From: Sphingobacteriales bacterium
GTDB taxonomy: Bacteria; Bacteroidota; Bacteroidia; Sphingobacteriales; Sphingobacteriaceae
Assembly: GCA_028288165.1 (NCBI GenBank)
Contig: JAQBOG010000014.1
Span: forward strand, 1-64,000
Length of the DNA: 64,000 bases
Reading direction: 5' to 3'
The notes under the pieces are model-generated. The model saw only the letters and a list, made by a program, of their open reading frames with translations, did not search any database and was not told the origin of the DNA. Shown in pieces: positions 1 through 64,000 of this stretch; position 1 is the first letter of the stretch; each line of letters begins with the position of its first letter. The position numbers were made by a program, and so were the translations under genes.

Positions 1-152
1 GCTTTAACGCAAAAATAAAAGCTTTCCGGTCTGCATTTAGAGGTGTGAAAAATGTTAGCTTCTTCCTTTTTAGACTTTCAAATATTTATGCCTAAAAAAC
101 TAATCCCCCAACTTTTCCGATTGATCCATTATGATTGCATATGTAGTTAAAA

Positions 153-189
153 CAAAAAAACACGCTAATCTGTTGAAAGATAGCGTGTT
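153..189 (-). terminator. Terminator downstream of the tRNA-Glu pair
   Basis: Read on the minus strand, ACACGCTA pairs with TAGCGTGT across a short loop and is followed by a run of T. It lies just after the 3' end of the first tRNA-Glu, so it probably ends the two-tRNA transcript. Positions 1-150 hold nothing I recognise. Confidence 0.7.
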
Positions 190-202
190 AATGTATTAAA
201 TG

Positions 203-274
203 TAGCCCGCAGGGGAATCGAACCCCTATTTCTAGAATGAAAATCTAACGTCCTAACCGGTAGACGAGCGGGCC
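203..274 (-). tRNA. tRNA-Glu (anticodon UUC)
   Basis: The 72-base minus-strand sequence folds as a full cloverleaf. The acceptor strand GGCCCGC pairs with GCGGGCT (one terminal G-U). The anticodon loop is TTTTCAT, giving anticodon TTC (Glu), and the T-arm is AGGGG-TTCGATT-CCCCT. No CCA is encoded. A near-identical second copy lies about 110 bases away, so the two are probably co-transcribed. Confidence 0.95.
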
Positions 275-382
275 ATTTTTTTAATGTTTGGCAAAAATAT
301 TCAAAAAATCCGGATATCAAAATTGATTTTTTGTTTTCTGTAATTTTTAAAGAACTTATCAGATCTCTGTCTGATATTTTTG

Positions 383-454
383 TAGCCCGTAGGGGAATCG
401 AACCCCTGTTTCTAGAATGAAAATCTAACGTCCTCACCCCTAGACGAACGGGCC
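383..454 (-). tRNA. tRNA-Glu (anticodon UUC), second copy
   Basis: Same cloverleaf as the copy at 203-274, with identical anticodon arm and T-loop. It differs in the D-arm and at compensating positions (an acceptor pair changed from C-G to T-A, and one T-stem base). The anticodon is TTC. It is the upstream member of the pair on the minus strand. The spacer (275-382) contains a small hairpin, ATCAGA/TCTGAT, of unknown role. Confidence 0.95.
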
Positions 455-592
455 ATTCCATTAAACATGTCCTAGAACTTGTTCCCTAATTGGGATTGCA
501 AAAGTAGAAGTTTTTAGTGTAAAGTCAATAGCTTTTTGAAAATATTTATTCAATAAAAAATATCCGTTAAAAGCGTGTGATAGGCGTCGATA

Positions 593-1762
593 TTATTTTG
601 TTCCTTGCCTAAAAACTTCTTCACTATTTAAAAGGTAGGCACCGCTAGTAATTACCACTTCGCCTTTTGTTAAGCCTGACTTTATTTCTACAAGGCCATT
701 ACTTTCTGCACCAAGTTCCACCGTTTTTGAAATAAAGTGTCCGTTGGGAATTCTTAACCACACTTTCGGTTTATCGTGTTCTCTTAAAATAGCATCCTCT
801 GGCACTAATAAGCCATTGGCCTGTGAGTTTCTGATCACTACTTGCGCTGTCATTCCTGGTTTAAGTGTCTGATCCGTGTTTGGGATATTCACTCGTAATA
901 AATTGATTTTTGTATCAGATCCGATTTCAGGATATTGAAAGTCAATTTTTGCACGAACCGATTTTCCGGGTAAATCAGGAAAATTTACAGTCACTTCAGC
1001 ATCTGGATTTATGCTTGCAAGTTGTGAGGTATAAAGTTGGATTTGTGCCCAAAGCGTACCAAGATCTGTCAATTCGACTACGGTTCCTCCAGTAGTTACA
1101 TATTCTCCTTCCGAGATATTTAACGTGGTGATATATCCGCTTTCTGTGCTGTAAAAGCTCGTGATAGTGTTCGAACCTTTTGTTTTTGGCAGGTTCTTAA
1201 TTTGTGATTCCGTCATTCCCCATAATAGCAGCTTTGTTTTTGCGCTTTCAATTAGGCTTTTGAAATCAATGATAGAATTGCCTAAAGCTGCCTTTTTTTC
1301 CAATACTGCAACGTATTCCTGCTTTGCGTTGTTCAATTCTTCCGAATACAAATCATATAACTTTGTTCCCTTGGGTACAAAATCGTTCATGTTTTTGAAA
1401 TACAACTTTTCAATACGCCCTGCAACTTTAGCGCTTACAGCATTCGTTTTCGACTGGTCTAAACTTAAAGTAGCATTCAGCAGTATTTCATTTCCAAGGC
1501 TTCCGGTGCCAATCGTGTCTACTTGTATATTCCCCAATTTTATCTGCTGATCGGTCAAAACCATCTCGCCGTTTTGTTGCTGATTGTTAGTAACCGGAAT
1601 TAAATCCATGTGGCAAATTGGGCACTTGCCGAATTCATCTTCTAAAATATTCGGGTGCATGGAGCAAGTGTACTTCACATTTGCAACAACTGGTTTTTTT
1701 TTGATATTCCCTTTGCAGGATATCAGAAATACTGCGATAAACATTATTAAAATGTACCTCAT
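593..1762 (-). CDS. Efflux RND periplasmic adaptor (CusB type) with N-terminal metal-binding module
   Basis: This is a membrane-fusion protein of 389 residues that links an inner-membrane RND pump to an outer-membrane channel. The N-terminus has a lipoprotein signal ending LISC at Cys16, so it should be lipid-anchored. Residues 31-57 form the small heavy-metal-binding module (YTCSMHP, then CPICHM) found on CusB-like adaptors and copper chaperones. The rest matches the HlyD/CusB core: the 'KVAGRIEKLYFKN' lipoyl region, an alpha-hairpin near 140-190, and beta-barrel segments with 'LKPGMTAQVVI'. It follows the second adaptor gene by 2 bases. Two different adaptors in one operon is unusual; they may form a mixed hexamer or be alternatives. 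The metal is inferred as Cu/Ag from the pump. Confidence 0.9.
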   Translation of the reverse strand: MRYILIMFIAVFLISCKGNIKKKPVVANVKYTCSMHPNILEDEFGKCPICHMDLIPVTNNQQQNGEMVLTDQQIKLGNIQVDTIGTGSLGNEILLNATLSLDQSKTNAVSAKVAGRIEKLYFKNMNDFVPKGTKLYDLYSEELNNAKQEYVAVLEKKAALGNSIIDFKSLIESAKTKLLLWGMTESQIKNLPKTKGSNTITSFYSTESGYITTLNISEGEYVTTGGTVVELTDLGTLWAQIQLYTSQLASINPDAEVTVNFPDLPGKSVRAKIDFQYPEIGSDTKINLLRVNIPNTDQTLKPGMTAQVVIRNSQANGLLVPEDAILREHDKPKVWLRIPNGHFISKTVELGAESNGLVEIKSGLTKGEVVITSGAYLLNSEEVFRQGTK

Positions 1763-1764
1763 AA

Positions 1765-3012
1765 CTATTGTTTTACTTTAATGAAGCTTTCACTATCCAT
1801 TAAATACTGACCATTTTGAGCAACTAAATCAGTAGCCGATAAACCTTTTATAATTTCAATTTTACTTGACGTCTTAATCCCGGTTTCTACTCTTTGAACT
1901 TTAAATCCGTCCCTATCTTTTAGAAGAACTATTTGAGAGTTACCCAAAAAAACAACTGCATCGCTAGGCAACCAGCTCGTAGAAGGTGTGTTAATACTTA
2001 ATGTTGCTTTTAATTGGCTGCCTACCGGGATGTGAGGATGCTCATTATCAAAATTCACCCGGGCGGTAATAGTTTTGTTTTCTTCGCGGATAATAGGCTC
2101 AATAAAATTGATGAATCCTGTAATTGCTCTTTGAGGTTTCACTTCTGAATAAATCTGAACAGGTGTTCCTTTTTTTACAAATTTTTGTTGCTTGGGATTT
2201 ATTTGGATCAAGGCCCATAAATGATTTGGATTATAAACAGAGAACAGTACCTGACCAGCATTTATATACATTCCCTCCTTAATAGAAAACTGTTGCATGC
2301 CTTGATTTGAAGGCATAACAACATTACTTTCATTCTTTTCTATTTCATGGATGTGTCCGTTATAATTACTGTAAAGAGGGGCGCTAAATACGGTTTTGCC
2401 TGTGCGGATGAGTTGATTGATGTTAGCTTGGGATAAACCCAATAATCTTAACCTTTCTTTTGATGCCTGTATTAACGATTGGTTTGCAGCATCGTTTCTT
2501 ACCACATACAATAAATTCTGTTGTGCCGTAAGCAGCTCCGGACTGTAAATGTCCATCACTTTTTGCCCCTTCATCACATCTTGAAAATTATAGCGCATGT
2601 ATAATTTTTCTATCCTTCCGGAAATCTTTGCGGAGATGGTTCCGTTGTATTGGGTATTATAAGCTGCCGTTCCTAAAGCTTCGATGGTTATTTGCTCGCT
2701 TCCATAAGTTGGGCTGATAACTGGAATGGAAGATATAACATAAGAATTAGTTGGCTTTAACAACGTTCCCAAGCTTACAGAATCTTGAGTCTTTACAGTT
2801 GTAGAAGCTCCTTGTTTAACCAAAGCCATTCCGCAAATTGGACAATCACCAGGTTTGTCTCTTTTAATTTGAGGATGCATAGGGCATGTATACACATCAT
2901 TATGAATGTGTTCTGTGGATGTTTGATTTTCCTGAGCCTTATTTTTATTCCGGGTACATGAAGCAAACAGCAAGGGAAGTAATAAGACCGAAATTATTTG
3001 GATGTATTTCAT
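1765..3012 (-). CDS. cusB: Efflux RND periplasmic adaptor (CusB), with N-terminal metal-binding module
   Basis: CusB-family adaptor of 415 residues. A lipoprotein signal ends LFASC at Cys19. Residues 41-65 are the metal-binding module (YTCPMHP ... CPICGMALV), the canonical form with all Cys, His and Met ligands. The core follows family order: 'AKISGRIEKLYMRY' lipoyl half, hairpin, a second lipoyl half, then a barrel with 'VPVGSQLKATL'. It sits between the TolC-type channel gene (3112-4371) and a second adaptor that begins 2 bases after its stop. It should carry Cu(I)/Ag(I) or gate transfer to the CusA-like pump. The symbol is assigned by family and context only. Confidence 0.9.
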   Translation of the reverse strand: MKYIQIISVLLLPLLFASCTRNKNKAQENQTSTEHIHNDVYTCPMHPQIKRDKPGDCPICGMALVKQGASTTVKTQDSVSLGTLLKPTNSYVISSIPVISPTYGSEQITIEALGTAAYNTQYNGTISAKISGRIEKLYMRYNFQDVMKGQKVMDIYSPELLTAQQNLLYVVRNDAANQSLIQASKERLRLLGLSQANINQLIRTGKTVFSAPLYSNYNGHIHEIEKNESNVVMPSNQGMQQFSIKEGMYINAGQVLFSVYNPNHLWALIQINPKQQKFVKKGTPVQIYSEVKPQRAITGFINFIEPIIREENKTITARVNFDNEHPHIPVGSQLKATLSINTPSTSWLPSDAVVFLGNSQIVLLKDRDGFKVQRVETGIKTSSKIEIIKGLSATDLVAQNGQYLMDSESFIKVKQ

Positions 3013-3017
3013 TGATG

Positions 3018-3049
3018 GAGATTTGAGATATGAGACAATAGATTTGAGG
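3018..3049. repeat. Short degenerate TGAGATTT repeat
   Basis: Intergenic run made of GAGATTTGAGATATGAGAC followed by ATAGATTTGAGG, which is imperfect copies of a TGAGATT heptamer. A related block lies between atpA and atpG (34879-34954). No coding potential. Confidence 0.6.
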
Positions 3050-3111
3050 CATAGTGTGCTGCTCCGTTAACATCTGAATACTGTTTGGTGTAATCATGAT
3101 TTTGCATAAAG

Positions 3112-4371
3112 TTATTTCCTTTCCAAGATGCGGTCTAATGCAACTTGTAGATTCAAAAGCTGTGCTACCTGATCAAGGTATTCTAGCTGTGTCATATTTA
3201 ATGTTTCCCAAGCCTCGTTTAAAACGGATAGTTCTTCTGTGTTTTGTTCGTAAGCGATTTGAGTAGTCTGGAAATTTTTGCGGAGTGCTGGTAATATGTT
3301 TGTTTCATACAATTTCAATTGTTTCTTCTTCATCACAATTTGACTAAGAGTTCCGCTTGCTTCTCCATTAGCTCTATTTAAAATCAGTTGTTTTTGTTGC
3401 GATAATGCCTCCGATTTCCATTTTAAGCTTTCAATGTTTGCTTTTTGTGTCCGAGTTGACCACCGAACTGGAATCCTAACCATTCCCATCAATGTGTATT
3501 GCATGGGAGTGCCACCAAAACCAAACATGTGATCGTAACGCATACCGAATTCAGGTTTTAGTTTTGACAGTTCTACGGATTGCTGAAGTGCTGTCAATTT
3601 GATTTCCTGGTCAACAGCTTTGATATCGCTTCGGGAGTTTGACAAGATTGCACTATCAATAATATTATCTGAATAGTCTTTTAATACATAACTTGTATCA
3701 ATGTCTAAGCTTTGAAATTGATTACGGTTCATTAATGTATTTAAACTAATGCGTTTTTGTGAAAGGTCATTGTCGATTTCTAAACGCATTTTTTGAATGG
3801 TACCAAGCGATGCTTTTGTCTTATAATAAGCATTCAGCTTGCCCAAACCATTTTTATACCTGATCTCGGTACTTTGAATCATGAATTGCAAGAGCTTTTC
3901 ATTTTGATCAAGAATTTTTGATTTTTTCTTTAAGATGAGCCAGTCAAAGTAATTTGATTTTGCAGTAGCATATAGTTCATTAAGCGCTGAATTTTTTCGT
4001 TCCTGCTCTACCGATGATTCTGCAGATAGATAAGCAGTTTCTGCGTTTTGCAAGCTTCTATTCGGGATCATTTGCTCTGCCGAAATCATGTATTGCCCCA
4101 TTCCTGTGCTACCATCAGCCATTCGTTTCCATAAGGATGGGTTATAAGGTGCCATATACAAACCGGTCCCAAGTTGAGGTGGCATCCAGTTTTTAGCTCC
4201 TTTTGCCGCTTCATCCATAGAACGAATATTGGCCTCACTTACTTTTAGTTCTGGATTTTGAGTTTCTATTTGTTGAAGGATTTGGGAAAGCGTTAACTTA
4301 TCCTGTGCCCGAACTTCGCTGATTAACAAGAGCAAAGCGGTTATTGAAATCGCTATTTTAATCTTTTTCAT
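3112..4371 (-). CDS. TolC-family outer-membrane efflux protein (CusC role)
   Basis: Outer-membrane channel component of the copper RND system, about 419 residues. I place the start at 4371, where the protein opens with MKKIKIAISITALLLLISE, a clear Sec signal peptide ending VRAQ. The open frame continues upstream to 4545, but those 58 codons run through the structured repeat at 4416-4511 and do not look like protein. The mature part shows the two long helical repeats of OEP proteins ('LRSMDEAAKGAKNW' early, and a second half containing 'RIPVRWSTRTQKANIES'), rich in Gln, Lys and Leu. It lies between the pump and adaptor genes on the same strand. Family assignment is firm; substrate is by context. 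Confidence 0.88.
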   Translation of the reverse strand: MKKIKIAISITALLLLISEVRAQDKLTLSQILQQIETQNPELKVSEANIRSMDEAAKGAKNWMPPQLGTGLYMAPYNPSLWKRMADGSTGMGQYMISAEQMIPNRSLQNAETAYLSAESSVEQERKNSALNELYATAKSNYFDWLILKKKSKILDQNEKLLQFMIQSTEIRYKNGLGKLNAYYKTKASLGTIQKMRLEIDNDLSQKRISLNTLMNRNQFQSLDIDTSYVLKDYSDNIIDSAILSNSRSDIKAVDQEIKLTALQQSVELSKLKPEFGMRYDHMFGFGGTPMQYTLMGMVRIPVRWSTRTQKANIESLKWKSEALSQQKQLILNRANGEASGTLSQIVMKKKQLKLYETNILPALRKNFQTTQIAYEQNTEELSVLNEAWETLNMTQLEYLDQVAQLLNLQVALDRILERK

Positions 4372-4415
4372 TTTGTAAAATCGTTTTCTACAATCCTTTA
4401 GAAGAGTTGCTAGGT

Positions 4416-4511
4416 GCGTTAGGGATAGCAGTGAAAATCCTTTTTTGTGGTCGTCGGAAAGAGGGGAGGGAAGACAAAAAAGATTGCAACGAATAGCCCG
4501 CCCGAACGCCC
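4416..4511 (+). repeat. Structured interspersed repeat, copy 1
   Basis: A 96-base member of a four-copy family. It begins GCGTTAGGGATAGCAGTGAA and ends GCCCGCCCGAACGCCC. Outer bases GCGTT pair with AACGC. The central arm pairs TTTTTTGT with ACAAAAAA around a GC-rich loop. It lies inside the copper operon between the pump and channel genes. Other copies: 24489-24568, 38870-38947, 62167-62263. Confidence 0.85.
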
Positions 4512-4549
4512 AAAACTTATTTGATATCACCTTTAGCTTCCTCATTAAA

Positions 4550-6511
4550 TCAGTGTTTAGTTTCTAATACTTCCAGCTTGCCGAGCTTTTTCAATTCATA
4601 TTCTTTGGTCATTAAAAATATAATGGGCGTTACCAGCAAAATGTGGATGGACGAGGTCAGAACGCCGCCGATCATGGGTAGAACAATTGGGATCATGACG
4701 TCGCTGCCAGCGCCGGTACTCCATAAAATTGGAACGAGTCCGAATAAGGATACGCAAACAGTCATCAACTTGGGCCGAAGTCGCTTTGCTGCTCCCTCGA
4801 TTACATATTCTTGTAGATCGTCTCTGGTTATGTTTTCGGATGAATTGCCTTTTAAGGCCACCAATTGCTGCATGGCATCATTCAGGTAAATCACCATGAC
4901 GATTCCGGTTTCAACTGCCAAACCAAACAAGGCAATAAAACCGACTGCTACTGCTACAGATAAGTTGACGCCCCAGAAATACACCATAAAGGCGCCTCCA
5001 ATGAGTGCAAATGGTATGGATATGAGGCTGAAAAAAGCTTCTCTGACCGAATGAAATGCGAAATACATGCAAGCGAATATGATCACTAACACAATTGGAA
5101 TAATTAGCTTCATGGTTTTTTCGCCCCGGATTAAATTTTCATATTGACCGCTCCATTCTATAAAATAGCCTTTTGGCATGAATTGAATCATGTTATCTAA
5201 TCGCTTCCTGGCGTCTTCCACAGTACTGCCCAAATCACGCTCACGAACGTTGAATAAAACGGTTCCGCGTAATAAAGCGTTTTCAGAATTGATCATCGGA
5301 GGGCCTTCTGATAGTTTGATATCTGCAACGGCTTCCAGCGGAATGGGGCCAAAACCGTCTGTTTGAACCTGCAATCTTTTAATGGCTGTTAGGCTATTTC
5401 TAAACTCTTGACCGAACCGGGCATTTACAGAAAATCGTTGTCGGCCTTCAATAGTTGTGGTCAGTTTCATCCCGCCAAGGGCAGTTTCAATTAAGGTATT
5501 TACATCGTCAACCGTTAAGCCATATCGCCCAATCTCTTCCCGTTTTATAGCAATATCGAGGTATTTACCACCTGTAATTGGTTCTACATACAAATCTTTT
5601 ACACCTTCAATTCCTTCGAGCTGTCGACGAACCTGTTGTGCAAACGCATTAATAGTATCGAGGTTTTGACCATATACTTTTAAGCCCACATCTGTACGAA
5701 TGCCAGTGGAAAGCATGTTGATCCGGTTAATGATGGGTTGTGTCCAACCGTTAACTACCCCAGGTATTTGAAGTTTATCATTTAGTTCGTTGATAATATC
5801 GTTCTTGGTTTTTCCTTCCCGCCATTCGGCCTTAGGCTTCAACATCACGATCGTTTCGATCATGCTAATAGGTGAATTATCAGTGGCTGTATTTGCCCGA
5901 CCAGCTTTGCCTAAAACATGACTTACTTCTGGCACCGTCTTGATAATCTTATCTTGAACCTGTAAAATGCGTTTCACTTCAGAGTTTGACACGTCAGGTA
6001 AGGTAACCGGCATAAATAAAATGGAGCCTTCATCAAGCGGTGGCATAAATTCGCGACCTAAACTTAAAAGCAAAGGGATACTGATTAACAAGGCCAGGAT
6101 ATTAATACCGATAGTTGTTTTGCGCCATTTTATACAGCTTCTGATAAGGGGCTCATACCAACCTTCCAACTTTCGGTTAACCGGATTTTCATGTTCTGAC
6201 CGGAAACGACCTTTCATGAAAATGGAAATTAAAACCGGCGCAAGTGTAATCACCAATATGGCATCAACCACCAGGATGAAAGTTTTGGTGTATGCCAATG
6301 GTCCGAATAATTTACCTTCCTGACCTGTGAGTAAAAAAACTGGTAAGAACGAAGCAATGATAATCACAGTCGAGAAGAAAACTCCACGTGATACTTGCTT
6401 ACAAGCACTAGCTATGATGTTTAAGCGAATACCTTCCGGGATTTTTAAGTAACCATCTTCTTTTCCACTTGGTGATGGTCTGGATGTGAATATATTGAAG
6501 AATTTCTTCAT
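4550..6511 (-). CDS. cusA: CusA-type copper/silver RND pump, C-terminal part
   Basis: 653 residues covering roughly the last 60% of a CusA/CzcA-family heavy-metal RND permease. It begins in the cytoplasmic loop after TM4 and continues through TM5-TM12 and the second porter half. Three methionines that line the CusA periplasmic metal site appear conserved by motif: 'NMLSTG', 'LGGMKL' and 'PPMINSEN'. This supports Cu(I)/Ag(I) over Co/Zn/Cd. Its ATG overlaps the stop of the N-terminal part as ATGA (6508-6511). A -1 shift in the A6 run just before would join the two parts into one pump of about 1,080 residues, the usual family length. The gene is therefore either a translationally coupled split pump or a one-base indel in a single cusA. 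Confidence 0.88.
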   Translation of the reverse strand: MKKFFNIFTSRPSPSGKEDGYLKIPEGIRLNIIASACKQVSRGVFFSTVIIIASFLPVFLLTGQEGKLFGPLAYTKTFILVVDAILVITLAPVLISIFMKGRFRSEHENPVNRKLEGWYEPLIRSCIKWRKTTIGINILALLISIPLLLSLGREFMPPLDEGSILFMPVTLPDVSNSEVKRILQVQDKIIKTVPEVSHVLGKAGRANTATDNSPISMIETIVMLKPKAEWREGKTKNDIINELNDKLQIPGVVNGWTQPIINRINMLSTGIRTDVGLKVYGQNLDTINAFAQQVRRQLEGIEGVKDLYVEPITGGKYLDIAIKREEIGRYGLTVDDVNTLIETALGGMKLTTTIEGRQRFSVNARFGQEFRNSLTAIKRLQVQTDGFGPIPLEAVADIKLSEGPPMINSENALLRGTVLFNVRERDLGSTVEDARKRLDNMIQFMPKGYFIEWSGQYENLIRGEKTMKLIIPIVLVIIFACMYFAFHSVREAFFSLISIPFALIGGAFMVYFWGVNLSVAVAVGFIALFGLAVETGIVMVIYLNDAMQQLVALKGNSSENITRDDLQEYVIEGAAKRLRPKLMTVCVSLFGLVPILWSTGAGSDVMIPIVLPMIGGVLTSSIHILLVTPIIFLMTKEYELKKLGKLEVLETKH

Positions 6512-7791
6512 GATTTTTTGTTTTCAGGATTATTTTGCCACTCTGAAAGTTTACGATATGAGTTTTCTGACATGATTATCCCGTTGTCTACGATGACCCC
6601 AATAGCCAGTGCAATACCCGTTAAGGACATGATATTTGATGACACACCAAATGCGTTTAACAGAATAAAGCTGATTGCAATTGTGACCGGGATTTGGATG
6701 ATGATGCTTAAAGCACTTCGCCAATGGAAAAGGAATAGGATCACTACCAAGCTTACGACGATGATTTCTTCCAGCAGTTTTTCTTTGATAGTTTTGATGG
6801 CCGCTTCTATCAGCGTGCTGCGATCATAAGCTATATTGAACGAAACACCTTCGGGAAGACCTTTCTGCACTTCGCCCATTTTTAGTTTAACGGCTTTAAT
6901 TACGTTATCTGCATTTTCACCATACCGCATTACTACGATACCGCCTACAGCTTCACCTTCACCATTTTCATCAAAAATTCCCAGTCGCAAATCGCCTCCC
7001 ATTTGTATGGATGCAACATCTTTGATTAGTACTGGTATGCCTTTGTTGTTGGCTACTGCGATATTTTCGAGATCGGTTTTGTTTTTGATATAGCCAAGAC
7101 CTCGGATGATATAGGCCTGATCGCTCATTTCAAACTTTCGCCCGCCAACGTCATTGTTATTTGCCTTTACTTTCTCCATCACATCCCGCATGGAAACATT
7201 ATAATATTGAAGCTTCAAGGGGTCTATGACTAACTGATATTGCTTTTCGAAACCTCCGAATGATGCTACCTCGGAAACACCGGGAACCGTTTGAAGGGCT
7301 AATTTGATATACCAATCCTGTAAAGCTCGTTGCTCACCCAGATCCATTTTTTTTGCATCCAGCGTATACCAGAATATATGGCCTACACCGGTACCATCTG
7401 GCCCAAGTGTGGGTGTAATGCCATCTGGAAGCAAGCGTTGGGCATAATTAAGGCGTTCGAGTACACGGGTTCTTGCCCAATAAATATCTGCGTTATCTTC
7501 GAAGATGATATAAACGAAACTCATTCCGAACATGGAGGTACCTCGAATATTTTTCACTTTGGCAATTCCCTGCAGGTTGCTCACGAGCGGATAAGTAACC
7601 TGATCTTCGATTACCTGGGGACTTCTGCCCATCCACTCTGTGAAAACAATAACCTGATTCTCTGAAAGATCTGGAATTGCATCAATGGGATTTTCACTAA
7701 CGGCATAAACTCCCCATGCAAATAAAATGACGGCGCTTACCAGGATGATAAACCGGTTTCGTAATGAAAAATCAATGATAGAAGGTATCAT
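6508..7791 (-). CDS. cusA: CusA-type copper/silver RND pump, N-terminal part
   Basis: 427 residues corresponding to the N-terminal 40% of CusA: TM1 ('FIILVSAVILFAWGVYAV'), the first periplasmic porter half, and TM2-TM4. It includes the proton-relay Asp in 'AIGVIVDNGI' (the position known as D405 in E. coli CusA). It ends with a hydrophilic tail 'NNPENKKS' in the loop where the C-terminal frame takes over, with an ATGA overlap. The metal-binding lipoprotein gene lies 4 bases upstream, so translation is probably coupled along the operon. If it is a true split, both halves must co-assemble. If it is an indel, this fragment alone cannot transport. Confidence 0.88.
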   Translation of the reverse strand: MIPSIIDFSLRNRFIILVSAVILFAWGVYAVSENPIDAIPDLSENQVIVFTEWMGRSPQVIEDQVTYPLVSNLQGIAKVKNIRGTSMFGMSFVYIIFEDNADIYWARTRVLERLNYAQRLLPDGITPTLGPDGTGVGHIFWYTLDAKKMDLGEQRALQDWYIKLALQTVPGVSEVASFGGFEKQYQLVIDPLKLQYYNVSMRDVMEKVKANNNDVGGRKFEMSDQAYIIRGLGYIKNKTDLENIAVANNKGIPVLIKDVASIQMGGDLRLGIFDENGEGEAVGGIVVMRYGENADNVIKAVKLKMGEVQKGLPEGVSFNIAYDRSTLIEAAIKTIKEKLLEEIIVVSLVVILFLFHWRSALSIIIQIPVTIAISFILLNAFGVSSNIMSLTGIALAIGVIVDNGIIMSENSYRKLSEWQNNPENKKS

Positions 7792-7795
7792 TTGA

Positions 7796-8077
7796 TTAGT
7801 TGCTTTTATTGAGATGTTCTAGGCTGTCCGTTAATACGGCGGCACTATCCGGTAGCTGGGATGTTTCATTTTTCACTAAGTCCATTCCGCATTTAGGGCA
7901 TTTGCCTGGCTTATTACTGGTTACTTCCGGATGCATGGTACAGGTGTATGTTGCTGCGGTTAATGAATGGGAAGCCGAATCTGTAGAAGTGGCTTCAGTG
8001 GGCTTAGATGTTTGATTGCAAGCAGAAACGATTGCAAACAATGCGATAGCAATAGCTGAATGAAATAGGGTTTTCAT
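7796..8077 (-). CDS. Small heavy-metal-binding lipoprotein
   Basis: A 93-residue protein, the first gene of the efflux operon. The lipoprotein signal ends IVSAC at Cys20, followed by a Ser/Thr-rich linker. Residues 44-69 are the heavy-metal-binding module (YTCTMHP ... CPKCGMDLV), the same module fused to both adaptors downstream. A periplasmic, membrane-anchored copper chaperone that hands metal to the adaptors is the most likely role. The stop is 4 bases before the pump start. The upstream gap to 8252 holds only a short AGCTGAT repeat. Confidence 0.85.
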   Translation of the reverse strand: MKTLFHSAIAIALFAIVSACNQTSKPTEATSTDSASHSLTAATYTCTMHPEVTSNKPGKCPKCGMDLVKNETSQLPDSAAVLTDSLEHLNKSN

Positions 8078-8212
8078 GTTAAGGATTTTGGTTGTAGATA
8101 GGTTTAGGCTAATAGCAAAAAGACTAAAGCTTAAGCTGCATAGCGATTAACCGAAAACGTTCGATAAGATTTAATTAGTAATATGGAATGCGAGCAAAGG
8201 GTTGCTATAAGT

Positions 8213-8245
8213 GCTGATAGCTGATTGCTCAAAGCTGACAGCTAA
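8213..8245. repeat. Short degenerate AGCTGAT repeat
   Basis: Intergenic run GCTGATAGCTGATTGCTC followed by AAAGCTGACAGCTAA: imperfect repeats of AGCTGAT with partial dyad symmetry. It lies just downstream of the HYC_CC_PP gene on the minus strand. Confidence 0.5.
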
Positions 8246-8252
8246 TGAAAAA

Positions 8253-8636
8253 TCAGATTCTGTAGGTACAGTTTAATATATAGGAGGGAGTACTCTGATA
8301 TTTGGGAGGACCCTTTATTAAATAGGAAATATAATCGGTAACAGAAATAGAATCAAAGGAGAATACACTAAATACTGGTAAAAATGCTAGTTCCTGAAAC
8401 TTAGCATCAATCGTTACCTTTTCAGAAGAAACATGGCTGTCTTTAATTTTAAAAGATTCCTTTTCATTTTTGCAACAGCCGGCTGCTTTTGTGTCTTTTT
8501 CAGCCCGAAGGTGATCTGGATTAGCTACGAAACTAACCGACTCTAACTTACCACAGCAGTAGAACTTGTTCACAGCCAATCCGACAACGGAAAGGGTATA
8601 AATAAAGATCAAAAATATAGCTGCTGATTTTTTCAC
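8253..8636 (-). CDS. HYC_CC_PP family protein
   Basis: A 127-residue protein with an N-terminal hydrophobic signal or anchor (MKKSAAIFLIFIYTLSVVGL). It then shows the three motifs after which the family is named: an aromatic-Tyr-Cys-Cys motif (FYCCG), a paired Cys (GCCKNE) and a Pro-Pro near the C-terminus (KGPPKY). These proteins occur in Bacteroidota, often beside copper or heavy-metal transporters. The function is unknown, but the Cys pairs and the neighbouring Cus-like operon suggest periplasmic metal binding or sensing. It lies 175 bases upstream of the efflux operon on the same strand. Confidence 0.8.
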   Translation of the reverse strand: MKKSAAIFLIFIYTLSVVGLAVNKFYCCGKLESVSFVANPDHLRAEKDTKAAGCCKNEKESFKIKDSHVSSEKVTIDAKFQELAFLPVFSVFSFDSISVTDYISYLIKGPPKYQSTPSYILNCTYRI

Positions 8637-8910
8637 TTGGTAAAGATAAGGAATGGATCAATTTCATTTGCATAAGATTGAATTTTTAACTTTTAGATTA
8701 CTGAAGGGATAACCAGATGAATGTTGGTGAACAAATTACCTCAATATTTGTACTTTATTTGCAAAAATTGGTACTGGAATGCCTGAAATCATTTTTCGCA
8801 ACATACTGAGTAAGCTTAATGCTATCTTGAAATTCAATATCAGCCACGTTTAGATAGTACACCCTCAATCTATAAAAAAAACATTTTCTGAAATTTCTTT
8901 TGATGATAGC

Positions 8911-9306
8911 GTCAGTAAAAAATTACTACCCTGTTTGGTACTTCTAATCGTTAGCATGTTATCTGCAGGCAGCAGTTACGCTCAGACTATTTACCAATCA
9001 TAAGGATATTGGTCATCCCAAAAAATGCGGGCAACGCTAAATATGATAGAGTGACGCATACTTACACTGTAAGAGGCTCTGGTTACAATATTTGGTTTAG
9101 GCGTAATATAGTTACAAACGTGTAGGTAAGCGGATAATTATGCGTGTAGGACACGTGGGAGAAGCATTAAAAACGGTTGGCTCTCACATCATGATAAACA
9201 TGCCAGGCAATCGTTACTCGGATTATTTATTTGTTCTCACAATCCGGAGCTGACTGAAGAAGCAATTGTTTGGAATGTTCGCATTGATAGTTCTTCTAAA
9301 AAATAA
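8911..9306 (+). pseudogene. Decayed gene for a small secreted protein
   Basis: Nothing is intact between 8637 and 9333, but the pieces read like one lost gene of about 130 codons. From 8911 a signal-peptide-like stretch (KKLLPCLVLLIVSMLSAG, then SSYAQ) runs into a TAA at 9001. A second frame carries 'YDRVTHTYTVRGSGYNIWF' (about 9024-9123). A third carries 'HVGEALKTVGSHIMINMPG'. The first frame resumes at 9241 with 'NPELTEEAIVWNVRIDSSS' and stops at 9306. Three frame changes plus a stop argue for decay. I do not recognise the family. Confidence 0.4.
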
Positions 9307-9333
9307 CCATCTATCGTAGATATAAGCTATATC

Positions 9334-10122
9334 TTAATCCGATAAATTAACGATTGATTTAAACGCTGTGTCTACGATCTCGTGAATTTCGTCATCTAAT
9401 TGATTTATAACGGTTTCTAATAAGTAGATGTATTCCCATTTGATTGCGGGCTGCTCATTTTTAGTTAAGTAAATTAAACCCTTAAGTGACGTTACATGAC
9501 CTCGTATTTGGTGCGATTGCAGCTGTATTAAATTTTTAAGCTGTTCATTATAGTCAACAATCTTTTCTTTATGACTTGTTTCTGCATCATCAATAATTTT
9601 TTTTTGATCAATAACCAATTTTAGTGATTGCCTTAATTCTATATTGCTTATCACTTGTTTTGATAATACTCTTAGGCTATCTTTTTGGATATTAGTTAAC
9701 GTTTTGGGTTTACGATCAATAACACATAGGCTACCAATTTTATGTCCCTCAAAATTCTCCAATGGAATGCCAGCATAAAAACGAATGTGTGGAGGACCTG
9801 TAACCAGCGGGTTATTTACGAAAACATCGTCTAATTGAGAGTCTGGCACCATCATAATATCATCCTGTTTTATAGTTTGAGTGCAAAATGACTCTTCTCT
9901 CGTGATACCTTCCATATCTAAACCAACCTTGGCGATAAAGTGTTGTTTGGTTTCGTCAATTAAGGTGATGAGCGCAATTGGAGTACTGCATAATTCAGAT
10001 GCAAGTTTAACGATCTCATCGAGGTGTTTTTCCTTATTTACGGAGAGGTCTGTATACCTTCGGACAGCATCCAAACGGAGAGTTTCTTCCTGAATAGTTA
10101 CTGGAGAGTAAGAATGGTTCAT
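9334..10122 (-). CDS. GAF-domain protein with histidine-kinase-like helical domain but no ATPase domain
   Basis: 262 residues. Residues 25-165 form a GAF domain with the signature 'FYAGIPL' and 'GSLCVIDRKP'. After a coiled linker (about 165-200), residues 203-217 read QSHQIRGHVTSLKGL, which resembles the H-box of Bacteroidota sensor kinases with the phospho-acceptor His kept. The protein then ends, with no HATPase_c domain. It could be a phosphotransfer or dimerisation partner of a real kinase, or a truncated kinase. A promoter-like TTG-N20-TAAGTTTA lies upstream (10141-10172), and a response regulator is transcribed divergently. Confidence 0.75.
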   Translation of the reverse strand: MNHSYSPVTIQEETLRLDAVRRYTDLSVNKEKHLDEIVKLASELCSTPIALITLIDETKQHFIAKVGLDMEGITREESFCTQTIKQDDIMMVPDSQLDDVFVNNPLVTGPPHIRFYAGIPLENFEGHKIGSLCVIDRKPKTLTNIQKDSLRVLSKQVISNIELRQSLKLVIDQKKIIDDAETSHKEKIVDYNEQLKNLIQLQSHQIRGHVTSLKGLIYLTKNEQPAIKWEYIYLLETVINQLDDEIHEIVDTAFKSIVNLSD

Positions 10123-10140
10123 GTTCTTTCAGTAGGTTAA

Positions 10141-10172
10141 TAAACTTACGCACAATTTAATTTTAAACCAAA
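10141..10172 (-). promoter_or_regulatory. Bacteroidota-type promoter for the GAF-domain gene
   Basis: On the minus strand: TTTG (-33 region), 20 bases, then TAAGTTTA, one base off the -7 consensus TANNTTTG. It lies 19 bases from the start codon. Confidence 0.45.
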
Positions 10173-10312
10173 CATGTTTATCAGCAATTCATGTTTGCTC
10201 TGGTATTTTTTGTAAATTTTTTTTCAGGGTTAACCCAATGATTCTTTAAAGATTTAATCTTTAATTATTAAGGATGGATGGAAAAGGCAAAATTAGATTC
10301 GGAATTTCCAAC

Positions 10313-10343
10313 TTGAAAAGATGAACTATCTGATCTATATTTG
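10313..10343 (+). promoter_or_regulatory. Bacteroidota-type promoter for the response regulator
   Basis: TTG at 10313-10315, 20 bases, then TATATTTG at 10336-10343, an exact match to the TTG-N19/20-TANNTTTG consensus of the primary Bacteroidota sigma factor. It also shows that the in-frame TTG at 10341 is promoter DNA, so the gene starts at ATG 10359. Confidence 0.6.
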
Positions 10344-10358
10344 CGGAGATTTAGAAAG

Positions 10359-10718
10359 ATGATTAAACGAATCCTTGCTGTAGAAGACGAGCCTGATATC
10401 CTAGAGATCTTGCAACTAATTTTTTCTGGAGAAGGCTATGATGTCAAAACTTCCTCGTCTGGTAAGGATGTTTTTAACATCATCGACACGTTCGATCCTC
10501 ATCTTATTGTGATGGACATTATGCTTGGTGAGTTGGATGGAAGAGATATATGTAAAAATCTGAAATCAAATAGATTGACTAATCATATTCCAGTAATTAT
10601 GGTTTCTGCACATCCCGGTATCGGAAGAACTGTAGAAGAAGTGGGTGCGAATGATTTCCTTCCCAAACCGTTTGACATTGACGAACTTTTAGAAAGAGTT
10701 CAAATCCATATGTCTTGA
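10359..10718 (+). CDS. Single-domain response regulator
   Basis: 119 residues comprising one CheY-like receiver domain and nothing else. The acidic pair is in 'VEDEPD', the phospho-acceptor Asp in 'HLIVMDIMLGELDG', the switch Ser in 'VISVSAHPG-like' position (PVIMVSAHPG), and the conserved Lys in 'FLPKPFD'. The start is ATG 10359 (MIKRILAVEDEPD). It is divergent from the GAF/DHp gene and could receive phosphate from it or from another kinase. There is no output domain, so it probably acts by protein contact. Confidence 0.9.
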   Translation: MIKRILAVEDEPDILEILQLIFSGEGYDVKTSSSGKDVFNIIDTFDPHLIVMDIMLGELDGRDICKNLKSNRLTNHIPVIMVSAHPGIGRTVEEVGANDFLPKPFDIDELLERVQIHMS

Positions 10719-10897
10719 GGATGCTATTGCATCACATATTTATAACCCGTTTAAACCATTGGATGGTTGTTTCATCTATTTGTAAGTTGACATATGATTA
10801 TCGCTTGACATGAACAGTGAATATTTTTGTTTATCATTAATTAATAACAATTTTCAGAGTAAGTTTAACAGTAACATTTATATCTAATCTAAATCAA

Positions 10898-11464
10898 ATG
10901 AAAAAATTTTTTTTGTTATCAGTTCTATTTCTATTGTCTCTATCAACTTTTGCACAAAAGTGGTCAGTTGATAAATCCCATGCTAAAGTAGGGTTTACTG
11001 TTACGCATTTAATGCTTTCGGAGGTAGACGGAAATTTCAAGTCTTTTGATGCTTCGATCACCTCGTCAAAGCAAGACTTTAGTGACGCAGTTTTTGAGTT
11101 GACCATAAATGCTGCTTCGGTTGATACCGATAACGACAAAAGAGACGAGCACCTTAAGAGTGCTGATTTTTTTGATATTGCAAAATACCCTCAAATTACA
11201 TTCAAAAGCACTTCAGTAAAACAAGTAGAAGGTAAAAAGTATAAAGTGAATGGAAATCTAACCATGCATGGTGTAACTAAGCCGGTTACCCTTGACCTAA
11301 TTCTTAATGGAATAGGAAAAAATATGAAAACCCAGAAACCAATTGCTGGCTTCAAAGTAAATGGTACAATTAATCGTACTGATTTTGGGGTTGGTAAAGC
11401 TCCCGCTGCTATAGTAAGCGAAGAAGTGGAAATTAAAGCTAATGGAGAGTTTGGTCAAGAATAA
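10898..11464 (+). CDS. YceI family protein (secreted)
   Basis: 188 residues with a Sec signal peptide (MKKFFLLSVLFLLSLSTFAQ). The mature part is a YceI lipocalin-like barrel that in homologues binds isoprenoid quinones or lipids. Family landmarks are 'WSVDKSHAKVGFTVTHLM' at the start, 'DKRDEHLKSADFFD' in the middle and 'AGFKVNGTINRTDFGVG' near the end. It is followed by a strong terminator and appears monocistronic. Two further YceI genes at 51-52 kb lack a signal peptide, so this is the periplasmic paralogue. Confidence 0.92.
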   Translation: MKKFFLLSVLFLLSLSTFAQKWSVDKSHAKVGFTVTHLMLSEVDGNFKSFDASITSSKQDFSDAVFELTINAASVDTDNDKRDEHLKSADFFDIAKYPQITFKSTSVKQVEGKKYKVNGNLTMHGVTKPVTLDLILNGIGKNMKTQKPIAGFKVNGTINRTDFGVGKAPAAIVSEEVEIKANGEFGQE

Positions 11465-11488
11465 TATCAGTTAATCAAATAATAAAAA

Positions 11489-11525
11489 AAGAGGTTGTCT
11501 TGAAAAAGGCAGCCTCTTTTTAATT
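11489..11525 (+). terminator. Rho-independent terminator after yceI
   Basis: GAGGTTGTCTT pairs with AAGGCAGCCTC (two G-U) around a GAAA-type loop and is followed by TTTTTAATTT. Confidence 0.85.
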
Positions 11526-11650
11526 TAAATACGTTGCCGACTATACGCAATTATATGTGGATCACTAGTTCAAGCCGTTATTTTTGAGTAATAAAGTTTA
11601 ACTTGCGTGTCGTTTTACAATAAATTTTTAACCCCCTAATTCCCTAATCA

Positions 11651-13969
11651 ATGAAAAGAATATTACCAGTTGCCAGCTTGGTACTCTTTATTTGTTTGGT
11701 TTCTTTTTCTCAAAAAAATATAAATGAAAAGAAACCAATTTATCTCGATCCTAAAGAAACAGTAGAAAAGCGTGTGGCAGACTTGCTTGCGAGAATGACA
11801 TTAGATGAAAAAGTTTCTCAAATGGATCAGTATGTTGGTCTTGAACATATGCGCTCGGCAGAAAAAGATTTGACAGCCGAAGATTTGAAAAACAATACTG
11901 CTCGGGGATTTTATCCCGGTATTATGGCAAGTGACGTTGAGAAAATGACTATTGAAGGAAAAATTGGTTCCTTTCTACATGTTCTCACTGCCGAAGAAGC
12001 CAATCAATTACAAAGATTAGCTTTAAAAAGCCGACTTAAAATACCTCTTCTGATAGGGATAGATGCGATTCATGGTAATGCGCAAGTTTCGGGAAGTACT
12101 GTTTATCCAACAAACATAGGCATGGCTTCAACATTTGATCCATCATTAGTGGAGATCTCTTCTCGGGAAACTGCCTTAGAAATGCGTGCCACAGGATCGC
12201 AATGGACATTTAATCCGAATGTAGAAGTTGCTCGTGATCCTCGTTGGGGTAGAGTAGGAGAAACTTTTGGAGAAGATCCATACCTAGTTTCACTAATGGG
12301 TGTTGCTGCTGTGAAAGGTTATCAAGGCAGTGATTTTACCGGAACAGATAAAGTATTGGCTTGTGTGAAGCATTTTATCGGTGGAAGCCAACCAGCAAAC
12401 GGTACCAATGGTGCACCTGCAGATATTTCTGAAAGAACTTTAAGAGAAATATTTTTCCCGTCATTTATTGCAGCAACAAAAGCAGGTGCCTTCACTTATA
12501 TGACCTCACATAATGAGCTAAACGGTGTCCCTTGTCATACAAACAGTTGGTTAATGAAAGATGTTCTTCGTAAAGAATGGGGGTTTAAAGGCTTCATTGT
12601 TAGCGATTGGATGGATATCGAACATGTTTCAGATTTGCATCATACAGCTGAAAACAACAAAGAAGCTTTTTTCCAAAGTGTTGATGCTGGTATGGATATG
12701 CACATGCACGGTCCAGATTTTCACGAAAAAATAGTTCAATTAGTTAAAGAAGGACGTCTTTCTGAAGAACGCATCAATGAATCAGTTAGTAAAATCCTCG
12801 AAGCAAAATTCAAATTAGGTTTGTTTGAAAATCCTTTTGTTGATATTAAGGCGTCAAAAACAATTTTGTTCAATAAAAAGCACCAGGCTACAGCCTTAGA
12901 TGCATCTCGTAAATCAATTGTCCTTCTAAAAAACACCGGGATTCTTCCATTAGATGCTTCCAAATTTAAAAATGTATTTGTTACAGGTCCAAATGCTGAC
13001 AATCAAACAATTATGGGGGACTGGGCTTTACCCCAACCAGAAGAAAATATAATTACCGTGCTTGAAGGATTAAGGAGAGTTTCTCCTCGAACTAGTTTCT
13101 CTTTCCTTGATCAGGGATGGAATATCCGCAAAATGGATCCAGCAAAAGTTAAGCAAGCTGGTGAACTTGCCAAAAAAGCAGATCTTGCTATTGTGGTTGT
13201 TGGCGATTATTCTTTACGTAATAATTGGAATGATAAAACTAATGGTGAAGATATGGACAGATCTGATATTGCTCTTGCCGGATTGCAACAAGAACTCGTA
13301 GAAAATATTTACAACTCAGGTACTCCAACAATTGTCGTTTTAGTAAGTGGTAAACCTTTGGGTGTAGAATGGATTGCCGATAAAGTTCCTGCTTTAGTGG
13401 AATCATGGGAGCCCGGAGCGTTTGGAGGCCAGGCAATCGCTGAAATTCTATATGGTAAAGTTAATCCTTCTGCAAAGCTTCCAATATCTATCCCACGCCA
13501 CGTTGGCCATATTCAAGAAGTGTATAATCACAAACCTTCTATGTATTTTCATCCATATGCTATTGGCGAAAGTACTTCTCTTTTCCCATTTGGTTACGGC
13601 CTAAGCTATACATCTTATAAATACGATAATTTGAAATTATCAAAGGAAACGATAGGAGATAAAGAGACGATTACAGTTTCTGTTGATGTTACCAATGCTG
13701 GTAAGATGGATGGTGAAGAAATTACTCAATTATACATACGTGATGAATTTAGTTCGGCCACACGACCTGTTAAGGAATTGAAAGATTTTACACGCGTAGC
13801 TCTAAAAGCAGGCGAAACAAAAAAAGTAAAATTTGAACTCCCAGCTTCCAAACTCGCATTCTATGATAAAAATATGAAATGGGTAGTTGAACCCGGGAAC
13901 TTCAAAATAATGGTTGGCTCATCTTCTTTAGATAAAGATTTAAAAGTGGCTAATTTGTTAGTAAGATAA
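11651..13969 (+). CDS. bglX: Beta-glucosidase, glycoside hydrolase family 3 (BglX-like)
   Basis: 772 residues, the normal length for periplasmic BglX. It has a signal peptide (MKRILPVASLVLFICLVSFS). Domain order is GH3 N-terminal TIM barrel (about 40-390), GH3 C-terminal alpha/beta sandwich (about 415-650) and fibronectin-III-like domain (about 680-755). The barrel shows 'VARDPRWGRVGETFGEDP', 'CVKHFIGG' and the nucleophile region 'GFIVSDWMD' with Asp near residue 319. It releases terminal beta-linked glucose from oligosaccharides in the periplasm. It stands alone, with no polysaccharide-utilisation SusCD pair nearby. Confidence 0.93.
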   Translation: MKRILPVASLVLFICLVSFSQKNINEKKPIYLDPKETVEKRVADLLARMTLDEKVSQMDQYVGLEHMRSAEKDLTAEDLKNNTARGFYPGIMASDVEKMTIEGKIGSFLHVLTAEEANQLQRLALKSRLKIPLLIGIDAIHGNAQVSGSTVYPTNIGMASTFDPSLVEISSRETALEMRATGSQWTFNPNVEVARDPRWGRVGETFGEDPYLVSLMGVAAVKGYQGSDFTGTDKVLACVKHFIGGSQPANGTNGAPADISERTLREIFFPSFIAATKAGAFTYMTSHNELNGVPCHTNSWLMKDVLRKEWGFKGFIVSDWMDIEHVSDLHHTAENNKEAFFQSVDAGMDMHMHGPDFHEKIVQLVKEGRLSEERINESVSKILEAKFKLGLFENPFVDIKASKTILFNKKHQATALDASRKSIVLLKNTGILPLDASKFKNVFVTGPNADNQTIMGDWALPQPEENIITVLEGLRRVSPRTSFSFLDQGWNIRKMDPAKVKQAGELAKKADLAIVVVGDYSLRNNWNDKTNGEDMDRSDIALAGLQQELVENIYNSGTPTIVVLVSGKPLGVEWIADKVPALVESWEPGAFGGQAIAEILYGKVNPSAKLPISIPRHVGHIQEVYNHKPSMYFHPYAIGESTSLFPFGYGLSYTSYKYDNLKLSKETIGDKETITVSVDVTNAGKMDGEEITQLYIRDEFSSATRPVKELKDFTRVALKAGETKKVKFELPASKLAFYDKNMKWVVEPGNFKIMVGSSSLDKDLKVANLLVR

Positions 13970-14222
13970 TTGAAACTAATTTAACCATACGTCGTAAAGG
14001 GGTTGGAATATTATAAATTCTTAAAGTAGTGTTCGAGGGTCAAAATTTTACGAAATATAACTTCTTAAACACTTCTTTTTGATTTAATCTGTTAATGAGC
14101 TTTTATATTTAAATAGTTTCATAATATTTAGATTTCGAACGAAGATTTATTAGCATATTTAGCTAATCTATTTCGAATCAGTTTCGTTCTTTGATTAAAT
14201 TAAAAAAATATTAAAAAACATT

Positions 14223-14618
14223 ATGGGATTTACAAATTCTACCCGTGCCAAAATTCTTGTTGTAGAAGATGACACGTTTATGCAAAAGATACTTTCTACT
14301 TTTTTAAGTAAAAATTATGAGGTTCAGGTATGTGACAATGGACTAGATGCATTATCGTTTCTTCAGGACGGGAATATTCCTGATTTGATTATGACGGATT
14401 TAAATACTCCAAAATTAAATGGCTTCGGTTTATTAGATCAAATTAAAGCAAGTGATCTTTTTAAAGATATACCCATTATAATATTGTCGGGGGAAGAAGG
14501 GTCAGATAAGAAAACGAAAGGTTTAAACGCCGGAGCAGAAGACTATGTTTCCAAACCTTTTAATCCGACCGAACTAGAAGCCCGAGTAAAAGTAATACTA
14601 CGAAGGCTGGGTAAGTAA
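14223..14618 (+). CDS. Single-domain response regulator
   Basis: 131 residues forming a complete CheY-like receiver. The acidic pair is in 'VVEDDTFM', the phospho-Asp in 'DLIMTDLNTPKLNGF', the switch Ser in 'IIILSGEEGSD' and the Lys in 'VSKPFNPTELEARV'. No DNA-binding domain follows. The stop is 25 bases from a sugar transferase carrying a degenerate receiver domain, so the two are very likely one operon and may physically interact. The upstream gap (13970-14222) holds no gene that I can see. Confidence 0.9.
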   Translation: MGFTNSTRAKILVVEDDTFMQKILSTFLSKNYEVQVCDNGLDALSFLQDGNIPDLIMTDLNTPKLNGFGLLDQIKASDLFKDIPIIILSGEEGSDKKTKGLNAGAEDYVSKPFNPTELEARVKVILRRLGK

Positions 14619-14643
14619 TCCCCTTTATATTCATTGAATAAAT

Positions 14644-15669
14644 ATGACATACAATCCTACGGCTCCAAAGAATCAACAGGTTATTGCTTTGGTTGACTGC
14701 GACAGAACAACTTACACAATGCTTTCGATTTGCAATTTGCAAAATAGGAAGATTATTGAATTTAAAAGTGCTGCCGACATGATTAGTAACAGTGAAAAGC
14801 TGCAACTAAACATAGTCACCATAGTTTCACAGGGCGATATTATGGGGCCAATGGGAATACCATTAGTAGAAAGTCTTAATAAAAAGAAATTTCAAAAAAC
14901 ACCTTTCTTTCTGGTTACTAACAATCTGGATATGAACATTTGTAAGCTTGCTTTGAGAGCAGGTATTACTGATATTTTCAAAATCCCTATTACTATCCCA
15001 AAACTAGAAACCCGGATCAATTTTATGATTGATAACTGGAGTGATTTAAATATCACAAGTAAGGGGGGAAAGAAGAAATCTTATGCAGTGCCTTTTGCAA
15101 CCAGGTTGTTTGATATTCTTGTTGCCACATTCTGTACACTAATATTTTTGCCTTTCTTTCTAATTATTTGCATCCTCATCAAAATAAGTTCAAAAGGACC
15201 CGCGATATATTCATCTTTGAAAGTAGGTGCCGACTATAAAATATTTAAACAATATAAGTTTCGAATCACAACTGTGAATAACTCGACTTCGCCAGTTGAC
15301 TACGAATCCCCAGATGCCCGAATGACTGGCATTGGGAAATTTTTAAAGTCGACAAAGATTGATGAGTTCCCTCAATTGTTCAATGTATTAAAAGGAAATA
15401 TGAGTATAGTTGGGAATTCTCCTCTTCCTTTGTATGAAGCAGAGAAATTAACAACCGATAAATATATATTGAGATTTATGGCTCCTGCCGGGATTACAGG
15501 TTCTTGGCAAGTTGAAAAAAGATTTAATAAAGGCCGTATAAGCGAAGAGAGTCGTTGGATATTAGATAGCAATTATGCGCAGAATCAAAGTTTCATGATA
15601 GATATGCAATTGTTTTTAAGAACCTTCCCCGCTTTATTCAAAAAGGGTAGTATTCATAAAATTGAATAA
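14644..15669 (+). CDS. Sugar transferase (polyprenyl-phosphate type) with N-terminal pseudo-receiver domain
   Basis: 341 residues with an unusual two-part build. Residues 12-133 have the alternating beta/alpha pattern and the terminal 'FKIPITIPKLETRI' of a receiver domain. The phospho-acceptor region reads 'LNIVTIVSQGDI' with no Asp, so it should be a pseudo-receiver. Residues 151-340 are a bacterial sugar transferase (WcaJ/PglC-like): a hydrophobic hairpin (about 157-180), 'GADYKIFKQYKFR', and 'DEFPQLFNVLKGNMSIVG'. The usual VGPRP motif is VGNSP here. The enzyme would start an exopolysaccharide or glycan on undecaprenyl phosphate, perhaps controlled by the adjacent response regulator. The control role is inference. 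Confidence 0.82.
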   Translation: MTYNPTAPKNQQVIALVDCDRTTYTMLSICNLQNRKIIEFKSAADMISNSEKLQLNIVTIVSQGDIMGPMGIPLVESLNKKKFQKTPFFLVTNNLDMNICKLALRAGITDIFKIPITIPKLETRINFMIDNWSDLNITSKGGKKKSYAVPFATRLFDILVATFCTLIFLPFFLIICILIKISSKGPAIYSSLKVGADYKIFKQYKFRITTVNNSTSPVDYESPDARMTGIGKFLKSTKIDEFPQLFNVLKGNMSIVGNSPLPLYEAEKLTTDKYILRFMAPAGITGSWQVEKRFNKGRISEESRWILDSNYAQNQSFMIDMQLFLRTFPALFKKGSIHKIE

Positions 15670-15698
15670 TCTTTCTATTATAAAGATTATATTATTTG

Positions 15699-15733
15699 AA
15701 ACTACCATAAGAATATTTTATGGTAGTTTTTTT
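15699..15733 (+). terminator. Rho-independent terminator after the sugar transferase
   Basis: AAACTACCATAA pairs with TTATGGTAGTTT around a short AT loop and runs directly into a T tract. Confidence 0.85.
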
Positions 15734-15856
15734 ATGTAAAAACACCGAATGCGTTTGCTACAAACAACATAAATTATTTCATATTAATACTATGCTAAGC
15801 TTTAAGGTATTAAATTTGTGGATTATTAGAGAATAATAATCCTGACGGTTAGAATA

Positions 15857-16873
15857 ATGATAAGGTGGAAACGATTGCTTTTAATAATATGCTTAATTGG
15901 GCAAATTCCTCGATATTCTTTTAGTCAACAGCTAACCTCTGGTGATACGTTAAGTAAAGATAAAGAACCTCAATTAGATACAATAAATTCAAATGGGTAC
16001 CAGCAATATCAAGATTCTATTTCGTTAGCTCGGAGCCAATTTGTCAGGGATTCATTAAAGGCTTTCGGCGATTCGCTAGCCAGAGTTTGGGTTGGAGCCC
16101 CAGATCCTAATAGGCCTAATAGATTTATCGACAGTTTAATAAACCTTTATACTATCAAAAGCCTTCATTTCGAAGGTTGGGCTAAAAACTTCAAGAAAAG
16201 AACTGGTCATTATAATGAAGGCAGGCTTAAACCTCATGGAGAAAAATGGGTGGTTATCACCACTTTTAGCCTGCTTTTTCTTCTCGGCCTTATCAAATTC
16301 ATTTTCCCTAAGGAATTTTCTTTATTAATCGAAGCCTTTTATAACAATCGGATATTAGGTCAACTAAATAAAGAAGATAACGTTCTTGGATCTTGGCCCT
16401 TCATTTTCATGCTTTTATTATTTGGTTTAACAATAGGTATGTTTTTGTATCTATCCGGGAAATACTTATTATTAAAATATTCTTATGATGGCTTTCAATG
16501 GTTTTTGATCCTTTCAGTATTGATTATTGGGTTGTTTGTTATAAAAATAATAATGCTTTTATTAATGGGATTTTTCTTCGAAATAGAAAAGCTAGTCAAA
16601 GAGTATATTTCGATTTTATATCTTAGTTATTTCAATACGTCAATTGTTCTTATCCCCCTTGTGATAGCTCTATGTTTGGCTCCATCAAGATTTTCGGCCT
16701 TCTATATTTATTTAACTGCTATATTATTAGGATTAATATTTTTGTTCCAGTTTTTAAGAGCCGGAACGAACATTTTAACCACGTATCGATTTCCAAAAGT
16801 TTATTTAATTCTATACCTTTGTGCCCTCGAAATCTGCCCTTTATTAATTCTAATTAAAGCACTTAGGTTCTAG
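15857..16873 (+). CDS. DUF4271 domain-containing membrane protein
   Basis: 338 residues. It has an N-terminal hydrophobic signal (LLLIICLIGQIPRYSFSQ) and an extracytoplasmic stretch rich in Ser, Asp and Gln to about residue 130. Six to seven membrane helices follow (for example 'TFSLLFLLGLIKFIF' and 'FIFMLLLFGLTIGMFLYL'). DUF4271 proteins are specific to Bacteroidota and are commonly found just before a uroporphyrinogen-III synthase gene, as here (14 bases apart). The function is unknown. The position ahead of hemD and the gldKLMN operon matches other genomes from memory. Confidence 0.82.
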   Translation: MIRWKRLLLIICLIGQIPRYSFSQQLTSGDTLSKDKEPQLDTINSNGYQQYQDSISLARSQFVRDSLKAFGDSLARVWVGAPDPNRPNRFIDSLINLYTIKSLHFEGWAKNFKKRTGHYNEGRLKPHGEKWVVITTFSLLFLLGLIKFIFPKEFSLLIEAFYNNRILGQLNKEDNVLGSWPFIFMLLLFGLTIGMFLYLSGKYLLLKYSYDGFQWFLILSVLIIGLFVIKIIMLLLMGFFFEIEKLVKEYISILYLSYFNTSIVLIPLVIALCLAPSRFSAFYIYLTAILLGLIFLFQFLRAGTNILTTYRFPKVYLILYLCALEICPLLILIKALRF

Positions 16874-16887
16874 CTGAAAAACAACAT

Positions 16888-17658
16888 ATGCAAATAACAA
16901 CAGACGGGAGAAATAAAAAAGTCAAGAGTATTTTAGTAACACTTCCAAAGCCGGACTCTGAAAAATCACCATATTTTGAATTAGCTAAAAAGTATAATTT
17001 AAAAATTGACTTTAGATCTTTTATACACGTAGAGGGGGTACCTGCTAAAGAATTCCGTAAAGAAAAAATTAATCCTGCGGATTTTACAGCAGTAATTTTT
17101 ACTAGCAGAAATGCGGTAGATCATTTTTTTCGTATATGTGAAGAAATGAGGCAAGAAGTATCTCCTGACATGAAATATTTTTGCATTTCAGAAACGATTG
17201 CACTCTATCTTCAAAAATACATTCAATACAGGAAACGGAAAATCTTCTTCGGAAAGCAAACTGCCGCTGATCTAGCTGAAGTCTTAAAAAAACATGTAAG
17301 CGAAACTTTTCTTTATCCTTGTTCTGATGTGGCAGCAGAGGAAACCCAGAAGTTCTTACAGGTAAACGGATATAACTATAAAAGTGCTGTTCTTTTTCAT
17401 ACGGTATGCAGTGATTTGTCTGATCTGGCAGAAGTTTATTATGATATAATTGCGTTTTTCAGCCCGTCAAGTATACAATCACTTTATATGAACTTCCCTG
17501 ACTTTCAGCAAAATGCGACTCGGATTGCAGCTTTTGGGGCGAGTACTTATAAAGCTGTGGTAGAAAGAAACTTAATTTTAGACATACCTGCACCTACTCC
17601 GAACGCTCCTAGTATGACTATGGCAATTGAACAATATATTAAAATTGTTAATAAATAA
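16888..17658 (+). CDS. hemD: Uroporphyrinogen-III synthase
   Basis: 256 residues, the typical length for HemD, which cyclises hydroxymethylbilane to uroporphyrinogen III in haem and sirohaem synthesis. The family is weakly conserved. Landmarks are 'VKSILVTLPKPDSEKSPYFE' at the N-terminus, 'AVIFTSRNAVDHFF', 'FLYPCSDVAAEE', and the C-terminal 'IAAFGASTYKAVVERNL' with 'APTPNAPSMTMAIEQYI'. It follows DUF4271 by 14 bases. The 250-base gap to gldK has no gene and probably holds the gld promoter. Confidence 0.85.
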   Translation: MQITTDGRNKKVKSILVTLPKPDSEKSPYFELAKKYNLKIDFRSFIHVEGVPAKEFRKEKINPADFTAVIFTSRNAVDHFFRICEEMRQEVSPDMKYFCISETIALYLQKYIQYRKRKIFFGKQTAADLAEVLKKHVSETFLYPCSDVAAEETQKFLQVNGYNYKSAVLFHTVCSDLSDLAEVYYDIIAFFSPSSIQSLYMNFPDFQQNATRIAAFGASTYKAVVERNLILDIPAPTPNAPSMTMAIEQYIKIVNK

Positions 17659-17907
17659 TTATATTTAGGGCAATTATAGTTTACATAGAATGTGAAATTG
17701 CTTCACATACAATAATCGGAAACATTTTAATATTAGTTGCGTACAAAAACCATATTTTGAATTTTTAAGGTATTACTGGGATCTGTTATTAGAATACTGA
17801 TTTAATACCTATATATAAATTACCCCAAAGGCACTACGTTATATAAAAGGGAATGTGCATATTTGGTATGAAATCCTTTTATGAAGCTATAAAATGAAAA
17901 TTAGCAA

Positions 17908-19221
17908 ATGAAAAAAATATACTTTATCGTTCTTTCAGCAATCTCTATAATGGCCGTCAACTGTAGTAAGGGTGGCAATCATGGCGAATTAATTGGAGTT
18001 GCTTCGAAGAAATTTAAAAATACTGAAATTCCATATGGTATGGTTTATATACCTGCAGGTACCTTTATCATGGGGCAGACGGATCAGGACGTTACCTCAG
18101 CACAAATTTCACAAAATAAGCAGGTTACAGTTCAAGCCTTTTACATGGATGAAACTGAAATTACGAATAGTGAATATAGGCAATTTGTGAATTGGGTGCG
18201 AGATTCCATAGCCATTACAAACTATCTTCAAGACGAAAAATTCTATTTAAAGCCCGGAAAAGGTCAAACAGCAAATGCCAATGGCAAAAAGCTAATAAAT
18301 TGGAAGTTAGTTGAAAAGAATTCTCCATTTAACACAAAGAAAAATGCTGCTAATGCAACAAAGTTGCAGGGTATGTATTACCAAGGTGAGGATAGAGTGT
18401 TTGATAGGAATGAGCTTGACGTTCGTTTGCTTAAGTATAATTTTGCGTTAATGAAGTATAGAGACGCATCTAACTTTCGTAACGATAAATCAAAAAAACG
18501 TTCAGATTTTATTTTAAGAGATACCGTGGCAATTTATCCTGATACCTTAGTATGGTTGTCGGATTTTGCATATGCTCAAAATGAACCAATGGTTCAAGGA
18601 TATTTTTCTCATCCTGCATTTGCGAACTATCCTGTAGTTGGAGTGACTTGGAGACAAGCACGGGCATTTACTGTGTGGAGAACCCGTTTTAACGAATCAT
18701 ATAAAGAAAGCCGTCATTTACCTATTAGAGCTGAATATGGACTGCCAACTGAAGCAGAATTTGAATACGCTTCAAGAGGAGGTCGCCACGGTAATAGTTA
18801 TCCATGGGGTGGCCCTTATATAAGAAATGCTAAAGGATGTTTAATGGCTAATTTCAAGCCTGGTCGTGGTAATTATATTGATGATGGTGGAGCATTTACG
18901 GTAAATGCTAAATCATACTTTCCAAATGATTTCGGATTGTATAATATGTCAGGAAATGTTTCTGAATGGACATCTTCTGCTTATGATGAATCAGCATCCA
19001 CATTTGTACATGATTTGAATCCGACATTTAATTATGAAGCTAAAGCAGAAGATGCAGAGGTTTTAAAACGAAAGTCAGTTCGCGGTGGTTCTTGGAAAGA
19101 TATCGGTTATTTCCTGCAAAATTCAGCAAGAAGCTTTGAATATCAAGACACCGCTAAATCTTATATAGGTTTTCGTTGTGTTACTCATTATCAAGGCCGA
19201 GACTTAAGAGACAAACGATAA
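17908..19221 (+). CDS. gldK: GldK, type IX secretion / gliding lipoprotein
   Basis: 437 residues. A lipoprotein signal ends MAVNC, followed by a formylglycine-generating-enzyme (SUMF1) fold: 'GMVYIPAGTFIMGQTDQD', 'YMDETEITNSEYRQFV', 'PVVGVTWRQARAFTVWR', 'YGLPTEAEFEYASRGG', 'GLYNMSGNVSEWTSSAY' and 'KRKSVRGGSWKD'. GldK (PorK) and GldN form the large periplasmic ring under the outer membrane in the type IX secretion system and are not thought to be enzymes. It is the first gene of the gldKLMN operon; gldL starts 45 bases later. Confidence 0.95.
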   Translation: MKKIYFIVLSAISIMAVNCSKGGNHGELIGVASKKFKNTEIPYGMVYIPAGTFIMGQTDQDVTSAQISQNKQVTVQAFYMDETEITNSEYRQFVNWVRDSIAITNYLQDEKFYLKPGKGQTANANGKKLINWKLVEKNSPFNTKKNAANATKLQGMYYQGEDRVFDRNELDVRLLKYNFALMKYRDASNFRNDKSKKRSDFILRDTVAIYPDTLVWLSDFAYAQNEPMVQGYFSHPAFANYPVVGVTWRQARAFTVWRTRFNESYKESRHLPIRAEYGLPTEAEFEYASRGGRHGNSYPWGGPYIRNAKGCLMANFKPGRGNYIDDGGAFTVNAKSYFPNDFGLYNMSGNVSEWTSSAYDESASTFVHDLNPTFNYEAKAEDAEVLKRKSVRGGSWKDIGYFLQNSARSFEYQDTAKSYIGFRCVTHYQGRDLRDKR

Positions 19222-19266
19222 TTTCAACCCTTAAAAAATAAAATCCAATAACCTTTTAAAAGTAGT

Positions 19267-20070
19267 ATGGCTGGTAAGAAAAAATTTGATTGGTTGCACG
19301 TAGCTATTTCCTGGGGAGCAAGCGTTGTAATTGTAGGAGCATTATTTAAGATCCTGCATTTAGGTGGTATCTACGGAAACTATATGATTGGTGCCGGATT
19401 AGGAGTCGAAGCGTTTCTATTCTTTTTAACTGGTTTCTTCCCTCCTCCAAAAGATGCTAAATGGGAAAGAGTTTATCCAGAATTAAGTGATGACTATACT
19501 GGCGAATTAATTCCAGTTTCTGCTCGAATGAATGCTAATAATTCGTCTGCATTGCCCGGCTTAGATAAGATGATGGCTGAAGCTAAAATCAGTCCTGAAC
19601 TTATCCAAAACTTAGGAGATGGAATGCGATCTTTTGAAGATAGAATCGCAGCTATTGCGAATGTCGCAGATGCTTCAATTGCAACAAATGAGTTTGCAGG
19701 GAAGGTAAGAACTGCTTCTAATGGGTTTGACGTTTTAACCCAGGCCTTCGTTAAAGCAACCGTTTCTGTATCAGAAATGGCAGAAACACAAGATAGTACA
19801 AAAGCCTATCATGATCAGGTTAACGGTCTTGCAAAAAATTTATCTGCTTTGAATACCATTTATGAATTAGAACTGCAAGATTCAAATACTCACTTGAAGT
19901 CAATGGGTAAATTCTATCAAAATTTAGCAGTTACTATGGAGAACTTCAATGAATCAATGGAGGACTCCAAAATATTTAAGGAAGAAGTAGGCAAGCTTGC
20001 TAAGAATCTTTCATCATTAAACTCTGTCTACGGCAATATGCTTTCTGCCATGAATCAGCCAAGATCATAG
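19267..20070 (+). CDS. gldL: GldL, type IX secretion motor membrane subunit
   Basis: 267 residues. Two membrane helices occur within the first 65 residues ('AISWGASVVIVGALFKIL' and 'GAGLGVEAFLFFLTGFF'), followed by a long soluble helical tail. GldL forms the pentameric stator around GldM and carries the proton path. The functionally important Glu of helix 2 is present at residue 48 (GVEAF). A GPPP-type turn 'FFPPPKD' follows helix 2. It lies between gldK and gldM with short spacers, as in other Bacteroidota. Confidence 0.95.
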   Translation: MAGKKKFDWLHVAISWGASVVIVGALFKILHLGGIYGNYMIGAGLGVEAFLFFLTGFFPPPKDAKWERVYPELSDDYTGELIPVSARMNANNSSALPGLDKMMAEAKISPELIQNLGDGMRSFEDRIAAIANVADASIATNEFAGKVRTASNGFDVLTQAFVKATVSVSEMAETQDSTKAYHDQVNGLAKNLSALNTIYELELQDSNTHLKSMGKFYQNLAVTMENFNESMEDSKIFKEEVGKLAKNLSSLNSVYGNMLSAMNQPRS

Positions 20071-20110
20071 TCTAATAGTTATCTACCAGTAAAAATTTAA
20101 TAACCAAACT

Positions 20111-21640
20111 ATGGCGGGTGGTAAAGAAAGTGCAAGGCAGAAGATGATCAATATCATGTATTTGGTATTGCTTGCGATGCTAGCACTCAATGTATCTGAT
20201 ACAATCTTAAATGCTTTTAAAATTCTTAATGATAGTTTAACTATCTCAAAAACAAATGTTGCTAATGGAATAACTCAGTTATTTACAACGTTTGAAAATA
20301 CCAAGTTAAAAGAAGAAAAGGCAAGAGCTCAACCTATTTATGATAAGGCAAAGGAGGCTCAAGCAATCGCTGAAGAACTAATTACATATATCGACAAGCT
20401 TAAAGCTGACTTTACCAAAGCCGGAAATGGAATAAGTCCGGAAACGGGAGATTTAGTGGAAAGATCTAACTTGGATATTGCCCCTGGAATCATGATCAAT
20501 AAGAAGGAAGGCGAAAAGTTGAAAAGCAAAATAAACGATACTCGTAAGCGCTTACTTAATTTATTGGATGAAAAAGATCGGGCTAGTATAGCTTTAGCGT
20601 TAGAAGCAAATGATCCGGAGAAAGCGATAGAAGGTAAAAAAGACTGGGAAGAAGTAAATTTCGGTGAAGGTACTCCCTTAACTGCAGCGATGACTATCCT
20701 TACAAAGATTCAAACTGACACAAAAAATGCCGAGTCTGATATCGTAAAAAAGATTTTTGGGAAAATGGATATCGCGGTAGTAAATCTAGATCAGTTTTCA
20801 GCAGTAGCGGTTGCTCCAACATCCTACATCATAGCCGGACAGCCTTATACTGCGGAAGTTTTTTTAACAGCGTATGATTCCAAATCTAATCCAGCCATAC
20901 AAATTGGGGGTTCAAGTATTCCTGTTAGTAATGGTAAAGGATCTTATAGTGTAGGTACATCAAAAGAAGGTATTTTTTCATGGACTGGGACGATTAGAGT
21001 CAAGCAAACCGATGGTACTGTAAAAACATATACTACTCCTGAACAAAAATATCAAGTTGCCAGACCATCTGCTGTTGTTTCACCAGATAAAATGAATGTC
21101 TTCTACATTGGTGTTCCAAATCCAGTGTCTATATCAGCTCCTGGAATTCCGAAAGAAAATTTAAGAGTAACGATGTCCGGAGGCCAAATTTCAGGCTCTA
21201 ATGGCAAGTATACGGTCAGTGTTTCTTCTTCAGGGTATTCCAAAGTCAATGTATCGGCAGAGATTGGTGGAAAAGTTCAATTAATAGGAAGTAGCGACTT
21301 TAGAGTAAAAAGAATCCCGGATCCAAAGGCTAAATTTGCAGGTAAGACGGGAGGAGCAATGAGTTCAGTAATCATAAAGTCTCAAAATGCTATTTTTGCA
21401 ATATTAGATGGTTTTGATTTTGATGCTAAGTTTAATGTAACCAGATTTACCATGGTGATTGCTAAGCCTCGTCAAGATGTAATTATTTTAACTGGACAAG
21501 GTAATTCATTCAACGCTGCAATGAAGGCAGCTGTTTCAAGTGTAACACCAGGTTCACGTGTAATATTTGATAATATTGTTGCTGTTGGACCAGATGGCAC
21601 GCAAAGACAATTAGACCCTATAGTTTTAACAGCTAATTAA
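20111..21640 (+). CDS. gldM: GldM, type IX secretion motor periplasmic shaft
   Basis: 509 residues, the usual GldM length. One N-terminal membrane helix (INIMYLVLLAMLALNVSD) is followed by a helical bundle domain (about 40-230) and then three beta-rich domains. These include 'FSAVAVAPTSYIIAGQPYTA' and the C-terminal domain from 'FRVKRIPDPKAKFAGKTGG' onward. GldM crosses the periplasm as a dimer inside the GldL pentamer and transmits energy to the GldK/GldN ring. The stop lies 7 bases before gldN. Confidence 0.95.
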   Translation: MAGGKESARQKMINIMYLVLLAMLALNVSDTILNAFKILNDSLTISKTNVANGITQLFTTFENTKLKEEKARAQPIYDKAKEAQAIAEELITYIDKLKADFTKAGNGISPETGDLVERSNLDIAPGIMINKKEGEKLKSKINDTRKRLLNLLDEKDRASIALALEANDPEKAIEGKKDWEEVNFGEGTPLTAAMTILTKIQTDTKNAESDIVKKIFGKMDIAVVNLDQFSAVAVAPTSYIIAGQPYTAEVFLTAYDSKSNPAIQIGGSSIPVSNGKGSYSVGTSKEGIFSWTGTIRVKQTDGTVKTYTTPEQKYQVARPSAVVSPDKMNVFYIGVPNPVSISAPGIPKENLRVTMSGGQISGSNGKYTVSVSSSGYSKVNVSAEIGGKVQLIGSSDFRVKRIPDPKAKFAGKTGGAMSSVIIKSQNAIFAILDGFDFDAKFNVTRFTMVIAKPRQDVIILTGQGNSFNAAMKAAVSSVTPGSRVIFDNIVAVGPDGTQRQLDPIVLTAN

Positions 21641-21647
21641 TACTGTT

Positions 21648-22523
21648 ATGAAAAGAAAAATCATCACCACTCTCCTAATCGCGATAACCAATACAATGTT
21701 GTTTGCACAGGCTCCTAATTTAAATAATGGGACTAAGCCTGCAAAACAAACTGATCGCCCTTTAGATGGATATTATAAAAAATCCAATATCCTTAACGCT
21801 AAAGTAACTCCATATGCAAGTTTGCGTGAAGTGGATGTAATGTTCAGTAAACGTATCTGGAGAGAAATTGATCTTAGAGATAAAATGAATATGGCTTTCG
21901 CATCACCCAAGGCCAGATTAATTGACATACTGATGGGTGCTATAATGGCTGGAGAGTTAACTGCTTACGATGCCACCCCAGTAGCGGGTGTTGATATAAA
22001 TGGCGACGAGTTTTCTACTATCCTCAAACCAGAGGCCGCCATGTCTAAATTTGCGGATAGTGTTTTAGTCCCTATTATCGACAAAGATGGTAACCAAACA
22101 GGTACAGAAATAAAACCTGGTGAATTTAACCCAGACAGTATTGTGAAGTTTAGAATTAAGGAAGACTGGGTATTCGACAAGCAAAGATCTATTTACGAAC
22201 CTAGAATTGTTGGTATTGCACCTATGGTGAAAAAGAAAGTCGGTGGGCAATCATTTGATGATCAACCTGCCTTTTGGATATATTTTCCAGAAGCAAGGCA
22301 AGTTTTAGCAACTAATGAGGTTGTAAACAGGCATAATGACGCAACTGGATTAAGCTTTGACGATGTATTTGTTAAAAGATTATTTGCTAGTTACATTGTA
22401 AAAGAATCGAACTCAGAAGATCTTAAAATTAAAGATTATGCTCAAGGTATTGATAAACTGTATGAATCTGAGCGGGTAAAGAAAGAACTTTTAGATTATG
22501 AGCATGATTTGTGGTCATACTAG
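21648..22523 (+). CDS. gldN: GldN, type IX secretion periplasmic ring protein
   Basis: 291 residues with a signal peptide (MKRKIITTLLIAITNTMLFAQ). The GldN/PorN domain shows 'DVMFSKRIWREIDLRDKMN', 'IDILMGAIMAGELTAYDAT', 'KFRIKEDWVFDKQRS' and 'GIAPMV'. It ends near 'RVKKELLDYEHDLWSY'. It forms the periplasmic ring with the lipoprotein GldK. Last gene of the operon, followed by a terminator at 22560-22588. Confidence 0.95.
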   Translation: MKRKIITTLLIAITNTMLFAQAPNLNNGTKPAKQTDRPLDGYYKKSNILNAKVTPYASLREVDVMFSKRIWREIDLRDKMNMAFASPKARLIDILMGAIMAGELTAYDATPVAGVDINGDEFSTILKPEAAMSKFADSVLVPIIDKDGNQTGTEIKPGEFNPDSIVKFRIKEDWVFDKQRSIYEPRIVGIAPMVKKKVGGQSFDDQPAFWIYFPEARQVLATNEVVNRHNDATGLSFDDVFVKRLFASYIVKESNSEDLKIKDYAQGIDKLYESERVKKELLDYEHDLWSY

Positions 22524-22559
22524 AATCAAATTCTAAATAAAATATATGTAATGTAATGA

Positions 22560-22588
22560 GGGTTTCTTTTAAAAAGAGACCCCTTTTT
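22560..22588 (+). terminator. Terminator at the end of gldKLMN
   Basis: GGGTTTCTTTT pairs with AGAGACCC (with a slipped inner pair) and a TTTTT tract follows. It touches the stop codon of the convergent uvrC gene. Confidence 0.75.
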
Positions 22589-24386
22589 AGTTTTTGAAGT
22601 AATCAATAATTGCTTTGACTTGTTTGCTGTTTAGCACTTGAAGTAAGTCTTGCTCAGAAGCTTCCTTAATCACTTTCACAGATTTAAAGTGCCTCAGCAA
22701 CTTATCTGCTGAATTTTTTCCTACACTTGGTATTTTTTCTAATTCGGTTACTAGTGTAGCTTTATTGCGCTTTAACCGGTGAAAGGTAATCCCAAATCGA
22801 TGTGCTTCATCCCGTAGCTGTTGAATAATTTTAAGTGTTTCAGATCTCTTATCTAAATACATAGGATAGGGGTCGTCTGGATAATATATCTCCTCTAAGC
22901 GCTTGGCAATTCCAATAACAGTAACTCTACTTTCAATCCCTAGAAGTGTTAGGCTCTTTAAGGCTGATGACAGCTGGCCTTTTCCACCATCAATGATTAT
23001 TAATTGTGGCAAGGTATCACTTTCCTCTAACATTCTTTTATAGCGCCGATATACAGCCTCTTCCATGGTTGCAAAATCGTTTGGCCCCTCTACAGTCTTA
23101 ACATTGAAATGCCTATAATCCTTTTTAGATGGTTTAGCATCTTTAAAAACCACAATTGCGGAGACTGGAAACTTCCCTTGAAAATTGGAATTATCAAAGC
23201 ATTCGATATGTCTTGGCAGTTGGTTTAAACGCAAATCTTTCATCATTTGCGTAAGTAATCTTTCAGTTCTAACCTCTGGGTTCAGTTTTTCATATTGATC
23301 CAGTTTCTCTCGTTTAAAAAAGCTAACGTTTTTTTGAGACAGGTCTAAAAGCTTCTTTTTTTCACCCAGTTTTGGTACAGTGAAGCGTATTCCTGGATCG
23401 TCAATATCAAGGTCGAAGGGTATAATGATTTCTTTAGAATGGCTGTTAAAGCGAGTCCGAAATTCTGATATCGCTATTGTCAATAGGTCTTCTTCCGTTT
23501 CATCCAGTTTCTTCTTTAACTCGATCGTTTGGGTTTGAATAACAGTACCATTCATTACTTTCAGGAAATTAACGAATGCATGCTTTTCATCGGTAGCTAT
23601 ACTGAAAACGTCGACGTCTGATATGGAAGAGTTAACTATCGTTGATTTGCTTTGATACTTTTCTAACAAATCATATTTCCTTTTCAATTTATGCGAAAGT
23701 TCAAAATTAAGTTCAACAACGGATGCCTCCAGTTCATTTTTAAGTTTCTTAATTACATAGCTAATCTTACCATTAAGTATGTCTTTTATTTCTTCAATAT
23801 TTTTGTTGTAATCTTCTTCCGATTGAAAATTTTGGCAAGGCCCTTTGCAATTACCTATTTGATATTCTAAGCAGACCTTAAACTTTCCTGCATCAATATT
23901 TGGTGGGGTTAAGGGCAGGTTGCAGGTGCGGAGTGGGAAGATTTCTTTGACCAAGCCTAGTATAGTATGCATCATACTTATCGAAGCATAGGGCCCAAGG
24001 TATGTGGAACCATCTTTAACGATGTTTCTTGTCCAATAAATTCTCGGAAAACGTTCGTTTTTAATTACGATCCAAGGGTAGGTTTTATCGTCTTTTAATA
24101 AAACATTATATCTTGGTTGATGCTTTTTAATTAAGCTATTCTCAAGTAGCCAGGCATCAATTTCTGTATCAACTATAGTAAACGTTATATTATTTATTTT
24201 ACTTACAAGAACCCTGGTCTTTGCATTTGACTTGAAATTATCTTTATTGAAATAAGAAGAAACCCTATTTCGCAAATTTTTAGCTTTACCTATATAGATT
24301 AGCTCACCCATTGAATCCCAAAATTGATACACACCAGGTTTATGAGGGATTTTTTGTAATGCTGATCGGTAATCAAAATTTTCCAT
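22587..24386 (-). CDS. uvrC: Excinuclease ABC subunit C
   Basis: 599 residues, normal for UvrC, the dual-incision nuclease of nucleotide excision repair. Order: GIY-YIG domain (HKPGVYQFWDSMGELIYIGK), a Cys cluster (CLEYQIGNCKGPCQ, about 170-185), a UVR motif, the RNase H-like C-terminal nuclease (ECFDNSNFQG, 'IIDGGKGQLSSAL', 'RDEAHRFGITFHR') and helix-hairpin-helix repeats at the end ('LEKIPSVGKNSADKLLRHF'). All look intact. Converges on gldN. Confidence 0.96.
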   Translation of the reverse strand: MENFDYRSALQKIPHKPGVYQFWDSMGELIYIGKAKNLRNRVSSYFNKDNFKSNAKTRVLVSKINNITFTIVDTEIDAWLLENSLIKKHQPRYNVLLKDDKTYPWIVIKNERFPRIYWTRNIVKDGSTYLGPYASISMMHTILGLVKEIFPLRTCNLPLTPPNIDAGKFKVCLEYQIGNCKGPCQNFQSEEDYNKNIEEIKDILNGKISYVIKKLKNELEASVVELNFELSHKLKRKYDLLEKYQSKSTIVNSSISDVDVFSIATDEKHAFVNFLKVMNGTVIQTQTIELKKKLDETEEDLLTIAISEFRTRFNSHSKEIIIPFDLDIDDPGIRFTVPKLGEKKKLLDLSQKNVSFFKREKLDQYEKLNPEVRTERLLTQMMKDLRLNQLPRHIECFDNSNFQGKFPVSAIVVFKDAKPSKKDYRHFNVKTVEGPNDFATMEEAVYRRYKRMLEESDTLPQLIIIDGGKGQLSSALKSLTLLGIESRVTVIGIAKRLEEIYYPDDPYPMYLDKRSETLKIIQQLRDEAHRFGITFHRLKRNKATLVTELEKIPSVGKNSADKLLRHFKSVKVIKEASEQDLLQVLNSKQVKAIIDYFKN

Positions 24387-24488
24387 AGTTTGATTAAAGA
24401 TAAAGTATTGACCTAAGTTCGACTGTAATATGCATTTTGGGATTTTGATAGACGTTGTGAAATGCGTTTATTAAGCTTGCTAGGTTTT

Positions 24489-24568
24489 GCGTTAGGGATT
24501 GCAGTGAAAATCCTTTTTGCCCTTCTCCAGGGCAAAAAGATTGTAACGGAAAGCCCGCCCGAACGCCC
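24489..24568 (+). repeat. Structured interspersed repeat, copy 2
   Basis: 80 bases beginning GCGTTAGGGATTGCAGTGAA and ending GCCCGCCCGAACGCCC. The central arm is TTTTTGCCC / GGGCAAAAA. Side hairpin GGATT / AATCC and outer pairing GCGTT / AACGC match copy 1. It lies between the PBP gene and uvrC. Confidence 0.85.
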
Positions 24569-24625
24569 AATATTGTTTTGAATATTATTGAACTTTGATT
24601 TTAGAAAATAGTGTTAAACTCAAAT

Positions 24626-26851
24626 TTAAAAGCCAAGTTTTTCATCCACCTCTGTTTGTCCTGATTGTTGCTGAGAGTAAGCCCCACAATCTAATACAAT
24701 TTTCACACCTCCTTTAGGCGGTTCAAAGTCTCCTTTAGTATATTTCAGGGTTGGGTCCGCATACACTTTCTTCATATATATTGCAAAGATAGGAAGTGCC
24801 GAATTAGCTCCTTCTCCTTGATCTGTTGATGCGAAATGTATTGCCATGTCTTCAGCGCCAGTCCATATTCCAGTTACTAATTGAGGGGTAATTCCAATAA
24901 ACCATCCATCTGAATTATTCTGGGTGGTTCCAGTTTTCCCACCAATCGGATTCATTAAATGGTATTTATAACGCAACCTTACTCCAGTTCCTTCCTGTAC
25001 AACCGCCTTCAACATGTTAGCCATGACATAAGCTGTCTGCTCATCAAGTGGCTGTGTAACTTTCGGTGTACGTTCATAAATAATGTTTCCATTTTTATCT
25101 TCTATTCTTAACAAGTATACCGGTTCGAATCTTACGCCATGGTTTGCAAATACAGAATATGCACTAACCATGTCATAAACAGACGCATCATAAGTACCCA
25201 AGCAAATAGAAGGATAAGCAGGTACATTAGTGCTTATTCCCATTTTTTTAGTAAGAGTGGCAACAGCCGTTGCGCCCACTTGTTTCATCATATAAGCAGT
25301 CACCCAGTTTTCAGAATGCGCTAATGCTGTTGTAAGTGTTATTGAGCCTTTTAATGGTTTATGTGCTTTTGGACACCATTTTTGACCATCCGTCTCGATA
25401 CAAATAGAATCATTCAGCACTTTCATACACGGTGAAAAACCAGATGATATAGCTACGGCATAGGTAAAAGGTTTTGCAGTAGATCCAACTTGTCTGGCTC
25501 CACTTTTTACCTGATCGTATTTGAAATGCTCAAAATTAGTTCCGCCCACCCATGCCCTAACTTTTCCAGTGTGTGGCTCCATAGACATCATGGCGTTTCT
25601 CAATATCAACTTATAATATTTTATAGAATCGATTGGTTTCATGACCGTATCGATTTCGCCCCTCCAGCTGAAAATGGACATCTTTACGGGTGTTTTGAAG
25701 TCTAAATTAATTTCTTCATCTGTTTTTCCTTCATCCTTTAACTGCTGATATCGATCGGATCTTTTAACACTCTGCTCTATTAAGCCTGCGGCTTCTTTAA
25801 ATTTAAATGGATTTTTCCATTTCCATTGGGCATTAAATTGTTTTTGTAATTCTTTCAAATATACTCTTTGCGCATCCTCTGCATATTGTTGCATTTTGGA
25901 ATTTATGGTAGTATAGATTTTTAATCCATCTCTGTCTAAGTCATAAGAAGATCCGTCGGCTTTGGTAATAGAGTTTTCAATAAACGTTTTTTGTATGTCT
26001 TTTTTAAGTGTAGCTCTAAAGTAAGCAGCTAAACCTTCATTGTGGTCTGAGGGGTTAAAGGCAAGTTTTAAAGGTTTCTGAGAATATAATTCTGTCTCTT
26101 CATCACTTAAATAGCCAGCTTTATTCATGTTATTTAAAACAGTATTTCTTCGATTAGTGGCTCTTTCCGGATTTCGAAGCGGATTATAGAATGATGGCCC
26201 CTTAAGCATTCCTACCAGTAGAGCGGCCTGGTGTGGTTCGAGCTTATCTGGTGTTGTATTAAAGTAGGTTCTGGCTGCTGATTTAATTCCATACGTATTA
26301 TACGATCCGAAATCAACTGTATTTAAATACATAGTAACAATTTCCTCTTTCGTGTATTGACGTTCTAGCTTTACGGCGGTAATCCATTCTTGAAGTTTTT
26401 GAATAAACCTCTTAATTGGATTTTTTGCCCGGTCAGAAAAAAGGTTTAATGCAAGCTGTTGGGTTATGGTACTTGCTCCCTGTTTTTTACCTTGAGCTAA
26501 ATAAAAAAGAATACTGAACGATCGTTTGAAATCAATTCCGGAGTGATTATAAAAACGAATATCTTCTGTTGCTATTAATGCATTGATTACGTTTGGAGAT
26601 ATCTGATCATAACGTACGTTGGAGCGATTTTGCACATAATATGTTCCTAGAACCATATTATCGTCAGATATAACTTCTGAGGCTAAGTTGCTTTTAGGAT
26701 TCTCTAATAGCCGGGGAGACGGAAGCTTTCCAAACAGACCAAGGCCAATGCTGAAAATTAATATAGCCACAAAAGCGATCATACCAACTATCCATTTCCA
26801 AAATATTATTGTGTAATGATTTAACTCTTGTTGTGATAATTGTTTACCCAT
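24626..26851 (-). CDS. Class A penicillin-binding protein (PBP1a-like)
   Basis: 741 residues with a short cytoplasmic tail and one membrane anchor (IVGMIAFVAILIFSIGLGLF). The GT51 glycosyltransferase domain follows (about 60-250), with catalytic 'ALIATEDIRFYNHSGID' and 'QGASTITQQLALNLF'. The transpeptidase domain (about 420-700) has the SxxK motif in 'RQVGSTAKPFTY', SxN in 'AHSENWVTAY' and KTG in 'GGKTGTTQNNSDGWF'. It polymerises and cross-links peptidoglycan. It starts 15 bases after the PorW/SprE gene, so the two form an operon. Confidence 0.95.
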   Translation of the reverse strand: MGKQLSQQELNHYTIIFWKWIVGMIAFVAILIFSIGLGLFGKLPSPRLLENPKSNLASEVISDDNMVLGTYYVQNRSNVRYDQISPNVINALIATEDIRFYNHSGIDFKRSFSILFYLAQGKKQGASTITQQLALNLFSDRAKNPIKRFIQKLQEWITAVKLERQYTKEEIVTMYLNTVDFGSYNTYGIKSAARTYFNTTPDKLEPHQAALLVGMLKGPSFYNPLRNPERATNRRNTVLNNMNKAGYLSDEETELYSQKPLKLAFNPSDHNEGLAAYFRATLKKDIQKTFIENSITKADGSSYDLDRDGLKIYTTINSKMQQYAEDAQRVYLKELQKQFNAQWKWKNPFKFKEAAGLIEQSVKRSDRYQQLKDEGKTDEEINLDFKTPVKMSIFSWRGEIDTVMKPIDSIKYYKLILRNAMMSMEPHTGKVRAWVGGTNFEHFKYDQVKSGARQVGSTAKPFTYAVAISSGFSPCMKVLNDSICIETDGQKWCPKAHKPLKGSITLTTALAHSENWVTAYMMKQVGATAVATLTKKMGISTNVPAYPSICLGTYDASVYDMVSAYSVFANHGVRFEPVYLLRIEDKNGNIIYERTPKVTQPLDEQTAYVMANMLKAVVQEGTGVRLRYKYHLMNPIGGKTGTTQNNSDGWFIGITPQLVTGIWTGAEDMAIHFASTDQGEGANSALPIFAIYMKKVYADPTLKYTKGDFEPPKGGVKIVLDCGAYSQQQSGQTEVDEKLGF

Positions 26852-26866
26852 TATAAATCTTATTCT

Positions 26867-29755
26867 CTAAAAATTGTTTTGCTCAAATTTCTTATACTTT
26901 TCAATAATTATTCTGTCCTTCAACAGGTCTAAGTTCTGTTTGCTTATTATAAAATAATTATATTTTTCAAAGGATACCTTCATTATTTCTTTTAACATCC
27001 CAGTAATGTTTTTACCGTAGTTTTCCACCTTTTCTTTATTTTCAAATGCACCGATAACGATTAGCTGATTTTCGCCATTGATTTCTTTTAATTGATGTTT
27101 AATGTTATCACCTGCAAAATTAGCCCTATTAAATTGGCCAATACCAAATCTCGATGAATTTAAATTTATTCCAGGATCAAGCACATTAATAACGAAATAA
27201 TACTCAGAACTATTTAAATTCGAGAAAATATCTGGTTCCGTAATTGCATTTGATACATCCTTACTCGTTTTGGGCGATTCGTTGTTTTCAGTAACAACTG
27301 TATCCGTTGTTGATTTCTTTATTTCTTCTGGTACTTCTGTCGCTTTTACAAGGCTAGAATCATTGATAGAAGGTTTATCTATCTTATTACCGGCGTCGTC
27401 AGATTTAGGAATTATTGCAGAAGTGGTATTGTCAGCATTTTTAGAAATGATTACTTCATTAGCAGTTACTATAGCCGGTTCTTCAATGAAATTAGCGTCA
27501 TAGTCATTTTCAAGAAGAGCGAATGGTCTTTTTGATAAGCTTTCGCGATTTTCCGTTATGTAGCTCAGGTTTTGCATCACCAAAGGCACAATAAGTTTGT
27601 CATCCGGAAAGTCTGAGGCAATCTTTTTCAAGCTGTTTTCAAATTCGGCGATTTTATGGAGATGTCCATATGCTAATGAATTTAAATATGCTAATTGTGG
27701 AGATAGCTTATTATCTGCATATTCTTTTAAAGCTTTGTCGGTTATAACCAGAACTTCCTGATAAGCCTTATCAATGTATTTGTTATAGGCATCATTATAT
27801 ATTTGGTTCAAAGCATTTTCCAACTCACCAGTTTTTTCATTAAAGTGTGGATCTACAATTACTTTGGCAAATGGAGAATTTGGAAACTGATTTAACAGAA
27901 TATTTTTATATTCCAAAGACTTTTGAGGATTCTTTAGTTCATTAAGTCGATATAGATTATAATATACAGCCAGTTTATTCGAATTGTCGGGAAATCTGAC
28001 CAGCAAAAGCTCGAAATATTTTACGGCCTCTTGATCATCATTTAAAATTTCATGATAGTAGTTTCCGATATCATAAAGTGCTGTGGCAATTTTTGCATTT
28101 GATGCTATGAGCGTTTCAGGGGTTAAGGGAATATCATCTATTAAAGACTTGCTCCTTCCTGTTGGATTTGAATGTTGAACATCCGGATCATTTGGAATGC
28201 CCGAAACAATTTCTTCTGAATTTACAGGTTCGTTGGTGGTGATCTCTGTGGCCGATTTCTGGCCTCTTCTCCAATTATCTTCTAATTTTCTATTCCCCCA
28301 CTTGTTTTTAAAGTCAGAAAACCCCTGACTAATAGCAATGGTATTATCAAAGTAATACTTACCATTCAGACTATTATTTTGTGCCAACTGACTTGATTTT
28401 GTAATTCCATTATTGAAACTGGTTGCTCCTGTCTGATTTTGTAAGGTCGGCTTTTGAAGGTAACTATCTTCCGCCAACTTTACTCTCAACTTTCTTTCGT
28501 CTTCCGGGAGTTTCGCCAGCATCTGTAATGTATCTTCTCTAGCTATAATAGAAAGTGCATCAGAAAGTATTTCCAGATTTTTAGCCTTCTTATTAATAAG
28601 GTCATAATTTGGATAGCTTGGAGGAAGCGTCCTCAGCGCATCGTCATATGATGACTTCGCTTTCACATAATCTTGTTTTTCAATATAAATTTCTGCGAGA
28701 GCTAAATATGAAAGTCCTTTCTGATTTGTGTTTTTCGAGTTGTTTTTTATTGATAATTTATAGTTTTCAATAGCACTCTCAATATTTCCCTGTTTTTGAT
28801 AAACTTTCCCTATTTGATAATATATTTGATCAATTAAGCTTGCGTTTTTATCATCTTTCAATAATGTTTTGAGTCTTGCGATTCTGAGCTCAATATCTTT
28901 GTTTTCCGAATCGATAATGCCTAAGCGATTAAGATTGGCATTGAATGCCATTTCAAACGGTGCATTACTTCGAACCACTGCGGTATAATTTTTATAAGCA
29001 TCGTTAAACTGACCATTCTGTTTCTGCAATTGTGCAAGGAGATACGTCCATTTAACGGCCTCCTGTTTACGTTTTGTTAGTTTTTTTGCGGTACTTATTT
29101 CTCTGGCAGCTTCTTCGTAATTTTTTCTAATTATTAATAATTGAGCATATACTGCATGAAAATCTACAATAGCCTTTTTGTTGTTTAGGATGTATTTACT
29201 AGCACTATCCAGGTTTTCTTTTGCATCCGAATATCTTTCAAGTGCAATCAATGCTCGGGCCTTCCATGTAAATGCAGACAGTTTTAACTTTTTATTATTT
29301 GGATTACTGTTGATGAGGTACGTTAAGAATTCAGCAGCATTAAAAAAATTAGACTTATAATAATTTGCTTTTGCAATCAAGAAATAGGCGTCATCCACGT
29401 ATTTACTCTGCCCTTTTTCGTTAATAATAGTATTTGATTTGGTTATAACCTCGTCAAGCTTGGCTATTTCAGATTGCGAAATGATTTCGTTGGGTTCAAT
29501 ATAAACATGAATGATTTGTTCATAATCTTCCTGGTACGCAGCGCTTATATTTTGTTCGCTTTCCTTTAAGATTTCGTTTGCGTTGAAGAGTATATTATAT
29601 CTTGCGGTTAAATTTTGGATACCTTGGTTGGCAATTGTTTCTTTTTGCGAATTACAACTTAATGTTATAAGAAGTAAACACAATAAGTAATAGCTATGAT
29701 ATTTATTTTTGGTAGAAGATTTCAAGTTGAATGAAGACTGGTTTTCTAATATCAC
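26867..29755 (-). CDS. sprE: PorW/SprE-type TPR lipoprotein of type IX secretion
   Basis: 962 residues. The N-terminal lipoprotein signal ends LITLSC, followed by the family hallmark 'QGIQNLTARYNILFNANE'. Many TPR-like helical repeats follow across about 90-400 and 560-720, then a low-complexity linker and a C-terminal region with 'YYFVINVLDPGINLNSSRFGIG'. SprE/PorW proteins are outer-membrane-attached periplasmic factors needed for T9SS secretion and gliding. The sequence match is by recognition of these motifs, not alignment. It is first in an operon with the class A PBP, linking secretion and cell-wall synthesis. The start used is the longest; a start nearer the signal is possible. Confidence 0.85.
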   Translation of the reverse strand: MILENQSSFNLKSSTKNKYHSYYLLCLLLITLSCNSQKETIANQGIQNLTARYNILFNANEILKESEQNISAAYQEDYEQIIHVYIEPNEIISQSEIAKLDEVITKSNTIINEKGQSKYVDDAYFLIAKANYYKSNFFNAAEFLTYLINSNPNNKKLKLSAFTWKARALIALERYSDAKENLDSASKYILNNKKAIVDFHAVYAQLLIIRKNYEEAAREISTAKKLTKRKQEAVKWTYLLAQLQKQNGQFNDAYKNYTAVVRSNAPFEMAFNANLNRLGIIDSENKDIELRIARLKTLLKDDKNASLIDQIYYQIGKVYQKQGNIESAIENYKLSIKNNSKNTNQKGLSYLALAEIYIEKQDYVKAKSSYDDALRTLPPSYPNYDLINKKAKNLEILSDALSIIAREDTLQMLAKLPEDERKLRVKLAEDSYLQKPTLQNQTGATSFNNGITKSSQLAQNNSLNGKYYFDNTIAISQGFSDFKNKWGNRKLEDNWRRGQKSATEITTNEPVNSEEIVSGIPNDPDVQHSNPTGRSKSLIDDIPLTPETLIASNAKIATALYDIGNYYHEILNDDQEAVKYFELLLVRFPDNSNKLAVYYNLYRLNELKNPQKSLEYKNILLNQFPNSPFAKVIVDPHFNEKTGELENALNQIYNDAYNKYIDKAYQEVLVITDKALKEYADNKLSPQLAYLNSLAYGHLHKIAEFENSLKKIASDFPDDKLIVPLVMQNLSYITENRESLSKRPFALLENDYDANFIEEPAIVTANEVIISKNADNTTSAIIPKSDDAGNKIDKPSINDSSLVKATEVPEEIKKSTTDTVVTENNESPKTSKDVSNAITEPDIFSNLNSSEYYFVINVLDPGINLNSSRFGIGQFNRANFAGDNIKHQLKEINGENQLIVIGAFENKEKVENYGKNITGMLKEIMKVSFEKYNYFIISKQNLDLLKDRIIIEKYKKFEQNNF

Positions 29756-29880
29756 AAACTACATAAATTATATTGAGCAATATAATCCAATATGTTGGGT
29801 AAATATACGGCTTAGAAACAAATTACAGGACAAGAATTACTATAAGCCTTACGTACTATGCCTATCAATTTTTTACAAAC

Positions 29881-29910
29881 TTACGATTCTTGTAAATAAT
29901 TATACTTTTG
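29881..29910 (+). promoter_or_regulatory. Promoter of the ATP synthase operon
   Basis: TACTTTTG at 29903-29910 matches TANNTTTG. A weak -33 TTA lies 19 bases upstream. It sits 19 bases before the atpZ-like start codon. Confidence 0.45.
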
Positions 29911-29929
29911 TACTAAGATAAATTTAGTT

Positions 29930-30187
29930 ATGCCAGAGAATAATGACACGAATGAAAATAGAGGTTCTGACAAGTCGGACACACCTGGACAAAAGAAATC
30001 AATCAGAGATTTTGCAGTTTTTGCCGGTGTTGGTTTTCAAATGATGGCTGTTATAGGAGTCTGTGCATTTATTGGGTATAAGTTAGATGAATATTATCAT
30101 CACGAAACACAGTGGATTACAGCGCTAAGTGGAGTATTTGGAGTGTGTATATCTATTTATCAAACTATCAGACAATTAAAATCTTGA
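29930..30187 (+). CDS. AtpZ/AtpI family protein
   Basis: 85 residues. A charged N-terminus (about 25 residues) is followed by two membrane helices in the AtpZ pattern: 'FAVFAGVGFQMMAVIGVCAFIGYKLDEYY' and 'QWITALSGVFGVCISIYQTI'. These small proteins lead F-ATPase operons and help insert or assemble the c-ring, possibly with Mg or Ca transport. The TGA stop overlaps a TTG start of the next gene, suggesting coupling. Confidence 0.85.
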   Translation: MPENNDTNENRGSDKSDTPGQKKSIRDFAVFAGVGFQMMAVIGVCAFIGYKLDEYYHHETQWITALSGVFGVCISIYQTIRQLKS

Positions 30188-30567
30188 AGCTCGGTCGTTT
30201 TTTTTTACTGTTTTTAATTTTTGTAATCATATTAGCAAGTGTGCCGATTTTAAGTACGTATTATCTAGATATGGGCAGCTTTTTGATTCCATACTTTTGG
30301 AATTTGTTCGTTGTATTTGCGATACTTACGTTGCTTATTTACCTATTATCGTATTGGAGAATGAGCATAAGCAACAAGGCATCTGGTCAGGTTTTGCTTG
30401 GTGGGATAACAATAAAGTTGCTTATTTGTATGATAATGGCCTTTATTTATTTAAATAATATTGAAGTAAATCCAGCTCATTTTCTGTTGAATTTTTTTTA
30501 TCTATATTTCTTTCATACGGTGTTTGAAATATATTGTTTGTTGTGTAACTTGCGCAACCAAAAATAA
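30184..30567 (+). CDS. Small four-helix membrane protein of the ATP synthase operon
   Basis: I start this gene at TTG 30184, which overlaps the previous stop as TTGA. The longer open frame from 30112 would lie inside the preceding gene. The product is about 127 residues with four predicted membrane helices ('FFLLFLIFVIILASVPIL', 'IPYFWNLFVVFAILTLLIYLLSYW', 'LLGGITIKLLICMIMAFIYL' and 'FLLNFFYLYFFHTVFEIY'). The position between atpZ and atpB and the topology are those of AtpI-type subunits, but sequence identity to known AtpI is not obvious. A c-ring assembly factor is the best guess. Confidence 0.7.
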   Translation: MKLGRFFLLFLIFVIILASVPILSTYYLDMGSFLIPYFWNLFVVFAILTLLIYLLSYWRMSISNKASGQVLLGGITIKLLICMIMAFIYLNNIEVNPAHFLLNFFYLYFFHTVFEIYCLLCNLRNQK

Positions 30568-30587
30568 AGTAAATATCCCCTTAATAA

Positions 30588-31995
<1,408 letters not shown>

Positions 31996-32001
31996 TAAAG
32001 A

Positions 32002-32036
32002 AAGGCTGTTGCGATTGGCAACAGCCTTCTTTTATT
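32002..32036 (+). terminator. Hairpin / partial terminator between atpE and atpF
   Basis: AAGGCTGTTGC pairs almost perfectly with GGCAACAGCCTT around GATT and is followed by CTTTTATTT. It lies inside the operon, so it probably causes partial termination or protects the 3' end of the atpE message, raising c-subunit output relative to b. Confidence 0.8.
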
Positions 32037-32069
32037 TAAAGAAATTGACATAAACAAAAAACTAATATA

Positions 32070-32582
32070 ATGACATTACTAGCATTAAATCCATTAGTAA
32101 GTCCTGATCCGGGTTTGTTCATTTGGTCAACTGTTGCGTTTCTTTTGCTGTTTTTTCTGTTGAGCAAGTTCGCATGGAAGCCAATAGTTAAAGCTTTAGA
32201 TGAACGTGAGCGCTCTATCGAAGACGCTCTGGCGAAAGCGGAGATGGCTAAAGAAGAAATGGCCAAATTGACCAATGAAAATGAACTTCTTTTAAAACAA
32301 GCTCGTAGTGAGCGTGATGATATTTTAAAGCAAGCTAAAATTTTGAAAGATCAGATTGTAAGTGATGCAAAAGTATCCGCACAAACTGAAGGTTCAAAAA
32401 TGATTGAAAAAGCTAGAATTGAAATTGAAAATCAGAAAATTGCTGCGATTGCTGAAGTTAAAGATCAGGTAGCAACTTTATCTATCCAGATTGCAGAGAA
32501 ATTATTGCGTAAGCAATTTGAGGATCAGAACAAGCAAAATGCGTTGGTAACTGATCTTTTGAAAGAAGTAAAGTTAAATTAG
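32070..32582 (+). CDS. atpF: F0F1 ATP synthase subunit b
   Basis: 170 residues. One N-terminal membrane helix (PDPGLFIWSTVAFLLLFFLL) is followed by the long amphipathic coiled coil typical of the peripheral stalk, with 'FAWKPIVKALDERERSIEDAL' just after the membrane. The C-terminus 'ATLSIQIAEKLLRKQFED' binds the delta subunit. The gap to atpH is 97 bases with no feature that I see. Confidence 0.95.
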   Translation: MTLLALNPLVSPDPGLFIWSTVAFLLLFFLLSKFAWKPIVKALDERERSIEDALAKAEMAKEEMAKLTNENELLLKQARSERDDILKQAKILKDQIVSDAKVSAQTEGSKMIEKARIEIENQKIAAIAEVKDQVATLSIQIAEKLLRKQFEDQNKQNALVTDLLKEVKLN

Positions 32583-32679
32583 ATTGTTGCTGGGCCTTGT
32601 TAACGGTAGGCCGGAAGTTGGGTAGAGTGTATTGAAAAGTTTTAATGGCTTGCAAATCACAGCTCATAACTAAAATAGA

Positions 32680-33225
32680 ATGTCTGAAATACAAGTATCA
32701 TCGCGTTATGCAAAATCGTTAATTGACCTTGCGCAAGAGCAAAACTCTTTAGAGCAAATCAAAAACGATATCGTATCATTTATAGGAATTCTTAAAGAAA
32801 ATCCAACGTTGCTTGCTGTTTTGAAAAATCCGATTATCAGCCCCGGTAAAAAGTTGAATATACTGGATGGTCTTTTTGCATCCAGATTCGATCCGATGGT
32901 TTTATCGTTTTTCAAACTCCTTGTTAATAAAGGGAGATCCCCAATTCTATATTCAATAGCTAGAGAGTTCATTAATGAATATAATGTTCTCAAAAATATC
33001 GTAAAGGCGACTGTTGTTTCTGCCGCTCCTTTAAGCGATGAAAATAGAAAGGCGATTGAAAACATAATAAAGGACGCTACTAAGGGAGAAGTGCTTTTAA
33101 CAGAAAAAGTTGATCAACATCTTGTTGGCGGATTTATATTAACGGTTGGTGATAAGCAATTTGATACCAGTCTTTCAAGTAAACTTCGCAACTTGAAAAA
33201 AGAATTTTCACAAAAAATTATTTAA
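32680..33225 (+). CDS. atpH: F0F1 ATP synthase subunit delta
   Basis: 181 residues. The N-terminal helical bundle starts 'VSSRYAKSLIDLAQEQNS', and the C-terminal signature is 'KVDQHLVGGFILTVGDKQFDTSLSSKLRNLKKEF'. It links the b-dimer to the top of the alpha3beta3 head. The order b-delta-alpha-gamma is normal for the operon. Confidence 0.95.
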   Translation: MSEIQVSSRYAKSLIDLAQEQNSLEQIKNDIVSFIGILKENPTLLAVLKNPIISPGKKLNILDGLFASRFDPMVLSFFKLLVNKGRSPILYSIAREFINEYNVLKNIVKATVVSAAPLSDENRKAIENIIKDATKGEVLLTEKVDQHLVGGFILTVGDKQFDTSLSSKLRNLKKEFSQKII

Positions 33226-33227
33226 AC

Positions 33228-33276
33228 CCTACCCCTAAAGGGGGATTTAAACATGTTCCCCTATAGGGGCGGGGAG
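33228..33276. repeat. Two G/C-rich hairpins between atpH and atpA
   Basis: CCCCTAAAGGGG and CCCCTATAGGGG occur 20 bases apart, each a near-perfect dyad, followed by CGGGGAG. This may be an mRNA processing or stability element between the two genes. It could instead be a small repeat common in these genomes. Confidence 0.5.
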
Positions 33277-33302
33277 CTAACATAAAACTCATAATTACTA
33301 CT

Positions 33303-34877
33303 ATGGTAGAGGTAAGACCAGATGAAGTTTCAGCTATTTTAAGACAACAATTGTCCGGCTTAAAATCAGAAGCCGAACTAGAAGAGGTAGGTACTGTGTT
33401 ACAAGTGGGTGACGGTATTGCTCGTGTTTACGGTTTAACAAAGGTTCAATCAGGAGAGTTGGTTGAATTTGATAACGGCCTACAAGGCATTGTTCTAAAT
33501 CTTGAAGAAGATAACGTTGGTGTTGTATTATTAGGTGCTTTTGATGAGATTAGAGAAGGCAACACCGTTAAGCGTACTAATAAAATTGGTTCGATTAAAG
33601 TAGGTGACGGCATGCTGGGCCGTGTGGTTAATACCCTTGGGCAACCAATGGATGGTAAAGGCCCAATTGCTGGTGTAACTTACGAAATGCCTTTAGAGCG
33701 TAAAGCTCCAGGTGTAATTTACCGTCAACCGGTTACTGAGCCGTTACAAACTGGTATCAAAGCAATCGATGCAATGATCCCAATTGGACGTGGCCAACGT
33801 GAATTAGTTATTGGTGATCGTCAAACTGGAAAAACAGCAGTTTGTATTGATACTATTATTAATCAAAAAGAATTTTACGAAGCTGGTCAACCAGTGTTCT
33901 GTATATATGTTGCTATTGGACAAAAAAATTCAACGGTAGCGCAAATTGTTCGGACTCTTGAAGAGAACGGTGCAATGCCATACACAGTTATTGTTGCGGC
34001 ATCAGCAGCAGATCCAGCTCCGATGCAGTTTTATGCTCCATTTGCCGGTGCTGCTATTGGTGAATTTTTCCGTGATACAGGTAGGCCAGCCTTAATTGTT
34101 TATGATGATTTATCAAAACAAGCTGTTGCATATCGCGAAGTATCATTGCTTTTAAAACGTCCCCCAGGTCGTGAAGCATATCCTGGTGATGTATTCTATC
34201 TTCACAGTCGTTTGTTAGAGCGTGCTGCTAAGATCAATTCAAATGATTCTATTGCACAAGCAATGAATGATTTACCTGAATCAATTCGTCACATCGTTAA
34301 GGGTGGTGGTTCTTTAACGGCATTGCCTATCATTGAAACACAAGCTGGTGACGTTTCAGCATACATTCCAACAAACGTAATTTCTATTACTGACGGACAA
34401 ATTTTCTTAGAGTCCAATTTATTTAATGCGGGTGTTAGACCAGCTATTAACGTGGGTATTTCGGTATCCCGTGTAGGAGGTAATGCTCAAATTAAATCAA
34501 TGAAGAAAGTTGCTGGTACTTTAAAACTTGATCAAGCACAGTATCGTGAGTTAGAGGCATTCTCTAAATTCGGTTCTGACCTTGATGCAGCTACAAAAGC
34601 TGTTTTGGATAAAGGTGCTCGTAATGTAGAGATATTAAAGCAAGGTCAATTTTCACCTGTTACTGTAGAGAAACAAGTGGCAATTATTTACGCCGGATCT
34701 AAGGGTTTATTAAGAGCAGTTCCCATTAATAAAGTAAGAGAGTTTGAAGCAGAATTTGTTCAGCATTTAGAGCAAAGACATCCGGAAGTACTTAAGGGTT
34801 TAAAAGCAGGTAAACTAGATGACAGTATTACACAGGTACTGGAAACTGTTGCTAAAGAATTGTCTGGTAAGTATTAA
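33303..34877 (+). CDS. atpA: F0F1 ATP synthase subunit alpha
   Basis: 524 residues, standard for AtpA. A beta-barrel N-terminal domain ('[18 protein letters not shown]') is followed by the nucleotide-binding domain with Walker A '[10 protein letters not shown]', '[16 protein letters not shown]', and the alpha signature '[14 protein letters not shown]'. The C-terminal helical domain ends '[13 protein letters not shown]'. It holds the non-catalytic nucleotide sites of F1. The partner beta subunit is not in this window. Confidence 0.97.
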
Positions 34878-34878
34878 T

Positions 34879-34954
34879 TGAGATTTGAGAAAATAGATTT
34901 GAGATTTGAGAAGGATGCATAAGTCTCCGATCTCAAATCTCATATCTCACATCT
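34879..34954. repeat. TGAGATTT heptad repeats forming an inverted repeat
   Basis: Three imperfect copies of TTGAGATTTGAGA face TCTCAAATCTCATATCTCAC 20-30 bases later, giving a long AT/GA-rich hairpin between atpA and atpG. Its sequence resembles the block at 3018-3049. Confidence 0.65.
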
Positions 34955-34964
34955 AAAAACAAGA

Positions 34965-35852
34965 ATGGCAAATTTAAAAGAAGTAAGAAATCGGATTGTA
35001 TCTGTAACCTCGACTCAGCAGATCACTAAAGCCATGAAAATGGTTTCGGCTGCTAAGTTAAAAAGGGCTACAAGCGCAATTATTCAATTACGGCCGTATG
35101 CGAATAAGATGAAGGAGATATTAGCTAATCTTTCCGCAAATTTGGAAGATGGCACTTCACCTTTTACCCAAAAACGTGAGCCGGTAAGGGTTTTAGTTAT
35201 CGCAATTTCTTCAAATCGTGGTTTGGCAGGTGCGTTTAACATGAATGTAATCAAAAACACAAATCTGCTTATTTCTAATCAGTATCCTGAGCAATACAGG
35301 AAGGGCAATGTACATATTGTTGCAATCGGTAAAAAGGTTCAGGATTATTATGAGAAACGTAAATACAACGTTATAGGTAATAACAATGAACTATACAGTG
35401 ATTTATCTTTCCAGAACGCTTCTATTATTACAGAAGCAGTGATGCAGGGTTTTGTTAATGGCGATTACGACCGGGTTGATTTGGTTTATAACCAATTTAG
35501 AAATGCAGCAGTTCAAATTTTAACAACAGAACAACTGTTACCCCTAACAAAAATAGAGAGCACATCGGCTGCTCAATCGGGTAAACAAACTGATTATATT
35601 CTAGAGCCTTCTCAAGAAGAAATTGTTGAAAAGCTAATACCAAAGTCAATAAAGATACAAGTATACAAAGCAATTTTAGATTCGCATGCTTCTGAGCATG
35701 GTGCCAGGATGACAGCTATGGATAAGGCGACTGAAAACGCTGGAGACCTGTTGAAATCGTTAAAATTATCATACAACCAAGCTCGTCAAGCTGCGATTAC
35801 TACTGAGTTGACAGAAATCGTTAGTGGAGCGGCTTCATTATCTAAAGGATAA
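34965..35852 (+). CDS. atpG: F0F1 ATP synthase subunit gamma
   Basis: 295 residues. The N-terminal helix 'EVRNRIVSVTSTQQITKAMKMVSAAKLKRA' and the C-terminal helix 'MTAMDKATENAGDLLKSLKLSYNQARQAAITTELTEIVSGA' form the rotor shaft, and both are intact. The middle Rossmann-like part includes 'SSNRGLAGAFNMN'. It is the last gene of this operon, ended by a strong terminator. The atpD and atpC genes must lie elsewhere, as is usual in Bacteroidota. Confidence 0.96.
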   Translation: MANLKEVRNRIVSVTSTQQITKAMKMVSAAKLKRATSAIIQLRPYANKMKEILANLSANLEDGTSPFTQKREPVRVLVIAISSNRGLAGAFNMNVIKNTNLLISNQYPEQYRKGNVHIVAIGKKVQDYYEKRKYNVIGNNNELYSDLSFQNASIITEAVMQGFVNGDYDRVDLVYNQFRNAAVQILTTEQLLPLTKIESTSAAQSGKQTDYILEPSQEEIVEKLIPKSIKIQVYKAILDSHASEHGARMTAMDKATENAGDLLKSLKLSYNQARQAAITTELTEIVSGAASLSKG

Positions 35853-35875
35853 ATAAGAAATTTAAGTTGATAGGG

Positions 35876-35907
35876 ACCCTTTAGTTATTCACTAAAGGGT
35901 TTTTTTG
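35876..35907 (+). terminator. Rho-independent terminator of the ATP synthase operon
   Basis: ACCCTTTAG pairs perfectly with CTAAAGGGT around TTATTCA, followed by TTTTTTT. Confidence 0.9.
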
Positions 35908-35975
35908 TTATCTAACATATTTATACCAAGGTTAATTTAGGCAGTACGAACATTCAACCGCAAGCTATCTTGATA

Positions 35976-36443
35976 ATGAATATATTGAAATCTTTAATCA
36001 TACTTATTCTTACTGGCATTAGTATGGTGGGGTTTTCTTGCTTTATTCACAAATATCTGTTTCATAGCCTTTTATGGTTTATTCATAAAACCCATCACAA
36101 ATCTAAGGCTAATAATTTTTTCGAGTGGAATGATATTTTTAGCTTTGGCTTTGCTGCTTTTTCTATCTACCTTATAATTGAAGGCAGTCAAGACTGGAGT
36201 AGTTCATTTTGGATAGGTATTGGAATAAGCTTGTACCGAATCATTTACTTCGTTTTGCACGATTTGTCCACTCATGCTCGCTTTCGAACCAATAAGCCCA
36301 GAAACGCTTATATTAAAGCCATTATAAGAGCACATAAAATTCATCATAAATCTATATATAAACATCCTTCAGAAGAATTTGGGCTGTTGCTGGTTTCAAA
36401 AAAATATCTTCATAAGGGGCGACAACTCATTGCTATAATTTAA
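35976..36443 (+). CDS. CrtZ-like beta-carotene hydroxylase / fatty acid hydroxylase superfamily
   Basis: 155 residues from ATG 35976. A membrane di-iron hydroxylase pattern is present with His boxes 'HKYLFH', 'HKTHH', 'HDLSTH' and 'HKIHH' in the spacing of CrtZ. The remaining segments are hydrophobic ('IILILTGISMVGFSCF', 'FGFAAFSIYLIIEG'). CrtZ converts beta-carotene to zeaxanthin. No other carotenoid genes lie nearby, so the substrate is inferred from family resemblance. The stop is 6 bases before murB. Confidence 0.78.
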   Translation: MNILKSLIILILTGISMVGFSCFIHKYLFHSLLWFIHKTHHKSKANNFFEWNDIFSFGFAAFSIYLIIEGSQDWSSSFWIGIGISLYRIIYFVLHDLSTHARFRTNKPRNAYIKAIIRAHKIHHKSIYKHPSEEFGLLLVSKKYLHKGRQLIAII

Positions 36444-36449
36444 TTTGAT

Positions 36450-37466
36450 ATGCCTTCTATACTAGAAAATTTTTCTCTAAAAAATTTGAACACCTTTGGA
36501 GTTGAGGCTATTGCCCGATGGTATGTTGAAATAAATTCTGAACACGACCTGCAAGTACTTTTAACTGATGCCAAATGGTTTGATACGGAACGTTTGGTTA
36601 TAGGTGGAGGTAGCAATATGCTTTTTACCCGGGATTTTAATGGCTTAGTAATAAGAGTGAATATAAAAGGGATTGAATATGTAGTTAAGGGTACTGAAGT
36701 TTACTTAAAAGCAGGCGGCGGCGAAGTATGGAATGACTTAGTGAATTATGCGGTTGACCATAATTTTGCAGGAATGGAAAACTTAAGCTTGATTCCTGGG
36801 TCGGTTGGAGCATCGCCCATTCAGAATATTGGGGCTTACGGAGTTGAAATTAAAGACATTTTTTATGAATGCAGAGCCTTTGAGATTGAAACAGGAACTA
36901 TAAAGATATTTAACCTTAACGATTGTGTTTTCAGCTATCGGGATAGCATATTCAAGACTCAATTTAAAGGGAAGTTCATTATTACCCAAGTAACGTATAA
37001 ACTTTCGACCTTACAGAATATCAATACAAGCTATGGGGCAATAAATGAAGAGCTTTTAAAACGACAGATTTCTACCCCTTCGGTTAAAGATATTTCACAG
37101 GTAGTTTCGCACATTCGTATATCTAAGCTTCCAGATCCATCTACCATTGGTAACGCAGGGAGTTTCTTTAAAAATCCAATAATTGAGCATGAAAGATTTT
37201 TAATTCTTAAATCGGAATTTCCTGATATTGTGGGCTTTAAGATTGATGAAACCCGCTTTAAACTTGCTGCAGGATGGTTGATTGAACAATGTGGGTGGAA
37301 AGGTATGGTTTTTGGTAATACCGGAACTTGGAAAAATCAGGCTTTAGTAATTGTAAACCATGGTCAGGCCACAGGATTGGAAATTTTTAACTTTTCTCAC
37401 AAAATAATTGAAAGTGTGAAATCGAAGTTTGGAATTATTTTAGATCGTGAAGTAAATATTATCTAA
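36450..37466 (+). CDS. murB: UDP-N-acetylmuramate dehydrogenase
   Basis: 338 residues, a type I MurB, which reduces UDP-GlcNAc-enolpyruvate to UDP-MurNAc using NADPH and FAD. The FAD site shows 'VIGGGSNMLF' and 'LIPGSVGASPIQNIGAYGVEI'. Further motifs are 'CVFSYRDSIFK', the catalytic Ser region 'IGNAGSFFKNPI' and 'AAGWLIEQCGWKG'. It starts 6 bases after the hydroxylase gene. Confidence 0.95.
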   Translation: MPSILENFSLKNLNTFGVEAIARWYVEINSEHDLQVLLTDAKWFDTERLVIGGGSNMLFTRDFNGLVIRVNIKGIEYVVKGTEVYLKAGGGEVWNDLVNYAVDHNFAGMENLSLIPGSVGASPIQNIGAYGVEIKDIFYECRAFEIETGTIKIFNLNDCVFSYRDSIFKTQFKGKFIITQVTYKLSTLQNINTSYGAINEELLKRQISTPSVKDISQVVSHIRISKLPDPSTIGNAGSFFKNPIIEHERFLILKSEFPDIVGFKIDETRFKLAAGWLIEQCGWKGMVFGNTGTWKNQALVIVNHGQATGLEIFNFSHKIIESVKSKFGIILDREVNII

Positions 37467-37575
37467 GTAATAATTAGCTATTTGGTCATGTTTTAAATGG
37501 TTACAAAAACATAATATTCAATTTTCGGGGCCATGGGTTTGTTTAAGTAAATTTGTATAATTCTTAAACAAATTG

Positions 37576-37606
37576 TTGTTAAAGTCAAACTAGTAATTTA
37601 TATTTG
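37576..37606 (+). promoter_or_regulatory. Promoter of the ECF sigma factor gene
   Basis: TTG at 37576-37578, 20 bases, TATATTTG at 37599-37606. An exact fit to the Bacteroidota consensus. The upstream in-frame TTG at 37604 belongs to this -7 box, so translation starts at ATG 37637. Confidence 0.65.
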
Positions 37607-37636
37607 TTTAACATTCACCCTGAAAACATAAACACA

Positions 37637-38176
37637 ATGACAAAAATCGAATTTAACACGCTCGTAATGCGGCAAGCTAGTTCCCTCAAAATGTACGCCT
37701 TACATTTTACTCGTGATACGGATGATGCTAATGACTTGGTGCAGGATACTATGCTAAAAGCCATTACCTATTATGATAAGTTCAAAGAAGGAACTAATTT
37801 AAAAGGATGGTTATACACCATCATGAAAAATACTTTTATCAACAACTATCGTCGTTTTGTTAAAGTAAGCTCTTATGTTACTAAATCTGATGAAATTTCG
37901 TCGGCTAATTTAATATTCAGTGCTACGAAAAATCAAGGCGAGGCCAGATTTGTTATAGAGGATATTAAGTACGCTATGACGAAGTTATCGGATGAGTATT
38001 TTATTCCCTTTAACATGTATTTTGAAGGGCATAAATACCATGAAATTGCAGATCACTTAATTATACCAATAGGTACTGTTAAAACCAGAATTCATGTTGC
38101 ACGTAAAATTCTAAAAAAGAATTTAAAGCCATATGATACTGGGGTAAAGAAACCGATTTATGCAGAGATCGACTAA
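37637..38176 (+). CDS. ECF-type RNA polymerase sigma factor
   Basis: 179 residues from ATG 37637. Region 2 is 'SLKMYALHFTRDTDDANDLVQDTMLKAITYYDKF', with 'GWLYTIMKNTFINNYRR'. Region 4 is 'FEGHKYHEIADHLIIPIGTVKTRIHVARKIL', a helix-turn-helix. No anti-sigma factor gene follows, and a strong terminator lies 40 bases after the stop. It is therefore a stand-alone sigma factor controlled by transcription or by another protein. Confidence 0.92.
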   Translation: MTKIEFNTLVMRQASSLKMYALHFTRDTDDANDLVQDTMLKAITYYDKFKEGTNLKGWLYTIMKNTFINNYRRFVKVSSYVTKSDEISSANLIFSATKNQGEARFVIEDIKYAMTKLSDEYFIPFNMYFEGHKYHEIADHLIIPIGTVKTRIHVARKILKKNLKPYDTGVKKPIYAEID

Positions 38177-38216
38177 ATACTTCTACTTTAAATAAATACT
38201 TCTTTTTCAATAAAAT

Positions 38217-38252
38217 AAAGGCGCCTCAGCTATTTGAGACGCCTTTATTTTT
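38217..38252 (+). terminator. Rho-independent terminator after the sigma factor
   Basis: AAAGGCG-CTCA pairs with TGAG-CGCCTTT around CTATT and is followed by ATTTTT. Confidence 0.88.
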
Positions 38253-38436
38253 AGGTTGAAATTCCATTCATTGTCATTTAATAACTATTTGTGCTATTCT
38301 TATTTTTTTATGTAAATTACTATTACAAATATCGAATGCTATAGAGTCATTCTTTTTTCTGAATTACGAAGCCCTTTACGGAGGGCTATAAAAAATTTTA
38401 GAGCATGTTTTGATTACCTTATTCATTCCTATTGTT

Positions 38437-38817
38437 ATGAGAAAGAAAAAAATTTACGTAGCCGACGATGATTTAGATATTTTGGAAGTTATTAAGCAAA
38501 TATTGGAGCTGAATGATTACGAGGTCGAAACTTCACTTAATGGATTATCACTGATGAATGAAGTTTATCCGAATCCTGACCTCATTCTTTTAGATATATT
38601 GATGCCAGATACAGATGGTAGAGATATTTGCAGAGCTATTAAAACAGGCATCCACACACATCATACTCCTGTTATCATGATGTCGGCTTTTTCTGATTTA
38701 AGTACTATTATTTTCGATACTAAGGCAGATGATTTCATCACGAAGCCATTTGAAATTTCGGAACTGTTAATCAAAATCAAAAAGCATTTAAATCAGGAAG
38801 TAGAAGTTTACAGTTAA
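38437..38817 (+). CDS. Single-domain response regulator
   Basis: 126 residues from ATG 38437 (MRKKKIYVADDDLDILE). The receiver motifs are complete: acidic 'ADDDLD', phospho-Asp in 'LILLDILMPDTDGRD', Ser in 'VIMMSAFSD', Lys in 'FITKPFEI'. There is no output domain. It lies upstream of a sensor kinase, separated by structured repeat copy 3, and probably belonged to the same signalling unit. It resembles the other two single-domain regulators in this window. Confidence 0.9.
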   Translation: MRKKKIYVADDDLDILEVIKQILELNDYEVETSLNGLSLMNEVYPNPDLILLDILMPDTDGRDICRAIKTGIHTHHTPVIMMSAFSDLSTIIFDTKADDFITKPFEISELLIKIKKHLNQEVEVYS

Positions 38818-38869
38818 GTGTACTGTTGATTTTTATAATGATGCTTAAATATAGTATGTCTGGGATTCT

Positions 38870-38947
38870 GCGTTAAGGATTGCAGCGAAAATCCTTTTAC
38901 CCGTCTCTTGGGTAAAAGATTGCAGCGGAAAGCCTTTTAAAACGCCC
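38870..38947 (+). repeat. Structured interspersed repeat, copy 3
   Basis: 78 bases beginning GCGTTAAGGATTGCAGCGAA and ending AAAACGCCC. The central arm is TTTTACCC / GGGTAAAA, and the side hairpin is GGATT / AATCC. The arm changes relative to copy 2 are compensatory. It sits immediately before the truncated kinase. Confidence 0.85.
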
Positions 38948-38968
38948 AAAACTTAATTACCTACCCTA

Positions 38969-39268
38969 GTGTATTTCAGACATTCTTTCCTTCCTCCCAA
39001 TATTAAGTTGAATTTGATTTCATTAAATATTTCTGATACGGACATTCCTTTTCCAAAGATTTTTTGGTTATTCATAGCTTTTATTCTGTTATGTGGCTCC
39101 ACTCACTTAATGGATGCAGCGATATTTTGGTGGCCGGCTTACCGTTTTAGCGGCTTACTTAGACTCATAACTGGTATCGTTTCGATGTTTACAGTATATG
39201 CTCTTATTAAAATCGTTCCACTTGTTTTAAACTTTATGAACCGCTGCACAATTGGAATCAGAAATTGA
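38969..39268 (+). pseudogene. Membrane N-terminal fragment of a sensor histidine kinase (ethylene-receptor-like), frameshifted
   Basis: The frame encodes two membrane helices: 'FPKIFWLFIAFILLCGSTHLMDA' and 'GLLRLITGIVSMFTVYALIKIVPLVL'. These match the last helices of the ETR1-like sensor region found on bacterial kinases ('FILCGxTHLxxxxxxWxP'). The first helix, with the Cys/His ligand motif, is missing. The frame then runs out just as the kinase frame begins: one extra base near 39236-39245 separates them. The gene therefore seems truncated at its 5' end, beside repeat copy 3, and broken by a frameshift. The start shown is only nominal. Confidence 0.6.
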
Positions 39269-40019
39269 GCAGCGTAAAAAGGCCAAAGAGGAAACAAAAA
39301 TCCAATTTTCAGAAAACTTGAGGAGCAAAGAGTTATTGAGGGTGAAGGATGAGTTTATTACTATGGCATCACATGAACTGAGAACGCCCTTAACATCTTT
39401 GAAAGGTTATCTTCAAATTGCTATGAAAACCGATTTTGAAGATTGTTCGCCAAAGCATTTAGATATCATTAATAAAGCTGGTGAGCAAGCTGAAAAATTA
39501 GCACAACTTGTGAAAGTGTTATTTCAAACATCTAGAATTCAATTGGGGCAATTTGACCTTCAAGAATCAATATTTGATTTAGCTAGGTTAATTAGGGATA
39601 TTAAAGAAGGATATAAAGTTCTGGGAGGGAATAAGGTTAACTATGATGGACCTGAGGAACTTCTTATAACTGCTGATTTGGAAAAAATTGAACAGGTTAT
39701 CAAGAGCTTAGTCGATAATGCATTCAAGTATTCTAGTCCTAAAAGTGAAGTGAATGTGAGGGTTGACATGAACGGTTCGGCGGTTAAAGTATATATTCAG
39801 GATTTTGGAATCGGAATACAAGGAGACCATCTTGGAAACTTATTTGATAGATATTACAAGGTAGAGAATACTAGTCAGAATTTTTCGGGTATGGGGCTGG
39901 GCTTATATCTCTCTTCGCAGATTATTTATAGCCACAAAGGAGCAATAGGTGTGGAGAGTGTATTTGGCGAAGGTTCTACTTTTTGGTTTACGCTTCTATT
40001 ATCTCCCTGTAATGATTAA
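39252..40019 (+). CDS. Sensor histidine kinase, catalytic part
   Basis: 255 residues from TTG 39252. A coiled linker is followed by HisKA with H-box 'ITMASHELRTPLTSLKGYL', then HATPase_c with N-box 'VIKSLVDNAFKYSSPKS', G1 'VYIQDFGIGIQGDH' and G2 'NFSGMGLGLYLSSQI'. All catalytic motifs are present, so the protein could be an active soluble kinase if translated. In the intact ancestor it continued from the membrane fragment upstream in a different frame. A stop (TGA) sits 6 codons before the TTG in this frame. It is either an expressed cytosolic fragment or part of a pseudogene. Confidence 0.8.
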   Translation: MESEIEQRKKAKEETKIQFSENLRSKELLRVKDEFITMASHELRTPLTSLKGYLQIAMKTDFEDCSPKHLDIINKAGEQAEKLAQLVKVLFQTSRIQLGQFDLQESIFDLARLIRDIKEGYKVLGGNKVNYDGPEELLITADLEKIEQVIKSLVDNAFKYSSPKSEVNVRVDMNGSAVKVYIQDFGIGIQGDHLGNLFDRYYKVENTSQNFSGMGLGLYLSSQIIYSHKGAIGVESVFGEGSTFWFTLLLSPCND

Positions 40020-40050
40020 AAAAAGGATCCAGGCAGTTATACCTGAATCC
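40018..40050 (-). terminator. Terminator downstream of the tRNA-Cys-like gene
   Basis: On the minus strand, GGATTCAGG pairs with CCTGGATCC around TATAACTG and is followed by TTTTTTT. It also overlaps the 3' end of the kinase gene on the other strand and could serve it. Confidence 0.75.
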
Positions 40051-40058
40051 CAAATTTG

Positions 40059-40129
40059 AGGTCGGAAAAGGGTTCGAACCAATGTAAAAGATCTTGCGGA
40101 TCCTTGCCTTTCCACTCGGCCATCCGACC
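40059..40129 (-). tRNA. Degenerate tRNA-Cys (anticodon GCA), possibly a pseudo-tRNA
   Basis: A 71-base sequence with intact acceptor stem (GGTCGGA/TCCGACC), discriminator T73 (typical of Cys) and D-arm (GCCGAG...GGC). The anticodon is GCA, but base 33, almost always U, is C, and base 38 is G (loop CCGCAAG). The anticodon stem has one G-U. The T-stem ATTGG/CCTTT has two adjacent U-U mismatches. These defects suggest a decayed copy or a poor tRNA. A terminator remains downstream. Confidence 0.6.
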
Positions 40130-40322
40130 CGTTTTGAAATATATTATAAAGACAACCTTTGTCAGAAAATGTTTTTAATAAATTATATTTTTAAAATTTG
40201 ACGGTTTCAATGCATGTCAAAAAGAATTCGAAACATAAGTATCCATGATTTTCCCGTTATCCTACTTATTTACATCATTTGAAAGCGTGATATGGGTCAT
40301 TTTATACAAAGATTTGTCCTAG

Positions 40323-40330
40323 TATCTTTG
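40323..40330 (+). promoter_or_regulatory. Possible -7 element upstream of the truncated haemoglobin
   Basis: TATCTTTG fits TANNTTTG, but no TTG lies 19-20 bases upstream and the start codon is 120 bases away. Weak. Confidence 0.25.
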
Positions 40331-40451
40331 TAGTATTGACACAATTTTATAGGTGTAAGATGGAAGTCTATTTTAATGAAGTTTAAGGCCTCATCTTAAG
40401 CATCCTTAACTATATACTACCGTGACCGTTTTACCCGTTTAACTCTTTAAA

Positions 40452-40847
40452 ATGATTGAAGAAAAAGATTTAAATGATCTCCAGGATGTTAAAAAACTTG
40501 TAGACACTTTTTATACAAGGGTTAGGGGGCATAAATTATTAGCCCCTATTTTTGAAGAGCGAATTAAGGAACGGTGGCCGGAACACTTAGATAAAATGTA
40601 TCGGTTCTGGCAAACGGTACTTCTAACTGAACACACATATAATGGAAGTCCATTTCCACCTCATGCAAATTTACCAGTGAATTCTAGTCACTTTAACGCC
40701 TGGAAAGAACTGTTTAATGAAACGATCGACGAACTTTTCAAGGGTCAGAATGCGGAGAACGCTAAGTTTCGAGCAGCGGCAATGGCTGAGATGTTTTTAT
40801 CGAAAATAGAGTATTCAAGAAACAACCCCTTTAAATCAATTCAATAG
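40452..40847 (+). CDS. Group III truncated haemoglobin
   Basis: 131 residues. The two-over-two globin shows 'DVKKLVDTFYTRVRGHKLLAPIF' (helix B, with the distal Tyr of 'TFYTRV'), 'RFWQTVLLTEHTYNGSPFPPHANLP' and the proximal His in 'SSHFNAWKELFNETID'. Group III proteins bind O2, NO or peroxide-related ligands and are soluble. It stands alone, with about 300 bases of upstream DNA containing no other gene. The exact role (NO or redox protection) is inferred from the family. Confidence 0.9.
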   Translation: MIEEKDLNDLQDVKKLVDTFYTRVRGHKLLAPIFEERIKERWPEHLDKMYRFWQTVLLTEHTYNGSPFPPHANLPVNSSHFNAWKELFNETIDELFKGQNAENAKFRAAAMAEMFLSKIEYSRNNPFKSIQ

Positions 40848-40894
40848 TTTAAGGCGCAGAATTGATACTGAAATTTTTAAATGTTCCAGAAATG

Positions 40895-41174
40895 TTAACC
40901 GAAATACTTCGTTATGTTTTCAAGTTCGGTTTGGATTTCGTTTTGCTTGATTTCTCCTGCTAAGAAAAAGGAATTTTTTGTGATGTTCAACTTATCTTGA
41001 GATTGATTAATGTCTCGGGTTATTTGATTTATTTCTGCTTTCAATACATTAATACGCTGAGTTAGCACTTGTAATTCTTCTGCTTTTTTCTTTAAGTCAA
41101 GGTTGCAGTTCTTTTTTATACTGTTGTGAATGAGCAGTTAAAAAAGCGTTTAAATCACGACCAATAATGTTCAT
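40895..41174 (-). pseudogene. Split gene for a roughly 90-residue coiled-coil protein
   Basis: On the minus strand an ATG at 41172-41174 opens 'MNIIGRDLNAFLTAHSQQYK', which stops after 25 codons. In another frame, overlapping that end, the sequence continues 'NLDLKKKAEELQVLTQRINV' and then '...QSQDKLNITKNSFFLAGEIK' up to a TAA at 40895, a clear heptad coiled coil. A single-base indel would join them into one protein. I do not recognise the family. It is either a frameshifted gene or a sequencing indel. Confidence 0.45.
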
Positions 41175-41640
41175 TTTATTAATTTTGATTGAAACCTTTT
41201 AACTTTCTTTTTTGGTGTGATGGATATTCAAACCAAAACGTTGAGGCTTTGCAAGAGCTTTCCGGCTTTAGAAGCAATCAAATTATGTACCGTGCTGAAC
41301 AGATACCTAACTTATGTGTACTCCCAAATGACCTCTAAAAAACCGGACTACAAGGTTAGAATGTGCGATTTTGCCTGCGAAAAGGCTTATGAGTGAATGA
41401 TTTTCAGATAGTTTGATAACTCTAGAAACATCACGAACAATGAATAATTGTGCAACTGTTAAACAAGTTGGCTTAGAATTTCTTAACATTACTAAGTGAA
41501 AGAAATTTCTCTGTATTCAATTCACTTCTCAAACGGCTTGGGTTATTAAGTCGATAAGATTAAGATTGTTCGGCATGAAGTTTTTTAAGGTACATCTTTT
41601 GATAATCCAAAACAGCTGCATGGCTGCTAACTAAGAAAAT
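41175..41640. other. Region without a convincing gene
   Basis: 466 bases. A 58-codon frame on the plus strand (41220-41396, MDIQTKTLRLCKSFPALEAI...) and a 60-codon frame on the minus strand (41307-41489) overlap each other. Neither has a recognisable pattern, and frames of this length are expected by chance. It probably includes the upstream region of the gene at 41641. Confidence 0.4.
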
Positions 41641-42030
41641 ATGAAACGAACCGGTGCTATAATCGCTGCAATTGTTATTCTAATATTGATTGGAGTATTT
41701 TATTATCGATATTATTTTGTGTTCGGCGACGGCACAAAAGCGGGTACGATGAATTATTTCGTTCATAAGGGTTACATATTTAAAACCTACGAAGGCAGAT
41801 TGATTCAATCAGGGATTAGAACGCCGACTACCGGTAATATACAGTCTAACGAATTCATGTTTTCTGTTACGGATAAAAAAGTAGCAGATCAACTTTCTAA
41901 AAGTGCTGGTGCTTATCTAGAGCTTCATTATAAAGAATATTTTCACACCCTGCCATGGCGGGGCGTTAGTGAGTTTATTGTGGATAGCGTTATATCAATC
42001 AGGCCGGTTAATCCACAGCAGCCGTATTAA
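41641..42030 (+). CDS. Small single-pass membrane protein of unknown function
   Basis: 129 residues: one N-terminal membrane helix (GAIIAAIVILILIGVFYY) and a soluble domain of about 100 residues. The domain is rich in Tyr and has 'MNYFVHKGYIFKTYEGRLIQ', 'NEFMFSVTDKKVADQL' and 'YLELHYKEYFHTLPWRG'. It resembles a conserved Bacteroidota family sometimes labelled '6-phosphogluconate dehydrogenase' in databases, but nothing here fits a dehydrogenase. There is no cofactor motif and it is far too short. Probably an envelope protein. Monocistronic. Confidence 0.75.
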   Translation: MKRTGAIIAAIVILILIGVFYYRYYFVFGDGTKAGTMNYFVHKGYIFKTYEGRLIQSGIRTPTTGNIQSNEFMFSVTDKKVADQLSKSAGAYLELHYKEYFHTLPWRGVSEFIVDSVISIRPVNPQQPY

Positions 42031-42429
42031 GCTCGAATACTTCTTAGGTTAAAATAAGTGAGTTCAAGCAGTAATTCTTATTCAGTTTGGATATTAAGCA
42101 GTTCTTGTTGTTTCTCTTCTCATTTTGAGATTGCTGTTTTTTTTTGATAAACGCTTTCTACAGCCACCAATATTCAAAAATCCCATTCTTAACTTGTGGG
42201 TATTTTACCCTCAGCTCTTTAGTCGCAAACTGCTTATGTTTTACAAGATTTGGTATCGCATAAATGTGAACATCCGATTTGGGAGGAATACAGGGAAAGC
42301 GAAAAAGCTTTATATACTTGGGTGCCTAAAAAGTAAAAATTTTACACAAGTTGGTCAAGTATGTTTCCAAAGTTTATTAATTTGACGCTCCAGAATTAAT
42401 TATCGTCAGCATCAGCCACAGAAACCTTT
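42031..42429. other. Region without an intact gene
   Basis: 399 bases. One short stretch reads like the end of a protein (HKCEHPIWEEYRESEKALYT, then WVPKK and stop, about 42256-42336), but stops close the frame upstream. It may be the tail of a decayed gene or chance. Nothing else was seen. Confidence 0.35.
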
Positions 42430-42975
42430 ATGACTAATAAAGCTAAAATATTAGCAATTTCCGGAAGTATCAGAAGCTCATCTTCAAATCTTAATTTGAT
42501 TAAAGCCATCACTGAATTAACTTCCGATATCTTTACAATAAATATCTTCGAAGGACTGTCAGGGCTTCCCCCATTTAACCCTGACTTTGATAATGAGAAT
42601 GTCTCGAAACAAGTAACTGATTTTCGTGGGGAATTGAAGGATGCTGACGGCCTATTAATTTGCACTCCCGAATATGCGATGGGGGTACCTGGAGTATTGA
42701 AAAACGCAATAGATTGGACGGTGTCCTCCATGGATTTTTCTGCGAAGCCAGTAGCTCTTATTACCGCTTCACTTTCTGGTGAAAAAGCCCACGCATCGCT
42801 TTTAGAGACACTAAATGTTATTGAAGCGAAAATGACTTTGGAGACGCAATTATTAATTCCTTTTGTAAAAACAAAAGTGAATGAGGCGGGTAAAATAACA
42901 GATGCCGAAACATTAAGTGCTGTAAACAAACTTGCCCACTCGCTGAATGAACTAATTGCCAACGACAAGAAATGA
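42430..42975 (+). CDS. NADPH-dependent FMN reductase family protein
   Basis: 181 residues, a flavodoxin-like fold. The phosphate-binding loop is 'AISGSIRSSSSNLNLIKAI', followed by 'EGLSGLPPFNPDFDNENV' and the flavin-contacting 'DGLLICTPEYAMGVPGVLKNAIDWT' typical of NAD(P)H:FMN or quinone reductases of the ArsH/ChrR/YieF type. Cytosolic. Monocistronic, ending near a convergent terminator. A second, different member is at 55018-55584. Confidence 0.9.
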   Translation: MTNKAKILAISGSIRSSSSNLNLIKAITELTSDIFTINIFEGLSGLPPFNPDFDNENVSKQVTDFRGELKDADGLLICTPEYAMGVPGVLKNAIDWTVSSMDFSAKPVALITASLSGEKAHASLLETLNVIEAKMTLETQLLIPFVKTKVNEAGKITDAETLSAVNKLAHSLNELIANDKK

Positions 42976-43086
42976 GGACTTTCTAAGGATATTCATCAAT
43001 GAGGTTATAAGGAATTTAGTTTAAGCTTGAATCATTTCATGAATGCTTACTCGGTCTATTTGATTACTAAAGCTCTACTTAACCTA

Positions 43087-43123
43087 CAAAAATAAAAATG
43101 GGCTCTGAATATCAGAGACCCAT
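43087..43123 (-). terminator. Terminator for the PepSY-like gene
   Basis: On the minus strand, ATGGGTCTCTGA pairs with TCAGAGCCCAT and is followed by TTTTATTTTTG. The hairpin could also serve the convergent FMN reductase gene. Confidence 0.75.
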
Positions 43124-43162
43124 TGCATTGTTGAATTCTTATAATTATCGAGTCAATTAAGA

Positions 43163-43732
43163 TTAGAAAGGGAATTCATTCTTAATTTCTCCCTTAGGGT
43201 TTATAAATACCGTTTTACGCAGAATTCCCTTCTTTAATTTTATCTTGTAATCCACAGTGAATTTTGCCGCATTACTGATTCGTTCTTCATCGCCAATAAC
43301 TTGCCAATCGTTGTATTTTGTGTTTATTGTGTTTTTAACTGCTTCAGGCAACTCAGCATTTTTAATTATTTGTTTAACTCTCAAAAGGTTGCCTGCTTTG
43401 TCATATACTGCAGTTTGATAGCCATTGGCAGCCTTAATTTCTACTTCATAGTAAGAAGGTGTTTCTTCTTCAGATTCTTTGCTGATGTACACATTCCATT
43501 CTTTGCCGTACGTTTTTGCAGGAATAGCTGTTAATAGGTTTACTACCGGTTCTGGAAATTCTTTTTTAATTGAATCAATAACCATTTTGGTTTCATCTTC
43601 GCTTTTAACGGTTGTATTTGCAGCTTTAGCACTTTTTGATGCATTGGGTTTTACAACAACCTTGCTAATTACTTGGGCTTTACTTGTAACACATAATACA
43701 AGAAGCACCATGATTACACGTAGAGTTTTCAT
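43163..43732 (-). CDS. Secreted PepSY-like domain protein
   Basis: 189 residues with a signal peptide (MKTLRVIMVLLVLCVTSKAQ). Two short alpha/beta repeats follow: 'KEWNVYISKESEEETPSYYEVEIKAANGYQTAVYDKAGNLLRV', then 'LPEAVKNTINTKYNDWQVIGDEERI ...YKIKLKKGILRKTVFINPKGEI'. This is the pattern of the PepSY-like (beta-lactamase-inhibitor-like) family, abundant in Bacteroidota periplasms. The role is unknown; some relatives modulate proteases or bind peptides. It has its own terminator. Confidence 0.8.
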   Translation of the reverse strand: MKTLRVIMVLLVLCVTSKAQVISKVVVKPNASKSAKAANTTVKSEDETKMVIDSIKKEFPEPVVNLLTAIPAKTYGKEWNVYISKESEEETPSYYEVEIKAANGYQTAVYDKAGNLLRVKQIIKNAELPEAVKNTINTKYNDWQVIGDEERISNAAKFTVDYKIKLKKGILRKTVFINPKGEIKNEFPF

Positions 43733-44016
43733 AACTTTTTTGATTAATATTTATCCATATTTTAATTTTAATTGATTTGTATATATCTAAACAAGTTTTG
43801 TGCAATGCCATTTATGGCCCATTTTATAGAAAAAATGACAGTTTTCGTCTGAATTTTAGTCGGGAAGCAAATGTGATTGCTGACAAATTGTAAGGGCTGA
43901 TATTTGCGATTTGGAAGGTATATAGTATATATTCGAGTAAAAGCCAATTTGAAGTATTCGGCTTTTTTTGCCGAGAACTTTTATAGGAATCATAGATCAG
44001 CAACGAATCTTAAACC

Positions 44017-44048
44017 AAAAAAGTCATCCAGATATCTCTGAATGGCTT
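44017..44048 (-). terminator. Terminator next to the tRNA-Asn relic
   Basis: On the minus strand, AAGCCATTCAGAG pairs with CTGGATGACTT (two mismatches) and is followed by TTTTTTGGTTT. It lies just past the 3' end of the tRNA-Asn-like sequence. Confidence 0.65.
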
Positions 44049-44056
44049 GTTAAATG

Positions 44057-44128
44057 CTCCCGAAGCTGGGCTCGAACCAGCGACCCTCTGATTAACAGAC
44101 GGACACTCCCGCTTCCAACTATATCTAT
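44057..44128 (-). pseudogene. tRNA-Asn (GUU) relic
   Basis: The 3' half reads as a normal tRNA-Asn: loop CTGTTAA with anticodon GTT, T-arm GCTGG-TTCGAGC-CCAGC, acceptor strand TTCGGGA and G73. The 5' half has decayed. No TCCCGAA acceptor partner is present, the D-arm is only vaguely recognisable (AGTTGGAAGC), and the 5' anticodon strand TCCGT leaves two mismatches against TCAGA. Not expected to be a functional tRNA. Confidence 0.65.
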
Positions 44129-44469
44129 ATCAATTGATTACAAACTATCAAAGAAATCCCGTTAAATATTTGTAACGGTTGTTAATTAGATTCAAAGCTA
44201 AGGATTCTTTTAGTAGCCTGCTTCCTTAGGTTAAAACTTTCGTAGCAACTAACCTTCCGTACAAATGGAACCTCTTTAAAGCGGCAAAAATCACCAAATT
44301 ATTGTATTAAAACGGAAGTAAAGCAAAAAACTAAATGATGAAATTAAAAAGGCCGTCAAAGGCACTTACCCAGAGGCATAATAAAACCTCTATAACCATC
44401 TTACGGATTCTCACTGGATAGACGCAGCTTTATGATAAACGAGCTTGAATTTTATCTACACTCTTATTT
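44129..44469. other. Region without a recognisable gene
   Basis: 341 bases upstream of the BLUF-like gene. I see only short frames and no clear promoter consensus, hairpin or repeat. Confidence 0.35.
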
Positions 44470-44904
44470 ATGTTAGTTTATGTTAGTTCAACTACCTGTT
44501 TGCAGGATTCAACTATGTTGAGGAAATATGTTCTTGAACTTAAAAGACAATGCGAAACGTATCATGCAACCGGATTACTAATCTATAGTGCCGGTAATTA
44601 TCTAAGGTTCATTGAAGGTGATTATGATTCTGTCCAAATGGTTTATCAGTTAGAACGGATGGCCGAGCCGGATGTTGATTTTATTAAACTTTACGGAGGA
44701 GCTGATAGATATTTATATTTCCAGAATTATCCAATGGGGGCACATATACTTGAGACCAATGAATTAAAAGACTTAGGAGATTTTCAAAGCCAAGAAATGC
44801 GTGAATATTTAGATGAATGTACTTCCATTAATGATGCACCTATGAGCTTAGTTAAAAAGTTTATAGAGTATAACGGGTTGATGAGATCTTTATCAGCACA
44901 ATAA
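44470..44904 (+). CDS. BLUF-like domain protein lacking key flavin-site residues
   Basis: 144 residues with a single BLUF-type domain. 'MLVYVSSTT' keeps the Tyr of strand 1. The block 'YHATGLLIYSAGNYLRFIEGDYDSVQMVYQ' aligns with the family pattern GITGLLLY-GGxFxQxLEG. The Gln essential for blue-light signalling is Arg here (YLRFIEG), and the Asn usually found a few residues before the TGLL motif appears to be Cys. The protein may therefore have lost photoactivity and kept a scaffold or partner-binding role. The C-terminal part (about 95-144) is helical. Upstream of an AraC regulator. Confidence 0.75.
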   Translation: MLVYVSSTTCLQDSTMLRKYVLELKRQCETYHATGLLIYSAGNYLRFIEGDYDSVQMVYQLERMAEPDVDFIKLYGGADRYLYFQNYPMGAHILETNELKDLGDFQSQEMREYLDECTSINDAPMSLVKKFIEYNGLMRSLSAQ

Positions 44905-45088
44905 TATTTTCGTATAACTCAACAAAGTTTATACAACGTTAGGCATCAACTAAATCTGTCTTTCAAGAAAGATGACCAATCCTACTTGCTTTTATCATAT
45001 CGTTCGTTTGGAATATTTACTCGATGTGCCGTCCAAAAAAACGATCATTCTCCAGCAAAAAAGGTATTTTAGTGATACATTTACAATA

Positions 45089-45964
45089 ATGGCGTTAAAT
45101 TATCCCCAACTTCAAATGGGCACTACGGAGGGCGTTATGCCTTTTGAAATGCATACCGCCCAGTGGATACATGATAATAGGTGGGAACAAAACTCAACAC
45201 CTCATAAACACAACTACTTTGTAATTGTATGGGTGAAAAAAGGATCAGGGGTTCATTTAATCGATTTGGACAGGTATGATGTCCATGATAATACGATCTA
45301 TTGCATATCGCCCGGACAAATTCACTTACTGAAACTGGAGGATAAAATTGATGGATTTGTCATCTCGTTTACAAATGATTTTCTATGTCTAACCGAAGAA
45401 AACTTCGATCTATTATTCAATAGCGGTCTGTTTTATACGTCGGCCCATTCTCCTGTTATCTCTGTAGACGCTGAAATGCAGGAAGAGCTCGATGATGTTT
45501 GCCATAGAATGTTGAAAGAGTATGGGAATTTCTTTTTATTGAGATCTGAAATTCTTCGAGGTTATTTAAAGATTTTTTTAATTCACCTCACCCGCCAATT
45601 TCAAACGGTTGTGACACAGCAGACGTCAAAAAACGTTGAACTCGTTAAAAACTTCTTTTCTCTGCTGGAGAAAAGCTTCTCGACCAAAAAAATGGTTACT
45701 GACTATGCGGCCGATCTTAATGTATCTCCTAACTATCTGAATGAGATTATCAAAAAAAAATCTGGAATCCCAGCCAGTGATCACATTAAAAATCGGATAG
45801 TACTAGAGGCAAAGAGACATGCGGCGTACTCGGACGTAAGCATGAAAGAAGTCGCTTATAGTCTAGGGTTTGATGATGTAGCCCATTTTAGTAAATATTT
45901 TAAAAACACCACAGGGATAAATTTCAGTGATTTTAAGAAAGATTTGGCAAGCCTAATGAAATAG
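45089..45964 (+). CDS. AraC-family transcriptional regulator
   Basis: About 291 residues. I place the start at ATG 45089 (MALNYPQLQMGTTEGVMPF); the open frame goes back to 44972 but those codons look non-native. The N-terminal cupin-like sensing domain has 'STPHKHNYFVIVWVKKGSG' and 'YDVHDNTIYCISPGQIHLLKL'. The C-terminal double helix-turn-helix has 'NVSPNYLNEIIKKKSGIPASDHIKNR' and 'MKEVAYSLGFDDVAHFSKYFKNTTGINFSDFKK'. It precedes the isochorismatase/amidohydrolase genes on the same strand and is the obvious candidate to regulate them. Confidence 0.9.
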   Translation: MALNYPQLQMGTTEGVMPFEMHTAQWIHDNRWEQNSTPHKHNYFVIVWVKKGSGVHLIDLDRYDVHDNTIYCISPGQIHLLKLEDKIDGFVISFTNDFLCLTEENFDLLFNSGLFYTSAHSPVISVDAEMQEELDDVCHRMLKEYGNFFLLRSEILRGYLKIFLIHLTRQFQTVVTQQTSKNVELVKNFFSLLEKSFSTKKMVTDYAADLNVSPNYLNEIIKKKSGIPASDHIKNRIVLEAKRHAAYSDVSMKEVAYSLGFDDVAHFSKYFKNTTGINFSDFKKDLASLMK

Positions 45965-46085
45965 GATTATGCCCACCCGGGCACTTTTCTTCCTGTTCTT
46001 GAATTCTTTTTTACTCTTCTTCTCAATAAATCTTCGCTTTAACGAATAATCGATAATTCATACAACGATTGCCTTTGTATGTCAA

Positions 46086-46116
46086 TTGTCCAGGGCTCCA
46101 TGTGCAGGTACTTTTG
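46086..46116 (+). promoter_or_regulatory. Promoter of the isochorismatase-led gene group
   Basis: TTG at 46086-46088, 20 bases, TACTTTTG at 46109-46116, an exact consensus match. It lies 43 bases before the start codon at 46160. Confidence 0.6.
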
Positions 46117-46159
46117 ATATGTCAAACAGAAAGTAAAAAACTAATTTAAAATTGACATT

Positions 46160-46858
46160 ATGAAAAAGACAGTTAAAGTAATCGCTTCTTTATTTGCAGC
46201 AGCTTTGTTTACTATGAGTGCAAGCGCTCAAAAACCTTCGCCTAGGCTTCTTAGCCCAACTAATCACACACTTGTATTAATTGATTATGAGGGACAAATG
46301 GCTTTTGCAGTAAAAAACATCGGTATCGGTGATCTTAGAGACAACGTTGGTTTGGTAGCGGGTGGTTCAAAGATCTTCAATGTTCCCACAGTTGTAACTA
46401 CAGTCGCCCATAAATCTTTCAGTGGCCCTGTTTTTCCAGAGGTTTTAGAATTCTACCCGGATCAGGCTACGCATATTGACCGTACCACCATGAATACTTG
46501 GGAAGATAAACCGGCTCACGATGCAATAGTTGGAAAAGGTAAAAAGAAAATAGTTTTCGGCGGTTTATGGTCAGAAGTATGTATCGTAGGGCCTGCTTTG
46601 TCTGCAATAGACGAAGGTTATGATGTATATGTGATCACAGATGCATCCGGTGGTGTTAGCCAAGAGGCTCATGAAATGGCAATCCAACGTATGGTACAAG
46701 CGGGTGCTCATCCAATCACTTCAAGCCAGTACGTTCTTGAATTGCAAAGAGACTGGGCAAGACAAGAAACATATGTTGCAGTGACAAGCCTATTCAAAAA
46801 ATATGGTGGCGCATATGGTTTAGGTATTCAATATGCATCCGAAATGTTAAAGCACTAA
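46160..46858 (+). CDS. Secreted isochorismatase-family hydrolase
   Basis: 232 residues with a signal peptide (MKKTVKVIASLFAAALFTMSASAQ), unusual for a mostly cytosolic family. The domain keeps the catalytic Asp in 'LVLIDYEGQMAF' and the nucleophilic Cys in 'FGGLWSEVCIVGPALSAI'. It ends with 'DASGGVSQEAHEMAIQRMVQAGA', like the YcaC subgroup. The exact substrate cannot be told; isochorismate is unlikely for this subgroup. First gene after a good promoter. A hairpin separates it from the amidohydrolase. Confidence 0.88.
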   Translation: MKKTVKVIASLFAAALFTMSASAQKPSPRLLSPTNHTLVLIDYEGQMAFAVKNIGIGDLRDNVGLVAGGSKIFNVPTVVTTVAHKSFSGPVFPEVLEFYPDQATHIDRTTMNTWEDKPAHDAIVGKGKKKIVFGGLWSEVCIVGPALSAIDEGYDVYVITDASGGVSQEAHEMAIQRMVQAGAHPITSSQYVLELQRDWARQETYVAVTSLFKKYGGAYGLGIQYASEMLKH

Positions 46859-46889
46859 TACTTGTTGTTTTTTGGTTCATCATAATAAA

Positions 46890-46907
46890 GGCAGGAATTT
46901 TCCTGCC
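46890..46907 (+). terminator. Hairpin between isochorismatase-like and amidohydrolase genes
   Basis: GGCAGG pairs with CCTGCC around AATTTT, followed by CTTATACTTT. The weak T tract suggests partial termination or a processing site. Confidence 0.5.
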
Positions 46908-46930
46908 CTTATACTTTAACTATAATACAA

Positions 46931-48709
46931 ATGAAAAAGGCATTCTTAATAATTACTATCACATTGTCGATGATGTCGAGCTTGAAAGCACAGCAACAAG
47001 CCGCTACTCTGATCATATATAACGCAAACATTGTAACACTCGATGATGCCAAACCTACCGCTGAAGCTGTTGCTATCGCAAACGATAAAATAATAGCCAT
47101 CGGAAACACAAATGAGATTTTAAAACTTAAAACACCATCTTCAAAGGTAATCGATGCAAAAGGGCGAACAGTGATACCCGGGTTATTCGATTCTCACTTG
47201 CATGTAATACGGGCAGGCAGATTTTATAATACTGAATTACGTTGGGATGGTGTAAAAACCTTAAAGAGGGCGTTGCAAATGTTGAAAGAGCAGGCAGCCA
47301 GAACACCAAAAGGACAATGGGTAAGAGTTGTTGGAGGATGGAACGAGTATCAATTTGCGGAAAAACGGCTTCCGACTTTAGCAGAAATAAATAAAGCAAC
47401 AGGCGACGTTCCTACCTTTGTTTTATACTTATATGGCACTGCTTATCTTAATAAAGCCGGCATTGCCGCTCTTAATATCAATGGAAGTACTCCGAATCCT
47501 CCAGGTGGCTTAATCCAAAAAGATGCAGATGGACAACCAACAGGATTATTAGTAGCGGAGCCGAGTGCATTCATCTTATATTCTACATTAGCCAAATTGC
47601 CAGAACTCACGCCGGCCGAAAAAACCAACTCTACCAAGTTATTTATGAGTGAAATGAATCGCTTAGGAGTGACAGGAGTTATGGATGCAGGAGGGGGATT
47701 TCAAAATTTTCCTGATGATTATAAAATAACAGATTCGCTATTCAAACTTGGACAACTAACCGTTCGATTACCGTATTATCTGTTCGCCCAAAAAGCTGGC
47801 AATGAGTTGCAAGACTATAAAAAATGGATCAGCATGGTGGATATCGACCACCAACATGGCGAAGAAGCTGAAACTGAATACTTCGTACAAGGTGGTGGTG
47901 AAAATTTGGTTGCATCAGGAGGGGATTTCGAAAACTTCTTAAAACCTCGTCCAGATTTATCTCCCGCAATGGAAAAGCAGTTGAAAGATGTTATTACTGT
48001 ATTGGTAAAGAACCGATGGCCTTTCCGGTTACACGCCACCTATAATGAAAGTATTTCAAGATTTCTGAACGTTATTGAGGAGGTAAATAAAGAAAATCCC
48101 ATAGATGGATTGCCTTGGTTATTTGATCATGCTGAAACTGTTTCAGACGAAAATTTAAAACGGATCAAAGCATTGAATGGAGGGATATCAATTCAACATC
48201 GGATGGCCTATCAGGGTGAAAACTTTGTGGCACGATACGGAACCGAGGCAGCCAGGAACACTCCCCCAATCCGAAAAATGCTTGATGCCGGAATAAAAGT
48301 TGGAGCAGGGACTGATGGAACTCGGGTAGCGAGCTACAATCCTTGGTTAGCTCTTCATTGGCTTGTTACGGGCAAAACGATTGGCGGCAAAGTTTTCACA
48401 TTAAATGAAAATAAGCTGGATCGTATTACTGCTCTGAAACTTTATACCCAAGGCAGTGCAAGTCTGATTAATTTGGATAAGGATAGAGGGACTATCAAGG
48501 CCGGATACCTTGCAGATTTAGCAGTCTTAAGTGATAATTACCTTAAGGTTGACGAAGAGCAAATCAAAGATATACACTCCCTGTTAACTGTACTCGATGG
48601 GGAAGTCGTTTACGGAGATGGTGATTATAAGTCTATTGCCCCGGCTTTACCGAAAGCAATTCCGGCTTGGTCACCGGTGAATTATTACGGTGGTTACCAA
48701 TATAAATAA
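46931..48709 (+). CDS. Amidohydrolase (YtcJ-like), secreted
   Basis: 592 residues with a signal peptide (FLIITITLSMMSSLKAQ). Metal-dependent amidohydrolase fold: 'GRTVIPGLFDSHLHVIRAG' carries the HxH metal ligands, 'WPFRLHATYNESI' and 'LFDHAETVS' supply later His residues, and 'GAGTDGTRVASYNPWLALHW' the catalytic Asp. The C-terminal 'KAGYLADLAVLSDNYL' closes the small beta domain. YtcJ-type enzymes hydrolyse amides or related bonds; the substrate is unknown. Its periplasmic location matches the preceding hydrolase. Confidence 0.9.
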   Translation: MKKAFLIITITLSMMSSLKAQQQAATLIIYNANIVTLDDAKPTAEAVAIANDKIIAIGNTNEILKLKTPSSKVIDAKGRTVIPGLFDSHLHVIRAGRFYNTELRWDGVKTLKRALQMLKEQAARTPKGQWVRVVGGWNEYQFAEKRLPTLAEINKATGDVPTFVLYLYGTAYLNKAGIAALNINGSTPNPPGGLIQKDADGQPTGLLVAEPSAFILYSTLAKLPELTPAEKTNSTKLFMSEMNRLGVTGVMDAGGGFQNFPDDYKITDSLFKLGQLTVRLPYYLFAQKAGNELQDYKKWISMVDIDHQHGEEAETEYFVQGGGENLVASGGDFENFLKPRPDLSPAMEKQLKDVITVLVKNRWPFRLHATYNESISRFLNVIEEVNKENPIDGLPWLFDHAETVSDENLKRIKALNGGISIQHRMAYQGENFVARYGTEAARNTPPIRKMLDAGIKVGAGTDGTRVASYNPWLALHWLVTGKTIGGKVFTLNENKLDRITALKLYTQGSASLINLDKDRGTIKAGYLADLAVLSDNYLKVDEEQIKDIHSLLTVLDGEVVYGDGDYKSIAPALPKAIPAWSPVNYYGGYQYK

Positions 48710-48767
48710 TTTTTTGAAATGACTGCAAGCAACGGTTTACGCTGAAGCATATCGGTATGAATTAATC

Positions 48768-49205
48768 ATGAGAAATAAAATCCTAAGTATCACCAGAGTT
48801 TTTCCATCAGTTACGACCTATAATACCGCCATATTGTTTTTCAGGGTTATGGTATCCATCGAATTGATATTAGCTCATGGTTTAAAGAAAATCGGTGTCG
48901 GCGTGCCCGTTGCAGAGGTGATCCCGAATCCCTTTGCTTTGCCAGAAAGCATAAATGCAAGTTTAGCTATTGCTTCTAATCTTGTATTTCCGTTGTTCGT
49001 GATCTTTGGGGTGTTTACACGCCTTGCTGTTCTACCGATACTAGCAGTAACCCTTTCAGGTTACTTCGTTGTACACTTCAATGATAGCCTTTTAGAAAAA
49101 GATATGCCTTATATGTATAGCATCAGCTATTTGCTGATTCTAATTGTAGGTTCCGGAAAATACTCGATTGATTATTGGATCAATAAATTCGCAACTAAAC
49201 CATAA
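48768..49205 (+). CDS. DoxX family membrane protein
   Basis: 145 residues with four membrane helices. Family features are 'AILFFRVMVSIELILAHGLKKIGVG', 'IASNLVFPLFVIFGVFTRLAVLPILAVTLSGYFVVHF' and the C-terminal 'YLLILIVGSGKYSIDYWI'. DoxX proteins are small quinone-related redox or electrophile-stress membrane proteins in many bacteria, which fits the neighbouring quinone-modifying enzymes. It ends 4 bases before the next start. Confidence 0.88.
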   Translation: MRNKILSITRVFPSVTTYNTAILFFRVMVSIELILAHGLKKIGVGVPVAEVIPNPFALPESINASLAIASNLVFPLFVIFGVFTRLAVLPILAVTLSGYFVVHFNDSLLEKDMPYMYSISYLLILIVGSGKYSIDYWINKFATKP

Positions 49206-49209
49206 TACA

Positions 49210-49653
49210 ATGAACAAGATAATTTGGATACTTCTCGCCTTAATCTCCGGCGCATTTCTACCAATCCAGGCAGGCTTAAATACCCGCCTTGGAAAATCTA
49301 TAAACAACCCGGTATATGCATCTATGATCTCTTTTATTGTGGGAGCATTATCGGTAGCGATTTATATATTGATAACCAGGCAACAAGTTGTCCTGGCAGG
49401 TTTGCGTACTGCTCCGTATTATGTATACATAGCAGGACTCTTAGGGGCTTTTTATGTGACCATTATTGTATTGGCCTTTCCTAAAATCGGCCCGGCTTTA
49501 ACGTTTGGTTTGGTTGTAGCCGGACAAATGATAATTTCTATTTTGCTGGATCATTTTAACATCCTGGTTGCGCAGCAACATTCAGTAAATATTTGGCGGT
49601 TTCTAGGTATCGCTTTAGTTATAGTAGGTGTTGTGATCATCAGAAAGTTCTAG
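49210..49653 (+). CDS. DMT-superfamily membrane protein (DUF606/YdcZ type)
   Basis: 147 residues from ATG 49210 (MNKIIWILLALISGAFLPIQ). Five hydrophobic helices with the family pattern 'AGLNTRLGKSINNPVYASMISFIVGAL', 'YVYIAGLLGAFYVTIIVLAFPKIGPALTFGLVVAGQM' and 'FLGIALVIVGVVIIRKF'. It is half the size of classic DMT exporters and probably works as a dimer, exporting a small molecule. The stop is 1 base before the next start, indicating tight coupling. Confidence 0.88.
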   Translation: MNKIIWILLALISGAFLPIQAGLNTRLGKSINNPVYASMISFIVGALSVAIYILITRQQVVLAGLRTAPYYVYIAGLLGAFYVTIIVLAFPKIGPALTFGLVVAGQMIISILLDHFNILVAQQHSVNIWRFLGIALVIVGVVIIRKF

Positions 49654-49654
49654 T

Positions 49655-51022
49655 ATGAAATATATTTTATTATTACTCGTACTAATAACGCTGGACTGCC
49701 GGGCACAGGGACAGTTTCCTTCATTTAAGCCCCTTAGGTATAATGAAGATTACTCTTTTCTAAAAGAGGATACAAGCAGCTCATGGTATAAAAAAATGAA
49801 GTTTGTTAGAATTTCAGAGAAAGGAGGATCCTACCTAAGTATTGGTGGCGAGCTTCGATACCAGTATTTTAATCTCAAAAATGATGAATGGGGCGCTGCA
49901 CCTAAAGATAACGATGGGTTCATTTTATCAAGGTTTCTAGCTCATGCGGATTTTCATTTCGGTGCCAATTTCAGGTTTTTTGGGCAGCTTCAGGGTAGTG
50001 GTGCAAATGGTAAAATATCAGGTGTAAGTCCGGTGGACGAAAATCCATTGGATCTACATCAGGCTTTCTTTGACATAAACACTAATTCCAGAAATGCCAT
50101 TCTCCGGGTTGGTCGTCAGGAGCTATCTTATGGTTCACAAAGATTGGTTTCGGTTAGGGAGCTGCCCAACAACAGGCAAGCTTTTGATGCGATAAAAGGA
50201 ATCATTTCAGCAGGAAAGTATAAGTTGGATGCCTTTTATTCCCAATATGTCCCGGCGAAAAAAGAAATATTTAATGATGTGCCAAATCGGAATACAATAT
50301 TCTGGGGCACATACCTGGTACGGAATGAGGTGCCTGTTTTGAAAAATATCGATTTATATTACTTCGGTTTGCGAAAGAACAAAACATCGTTTAACGATGG
50401 AGATGGAAAAGAAGTAAGGCATTCAATAGGTTCAAGAATTTGGGGGGATCGGAACAATTGGAAATATGATTTTGAAGGCGTATACCAGTTTGGGACCTTC
50501 CAAACAAAGCAAATCAAGGCATGGACAATTTCATCTAACTCTTCTTATCAGTTTAATAACGTGCCGCTTCATCCCGAGATCGGCCTCAAAGCGGAAGCAA
50601 TAAGCGGCGATAAATCCACAGGCGATGATAAGCTCGAGACATTTAATCCGTTATTTCCGAAAGGAGCTTATTTTGGATTGGCAGCTATTATTGGGCCGTC
50701 AAACCTTGTAGATGTGCATCCTTATATATCCCTAGAATTGAAGCCGAACAGGTTAGAATGGACAATAGATTATGACTCATTTTGGCGATATAGCGAGAAC
50801 GATGGTATATATGCACCGAATGTTGCTTTGATATACCCGTCCGGTGGGTTCGCCCAAAAGTCTATCGGACGTCAAATTGCCTCCGATTTGACCTATACAC
50901 CAAATAGTTTTCTATTTTTAAGAGGTGAACTTACCTGGTTTAAGGCTGGCAGTTATTTGAAAATGGTTAGCCCTGGTAAGGATATCATGTTTTTTGCCAT
51001 AACTTCGACGTTAAGGTTTTAA
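49655..51022 (+). CDS. Alginate-export-family outer-membrane beta-barrel
   Basis: 455 residues with a signal peptide (MKYILLLLVLITLDCRAQ). The mature protein has alternating aromatic beta strands and family motifs 'YLSIGGELRYQYFN', 'RFLAHADFHFGANFRFFGQLQ', 'LRVGRQELSYGSQRLVSVRELPNNRQAFDA' and a final Phe (ITSTLRF). It should form a pore in the outer membrane. The family name comes from AlgE, but many members import or export other organic acids or aromatics. Starts 1 base after the DMT gene. Confidence 0.88.
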   Translation: MKYILLLLVLITLDCRAQGQFPSFKPLRYNEDYSFLKEDTSSSWYKKMKFVRISEKGGSYLSIGGELRYQYFNLKNDEWGAAPKDNDGFILSRFLAHADFHFGANFRFFGQLQGSGANGKISGVSPVDENPLDLHQAFFDINTNSRNAILRVGRQELSYGSQRLVSVRELPNNRQAFDAIKGIISAGKYKLDAFYSQYVPAKKEIFNDVPNRNTIFWGTYLVRNEVPVLKNIDLYYFGLRKNKTSFNDGDGKEVRHSIGSRIWGDRNNWKYDFEGVYQFGTFQTKQIKAWTISSNSSYQFNNVPLHPEIGLKAEAISGDKSTGDDKLETFNPLFPKGAYFGLAAIIGPSNLVDVHPYISLELKPNRLEWTIDYDSFWRYSENDGIYAPNVALIYPSGGFAQKSIGRQIASDLTYTPNSFLFLRGELTWFKAGSYLKMVSPGKDIMFFAITSTLRF

Positions 51023-51043
51023 AATATTCTAAGCTCTGAAGGA

Positions 51044-51586
51044 ATGTCCAGTATAGAAACGAAAAGCATTTGGTTAATAGATCCCGTCCATTCTAAAATC
51101 CGGTTTGAAACAAAGTATTTATTGATCAGTTCGGTCTCTGGGTGGTTTTCCGAAATTGAGGGGTCAGTTGTTACTACGTCCGACGATTTTACAGATAGCG
51201 AGGTCAACATCACTATTTATGTGAATTCGTTAACCACGGGCAATGAAGAACGGGACAACCATCTTCGTTCGGCTGATTTCTTCGATGCCAAAACGTTTCC
51301 TATAATCACCTTCAGGTGCCAACATGTTAAAGTAGATGAATCATTCGCTGATGTGAAAGGTTTTCTGTGCTTAAAGGGCATAACCGCCGAAATTAAATTC
51401 AATGCTGATTATCTAGGCTCTGTTAAAGATCCTATGGGCAATTCGAAGGCCGGTTTTAAAATGGCCACCTCAATAAACAGGAAAGACTTTAATATTTCTT
51501 GGAATCAGTATTTTGATACTTCTGGGGTATTACTTTCAGACGAGGTGCAAATTGTGGGTGATATACAGCTTTTGAAAGTTTCCTAA
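51044..51586 (+). CDS. YceI family protein (no signal peptide)
   Basis: 180 residues. A YceI barrel, 'WLIDPVHSKIRFETKYLLISSVSGWFSEIEG', 'ERDNHLRSADFFDAKTFPIITF', 'KAGFKMATSINRKDFNISWN', without a secretion signal, so probably cytosolic. It lies 21 bases after the barrel protein gene and is followed after about 150 bases by a second YceI gene of the same type. Lipocalin-like binding of quinones or amphiphiles is known in the family. Confidence 0.9.
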   Translation: MSSIETKSIWLIDPVHSKIRFETKYLLISSVSGWFSEIEGSVVTTSDDFTDSEVNITIYVNSLTTGNEERDNHLRSADFFDAKTFPIITFRCQHVKVDESFADVKGFLCLKGITAEIKFNADYLGSVKDPMGNSKAGFKMATSINRKDFNISWNQYFDTSGVLLSDEVQIVGDIQLLKVS

Positions 51587-51732
51587 CTAGTTCAAGGTCT
51601 GAATTCAATCGATAATTTTCTAAAATCGATTATTTCGACAATAAATTCCATGATATAGCCATTTACCACAAAGGGATGCTTGCCGACATTTGCAGTACAA
51701 TAATTGTTACTCAAAAATAAAACAAACAAGCT

Positions 51733-52263
51733 ATGGCTATTAAATGGAAAATTGATCCGACACACTCCGACATTCAGTTCAGGGTAAAACATTTAATGAT
51801 TACTACAGTAACCGGATATTTCCGAGAGTTCGATCTGGAAGTAGAAACTGAGACTGACGATTTTCATACTGCGAAGAAAATGGAATTTACCGCAAACATA
51901 AACTCGATAGATACAAATAATGCGCAACGTGATACCCACTTAAAGTCAGCTGATTTTTTCAACGCTGAGGAGTTTGGTCAATTACACTTTTCCGGCAAAA
52001 AGTACGAAGATGGCGGCGATGATGTAAAGCTTCAAGGAGACCTGACCATAAGAGGGATTACAAAACCCGTTAGCCTAAATGTAGAGTTCGGTGGTATCGT
52101 AGTGGATCCTTACGGACAGACGAAAGCCGGTTTCGCGATCGACGGTAAAATAAGCAGAAAGGAATTTGGATTAACATGGGGTGCGGTGACTGAAGCAGGC
52201 AGCGTAGTAGTAGGTGATGAAATCAAGATCCACGCAGAAGTACAGGTTATAAAACAAGCTTAA
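51733..52263 (+). CDS. YceI family protein, tandem paralogue
   Basis: 176 residues. 'WKIDPTHSDIQFRVKHLMITTVTGYFREF', 'AQRDTHLKSADFFNAEEFGQLHF', 'VKLQGDLTIRGITKPVSLNVEF' and 'TKAGFAIDGKISRKEFGLTWGAVTEAGSVVVGDEIKI' give a complete YceI domain. It has no signal peptide. It is closer to the textbook YceI sequence than its upstream neighbour. The stop is 15 bases before the ring-cleaving dioxygenase gene, an arrangement also seen in quinone-response loci. Confidence 0.92.
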   Translation: MAIKWKIDPTHSDIQFRVKHLMITTVTGYFREFDLEVETETDDFHTAKKMEFTANINSIDTNNAQRDTHLKSADFFNAEEFGQLHFSGKKYEDGGDDVKLQGDLTIRGITKPVSLNVEFGGIVVDPYGQTKAGFAIDGKISRKEFGLTWGAVTEAGSVVVGDEIKIHAEVQVIKQA

Positions 52264-52278
52264 TTCAATTTAGCAATC

Positions 52279-53214
52279 ATGGAAAACAGAATATTAGGGT
52301 TGCACCATATTACCGCAATAGCGGGAAATGCAAATCGCAATCATGACTTCTACACGAAGGTTTTAGGTCTGCGATTAGTAAAAAAGACGGTAAACTTTGA
52401 TGACCCGGGAACCTATCACTTTTACTTCGGCGACGAAGCAGGTAGCCCCGGTACTATTTTAACGTTCTTTCACTGGGAGGGAATCCAGAAGGGCAAAACC
52501 GGGGCCGGCATGGCTACCAATATAGGTTATTCGGTACCCGCCGGTAGCTTAGATTTTTGGACTGACCGTTTCAAACGCTTCAATGTACAACACGAGGAAT
52601 TGAACGAGCGATTTGGACAGAAATATCTTTCTTTCCAGGATCCTGATGGGCTCAAGTTTGATTTGATCGAAGGGTTGAACGATAACAGAAAAGGTTGGGA
52701 AACGAGTGAGGTAACTGCAGATACTGCAACAAAAGGCTTCCATGATGTAACTTTGACCGTAAGGAAACTTGATCGGACGGCCAACATACTTGTCGATCTA
52801 TTTGGATACAAAGCAGTACAACAGGAAGGGAATCGCCATCGGTTTATCACAGATGCGGTCGATAACGCTTCTATAGTGGACATTATCGAAGCACCCCAAT
52901 TAGAGTTTGGTATAAATGCTGCCGGAACAAATCACCATGTTGCGTTCCGTGTTAAAAACGACGATGTATTGATGGAGTTTAGGGGAAAAATCGCAAGTAA
53001 AGGCTTGAATATAACCCCTAAAATAGATCGGGACTACTTTTTCTCTTTATACTTTAGGGAACCTAACGGGATTCTATTTGAACTGGCCACTGATAATCCG
53101 GGCTTTACAAGAGATGAACCTTTAAGTGAACTAGGTAAATCTTTGAAATTGCCAGCACAGTATGAAGGCCAAAGAAAAGAAATAGAAGAATCTTTGCCGG
53201 TACTTCAAGACTAG
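52279..53214 (+). CDS. Ring-cleaving dioxygenase, VOC superfamily (MhqO/MhqA-like)
   Basis: 311 residues made of two vicinal-oxygen-chelate modules. The metal ligands appear in 'LHHITAIAGNANRNHDFYTKVLGL', 'FHDVTLTVRKLDRT', 'NHHVAFRVKNDD' and the final Glu in 'EPNGILFELATDNPGF'. This is the pattern of the hydroquinone/catechol dioxygenases induced by quinones in Bacillus (MhqA/MhqE/MhqO). It opens aromatic rings using Fe(II) and O2. The next gene is an MhqD-like esterase, the same pairing as in the Bacillus mhq regulon. Confidence 0.88.
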   Translation: MENRILGLHHITAIAGNANRNHDFYTKVLGLRLVKKTVNFDDPGTYHFYFGDEAGSPGTILTFFHWEGIQKGKTGAGMATNIGYSVPAGSLDFWTDRFKRFNVQHEELNERFGQKYLSFQDPDGLKFDLIEGLNDNRKGWETSEVTADTATKGFHDVTLTVRKLDRTANILVDLFGYKAVQQEGNRHRFITDAVDNASIVDIIEAPQLEFGINAAGTNHHVAFRVKNDDVLMEFRGKIASKGLNITPKIDRDYFFSLYFREPNGILFELATDNPGFTRDEPLSELGKSLKLPAQYEGQRKEIEESLPVLQD

Positions 53215-53262
53215 ATATTTAGAAAAAGCGTTTCATCCCGAGGGAATATAATAACGGCAATC

Positions 53263-53898
53263 ATGCATCAGAAAAATATAGTAACGGCAGGAAAAGAATT
53301 AACGGCAACAAGCAGAGTTTTGATTCTGTTGCATGGCCGTGGTGGAAGTTCGGATGATATTTTGTCCTTCTCATCGCATTTAAATGTAAAAGAGTATTCA
53401 TTGCTTGCGCCCCAGGCAACAAATAATGCCTGGTATCCATACTCATTTTTAGCCCCAACCGCTCAAAACGAACCGTGGCTTTCGTCAGCTTTAAATCTCC
53501 TCAAGGAACTATTGGACGAGGTTCTTGCTAAAGGCATTCCGACAGAGCATATTTACTTCTCTGGTTTTTCGCAAGGCGCTTGCCTGGCACTCGAATTTGT
53601 TGCCCGGAATGCTAACAAGTATGGTGGTGTAGCTGCCTTTACCGGTGGTTTAATAGGCGACAAAATTTACAATGAAAACTATAAAGGCGACTTTCAAGGC
53701 ACCCCTATTTTTATTGGAACGAGTAATCCAGATCCGCATGTGCCGGTAGAAAGAGTGTATGCAAGTACCAACATTTTAAAGAGCATGAACGCATCGGTTA
53801 CTGAAAAGGTATACGCCAACATGGGGCATACTATTAATGAGGACGAAATACGAAATGCAAATTCACTAATTTTCAATGCTCAACCAGTTAAATCATAA
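53263..53898 (+). CDS. Phospholipase/carboxylesterase-type alpha/beta hydrolase (MhqD-like)
   Basis: 211 residues. The serine hydrolase triad is visible: Ser in 'YFSGFSQGACLALEF', Asp in 'GTSNPDPHVPVERV', His in 'YANMGHTINEDEI'. The oxyanion region is 'ILLHGRGGSSDDILSF'. Cytosolic. The family includes MhqD, co-induced with ring-cleaving dioxygenases under quinone stress, matching the gene upstream. Its stop overlaps the start region of the cupin gene. Confidence 0.9.
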   Translation: MHQKNIVTAGKELTATSRVLILLHGRGGSSDDILSFSSHLNVKEYSLLAPQATNNAWYPYSFLAPTAQNEPWLSSALNLLKELLDEVLAKGIPTEHIYFSGFSQGACLALEFVARNANKYGGVAAFTGGLIGDKIYNENYKGDFQGTPIFIGTSNPDPHVPVERVYASTNILKSMNASVTEKVYANMGHTINEDEIRNANSLIFNAQPVKS

Positions 53899-53899
53899 A

Positions 53900-54253
53900 A
53901 TGTTTCCTATTACAAGAGTGTACAGCGATAGTAACGGAGACAGCCATTTTGAGGATGTTGAAATTCCCCTAAACGAAGCTGGCAGCATTGGGAGATTATC
54001 TGAAGTCCTCCCGGCTACCGGTGTTGTGTTCCGAGAAGTAGAGCCCTCTTATGATTGGGATTTTCATACAGCTCCACAAAAACAATATATCATTTTATTG
54101 GATGGAGAAATTGAAATTGAAACATCACTGGGGCAAAAACGAATATTCAAAGCAGGAGATGTTCTCTTGGTAGAAGACACCACAGGGAAGGGACATAAGA
54201 CCAAAAATCTGCGGCCAATTAAAAGAAGATCAATTTTTATCACTTTGCCCTAA
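53900..54253 (+). CDS. Small cupin-domain protein
   Basis: 117 residues from ATG 53900 (MFPITRVYSDSNGDSHFED). One cupin barrel: 'YDWDFHTAPQKQYIILLDGEIEIETSLGQKRIFKAGDVLLVEDTTGKGHKTKN'. The metal-ligand motif 'HTAPQKQYI' keeps a His and a Gln in place of a second His, and the late His is in 'GKGHKT'. Such proteins are often annotated as dioxygenases of unknown substrate. It follows the esterase by 1 base. Confidence 0.82.
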   Translation: MFPITRVYSDSNGDSHFEDVEIPLNEAGSIGRLSEVLPATGVVFREVEPSYDWDFHTAPQKQYIILLDGEIEIETSLGQKRIFKAGDVLLVEDTTGKGHKTKNLRPIKRRSIFITLP

Positions 54254-54279
54254 CAGCGGGGTACTAAAAAATAGCACAA

Positions 54280-54993
54280 ATGAAATCACAAGTTTTTCCA
54301 AAATCAGAAAACGGCATTAAAGACATTGGTTGGTTAAAGAGCAATTTCTATTTTAGTTTCAGCGATTATTATCATCCTACAAAAAACGCTTTTGGAACCC
54401 TGTTCGCTTTCAATGATGATTATGTAGAGCCAGGTAAAGGTTTCGGTATTCATCCTCATGTAAATATGGAAATCATCTCCATTTTGCTTAAAGGGAAGAT
54501 GAACCACATTGATTCGTTGGGCTACAGTACCACCATAGAAGAAGGCGGTGTACAGATTATGAGTGCCGGAAGTGGGCTTCGCCATGAAGAATATAACATT
54601 GGTGAAGAGCATGTAAACTTTTTGCAAATTTGGATTATGCCCAAGCTGCAAAATATAACCCCACGTTATCAAACCCGCAGTTTTCCCAAAGAAAAAAGGC
54701 TGAATCAACTAAAAACGATTATATCAGGCGAAGAAGGCTTAGACCATTGCTGGATAAATCAAAACGCAAAGTTTTCTCTCGGTCATTTTGATGTGGCACA
54801 GGAAATAACTTACAACTTCAACCCGGTCAACAAATGCCTGTTCATTTTCTGCATTGAAGGAAAAATCAGGGTAGATGGTACAGATATTAATGAACGAGAT
54901 GCCATTGGTGTTTGGGAAACAGGTTCTGTTCCTATACATTGTGAGGCCAATGCCCATTTTCTTATAATTGAAACGCCGGTTAATCAAAAATAA
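54280..54993 (+). CDS. Pirin family protein
   Basis: 237 residues, a bicupin. The N-terminal metal site reads 'GKGFGIHPHVNMEIISILLKG' with 'HIDSLG' and 'MSAGSGLRHEEYN'. This is the His/His/His/Glu set of pirins such as YhhW with quercetin 2,3-dioxygenase activity. The C-terminal cupin is more degenerate. Quinone or flavonoid oxidation fits the neighbours. Cytosolic. It lies 26 bases after the small cupin gene. Confidence 0.9.
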   Translation: MKSQVFPKSENGIKDIGWLKSNFYFSFSDYYHPTKNAFGTLFAFNDDYVEPGKGFGIHPHVNMEIISILLKGKMNHIDSLGYSTTIEEGGVQIMSAGSGLRHEEYNIGEEHVNFLQIWIMPKLQNITPRYQTRSFPKEKRLNQLKTIISGEEGLDHCWINQNAKFSLGHFDVAQEITYNFNPVNKCLFIFCIEGKIRVDGTDINERDAIGVWETGSVPIHCEANAHFLIIETPVNQK

Positions 54994-55017
54994 TTACGTT
55001 TAATCAAATAAATTCCT

Positions 55018-55584
55018 GTGAATAATATTAAGATCATTACCTCCACTACCAGGGAAGGCAGAAAAGGAATTGCTGTTGCAAACTGGATCACTAATCTGGC
55101 AAAACAAGATAGCACGTATACTATTGAATTATTGGATTTAGCGCAAATCAATTTGCCCTTTATGGATGAGCCAAACCATCCCCGGATGCAACAATATATA
55201 CACGAACATACCAAGCAGTGGAGTAAGTCAATTGACGAGGCGGACGCTTTTATCATCGTATTGGCTGAATATAATTTTGGCTTCCCCGCCCCAATCAAAA
55301 ATGCGCTTGACTACTTATACAATGAGTGGATGCATAAGCCTGTTGCGTTTGTAAGTTATGGCGGTATTTCTGGTGGGTTACGGGCTACCCAAATGTTGAA
55401 ACAGGTTGTCACGGCAATCCACATGATGCCAATTGTTGATCAAGTCAACATTCCTTTCTTTGCAAAACATATAGATGAAAGTGGCACCTTTGTCCCCGAT
55501 GAAGCACTTACGAAATCTGCAAACGCCATGCTAAAAGAACTTGAGAGATGGAGCGAGTCGTTGAAAGCAATGCGTGTTAAATAA
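55018..55584 (+). CDS. NADPH-dependent FMN reductase (azoreductase/quinone-reductase type)
   Basis: 188 residues from a GTG start at 55018. A flavodoxin-like fold with 'ITSTTREGRKGIAVANWI' as phosphate loop and 'ADAFIIVLAEYNFGFPAPIKNALDYLYNEWMHKPVAFVSYGGISGG' as flavin and dimer region. The family reduces FMN, quinones or azo compounds with two electrons, avoiding semiquinone formation. It closes the plus-strand gene group. A convergent minus-strand group begins beyond. Confidence 0.9.
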   Translation: MNNIKIITSTTREGRKGIAVANWITNLAKQDSTYTIELLDLAQINLPFMDEPNHPRMQQYIHEHTKQWSKSIDEADAFIIVLAEYNFGFPAPIKNALDYLYNEWMHKPVAFVSYGGISGGLRATQMLKQVVTAIHMMPIVDQVNIPFFAKHIDESGTFVPDEALTKSANAMLKELERWSESLKAMRVK

Positions 55585-55709
55585 AGGTAAAGAGTATGGC
55601 ATAGCCACATTTCTTTCGCCTTTGCCGTAAAGTCGTCTAAAACATTCCGGATAATTTCTCTTTAACCTCAATTAATTCACAAGATGATGTTAAAGAGGCA
55701 GTTGCATTA

Positions 55710-56093
55710 TCATTTTATCTTCATGCCTGGCAGTAAGGGGACGGCTTCAATGAGTTCAAGTGACTTAACCATGTCTTTTGTCCCGTTCTTATATTTAATA
55801 AAATGAGGAGTTTGCAAATGTAATTTGTACGCAGCTTCATCAGCATAAATTTCTAAGATCGTGATGTGAGTTGGTTTTTCCTTTTCGGCAACTGCGTACA
55901 AAGTCAACACTCCGGGTTCCAGGCGTATAGATGTTTCGATTTCCTCTTTCAGGGCAGCATTATAGTTCTCTAATTGGGAAGAATCAATTACAATTTTTGC
56001 CAGCCTCACTTTCTGGGTTTTCTTTTGAGCGTAAACGTTTTTAAATACCGCTAGCATAATGAAGGCAATGGCGCATGAAATGATAACTTTCAT
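55710..56093 (-). CDS. Secreted antibiotic-biosynthesis-monooxygenase (ABM) / quinol monooxygenase domain protein
   Basis: 127 residues from ATG 56093, with signal peptide (MKVIISCAIAFIMLAVFKNVYAQ). The longer frame to 56123 adds 10 unlikely residues. The ABM fold shows 'VRLAKIVIDSSQLENYNAALKEEIETSIRLEPGVLTLYAV', 'THITILEIYADEAAYKLHLQTPHFIKY'. YgiN-type relatives oxidise quinols. It follows the PQQ-type dehydrogenase gene by 40 bases on the same strand, suggesting co-transcription. Confidence 0.85.
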   Translation of the reverse strand: MKVIISCAIAFIMLAVFKNVYAQKKTQKVRLAKIVIDSSQLENYNAALKEEIETSIRLEPGVLTLYAVAEKEKPTHITILEIYADEAAYKLHLQTPHFIKYKNGTKDMVKSLELIEAVPLLPGMKIK

Positions 56094-56133
56094 ATTTTGA
56101 TCTAATAAACGGTGTCTAAACATTTATATCAAA

Positions 56134-58053
56134 CTATTGCAAAGAAAACGCCATAATGTATCCGGAAGGATTTTGGGTAGTGCCGCCAACCGAGATAGCG
56201 ACATATTGTTTTCCGTTGGATTGATAGGTACAGGCCGTTGCATTTGCTAATGCAGGCAATGTTGTTTGCCATAGCAGCTTACCTGTTGATTTGTCTAGTG
56301 CTCGTAGCTTCTTATCTTCGGTTCCGCTGATGAAGATCAAACCCCCAGCAGTTACAATAGGGCCAGCTTTGCCCTCCTGGCCAGTTTCAGGTGCGCCTTT
56401 TTCTTGCCGTGCGGTATCGTTTCCTAACGGGATCTGCCAGGCATACTCACCCGTGGACAAGTCCAGGGCGCTCAATGTGCCCCAGGGTGGCGTGATAGCG
56501 GGATTGCCACTGGGGTCTTTCCAGGTTTTATATCCCGTTATATTTAGGTACTGTTCAACGCTTGCATATCTGTCTACTGTCTCCAGCTGACTCACAGAGC
56601 CTTTTTTTAGTGTCGGGTTTTCAGTTGCGGCAACCTGTAAATCCCCTTTTGTGATTGTTATAATATCCGGCGCATTATTCGATTTGATGTACAAAAAATT
56701 ATTTGACTTGTCAAAAGCAGCGCCGCCCCATTCTCCGCCACCACGTGTGCCAGGGAGTTGAAGCGTTCCTTTTAAATCCGGAGGCGTATATAAGCCTTCA
56801 TAACGCATTGACCTGAATTTTTTAACCAGTGAATCATGATCAGCTTTCGAATAATTGGTCAGGTCAGCTTCCGTGATTGATTGCCGGGCAAAAGGCTTTG
56901 GTTTTAGCGGAAAAGGTTGGGTGGGCCATGCTACTTCACCGGGAAGGGTGGATGCCGGTACTTTTTTTTCTTCGATCGGAAATAACGATTCACCGGTTTC
57001 CCGGTTAAGTACAAATACAAATCCTTGCTTAGTGATTTGAGCCACGGCATCGATATCCCTTCCATCCCGATTTACAGTAACGAGATTAGGAGGAGCTGGT
57101 AAGTCATAATCCCATAGATCGTGATGAACTGTCTGAAAGTGCCAGATATGTGTGCCTGTAACCGCATTGAGCGCTAATACACAGTTTGCATATAGGTTTG
57201 CGCCCTTGCGGTCTGAACCATAAAAATCGTAGGAAGGTGCGCCCAAGGCAAGAAATACAATGCCTCTCCGGATGTCCAGGCTCATACCCGCCCAATTATT
57301 TACACCGCCCACCACTTTATAGGCATCTTTTGACCAAGTTTCGTAACCAGGCTCTCCCGGTAATGGAACCGTATGAAACGTCCAGACAAGTTTGCCCGTC
57401 AGGCAATTGTATGCCCTTATATAACCAGGTTGGGCACCATACACATCAGGTACTCGGCAACCCATGATGATAAGATCCTTGTAGATAATTCCGGGTGAAG
57501 TGGCCGAAACATAAATGTTTTCAGAGGTATCCCGAAGTCCGACCTTAAGATCGACTTTCCCCTCGTTCCCGAACGAAGTGATTGGTTTTCCAGTTCGGGC
57601 ATCTAACGCAAAAAGGTGATTGTTGGCTGTAAACAATATCCGCTTATCCTCTCCCTTTTCCCAATAGGTAAGTCCTCGATTCACTTCGCCGCCCTTTTCA
57701 CCGTTAAAGGGATCAAAAGACCAGAGCTGCTTTCCTGTTTCAGCATTTACGGCATATGCCGATTGGCTTGATGATGTCGCATACATTACTCCGTCTACAA
57801 TAATGGGATTACATTGGCTTGGCCTCGCTCCTGGAGCTTTATCGTTGACGGCAAATGTCCACGCAGATTTTAACTTACCAACGTTCGAAACATTGATCTG
57901 ATCAAGAGGCGAATAGTTTGAGCTGTTAGCATCCGCTTTGTACACAGCCCAGGTTCGTTCGTTATCAGCAAGCGTCGTACAGCCGGCCATTAGTAGGAAC
58001 GATATTGTAACTAAGATTTCTAGTGGGCTCTTGCCTAATTTTTGTTTTAGCAT
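56134..58053 (-). CDS. PQQ-dependent alcohol/glucose-type dehydrogenase (eight-bladed propeller)
   Basis: 639 residues with a lipoprotein signal ending LMAGC. The propeller consists of repeated Trp-docking motifs ('AYAVNAETGKQLWSF', 'LTGKLVWTFHTVPLPGEPG', 'AVTGTHIWHFQTVHHDLWDYDLPAPPNLV'), including the WDYD segment typical of membrane glucose-dehydrogenase relatives. Late motifs are 'GGGEWGGAAFD' and 'PPWGTLSALDLSTGEYAW'. There is no cytochrome c domain and no membrane helices. Oxidises an alcohol or sugar in the periplasm and would pass electrons to ubiquinone or menaquinone. PQQ synthesis genes are not in the window. Confidence 0.88.
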   Translation of the reverse strand: MLKQKLGKSPLEILVTISFLLMAGCTTLADNERTWAVYKADANSSNYSPLDQINVSNVGKLKSAWTFAVNDKAPGARPSQCNPIIVDGVMYATSSSQSAYAVNAETGKQLWSFDPFNGEKGGEVNRGLTYWEKGEDKRILFTANNHLFALDARTGKPITSFGNEGKVDLKVGLRDTSENIYVSATSPGIIYKDLIIMGCRVPDVYGAQPGYIRAYNCLTGKLVWTFHTVPLPGEPGYETWSKDAYKVVGGVNNWAGMSLDIRRGIVFLALGAPSYDFYGSDRKGANLYANCVLALNAVTGTHIWHFQTVHHDLWDYDLPAPPNLVTVNRDGRDIDAVAQITKQGFVFVLNRETGESLFPIEEKKVPASTLPGEVAWPTQPFPLKPKPFARQSITEADLTNYSKADHDSLVKKFRSMRYEGLYTPPDLKGTLQLPGTRGGGEWGGAAFDKSNNFLYIKSNNAPDIITITKGDLQVAATENPTLKKGSVSQLETVDRYASVEQYLNITGYKTWKDPSGNPAITPPWGTLSALDLSTGEYAWQIPLGNDTARQEKGAPETGQEGKAGPIVTAGGLIFISGTEDKKLRALDKSTGKLLWQTTLPALANATACTYQSNGKQYVAISVGGTTQNPSGYIMAFSLQ

Positions 58054-58179
58054 TTAAGTCATGTTAGTCATTACTGGCCTGTCATTCTTTCCCCGGCTTC
58101 CGTATAGCGGTTGCCGTGTATGGAAATTTCGACGGCGGCAGTTTAAACCTGTTGTGAGGTGCCCATTGTCTTTACGTTT

Positions 58180-58941
58180 TCATTGAATACTATAGCCGCC
58201 ATCAATAACAAGTGTATGCCACACGACAAGGCTTGATGCATCACTGCAAAGCCATACAACGGCATTGGCAATTTCCTCTGGACGGCCTAAACGACCTACA
58301 GGAACTTGTTTTAGCATGGCATCAAGGGCATTCGCCTGGCCTCCAGCAATCATTTTATCGGCCATCGGTGTGTGGATTAACCCTGGGCAAACTGTATTGA
58401 TACGTATTCCCAGCGGAGCATATTCTAACGCCGCACTTTTGGTAAGTCCAATCACCCCGTGTTTAGCGGCGTGATAAGTTCCACGTTGTGCTCCTCCTAA
58501 AATTCCGCCGATTGAAGAACAGTTCACTATTGCACCGTTTCCCTGCTTACGCATTTGTTGCAGCTCATATTTCATTGAGCTCCAAACACCACGGAGGTTA
58601 ATATCTGTAACCCGGTCAAAATCTTCCCGTGTCTGGTCGGCTGCCCCGGCAAGCACATTTTGTACACCTGCATTATTGTAAGCGGCATCCAAGCGTCCAA
58701 ATACGGATACTGTCTTGTGAACCATAGCTTCAACCTGCTCATCATCGGAAACATCACAAACGATAGCCAAGGTCTTGTATCCTTCTGCAGCCAGTTGCTC
58801 AGCGGCTGAAACAACCGCTTCTTCATCCCAATCAGCCAATGCTATAGCAGCGCCGGCTTGGGCAAAAGCCCTGGCAGTTGCCAATCCGATTCCTGCTGCG
58901 GCTCCGGTAACGAGTGCAACTTTGTCTTTAAATATTGCCAT
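58180..58941 (-). CDS. Short-chain dehydrogenase/reductase
   Basis: 253 residues from ATG 58941 (MAIFKDKVALVTGAAAGIG). Classic SDR: the nucleotide motif TGAAAGIG, 'NNAGVQ', the catalytic Ser in 'VNCSSIGGILGG', and YxxxK in 'TYHAAKHGVIGLTKSAAL'. The Asp in 'ALADWDEE' favours NAD. Substrate not predictable; it resembles glucose 1-dehydrogenase/cyclopentanol-type enzymes. It heads the minus-strand group SDR, PQQ dehydrogenase, ABM, and is divergent from an AraC regulator. Confidence 0.92.
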   Translation of the reverse strand: MAIFKDKVALVTGAAAGIGLATARAFAQAGAAIALADWDEEAVVSAAEQLAAEGYKTLAIVCDVSDDEQVEAMVHKTVSVFGRLDAAYNNAGVQNVLAGAADQTREDFDRVTDINLRGVWSSMKYELQQMRKQGNGAIVNCSSIGGILGGAQRGTYHAAKHGVIGLTKSAALEYAPLGIRINTVCPGLIHTPMADKMIAGGQANALDAMLKQVPVGRLGRPEEIANAVVWLCSDASSLVVWHTLVIDGGYSIQ

Positions 58942-59109
58942 GACCAAAATTTTACTTATTAAATTTACCCTAAAAAAAGCGATTCCCTACACAATTCTCG
59001 CTTCACAAAGGTCTGGCTCTCGCAACAAGTATTTTTATACAGGTTACTGATTTACTTACCACTTTTACTGATTTGGGTTGGCCTGATATGCCAGATGAGG
59101 GATAAAGTT

Positions 59110-59117
59110 TAAATTTG
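59110..59117 (+). promoter_or_regulatory. Possible -7 element of the AraC gene
   Basis: TAAATTTG matches TANNTTTG, 20 bases before the start codon, but no TTG occurs at the right distance upstream. The gene may depend on an activator. Confidence 0.35.
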
Positions 59118-59137
59118 TATTCTTTAATAGAAGTGGT

Positions 59138-60037
59138 ATGGAAAACATTTTAAGGATCGATACGGTTAGTGAGCACGATGCTTTTTATCATCAGGAAAAC
59201 TTACATCCGCTGGTTAGTGTGATTGATTTTACAGGTACTGAACCACAGATTTATGCGTCGAGGATGAATTTCGGTTTTTATGCGGTTTATTTAAAAGACG
59301 TGAAATGTGGTGACATAAAATACGGACGTCAAACCTATGACTACCAAGACCGGACATTGGTGTTTGTTGCCCCCGGACAGGTAATCAACGTAGAAATAAA
59401 CAAGGAATATAAGCCACAGGGTTATGCTTTATTGTTTCATTCAGACCTCATCCGTGGAACTTCTCTGGGCAAGCATATCGATGAGTATAGCTTCTTTTCT
59501 TACCAATCGAGGGAAGCACTGCATTTATCAGAAAAGGAAAGAAAAATTGTTTTAGACTGTTTTGACAAAGTAAAATACGAATTGGAGCAGGGAACAGATA
59601 AACACAGTAAAACGTTGATCGCTTCCAATATTGAATTATTCCTGAATTATTGTAAACGTTTTTACGACCGGCAGTTCATTAGCCGGAACCATTCACATAG
59701 CGAGAGTTTGGAAAAGCTCGAAGAGCTGCTGAACACCTATTTTCAATCGGACAGGCCACAAACGATAGGCTTGCCTGCTGTAAGCTATTGTGCAGAGCGA
59801 TTGAATCTTTCGCCGAATTATTTTGGTGACATGGTAAAAAAAGAAACTGGAAAAACCGCCTTAGAATACATCCAATTGAAAGTAATCAATGTTGCAAAAG
59901 AAAAAATTCTTGACAACAGTAGGTCTCTTAGCGAGATTGCTTATGAACTTGGTTTTAAGTATCCACAACACTTTACCCGTTTATTTAAACAGCATGTAGG
60001 TTACACACCAAAAGATTACCGAAGCTCAGTTAATTAA
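59138..60037 (+). CDS. AraC-family transcriptional regulator
   Basis: 299 residues. The N-terminal cupin-like domain has 'QTYDYQDRTLVFVAPGQVINVEINKEYKPQGYALLFHSDLI'. The C-terminal AraC domain has 'CAERLNLSPNYFGDMVKKETGKTALEYIQLKVINVAKEKIL' and 'SLSEIAYELGFKYPQHFTRLFKQHVGYTPKDYR'. It is transcribed away from the SDR/PQQ-dehydrogenase group and is the likely regulator of it. It is of the same general type as, but not closely similar to, the AraC protein at 45089. Confidence 0.92.
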   Translation: MENILRIDTVSEHDAFYHQENLHPLVSVIDFTGTEPQIYASRMNFGFYAVYLKDVKCGDIKYGRQTYDYQDRTLVFVAPGQVINVEINKEYKPQGYALLFHSDLIRGTSLGKHIDEYSFFSYQSREALHLSEKERKIVLDCFDKVKYELEQGTDKHSKTLIASNIELFLNYCKRFYDRQFISRNHSHSESLEKLEELLNTYFQSDRPQTIGLPAVSYCAERLNLSPNYFGDMVKKETGKTALEYIQLKVINVAKEKILDNSRSLSEIAYELGFKYPQHFTRLFKQHVGYTPKDYRSSVN

Positions 60038-60165
60038 GGGTAACCAGTTATGCAACGGTCGATTTATCCATTGCGATGCTGTTTGCGCCATATATTATGC
60101 CCTGCACTGTTCTTGTGCTTCTTCGTGTGGTCATGATTTCCCGCTCTGTTTCGCTCTATTTTTCC

Positions 60166-60182
60166 GGTTAACCGCAAAATTT
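60166..60182 (+). promoter_or_regulatory. 17-base motif, copy 1 (upstream of lytS-like gene)
   Basis: GGTTAACCGCAAAATTT, containing the palindrome GGTTAACC, recurs exactly at 62337-62353 before the outer-membrane receptor. The rest of the 335-base gap (60038-60372) holds no gene. Confidence 0.45.
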
Positions 60183-60372
60183 ACAGCATTCATATCATAA
60201 TTATAGGTGATGATTGCTGGAATAATAGTTTTGTTAATCCTTATAAAACAGGTATACAGCGGAAGTGACTGTATCATAAGCAAGGGATATTTATAACATC
60301 GCTTGTTAAGGATGCTGCTGAAAAACAAAGAATTGCCGTAAATATCATTTAAGTTGTTAACTTTTGTTATAA

Positions 60373-61398
60373 ATGAATTCTGCAAACCCAAACTGGCTGA
60401 ATAAAAAATGGCTTAGAATCGCAGTCCATGTTGTTATATGGGTTGTTATCATTCTGTCTAATTATATATTCGATTACGGTGATGAGCGGGTAGACCCTTT
60501 CCGTACATTAAATGCAGCAACGAATTTTTTCAGGGCTGGTATTTTCTATTTAAATGCATGGGTACTGGTGCCGAATCTACTTTACAGAAAGAAATACCTG
60601 CCTTATGTGCTCTCTTTGATAGCGTTATTTTTTATCATGATGCTTTATCATGCAGCCCTTTTTCCAATATTCGGTCCTATAAAATTCAACTTTTTGGCTG
60701 CTTCTACACACAATATTTTTGCCTTCATCATCACCATTACCGCAAGCACGGCTTACAAAGCCATTTCGGATAAATCTGAAGAAGATGCCCGAACGAACGA
60801 AATGCTTAAGGAAAATTTAAAAACAGAAGTATCGTTCCTGCGTTCGCAAATCAGTCCCCACTTCATTTTCAATGTATTAAACAATATTGTGGCATTGGTT
60901 CGCTTGAAAAGCGACGAATTGGAACCCACCGTGATGAAGTTATCGGCCCTGATGCAATATATGCTTTATGAAACGGACAAAAAGGTGTCCCTTCAAAGCG
61001 AGATCCTGTACCTGGAGAATTATATCGAATTACAGAAACAACGCTTCGGAGACTTCATAAAAATCAGTACCAGTTTCAAAATACCGTCTGAAAATTTTAC
61101 CATCGAACCCATGTTATTGATCTGCTTTGTAGAGAATGCCTTTAAGCACGGGGAAGGATTGATCCAGGACCCGATGATCAATATCGAGCTGCATTGCGAC
61201 AACAACAAGCTATATTTCAATGTCCAGAATAAGTATAACGACCTAGACAATGGGCCAAAAGACAAAACGTCCGGAATAGGCCTGGTCAATGTGCGCAGAC
61301 GCCTGGATTTACTTTATCCTGGAAAGCATAACTTGGTGATTAATCAAAGCGAGGGTTTCTTTTATGTTTTACTTCAAATAGACCTTGAACCATGCTGA
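60373..61398 (+). CDS. LytS-type sensor histidine kinase
   Basis: 341 residues. Four N-terminal membrane helices (to about residue 130) are followed by a short coiled linker. The kinase then has the His_kinase signature 'FLRSQISPHFIFNVLNNI' with the phospho-acceptor His, 'YIELQKQRFGDFIKI', and an ATP domain with 'LLICFVENAFKHGEG' and 'GIGLVNVRRRLDLLYP'. It pairs with the LytTR regulator that overlaps its stop by 7 bases. Ligand unknown; no periplasmic sensor domain of note. Confidence 0.93.
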   Translation: MNSANPNWLNKKWLRIAVHVVIWVVIILSNYIFDYGDERVDPFRTLNAATNFFRAGIFYLNAWVLVPNLLYRKKYLPYVLSLIALFFIMMLYHAALFPIFGPIKFNFLAASTHNIFAFIITITASTAYKAISDKSEEDARTNEMLKENLKTEVSFLRSQISPHFIFNVLNNIVALVRLKSDELEPTVMKLSALMQYMLYETDKKVSLQSEILYLENYIELQKQRFGDFIKISTSFKIPSENFTIEPMLLICFVENAFKHGEGLIQDPMINIELHCDNNKLYFNVQNKYNDLDNGPKDKTSGIGLVNVRRRLDLLYPGKHNLVINQSEGFFYVLLQIDLEPC

Positions 61399-62090
61399 AC
61401 TGTATAGCCGTAGACGACGAAGCACTGGCACTTGGCTTACTGCTGGATAATATCAGCAAAGTTCCGTATTTGAATGTGGTTGCATCCTGCCGGAGTGCTT
61501 TTGATGCGATCAAGGCATTGCACGAAAACCAGGTCGATCTTATATTTATCGATATCCGGATGCCCGGTCTGACCGGTTTGCAGTTCATCGAAAGTTTATC
61601 AAAGAAACCGATGGTTATTTTTGTGACCGCCTACAGAGAATTCGCTGTGGAAGGTTTTTCATTGGAAGTTATCGATTACTTGATAAAACCGGTGCCGATG
61701 GAGCGGTTTTTAAAAGCCTGCGAACGTGCGCTTCAGCTCCATCAGCTAATAACAGAACCGAAGAAACCTGCAGAAGAATCTGATTTCTTTTATATAAATG
61801 TAGATTACAGCCTGGTCAAAATCCACTATCACGATATAGCTTATATCCAGGGCTTAAAGGATTATGTAAAGATCAAATTGTTAAGTACAGATAAACCGAT
61901 CATTCCCCGTAGTACCGTGAGCGGAATGGAAAAATTGCTGCCTCCCACAAAATTTATCCGCATCCATAAGTCTGTTATCGTTTCAAAATCGGCGGTTACA
62001 GCCATCCGGAAAAACAGTGTTTTTATTGGTGATGTCGAATTTTCTATAGGTGAAACTTATACCGATGCCATAGATAGGTTGATAAGGTAG
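61392..62090 (+). CDS. LytTR-family response regulator
   Basis: 232 residues. The receiver domain has acidic 'VDDEAL', phospho-Asp in 'LIFIDIRMPGLTGL', Thr in 'VIFVTAYREF' and Lys in 'YLIKPVPMERFL'. A LytTR DNA-binding domain follows (about 130-230) with 'DIAYIQGLKDYVKI', 'IPRSTVSGMEKLLPPTKFIRIHKSVIVSKSAVTAI'. LytTR proteins bind direct-repeat-type sites. The nearby 17-base motif is a candidate target. The start overlaps the kinase end. Confidence 0.94.
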   Translation: MLNCIAVDDEALALGLLLDNISKVPYLNVVASCRSAFDAIKALHENQVDLIFIDIRMPGLTGLQFIESLSKKPMVIFVTAYREFAVEGFSLEVIDYLIKPVPMERFLKACERALQLHQLITEPKKPAEESDFFYINVDYSLVKIHYHDIAYIQGLKDYVKIKLLSTDKPIIPRSTVSGMEKLLPPTKFIRIHKSVIVSKSAVTAIRKNSVFIGDVEFSIGETYTDAIDRLIR

Positions 62091-62166
62091 TTGAGTATAC
62101 AAACCACATTCCTCGTTTATTCTTCCGAGCTCCTGACAATCTAATCCGCTATTAATATCTGTTTTA

Positions 62167-62263
62167 GGGCGTTCGGGCGGGCTTTTCGTTCCAATCTTTT
62201 TTTGTCGCATTTTGACTGCGCTCAATGTGACAAAAAAAGGATTTACACTACAATCCCTAACGC
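62167..62263 (-). repeat. Structured interspersed repeat, copy 4 (reverse orientation)
   Basis: 97 bases. On the minus strand it begins GCGTTAGGGATTGTAGTGTA and ends GCCCGCCCGAACGCCC. The central arm is TTTTTTTGTC / GACAAAAAAA with an inner partial stem. It lies between the LytTR gene and the receptor gene. Confidence 0.85.
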
Positions 62264-62336
62264 AAAACCCTTCTAGGTAACAAAATATTAATTTGTTCAC
62301 CCAATATTTTCCTGCCAACCCTCGCAGAATTTCAAG

Positions 62337-62353
62337 GGTTAACCGCAAAATTT
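62337..62353 (+). promoter_or_regulatory. 17-base motif, copy 2 (upstream of the receptor gene)
   Basis: Exact second copy of GGTTAACCGCAAAATTT, 74 bases before the receptor start codon and just upstream of its promoter-like element. Confidence 0.45.
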
Positions 62354-62376
62354 TGGCTGATGGTATCACTTCCAGA

Positions 62377-62404
62377 TTTGGTATCCGCCAGAAAAATAGT
62401 TTTG
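62377..62404 (+). promoter_or_regulatory. Possible promoter of the outer-membrane receptor gene
   Basis: TTTG at 62377-62380 and TAGTTTTG at 62397-62404. The spacer is 16 bases, shorter than the usual 19-20, as in promoters that need an activator. The start codon follows 22 bases later. Confidence 0.4.
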
Positions 62405-62426
62405 TTCTAATTATTACACAAAAGAT

Positions 62427-64000
62427 ATGAAAAAATTAATTCTTCTCTTAATGATGGCTAGCTCAATGGTTTTTGCCCGAGCACAGGTACCATCAGGTAA
62501 GGGGGTTATAACAGGGACGGTATTAGATTCAGCGGACGGCAATCCGGTTTCATTTGCTACGGTTACTTTATCAGACCCAGGCACAAAAAAGACGATCGAC
62601 GGCTCAATGGCAAACAATAAGGGCGTGTTTACGATTCCCAATATTGCCCCTGGTAATTATACGCTTTCCCTCTCTTTTATCGGTTACAAAACCAAAACCC
62701 TGACCGGGGTAAAGGTTGCCGGAAACGGTACAAAAGCAGCGCTTGGAATAATAAAACTTGCTTCATCTTCCAATGTGTTGAATGAAGTTACGGTAGTTGG
62801 ACAGCGGGCCTTGATCGAAGAAAAGGTCGACAGGCTGGTTTACAATGCAGAAAACGATATCAGCAACAAAGGAGGCGATGCAACCGATGTGCTTCGTAAA
62901 GTACCCATGCTTTCGGTTGATTTAGACGGGAATGTTTCCATGCGTGGAAGCCAGAATATAAAGGTTTTGATCAATAACCGACCTTCCACTATTACCGCCG
63001 GAAGCGTCGCTGATGCCATGAAGCAAATCCCTTCAGATATGATTAAATCGGTAGAGGTAATCACTTCTCCTTCTGCGAAGTATGATGCGGAAGGCTCTGC
63101 GGGAATTATCAATATCATCACCAAGAAAAACACGCTACAGGGCGGATCATTGAGTATTGATGCTGCTGCCGGTTTAAGGGGTTCCAACCTGGGTTTAAAC
63201 GGCAGTTACAAAACCGGGAAAATGGGTTTTTCACTGGGCGGGTTTGGCCGTGCCGGGTATAATACGACCGGAAGTTTCCAAAACTCTCAAATAACCAGAA
63301 ACATCTCTAACGACGAAATTCTGAGCAACCAGGAAGCCAGCACCGAAAACAATAACATCTTTGGCCGCTATACCTTCGGATGGGACTACGATATCAATAA
63401 AAATAACTTTATCAGCTCTTCGGTTCAATACGGTCTTAGAAACTCCAGTACTTTTCAAAATGGGTTATTGATCCAGAACTTTCAGAACAATAGCCTGGTT
63501 AACAGTAGCCTTAGAAATGCCGAAGTGAAAGACAATTCCGGCACCGTAGATGTGAACTTCAATTTTACCCACCAGTTCAATAAACCTCAACAGGAACTTA
63601 GCTTTTTAGCGCTCGTGAGCCGGAACAACCGCACAAACAACTTTGTGAATGCCATTTTTAACAATGACCAAAGCGAAATTGACAATTATTTAAAAAATAT
63701 CAACGAAAGCGCAAACAAGGAAACTACGGTGCAGTTGGATTATCAAACCCCGATTGGCAAAACGCAGATCATTGAATTTGGCGGTAAACAAATTTTACGT
63801 CAGGTAAGTAGTGATTATCAATCTTATATAGCTAATTCATCTAGCTCTTACAGCCCCGTAGGCGGCAATATTTTTAATTACGATCAGAATGTTAGCGCAG
63901 GATATTTCTCTTACACGCTTTCAACGCCTTCCAAATACAGTTTCAAAACGGGTCTTCGTTACGAATATACCAACGTGGATGCCGCTTTTATCAATGCGAT
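62427..64000 (+). CDS. Outer-membrane receptor with carboxypeptidase-regulatory-like domain (TonB-dependent family), partial
   Basis: The first 524 residues are present; the gene runs off the window. It has a signal peptide (MKKLILLLMMASSMVFARAQ). A CarboxypepD_reg-like beta-sandwich follows ('GVITGTVLDSADGNPVSFATV', 'FTIPNIAPGNYTLSLSFIGY'). Then a plug-like domain ('ATDVLRKVPMLSVDLDGNVSMRGSQNIKVLINNRPS', 'IKSVEVITSPSAKYDAEGSAGIINIITKK') and the start of an OMP_b-brl-type barrel with many aromatic strands. It likely takes up a ligand across the outer membrane. It lies downstream of the LytS/LytTR pair, which probably regulates it. Confidence 0.92.
   Translation, partial: MKKLILLLMMASSMVFARAQVPSGKGVITGTVLDSADGNPVSFATVTLSDPGTKKTIDGSMANNKGVFTIPNIAPGNYTLSLSFIGYKTKTLTGVKVAGNGTKAALGIIKLASSSNVLNEVTVVGQRALIEEKVDRLVYNAENDISNKGGDATDVLRKVPMLSVDLDGNVSMRGSQNIKVLINNRPSTITAGSVADAMKQIPSDMIKSVEVITSPSAKYDAEGSAGIINIITKKNTLQGGSLSIDAAAGLRGSNLGLNGSYKTGKMGFSLGGFGRAGYNTTGSFQNSQITRNISNDEILSNQEASTENNNIFGRYTFGWDYDINKNNFISSSVQYGLRNSSTFQNGLLIQNFQNNSLVNSSLRNAEVKDNSGTVDVNFNFTHQFNKPQQELSFLALVSRNNRTNNFVNAIFNNDQSEIDNYLKNINESANKETTVQLDYQTPIGKTQIIEFGGKQILRQVSSDYQSYIANSSSSYSPVGGNIFNYDQNVSAGYFSYTLSTPSKYSFKTGLRYEYTNVDAAFINA

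Follow-up and report, generated by a model that had tools for sequence, protein, structure and literature searches.

In the window, by which we mean the whole 64,000-nucleotide stretch analysed (contig JAQBOG010000014.1 of a Sphingobacteriales bacterium), the coding sequence for a CusA-like heavy-metal efflux pump is divided between two overlapping open reading frames. The question is whether the locus encodes a genuine two-gene pump, a single protein joined by recoding, or a damaged gene. The initial annotation had named a functional split, programmed or transcriptional slippage and a one-base deletion as explanations, and favoured testing the first. Its description of the locus proved exact on re-reading of the frames: a 427-residue frame (N-half, stop codon TGA at 6510-6508) overlaps a 653-residue frame (C-half, start codon ATG at 6511-6509) at an ATGA junction (Table 1). 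The C-half is read in the -1 frame with respect to the N-half, and shifting once by -1 would indeed join the two frames. Hydropathy analysis identified four hydrophobic transmembrane (TM) segments in the N-half and eight in the C-half, so the break sits after TM4, in a cytoplasmic loop, as had been proposed. A TGA at 6526-6524 (minus strand) closes the C-half frame upstream, thus only ∼ 16 nt are open in both frames.

Table 1. Features of the split pump locus and its operon, in window coordinates.
Feature	Position	Strand	Evidence
HYC_CC_PP family protein, first gene of conserved cluster	8253..8636	-	NF047658 above cut-off
Small lipoprotein-like protein, heavy-metal binding domain	7796..8077	-	PF19335, 54 bits
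CusA N-half, 427 aa: TM1, first periplasmic porter half, TM2-TM4	6508..7791	-	ORF, PF00873, 4 TM
A6 run ahead of C-half start; incidental	6514..6519	-	inside AACAAAAAATCATGA
ATGA stop/start overlap of N-half and C-half genes	6508..6511	-	window letters
C-half N-terminal extension ahead of TM5, Lys-rich start (MKKFFNIFTSRPSPSGKEDGYLKIPEGIRLNII)	6410..6511	-	loop comparison
CusA C-half, 653 aa: basic N-terminal extension, TM5-TM12, second porter half	4550..6511	-	ORF, PF00873, 8 TM
CusC-like TolC-family outer-membrane channel	3112..4545	-	PF02321
CusB-like periplasmic adaptor 2, heavy-metal binding domain	1765..3012	-	PF16576, PF19335
CusB-like periplasmic adaptor 1, heavy-metal binding domain	593..1762	-	PF16576, PF19335

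The N-half aligns with residues 8-431 of the Escherichia coli CusA chain and the C-half with residues 441-1042; together they thus retain the conserved pump in full. The PF00873 profile is divided in the same way (positions 1-420 and 421-1019). The CusA/CzcA heavy-metal RND model TIGR00914 (length 1051) is matched over 1-428 by the N-half (475 bits) and over 436-1037 by the C-half (619 bits); the two together match the whole model, and neither alone reaches its curated cut-off of 701 bits. Likewise, only both proteins together supply the 12 TM segments (4 + 8) and two periplasmic loops of an RND permease. AlphaFold modelled each half in isolation with low confidence (mean pLDDT 64.6 and 61.3, from 29-sequence alignments), and no structural conclusion draws on these models; CusA is the best match of each.

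The proton-relay and metal-site motifs that the initial annotation had described as conserved are so across the family. Asp402 of the window N-half corresponds to the relay residue D405 of CusA, and Met167, Met217 and Met266 of the C-half to M573, M623 and M672, the triad of the periplasmic cleft; the C-half also carries Glu534 and Lys581. Equivalents of D405, M573, M623, M672, E625 and D617 are present in 53/53 split representatives, that of E939 in 33/33 split rows and that of K984 in 29/33. The N-half therefore contributes the relay Asp, while the C-half supplies the other two relay residues, Glu and Lys, along with all three Met of the copper site. Since the conserved relay residues are divided between the two proteins, one working protomer would need both chains. 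The Met triad and the operon neighbours point to copper/silver as the putative substrate.

As in CusCBA tripartite systems, a periplasmic adaptor and an outer-membrane channel are encoded in the same operon. The gene order HYC_CC_PP, small metal-binding protein, N-half, C-half, CusC, CusB2, CusB1 is widely kept, with the first two genes sometimes missing. The small metal-binding gene directly precedes the N-half gene in many relatives, and a CusC-like gene comes next after the C-half in most of those compared. The CusC frame in the window, if read from its first ATG, is probably ∼ 58 aa too long; a signal-peptide Met near 4371 is likely the true start. Directly past the operon, near the contig end, are two tandem tRNA-Glu(ttc) genes (202-274 and 382-454). 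On a Mucilaginibacter robiniae plasmid (L173, 12448-13808) one CusB-like adaptor of the operon is encoded as two adjacent genes (232 + 221 aa) with an ATGA overlap, which may reflect either damage or another natural split. In Sphingobacterium multivorum NCTC11343 (L054, 12763-13946) the coding sequence of the second CusB-like adaptor is interrupted by a change of frame and is possibly a pseudogene.

Comparison of the junction in relatives, which the initial annotation had proposed, gave the reverse of its refuting outcome (one uninterrupted frame in all relatives): throughout the class Bacteroidia, orthologues are divided at one common site within the cytoplasmic TM4-TM5 loop. When 100 related genomes were searched with the N-half, the orthologous open frame was nearly always ∼ 420-475 aa long. 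This is equally true of the 80 best loci in a GTDB-wide scan, among which are isolates of Pedobacter, Sphingobacterium, Mucilaginibacter, Chitinophaga, Flavobacterium, Chryseobacterium, Kaistella, Epilithonimonas and Lacibacter. Of 64 strong matches in a class-wide draw of 395 genomes, 59 have an N-half frame of 421-499 aa, four are fused and one is partial; the partial match (G582:C41:2227-3033) holds N-half residues 1-269 only, in a 272-aa frame, the copy being either truncated or broken. Outside Bacteroidia, the matches from a phylum-wide draw were at most 61% identical and mostly single frames of ∼ 1045-1160 aa, the exceptions being contig-end or broken fragments and two rearranged loci (L162, L163). 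A pair of neighbouring RND permease genes, both annotated 'efflux RND transporter permease subunit' and adjoining multicopper oxidase or copper ATPase genes, is also present on complete plasmids from isolates of Haliscomenobacter, Runella and Mucilaginibacter.

The window pump shares 85% identity with its counterpart in Pedobacter glucosidilyticus, which belongs to another genus of the same family, but only ∼ 68-71% with split pumps from the window's own genus. Related copies are found on plasmids, one of them conjugative. Taken together, this suggests horizontal movement or old paralogy. On a Spirosoma linguale plasmid (pSLIN01, L172) the RND permease region at 5001-8353 has no listed gene and the locus tag Slin_6821 is absent from the gene table; perhaps the annotators flagged the region as broken. 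More distant heavy-metal RND relatives (∼ 45% identity) in nine genomes (G022, G035, G036, G050, G057, G064, G074, G086 and G098) have frames of ∼ 1275-1325 aa, longer than a normal permease and possibly C-terminal fusions.

An error in sequencing or assembly, or the recent loss of one base that turned a single gene into a pseudogene, has virtually no probability: the assembly is only 68.6% complete and one -1 step would restore the frame, but the same break occurs at 112 distinct junctions and in the complete isolate plasmids, junction frame and spacing differ between relatives, the nine other RND genes of the assembly above the Pfam cut-off are intact (all single open frames, 1019-1145 aa), CusA being the only broken one among those compared, and both halves are under strong purifying selection. 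For both halves dN/dS is ∼ 0.01-0.04 in the relative pairs close enough to measure, the window and its own nearest relatives being saturated at synonymous sites; these values give no sign of the relaxed selection expected of a pseudogene. The one-base deletion considered in the initial annotation is thus excluded, the break being conserved at over 100 loci whose junction sequences are unrelated.

Programmed -1 frameshifting or transcriptional slippage at the A run, giving a fused pump alone or beside the halves, would fit the window itself, where the A6 run falls within the 16-nt stretch open in both frames. The junctions of the relatives make it highly unlikely. At the 125 loci with both halves in order, the spacing ranges from -23 to +620 nt, most commonly -4 (29/125), +2 and -11. 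Removal of identical junctions and of one of two copies of the window leaves 112 distinct junctions. The C-half frame is at -1 in 45 of these and at +1, which needs the opposite shift, in 46; 12 have an in-frame stop and nine lack any shared open stretch. Neither a conserved slippery site nor a shared open stretch, the marks of a programmed frameshift, was found as a common property, stop or missing overlap accounting for 21/112. No canonical slippery heptamer (X_XXY_YYZ) occurs at the 45 distinct -1 junctions, and a run of at least six A or T at only five; the A6 run, where the initial annotation had placed the joining step, is incidental. The mRNA fold predicted for the junction has no significant advantage over those of shuffled sequences (z -1.05). 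Two loci have the order C-half, CusC, CusB2, CusB1, N-half (in L162 with a small metal-binding gene before the N-half); as the halves are at opposite operon ends, they lie ∼ 3.9 kb (L162) and ∼ 3.6 kb (L163) apart. In relatives of the same genus and family, a Shine-Dalgarno-like AGGAGG is often found shortly 5' of the C-half ATG. The junction frames, the missing heptamers and the distant halves thus rule out recoding at the A6 run as the shared mechanism, and two genes are the best explanation because the break is conserved while the junctions vary so much. A low-level fused product in the window strain alone is conceivable.

The halves could also be two proteins that act separately, the N-half for example regulating another RND pump and the C-half working alone or with another partner. 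They are independent genes and can move apart, as such a model would have it. However, the proton relay needs the Asp of the N-half plus the Glu and Lys of the C-half, all of which are conserved, natural re-fused versions exist, and the halves are strictly co-inherited. A C-half is present for every N-half locus with flanks long enough to tell, and the distance matrices of the two halves are correlated with r = 0.90 (permuted maximum 0.32; 0/1000 permutations as high). We consider separate action very improbable.

The locus is thus, with high probability, a genuine split heavy-metal RND pump, encoded by two genes of one operon whose products rebuild a single CusA-like protomer; judged from sequence, it is best read as an obligate two-polypeptide CusA. 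The functional split that had been singled out for testing at the outset is supported by the conserved same-site break, the varied and independent junctions, purifying selection, the conserved functional residues and co-inheritance. From these observations we infer physical assembly, stoichiometry and the copper substrate as follows. Both halves would be translated from one mRNA by coupled or independent initiation, here most likely coupled by the ATGA. The N-half (TM1-4) and the C-half (TM5-12) would be inserted into the membrane separately and associate non-covalently into one CusA-like protomer. Three N/C pairs would then presumably form a trimer together with the operon's own CusB and CusC proteins, and the assembled pump would export Cu(I)/Ag(I). 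Split membrane transporters are able to assemble in other families, for example LacY.

How the split arose was addressed with a tree of 66 sequences and 1053 columns, most of the junction loop being left out. Seven fused proteins of other classes fall outside a well-supported group of 53 split and six fused sequences. The split and fused states need five changes on this tree, and the AU test rejects a tree in which the split forms make up a single clade free of fused sequences (p 2e-69). With the fused outgroup, we read the five changes as one split and four re-fusions, in the lineages of L146, of L145, L164 and L165, of L078 and of L060; L150 is a long branch and its position is unsure. Many independent splits at a permissive loop would be an alternative, as the change counts alone give no direction. 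We regard it as improbable, since splits alone need clearly more than five changes. Moreover, the fused L078 still carries a YRIP motif of the kind usual near the start of split C-halves, which is consistent with a fusion scar. Most likely, then, there was one split in an ancestor of the Bacteroidia clade of this pump family and about four later re-fusions, a direction given by parsimony.

The split forms differ from fused ones in the length of the TM4-TM5 loop. This loop has 26 aa in the six fused outgroup loci measured and 28-34 aa in the re-fused forms, versus ∼ 51 aa in the split forms (∼ 18 aa of N-half tail and ∼ 30 aa before TM5). The added part is a basic N-terminus gained by the split C-halves, with a mean net charge of ∼ +3 in the first 12 residues and at least two Lys/Arg within residues 2-8 in 89%; the basic extension is missing from the fused relatives. 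According to the positive-inside rule, basic residues favour the cytoplasmic side. The extension therefore suits a topogenic signal for a cytoplasmic N-terminus and probably fixes the N-in orientation of TM5.

We speculate that the split might itself be adaptive, separate halves letting the cell control pump assembly, so that the clade would possess a regulated two-part RND pump. Control could be exerted by making the halves in unequal amounts, by joining them in a metal-dependent way, or by swapping halves between the paralogous pump copies that some genomes contain. We hold this idea tentatively and think it unlikely.

RND efflux permeases are classically treated as single 12-TM polypeptides, from which a conserved two-protein version departs. 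A search of an open-access literature library turned up no account of a naturally divided CusA/CzcA. The halves are annotated in databases under generic names only, which their failure to reach the TIGR00914 cut-off would explain. For the same reason, copper-pump genes in Bacteroidota may be under-counted, double-counted or called broken, which bears on metal-resistance surveys. A proton relay divided between chains provides a natural system for questions of RND folding, insertion and assembly, with re-fused forms of ∼ 80% identity in isolates such as Flavihumibacter profundi as natural controls.

Among the closest known systems is E. coli CusA (PDB 3K07, 3NE5), the HME-RND copper/silver exporter of CusCFBA; the two halves together cover the whole of CusA. 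The split pump shares with it M573/M623/M672, D405, E939 and K984 as well as an operon with CusB and CusC. E. coli CusA is one polypeptide, whereas the split pump consists of two, divided between TM4 and TM5; and unlike CusCFBA, its operon encodes a pair of CusB-like adaptors, and CusF is missing from the neighbouring genes compared. The closest fused relatives outside the clade are CusA-like proteins of other Bacteroidota classes (for example L152-L155; 57-61% identical over the N-half), which are single frames of ∼ 1050-1160 aa without the basic extension. In SecD/SecF, a translocase of the RND superfamily, a 12-TM unit is formed by two polypeptides of adjacent genes, divided 6 + 6 at the internal repeat. 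The split CusA resembles it in building a 12-TM RND unit from two adjacent genes, but its 4 + 8 division falls within the first repeat, and it belongs to the metal efflux pumps. With MdtBC and MuxBC it has in common that two inner-membrane gene products make up one pump. However, MdtB and MdtC are two full-length homologues that arose by gene duplication (PMC7015380), whereas the halves of the split CusA match successive, non-overlapping parts of the model.
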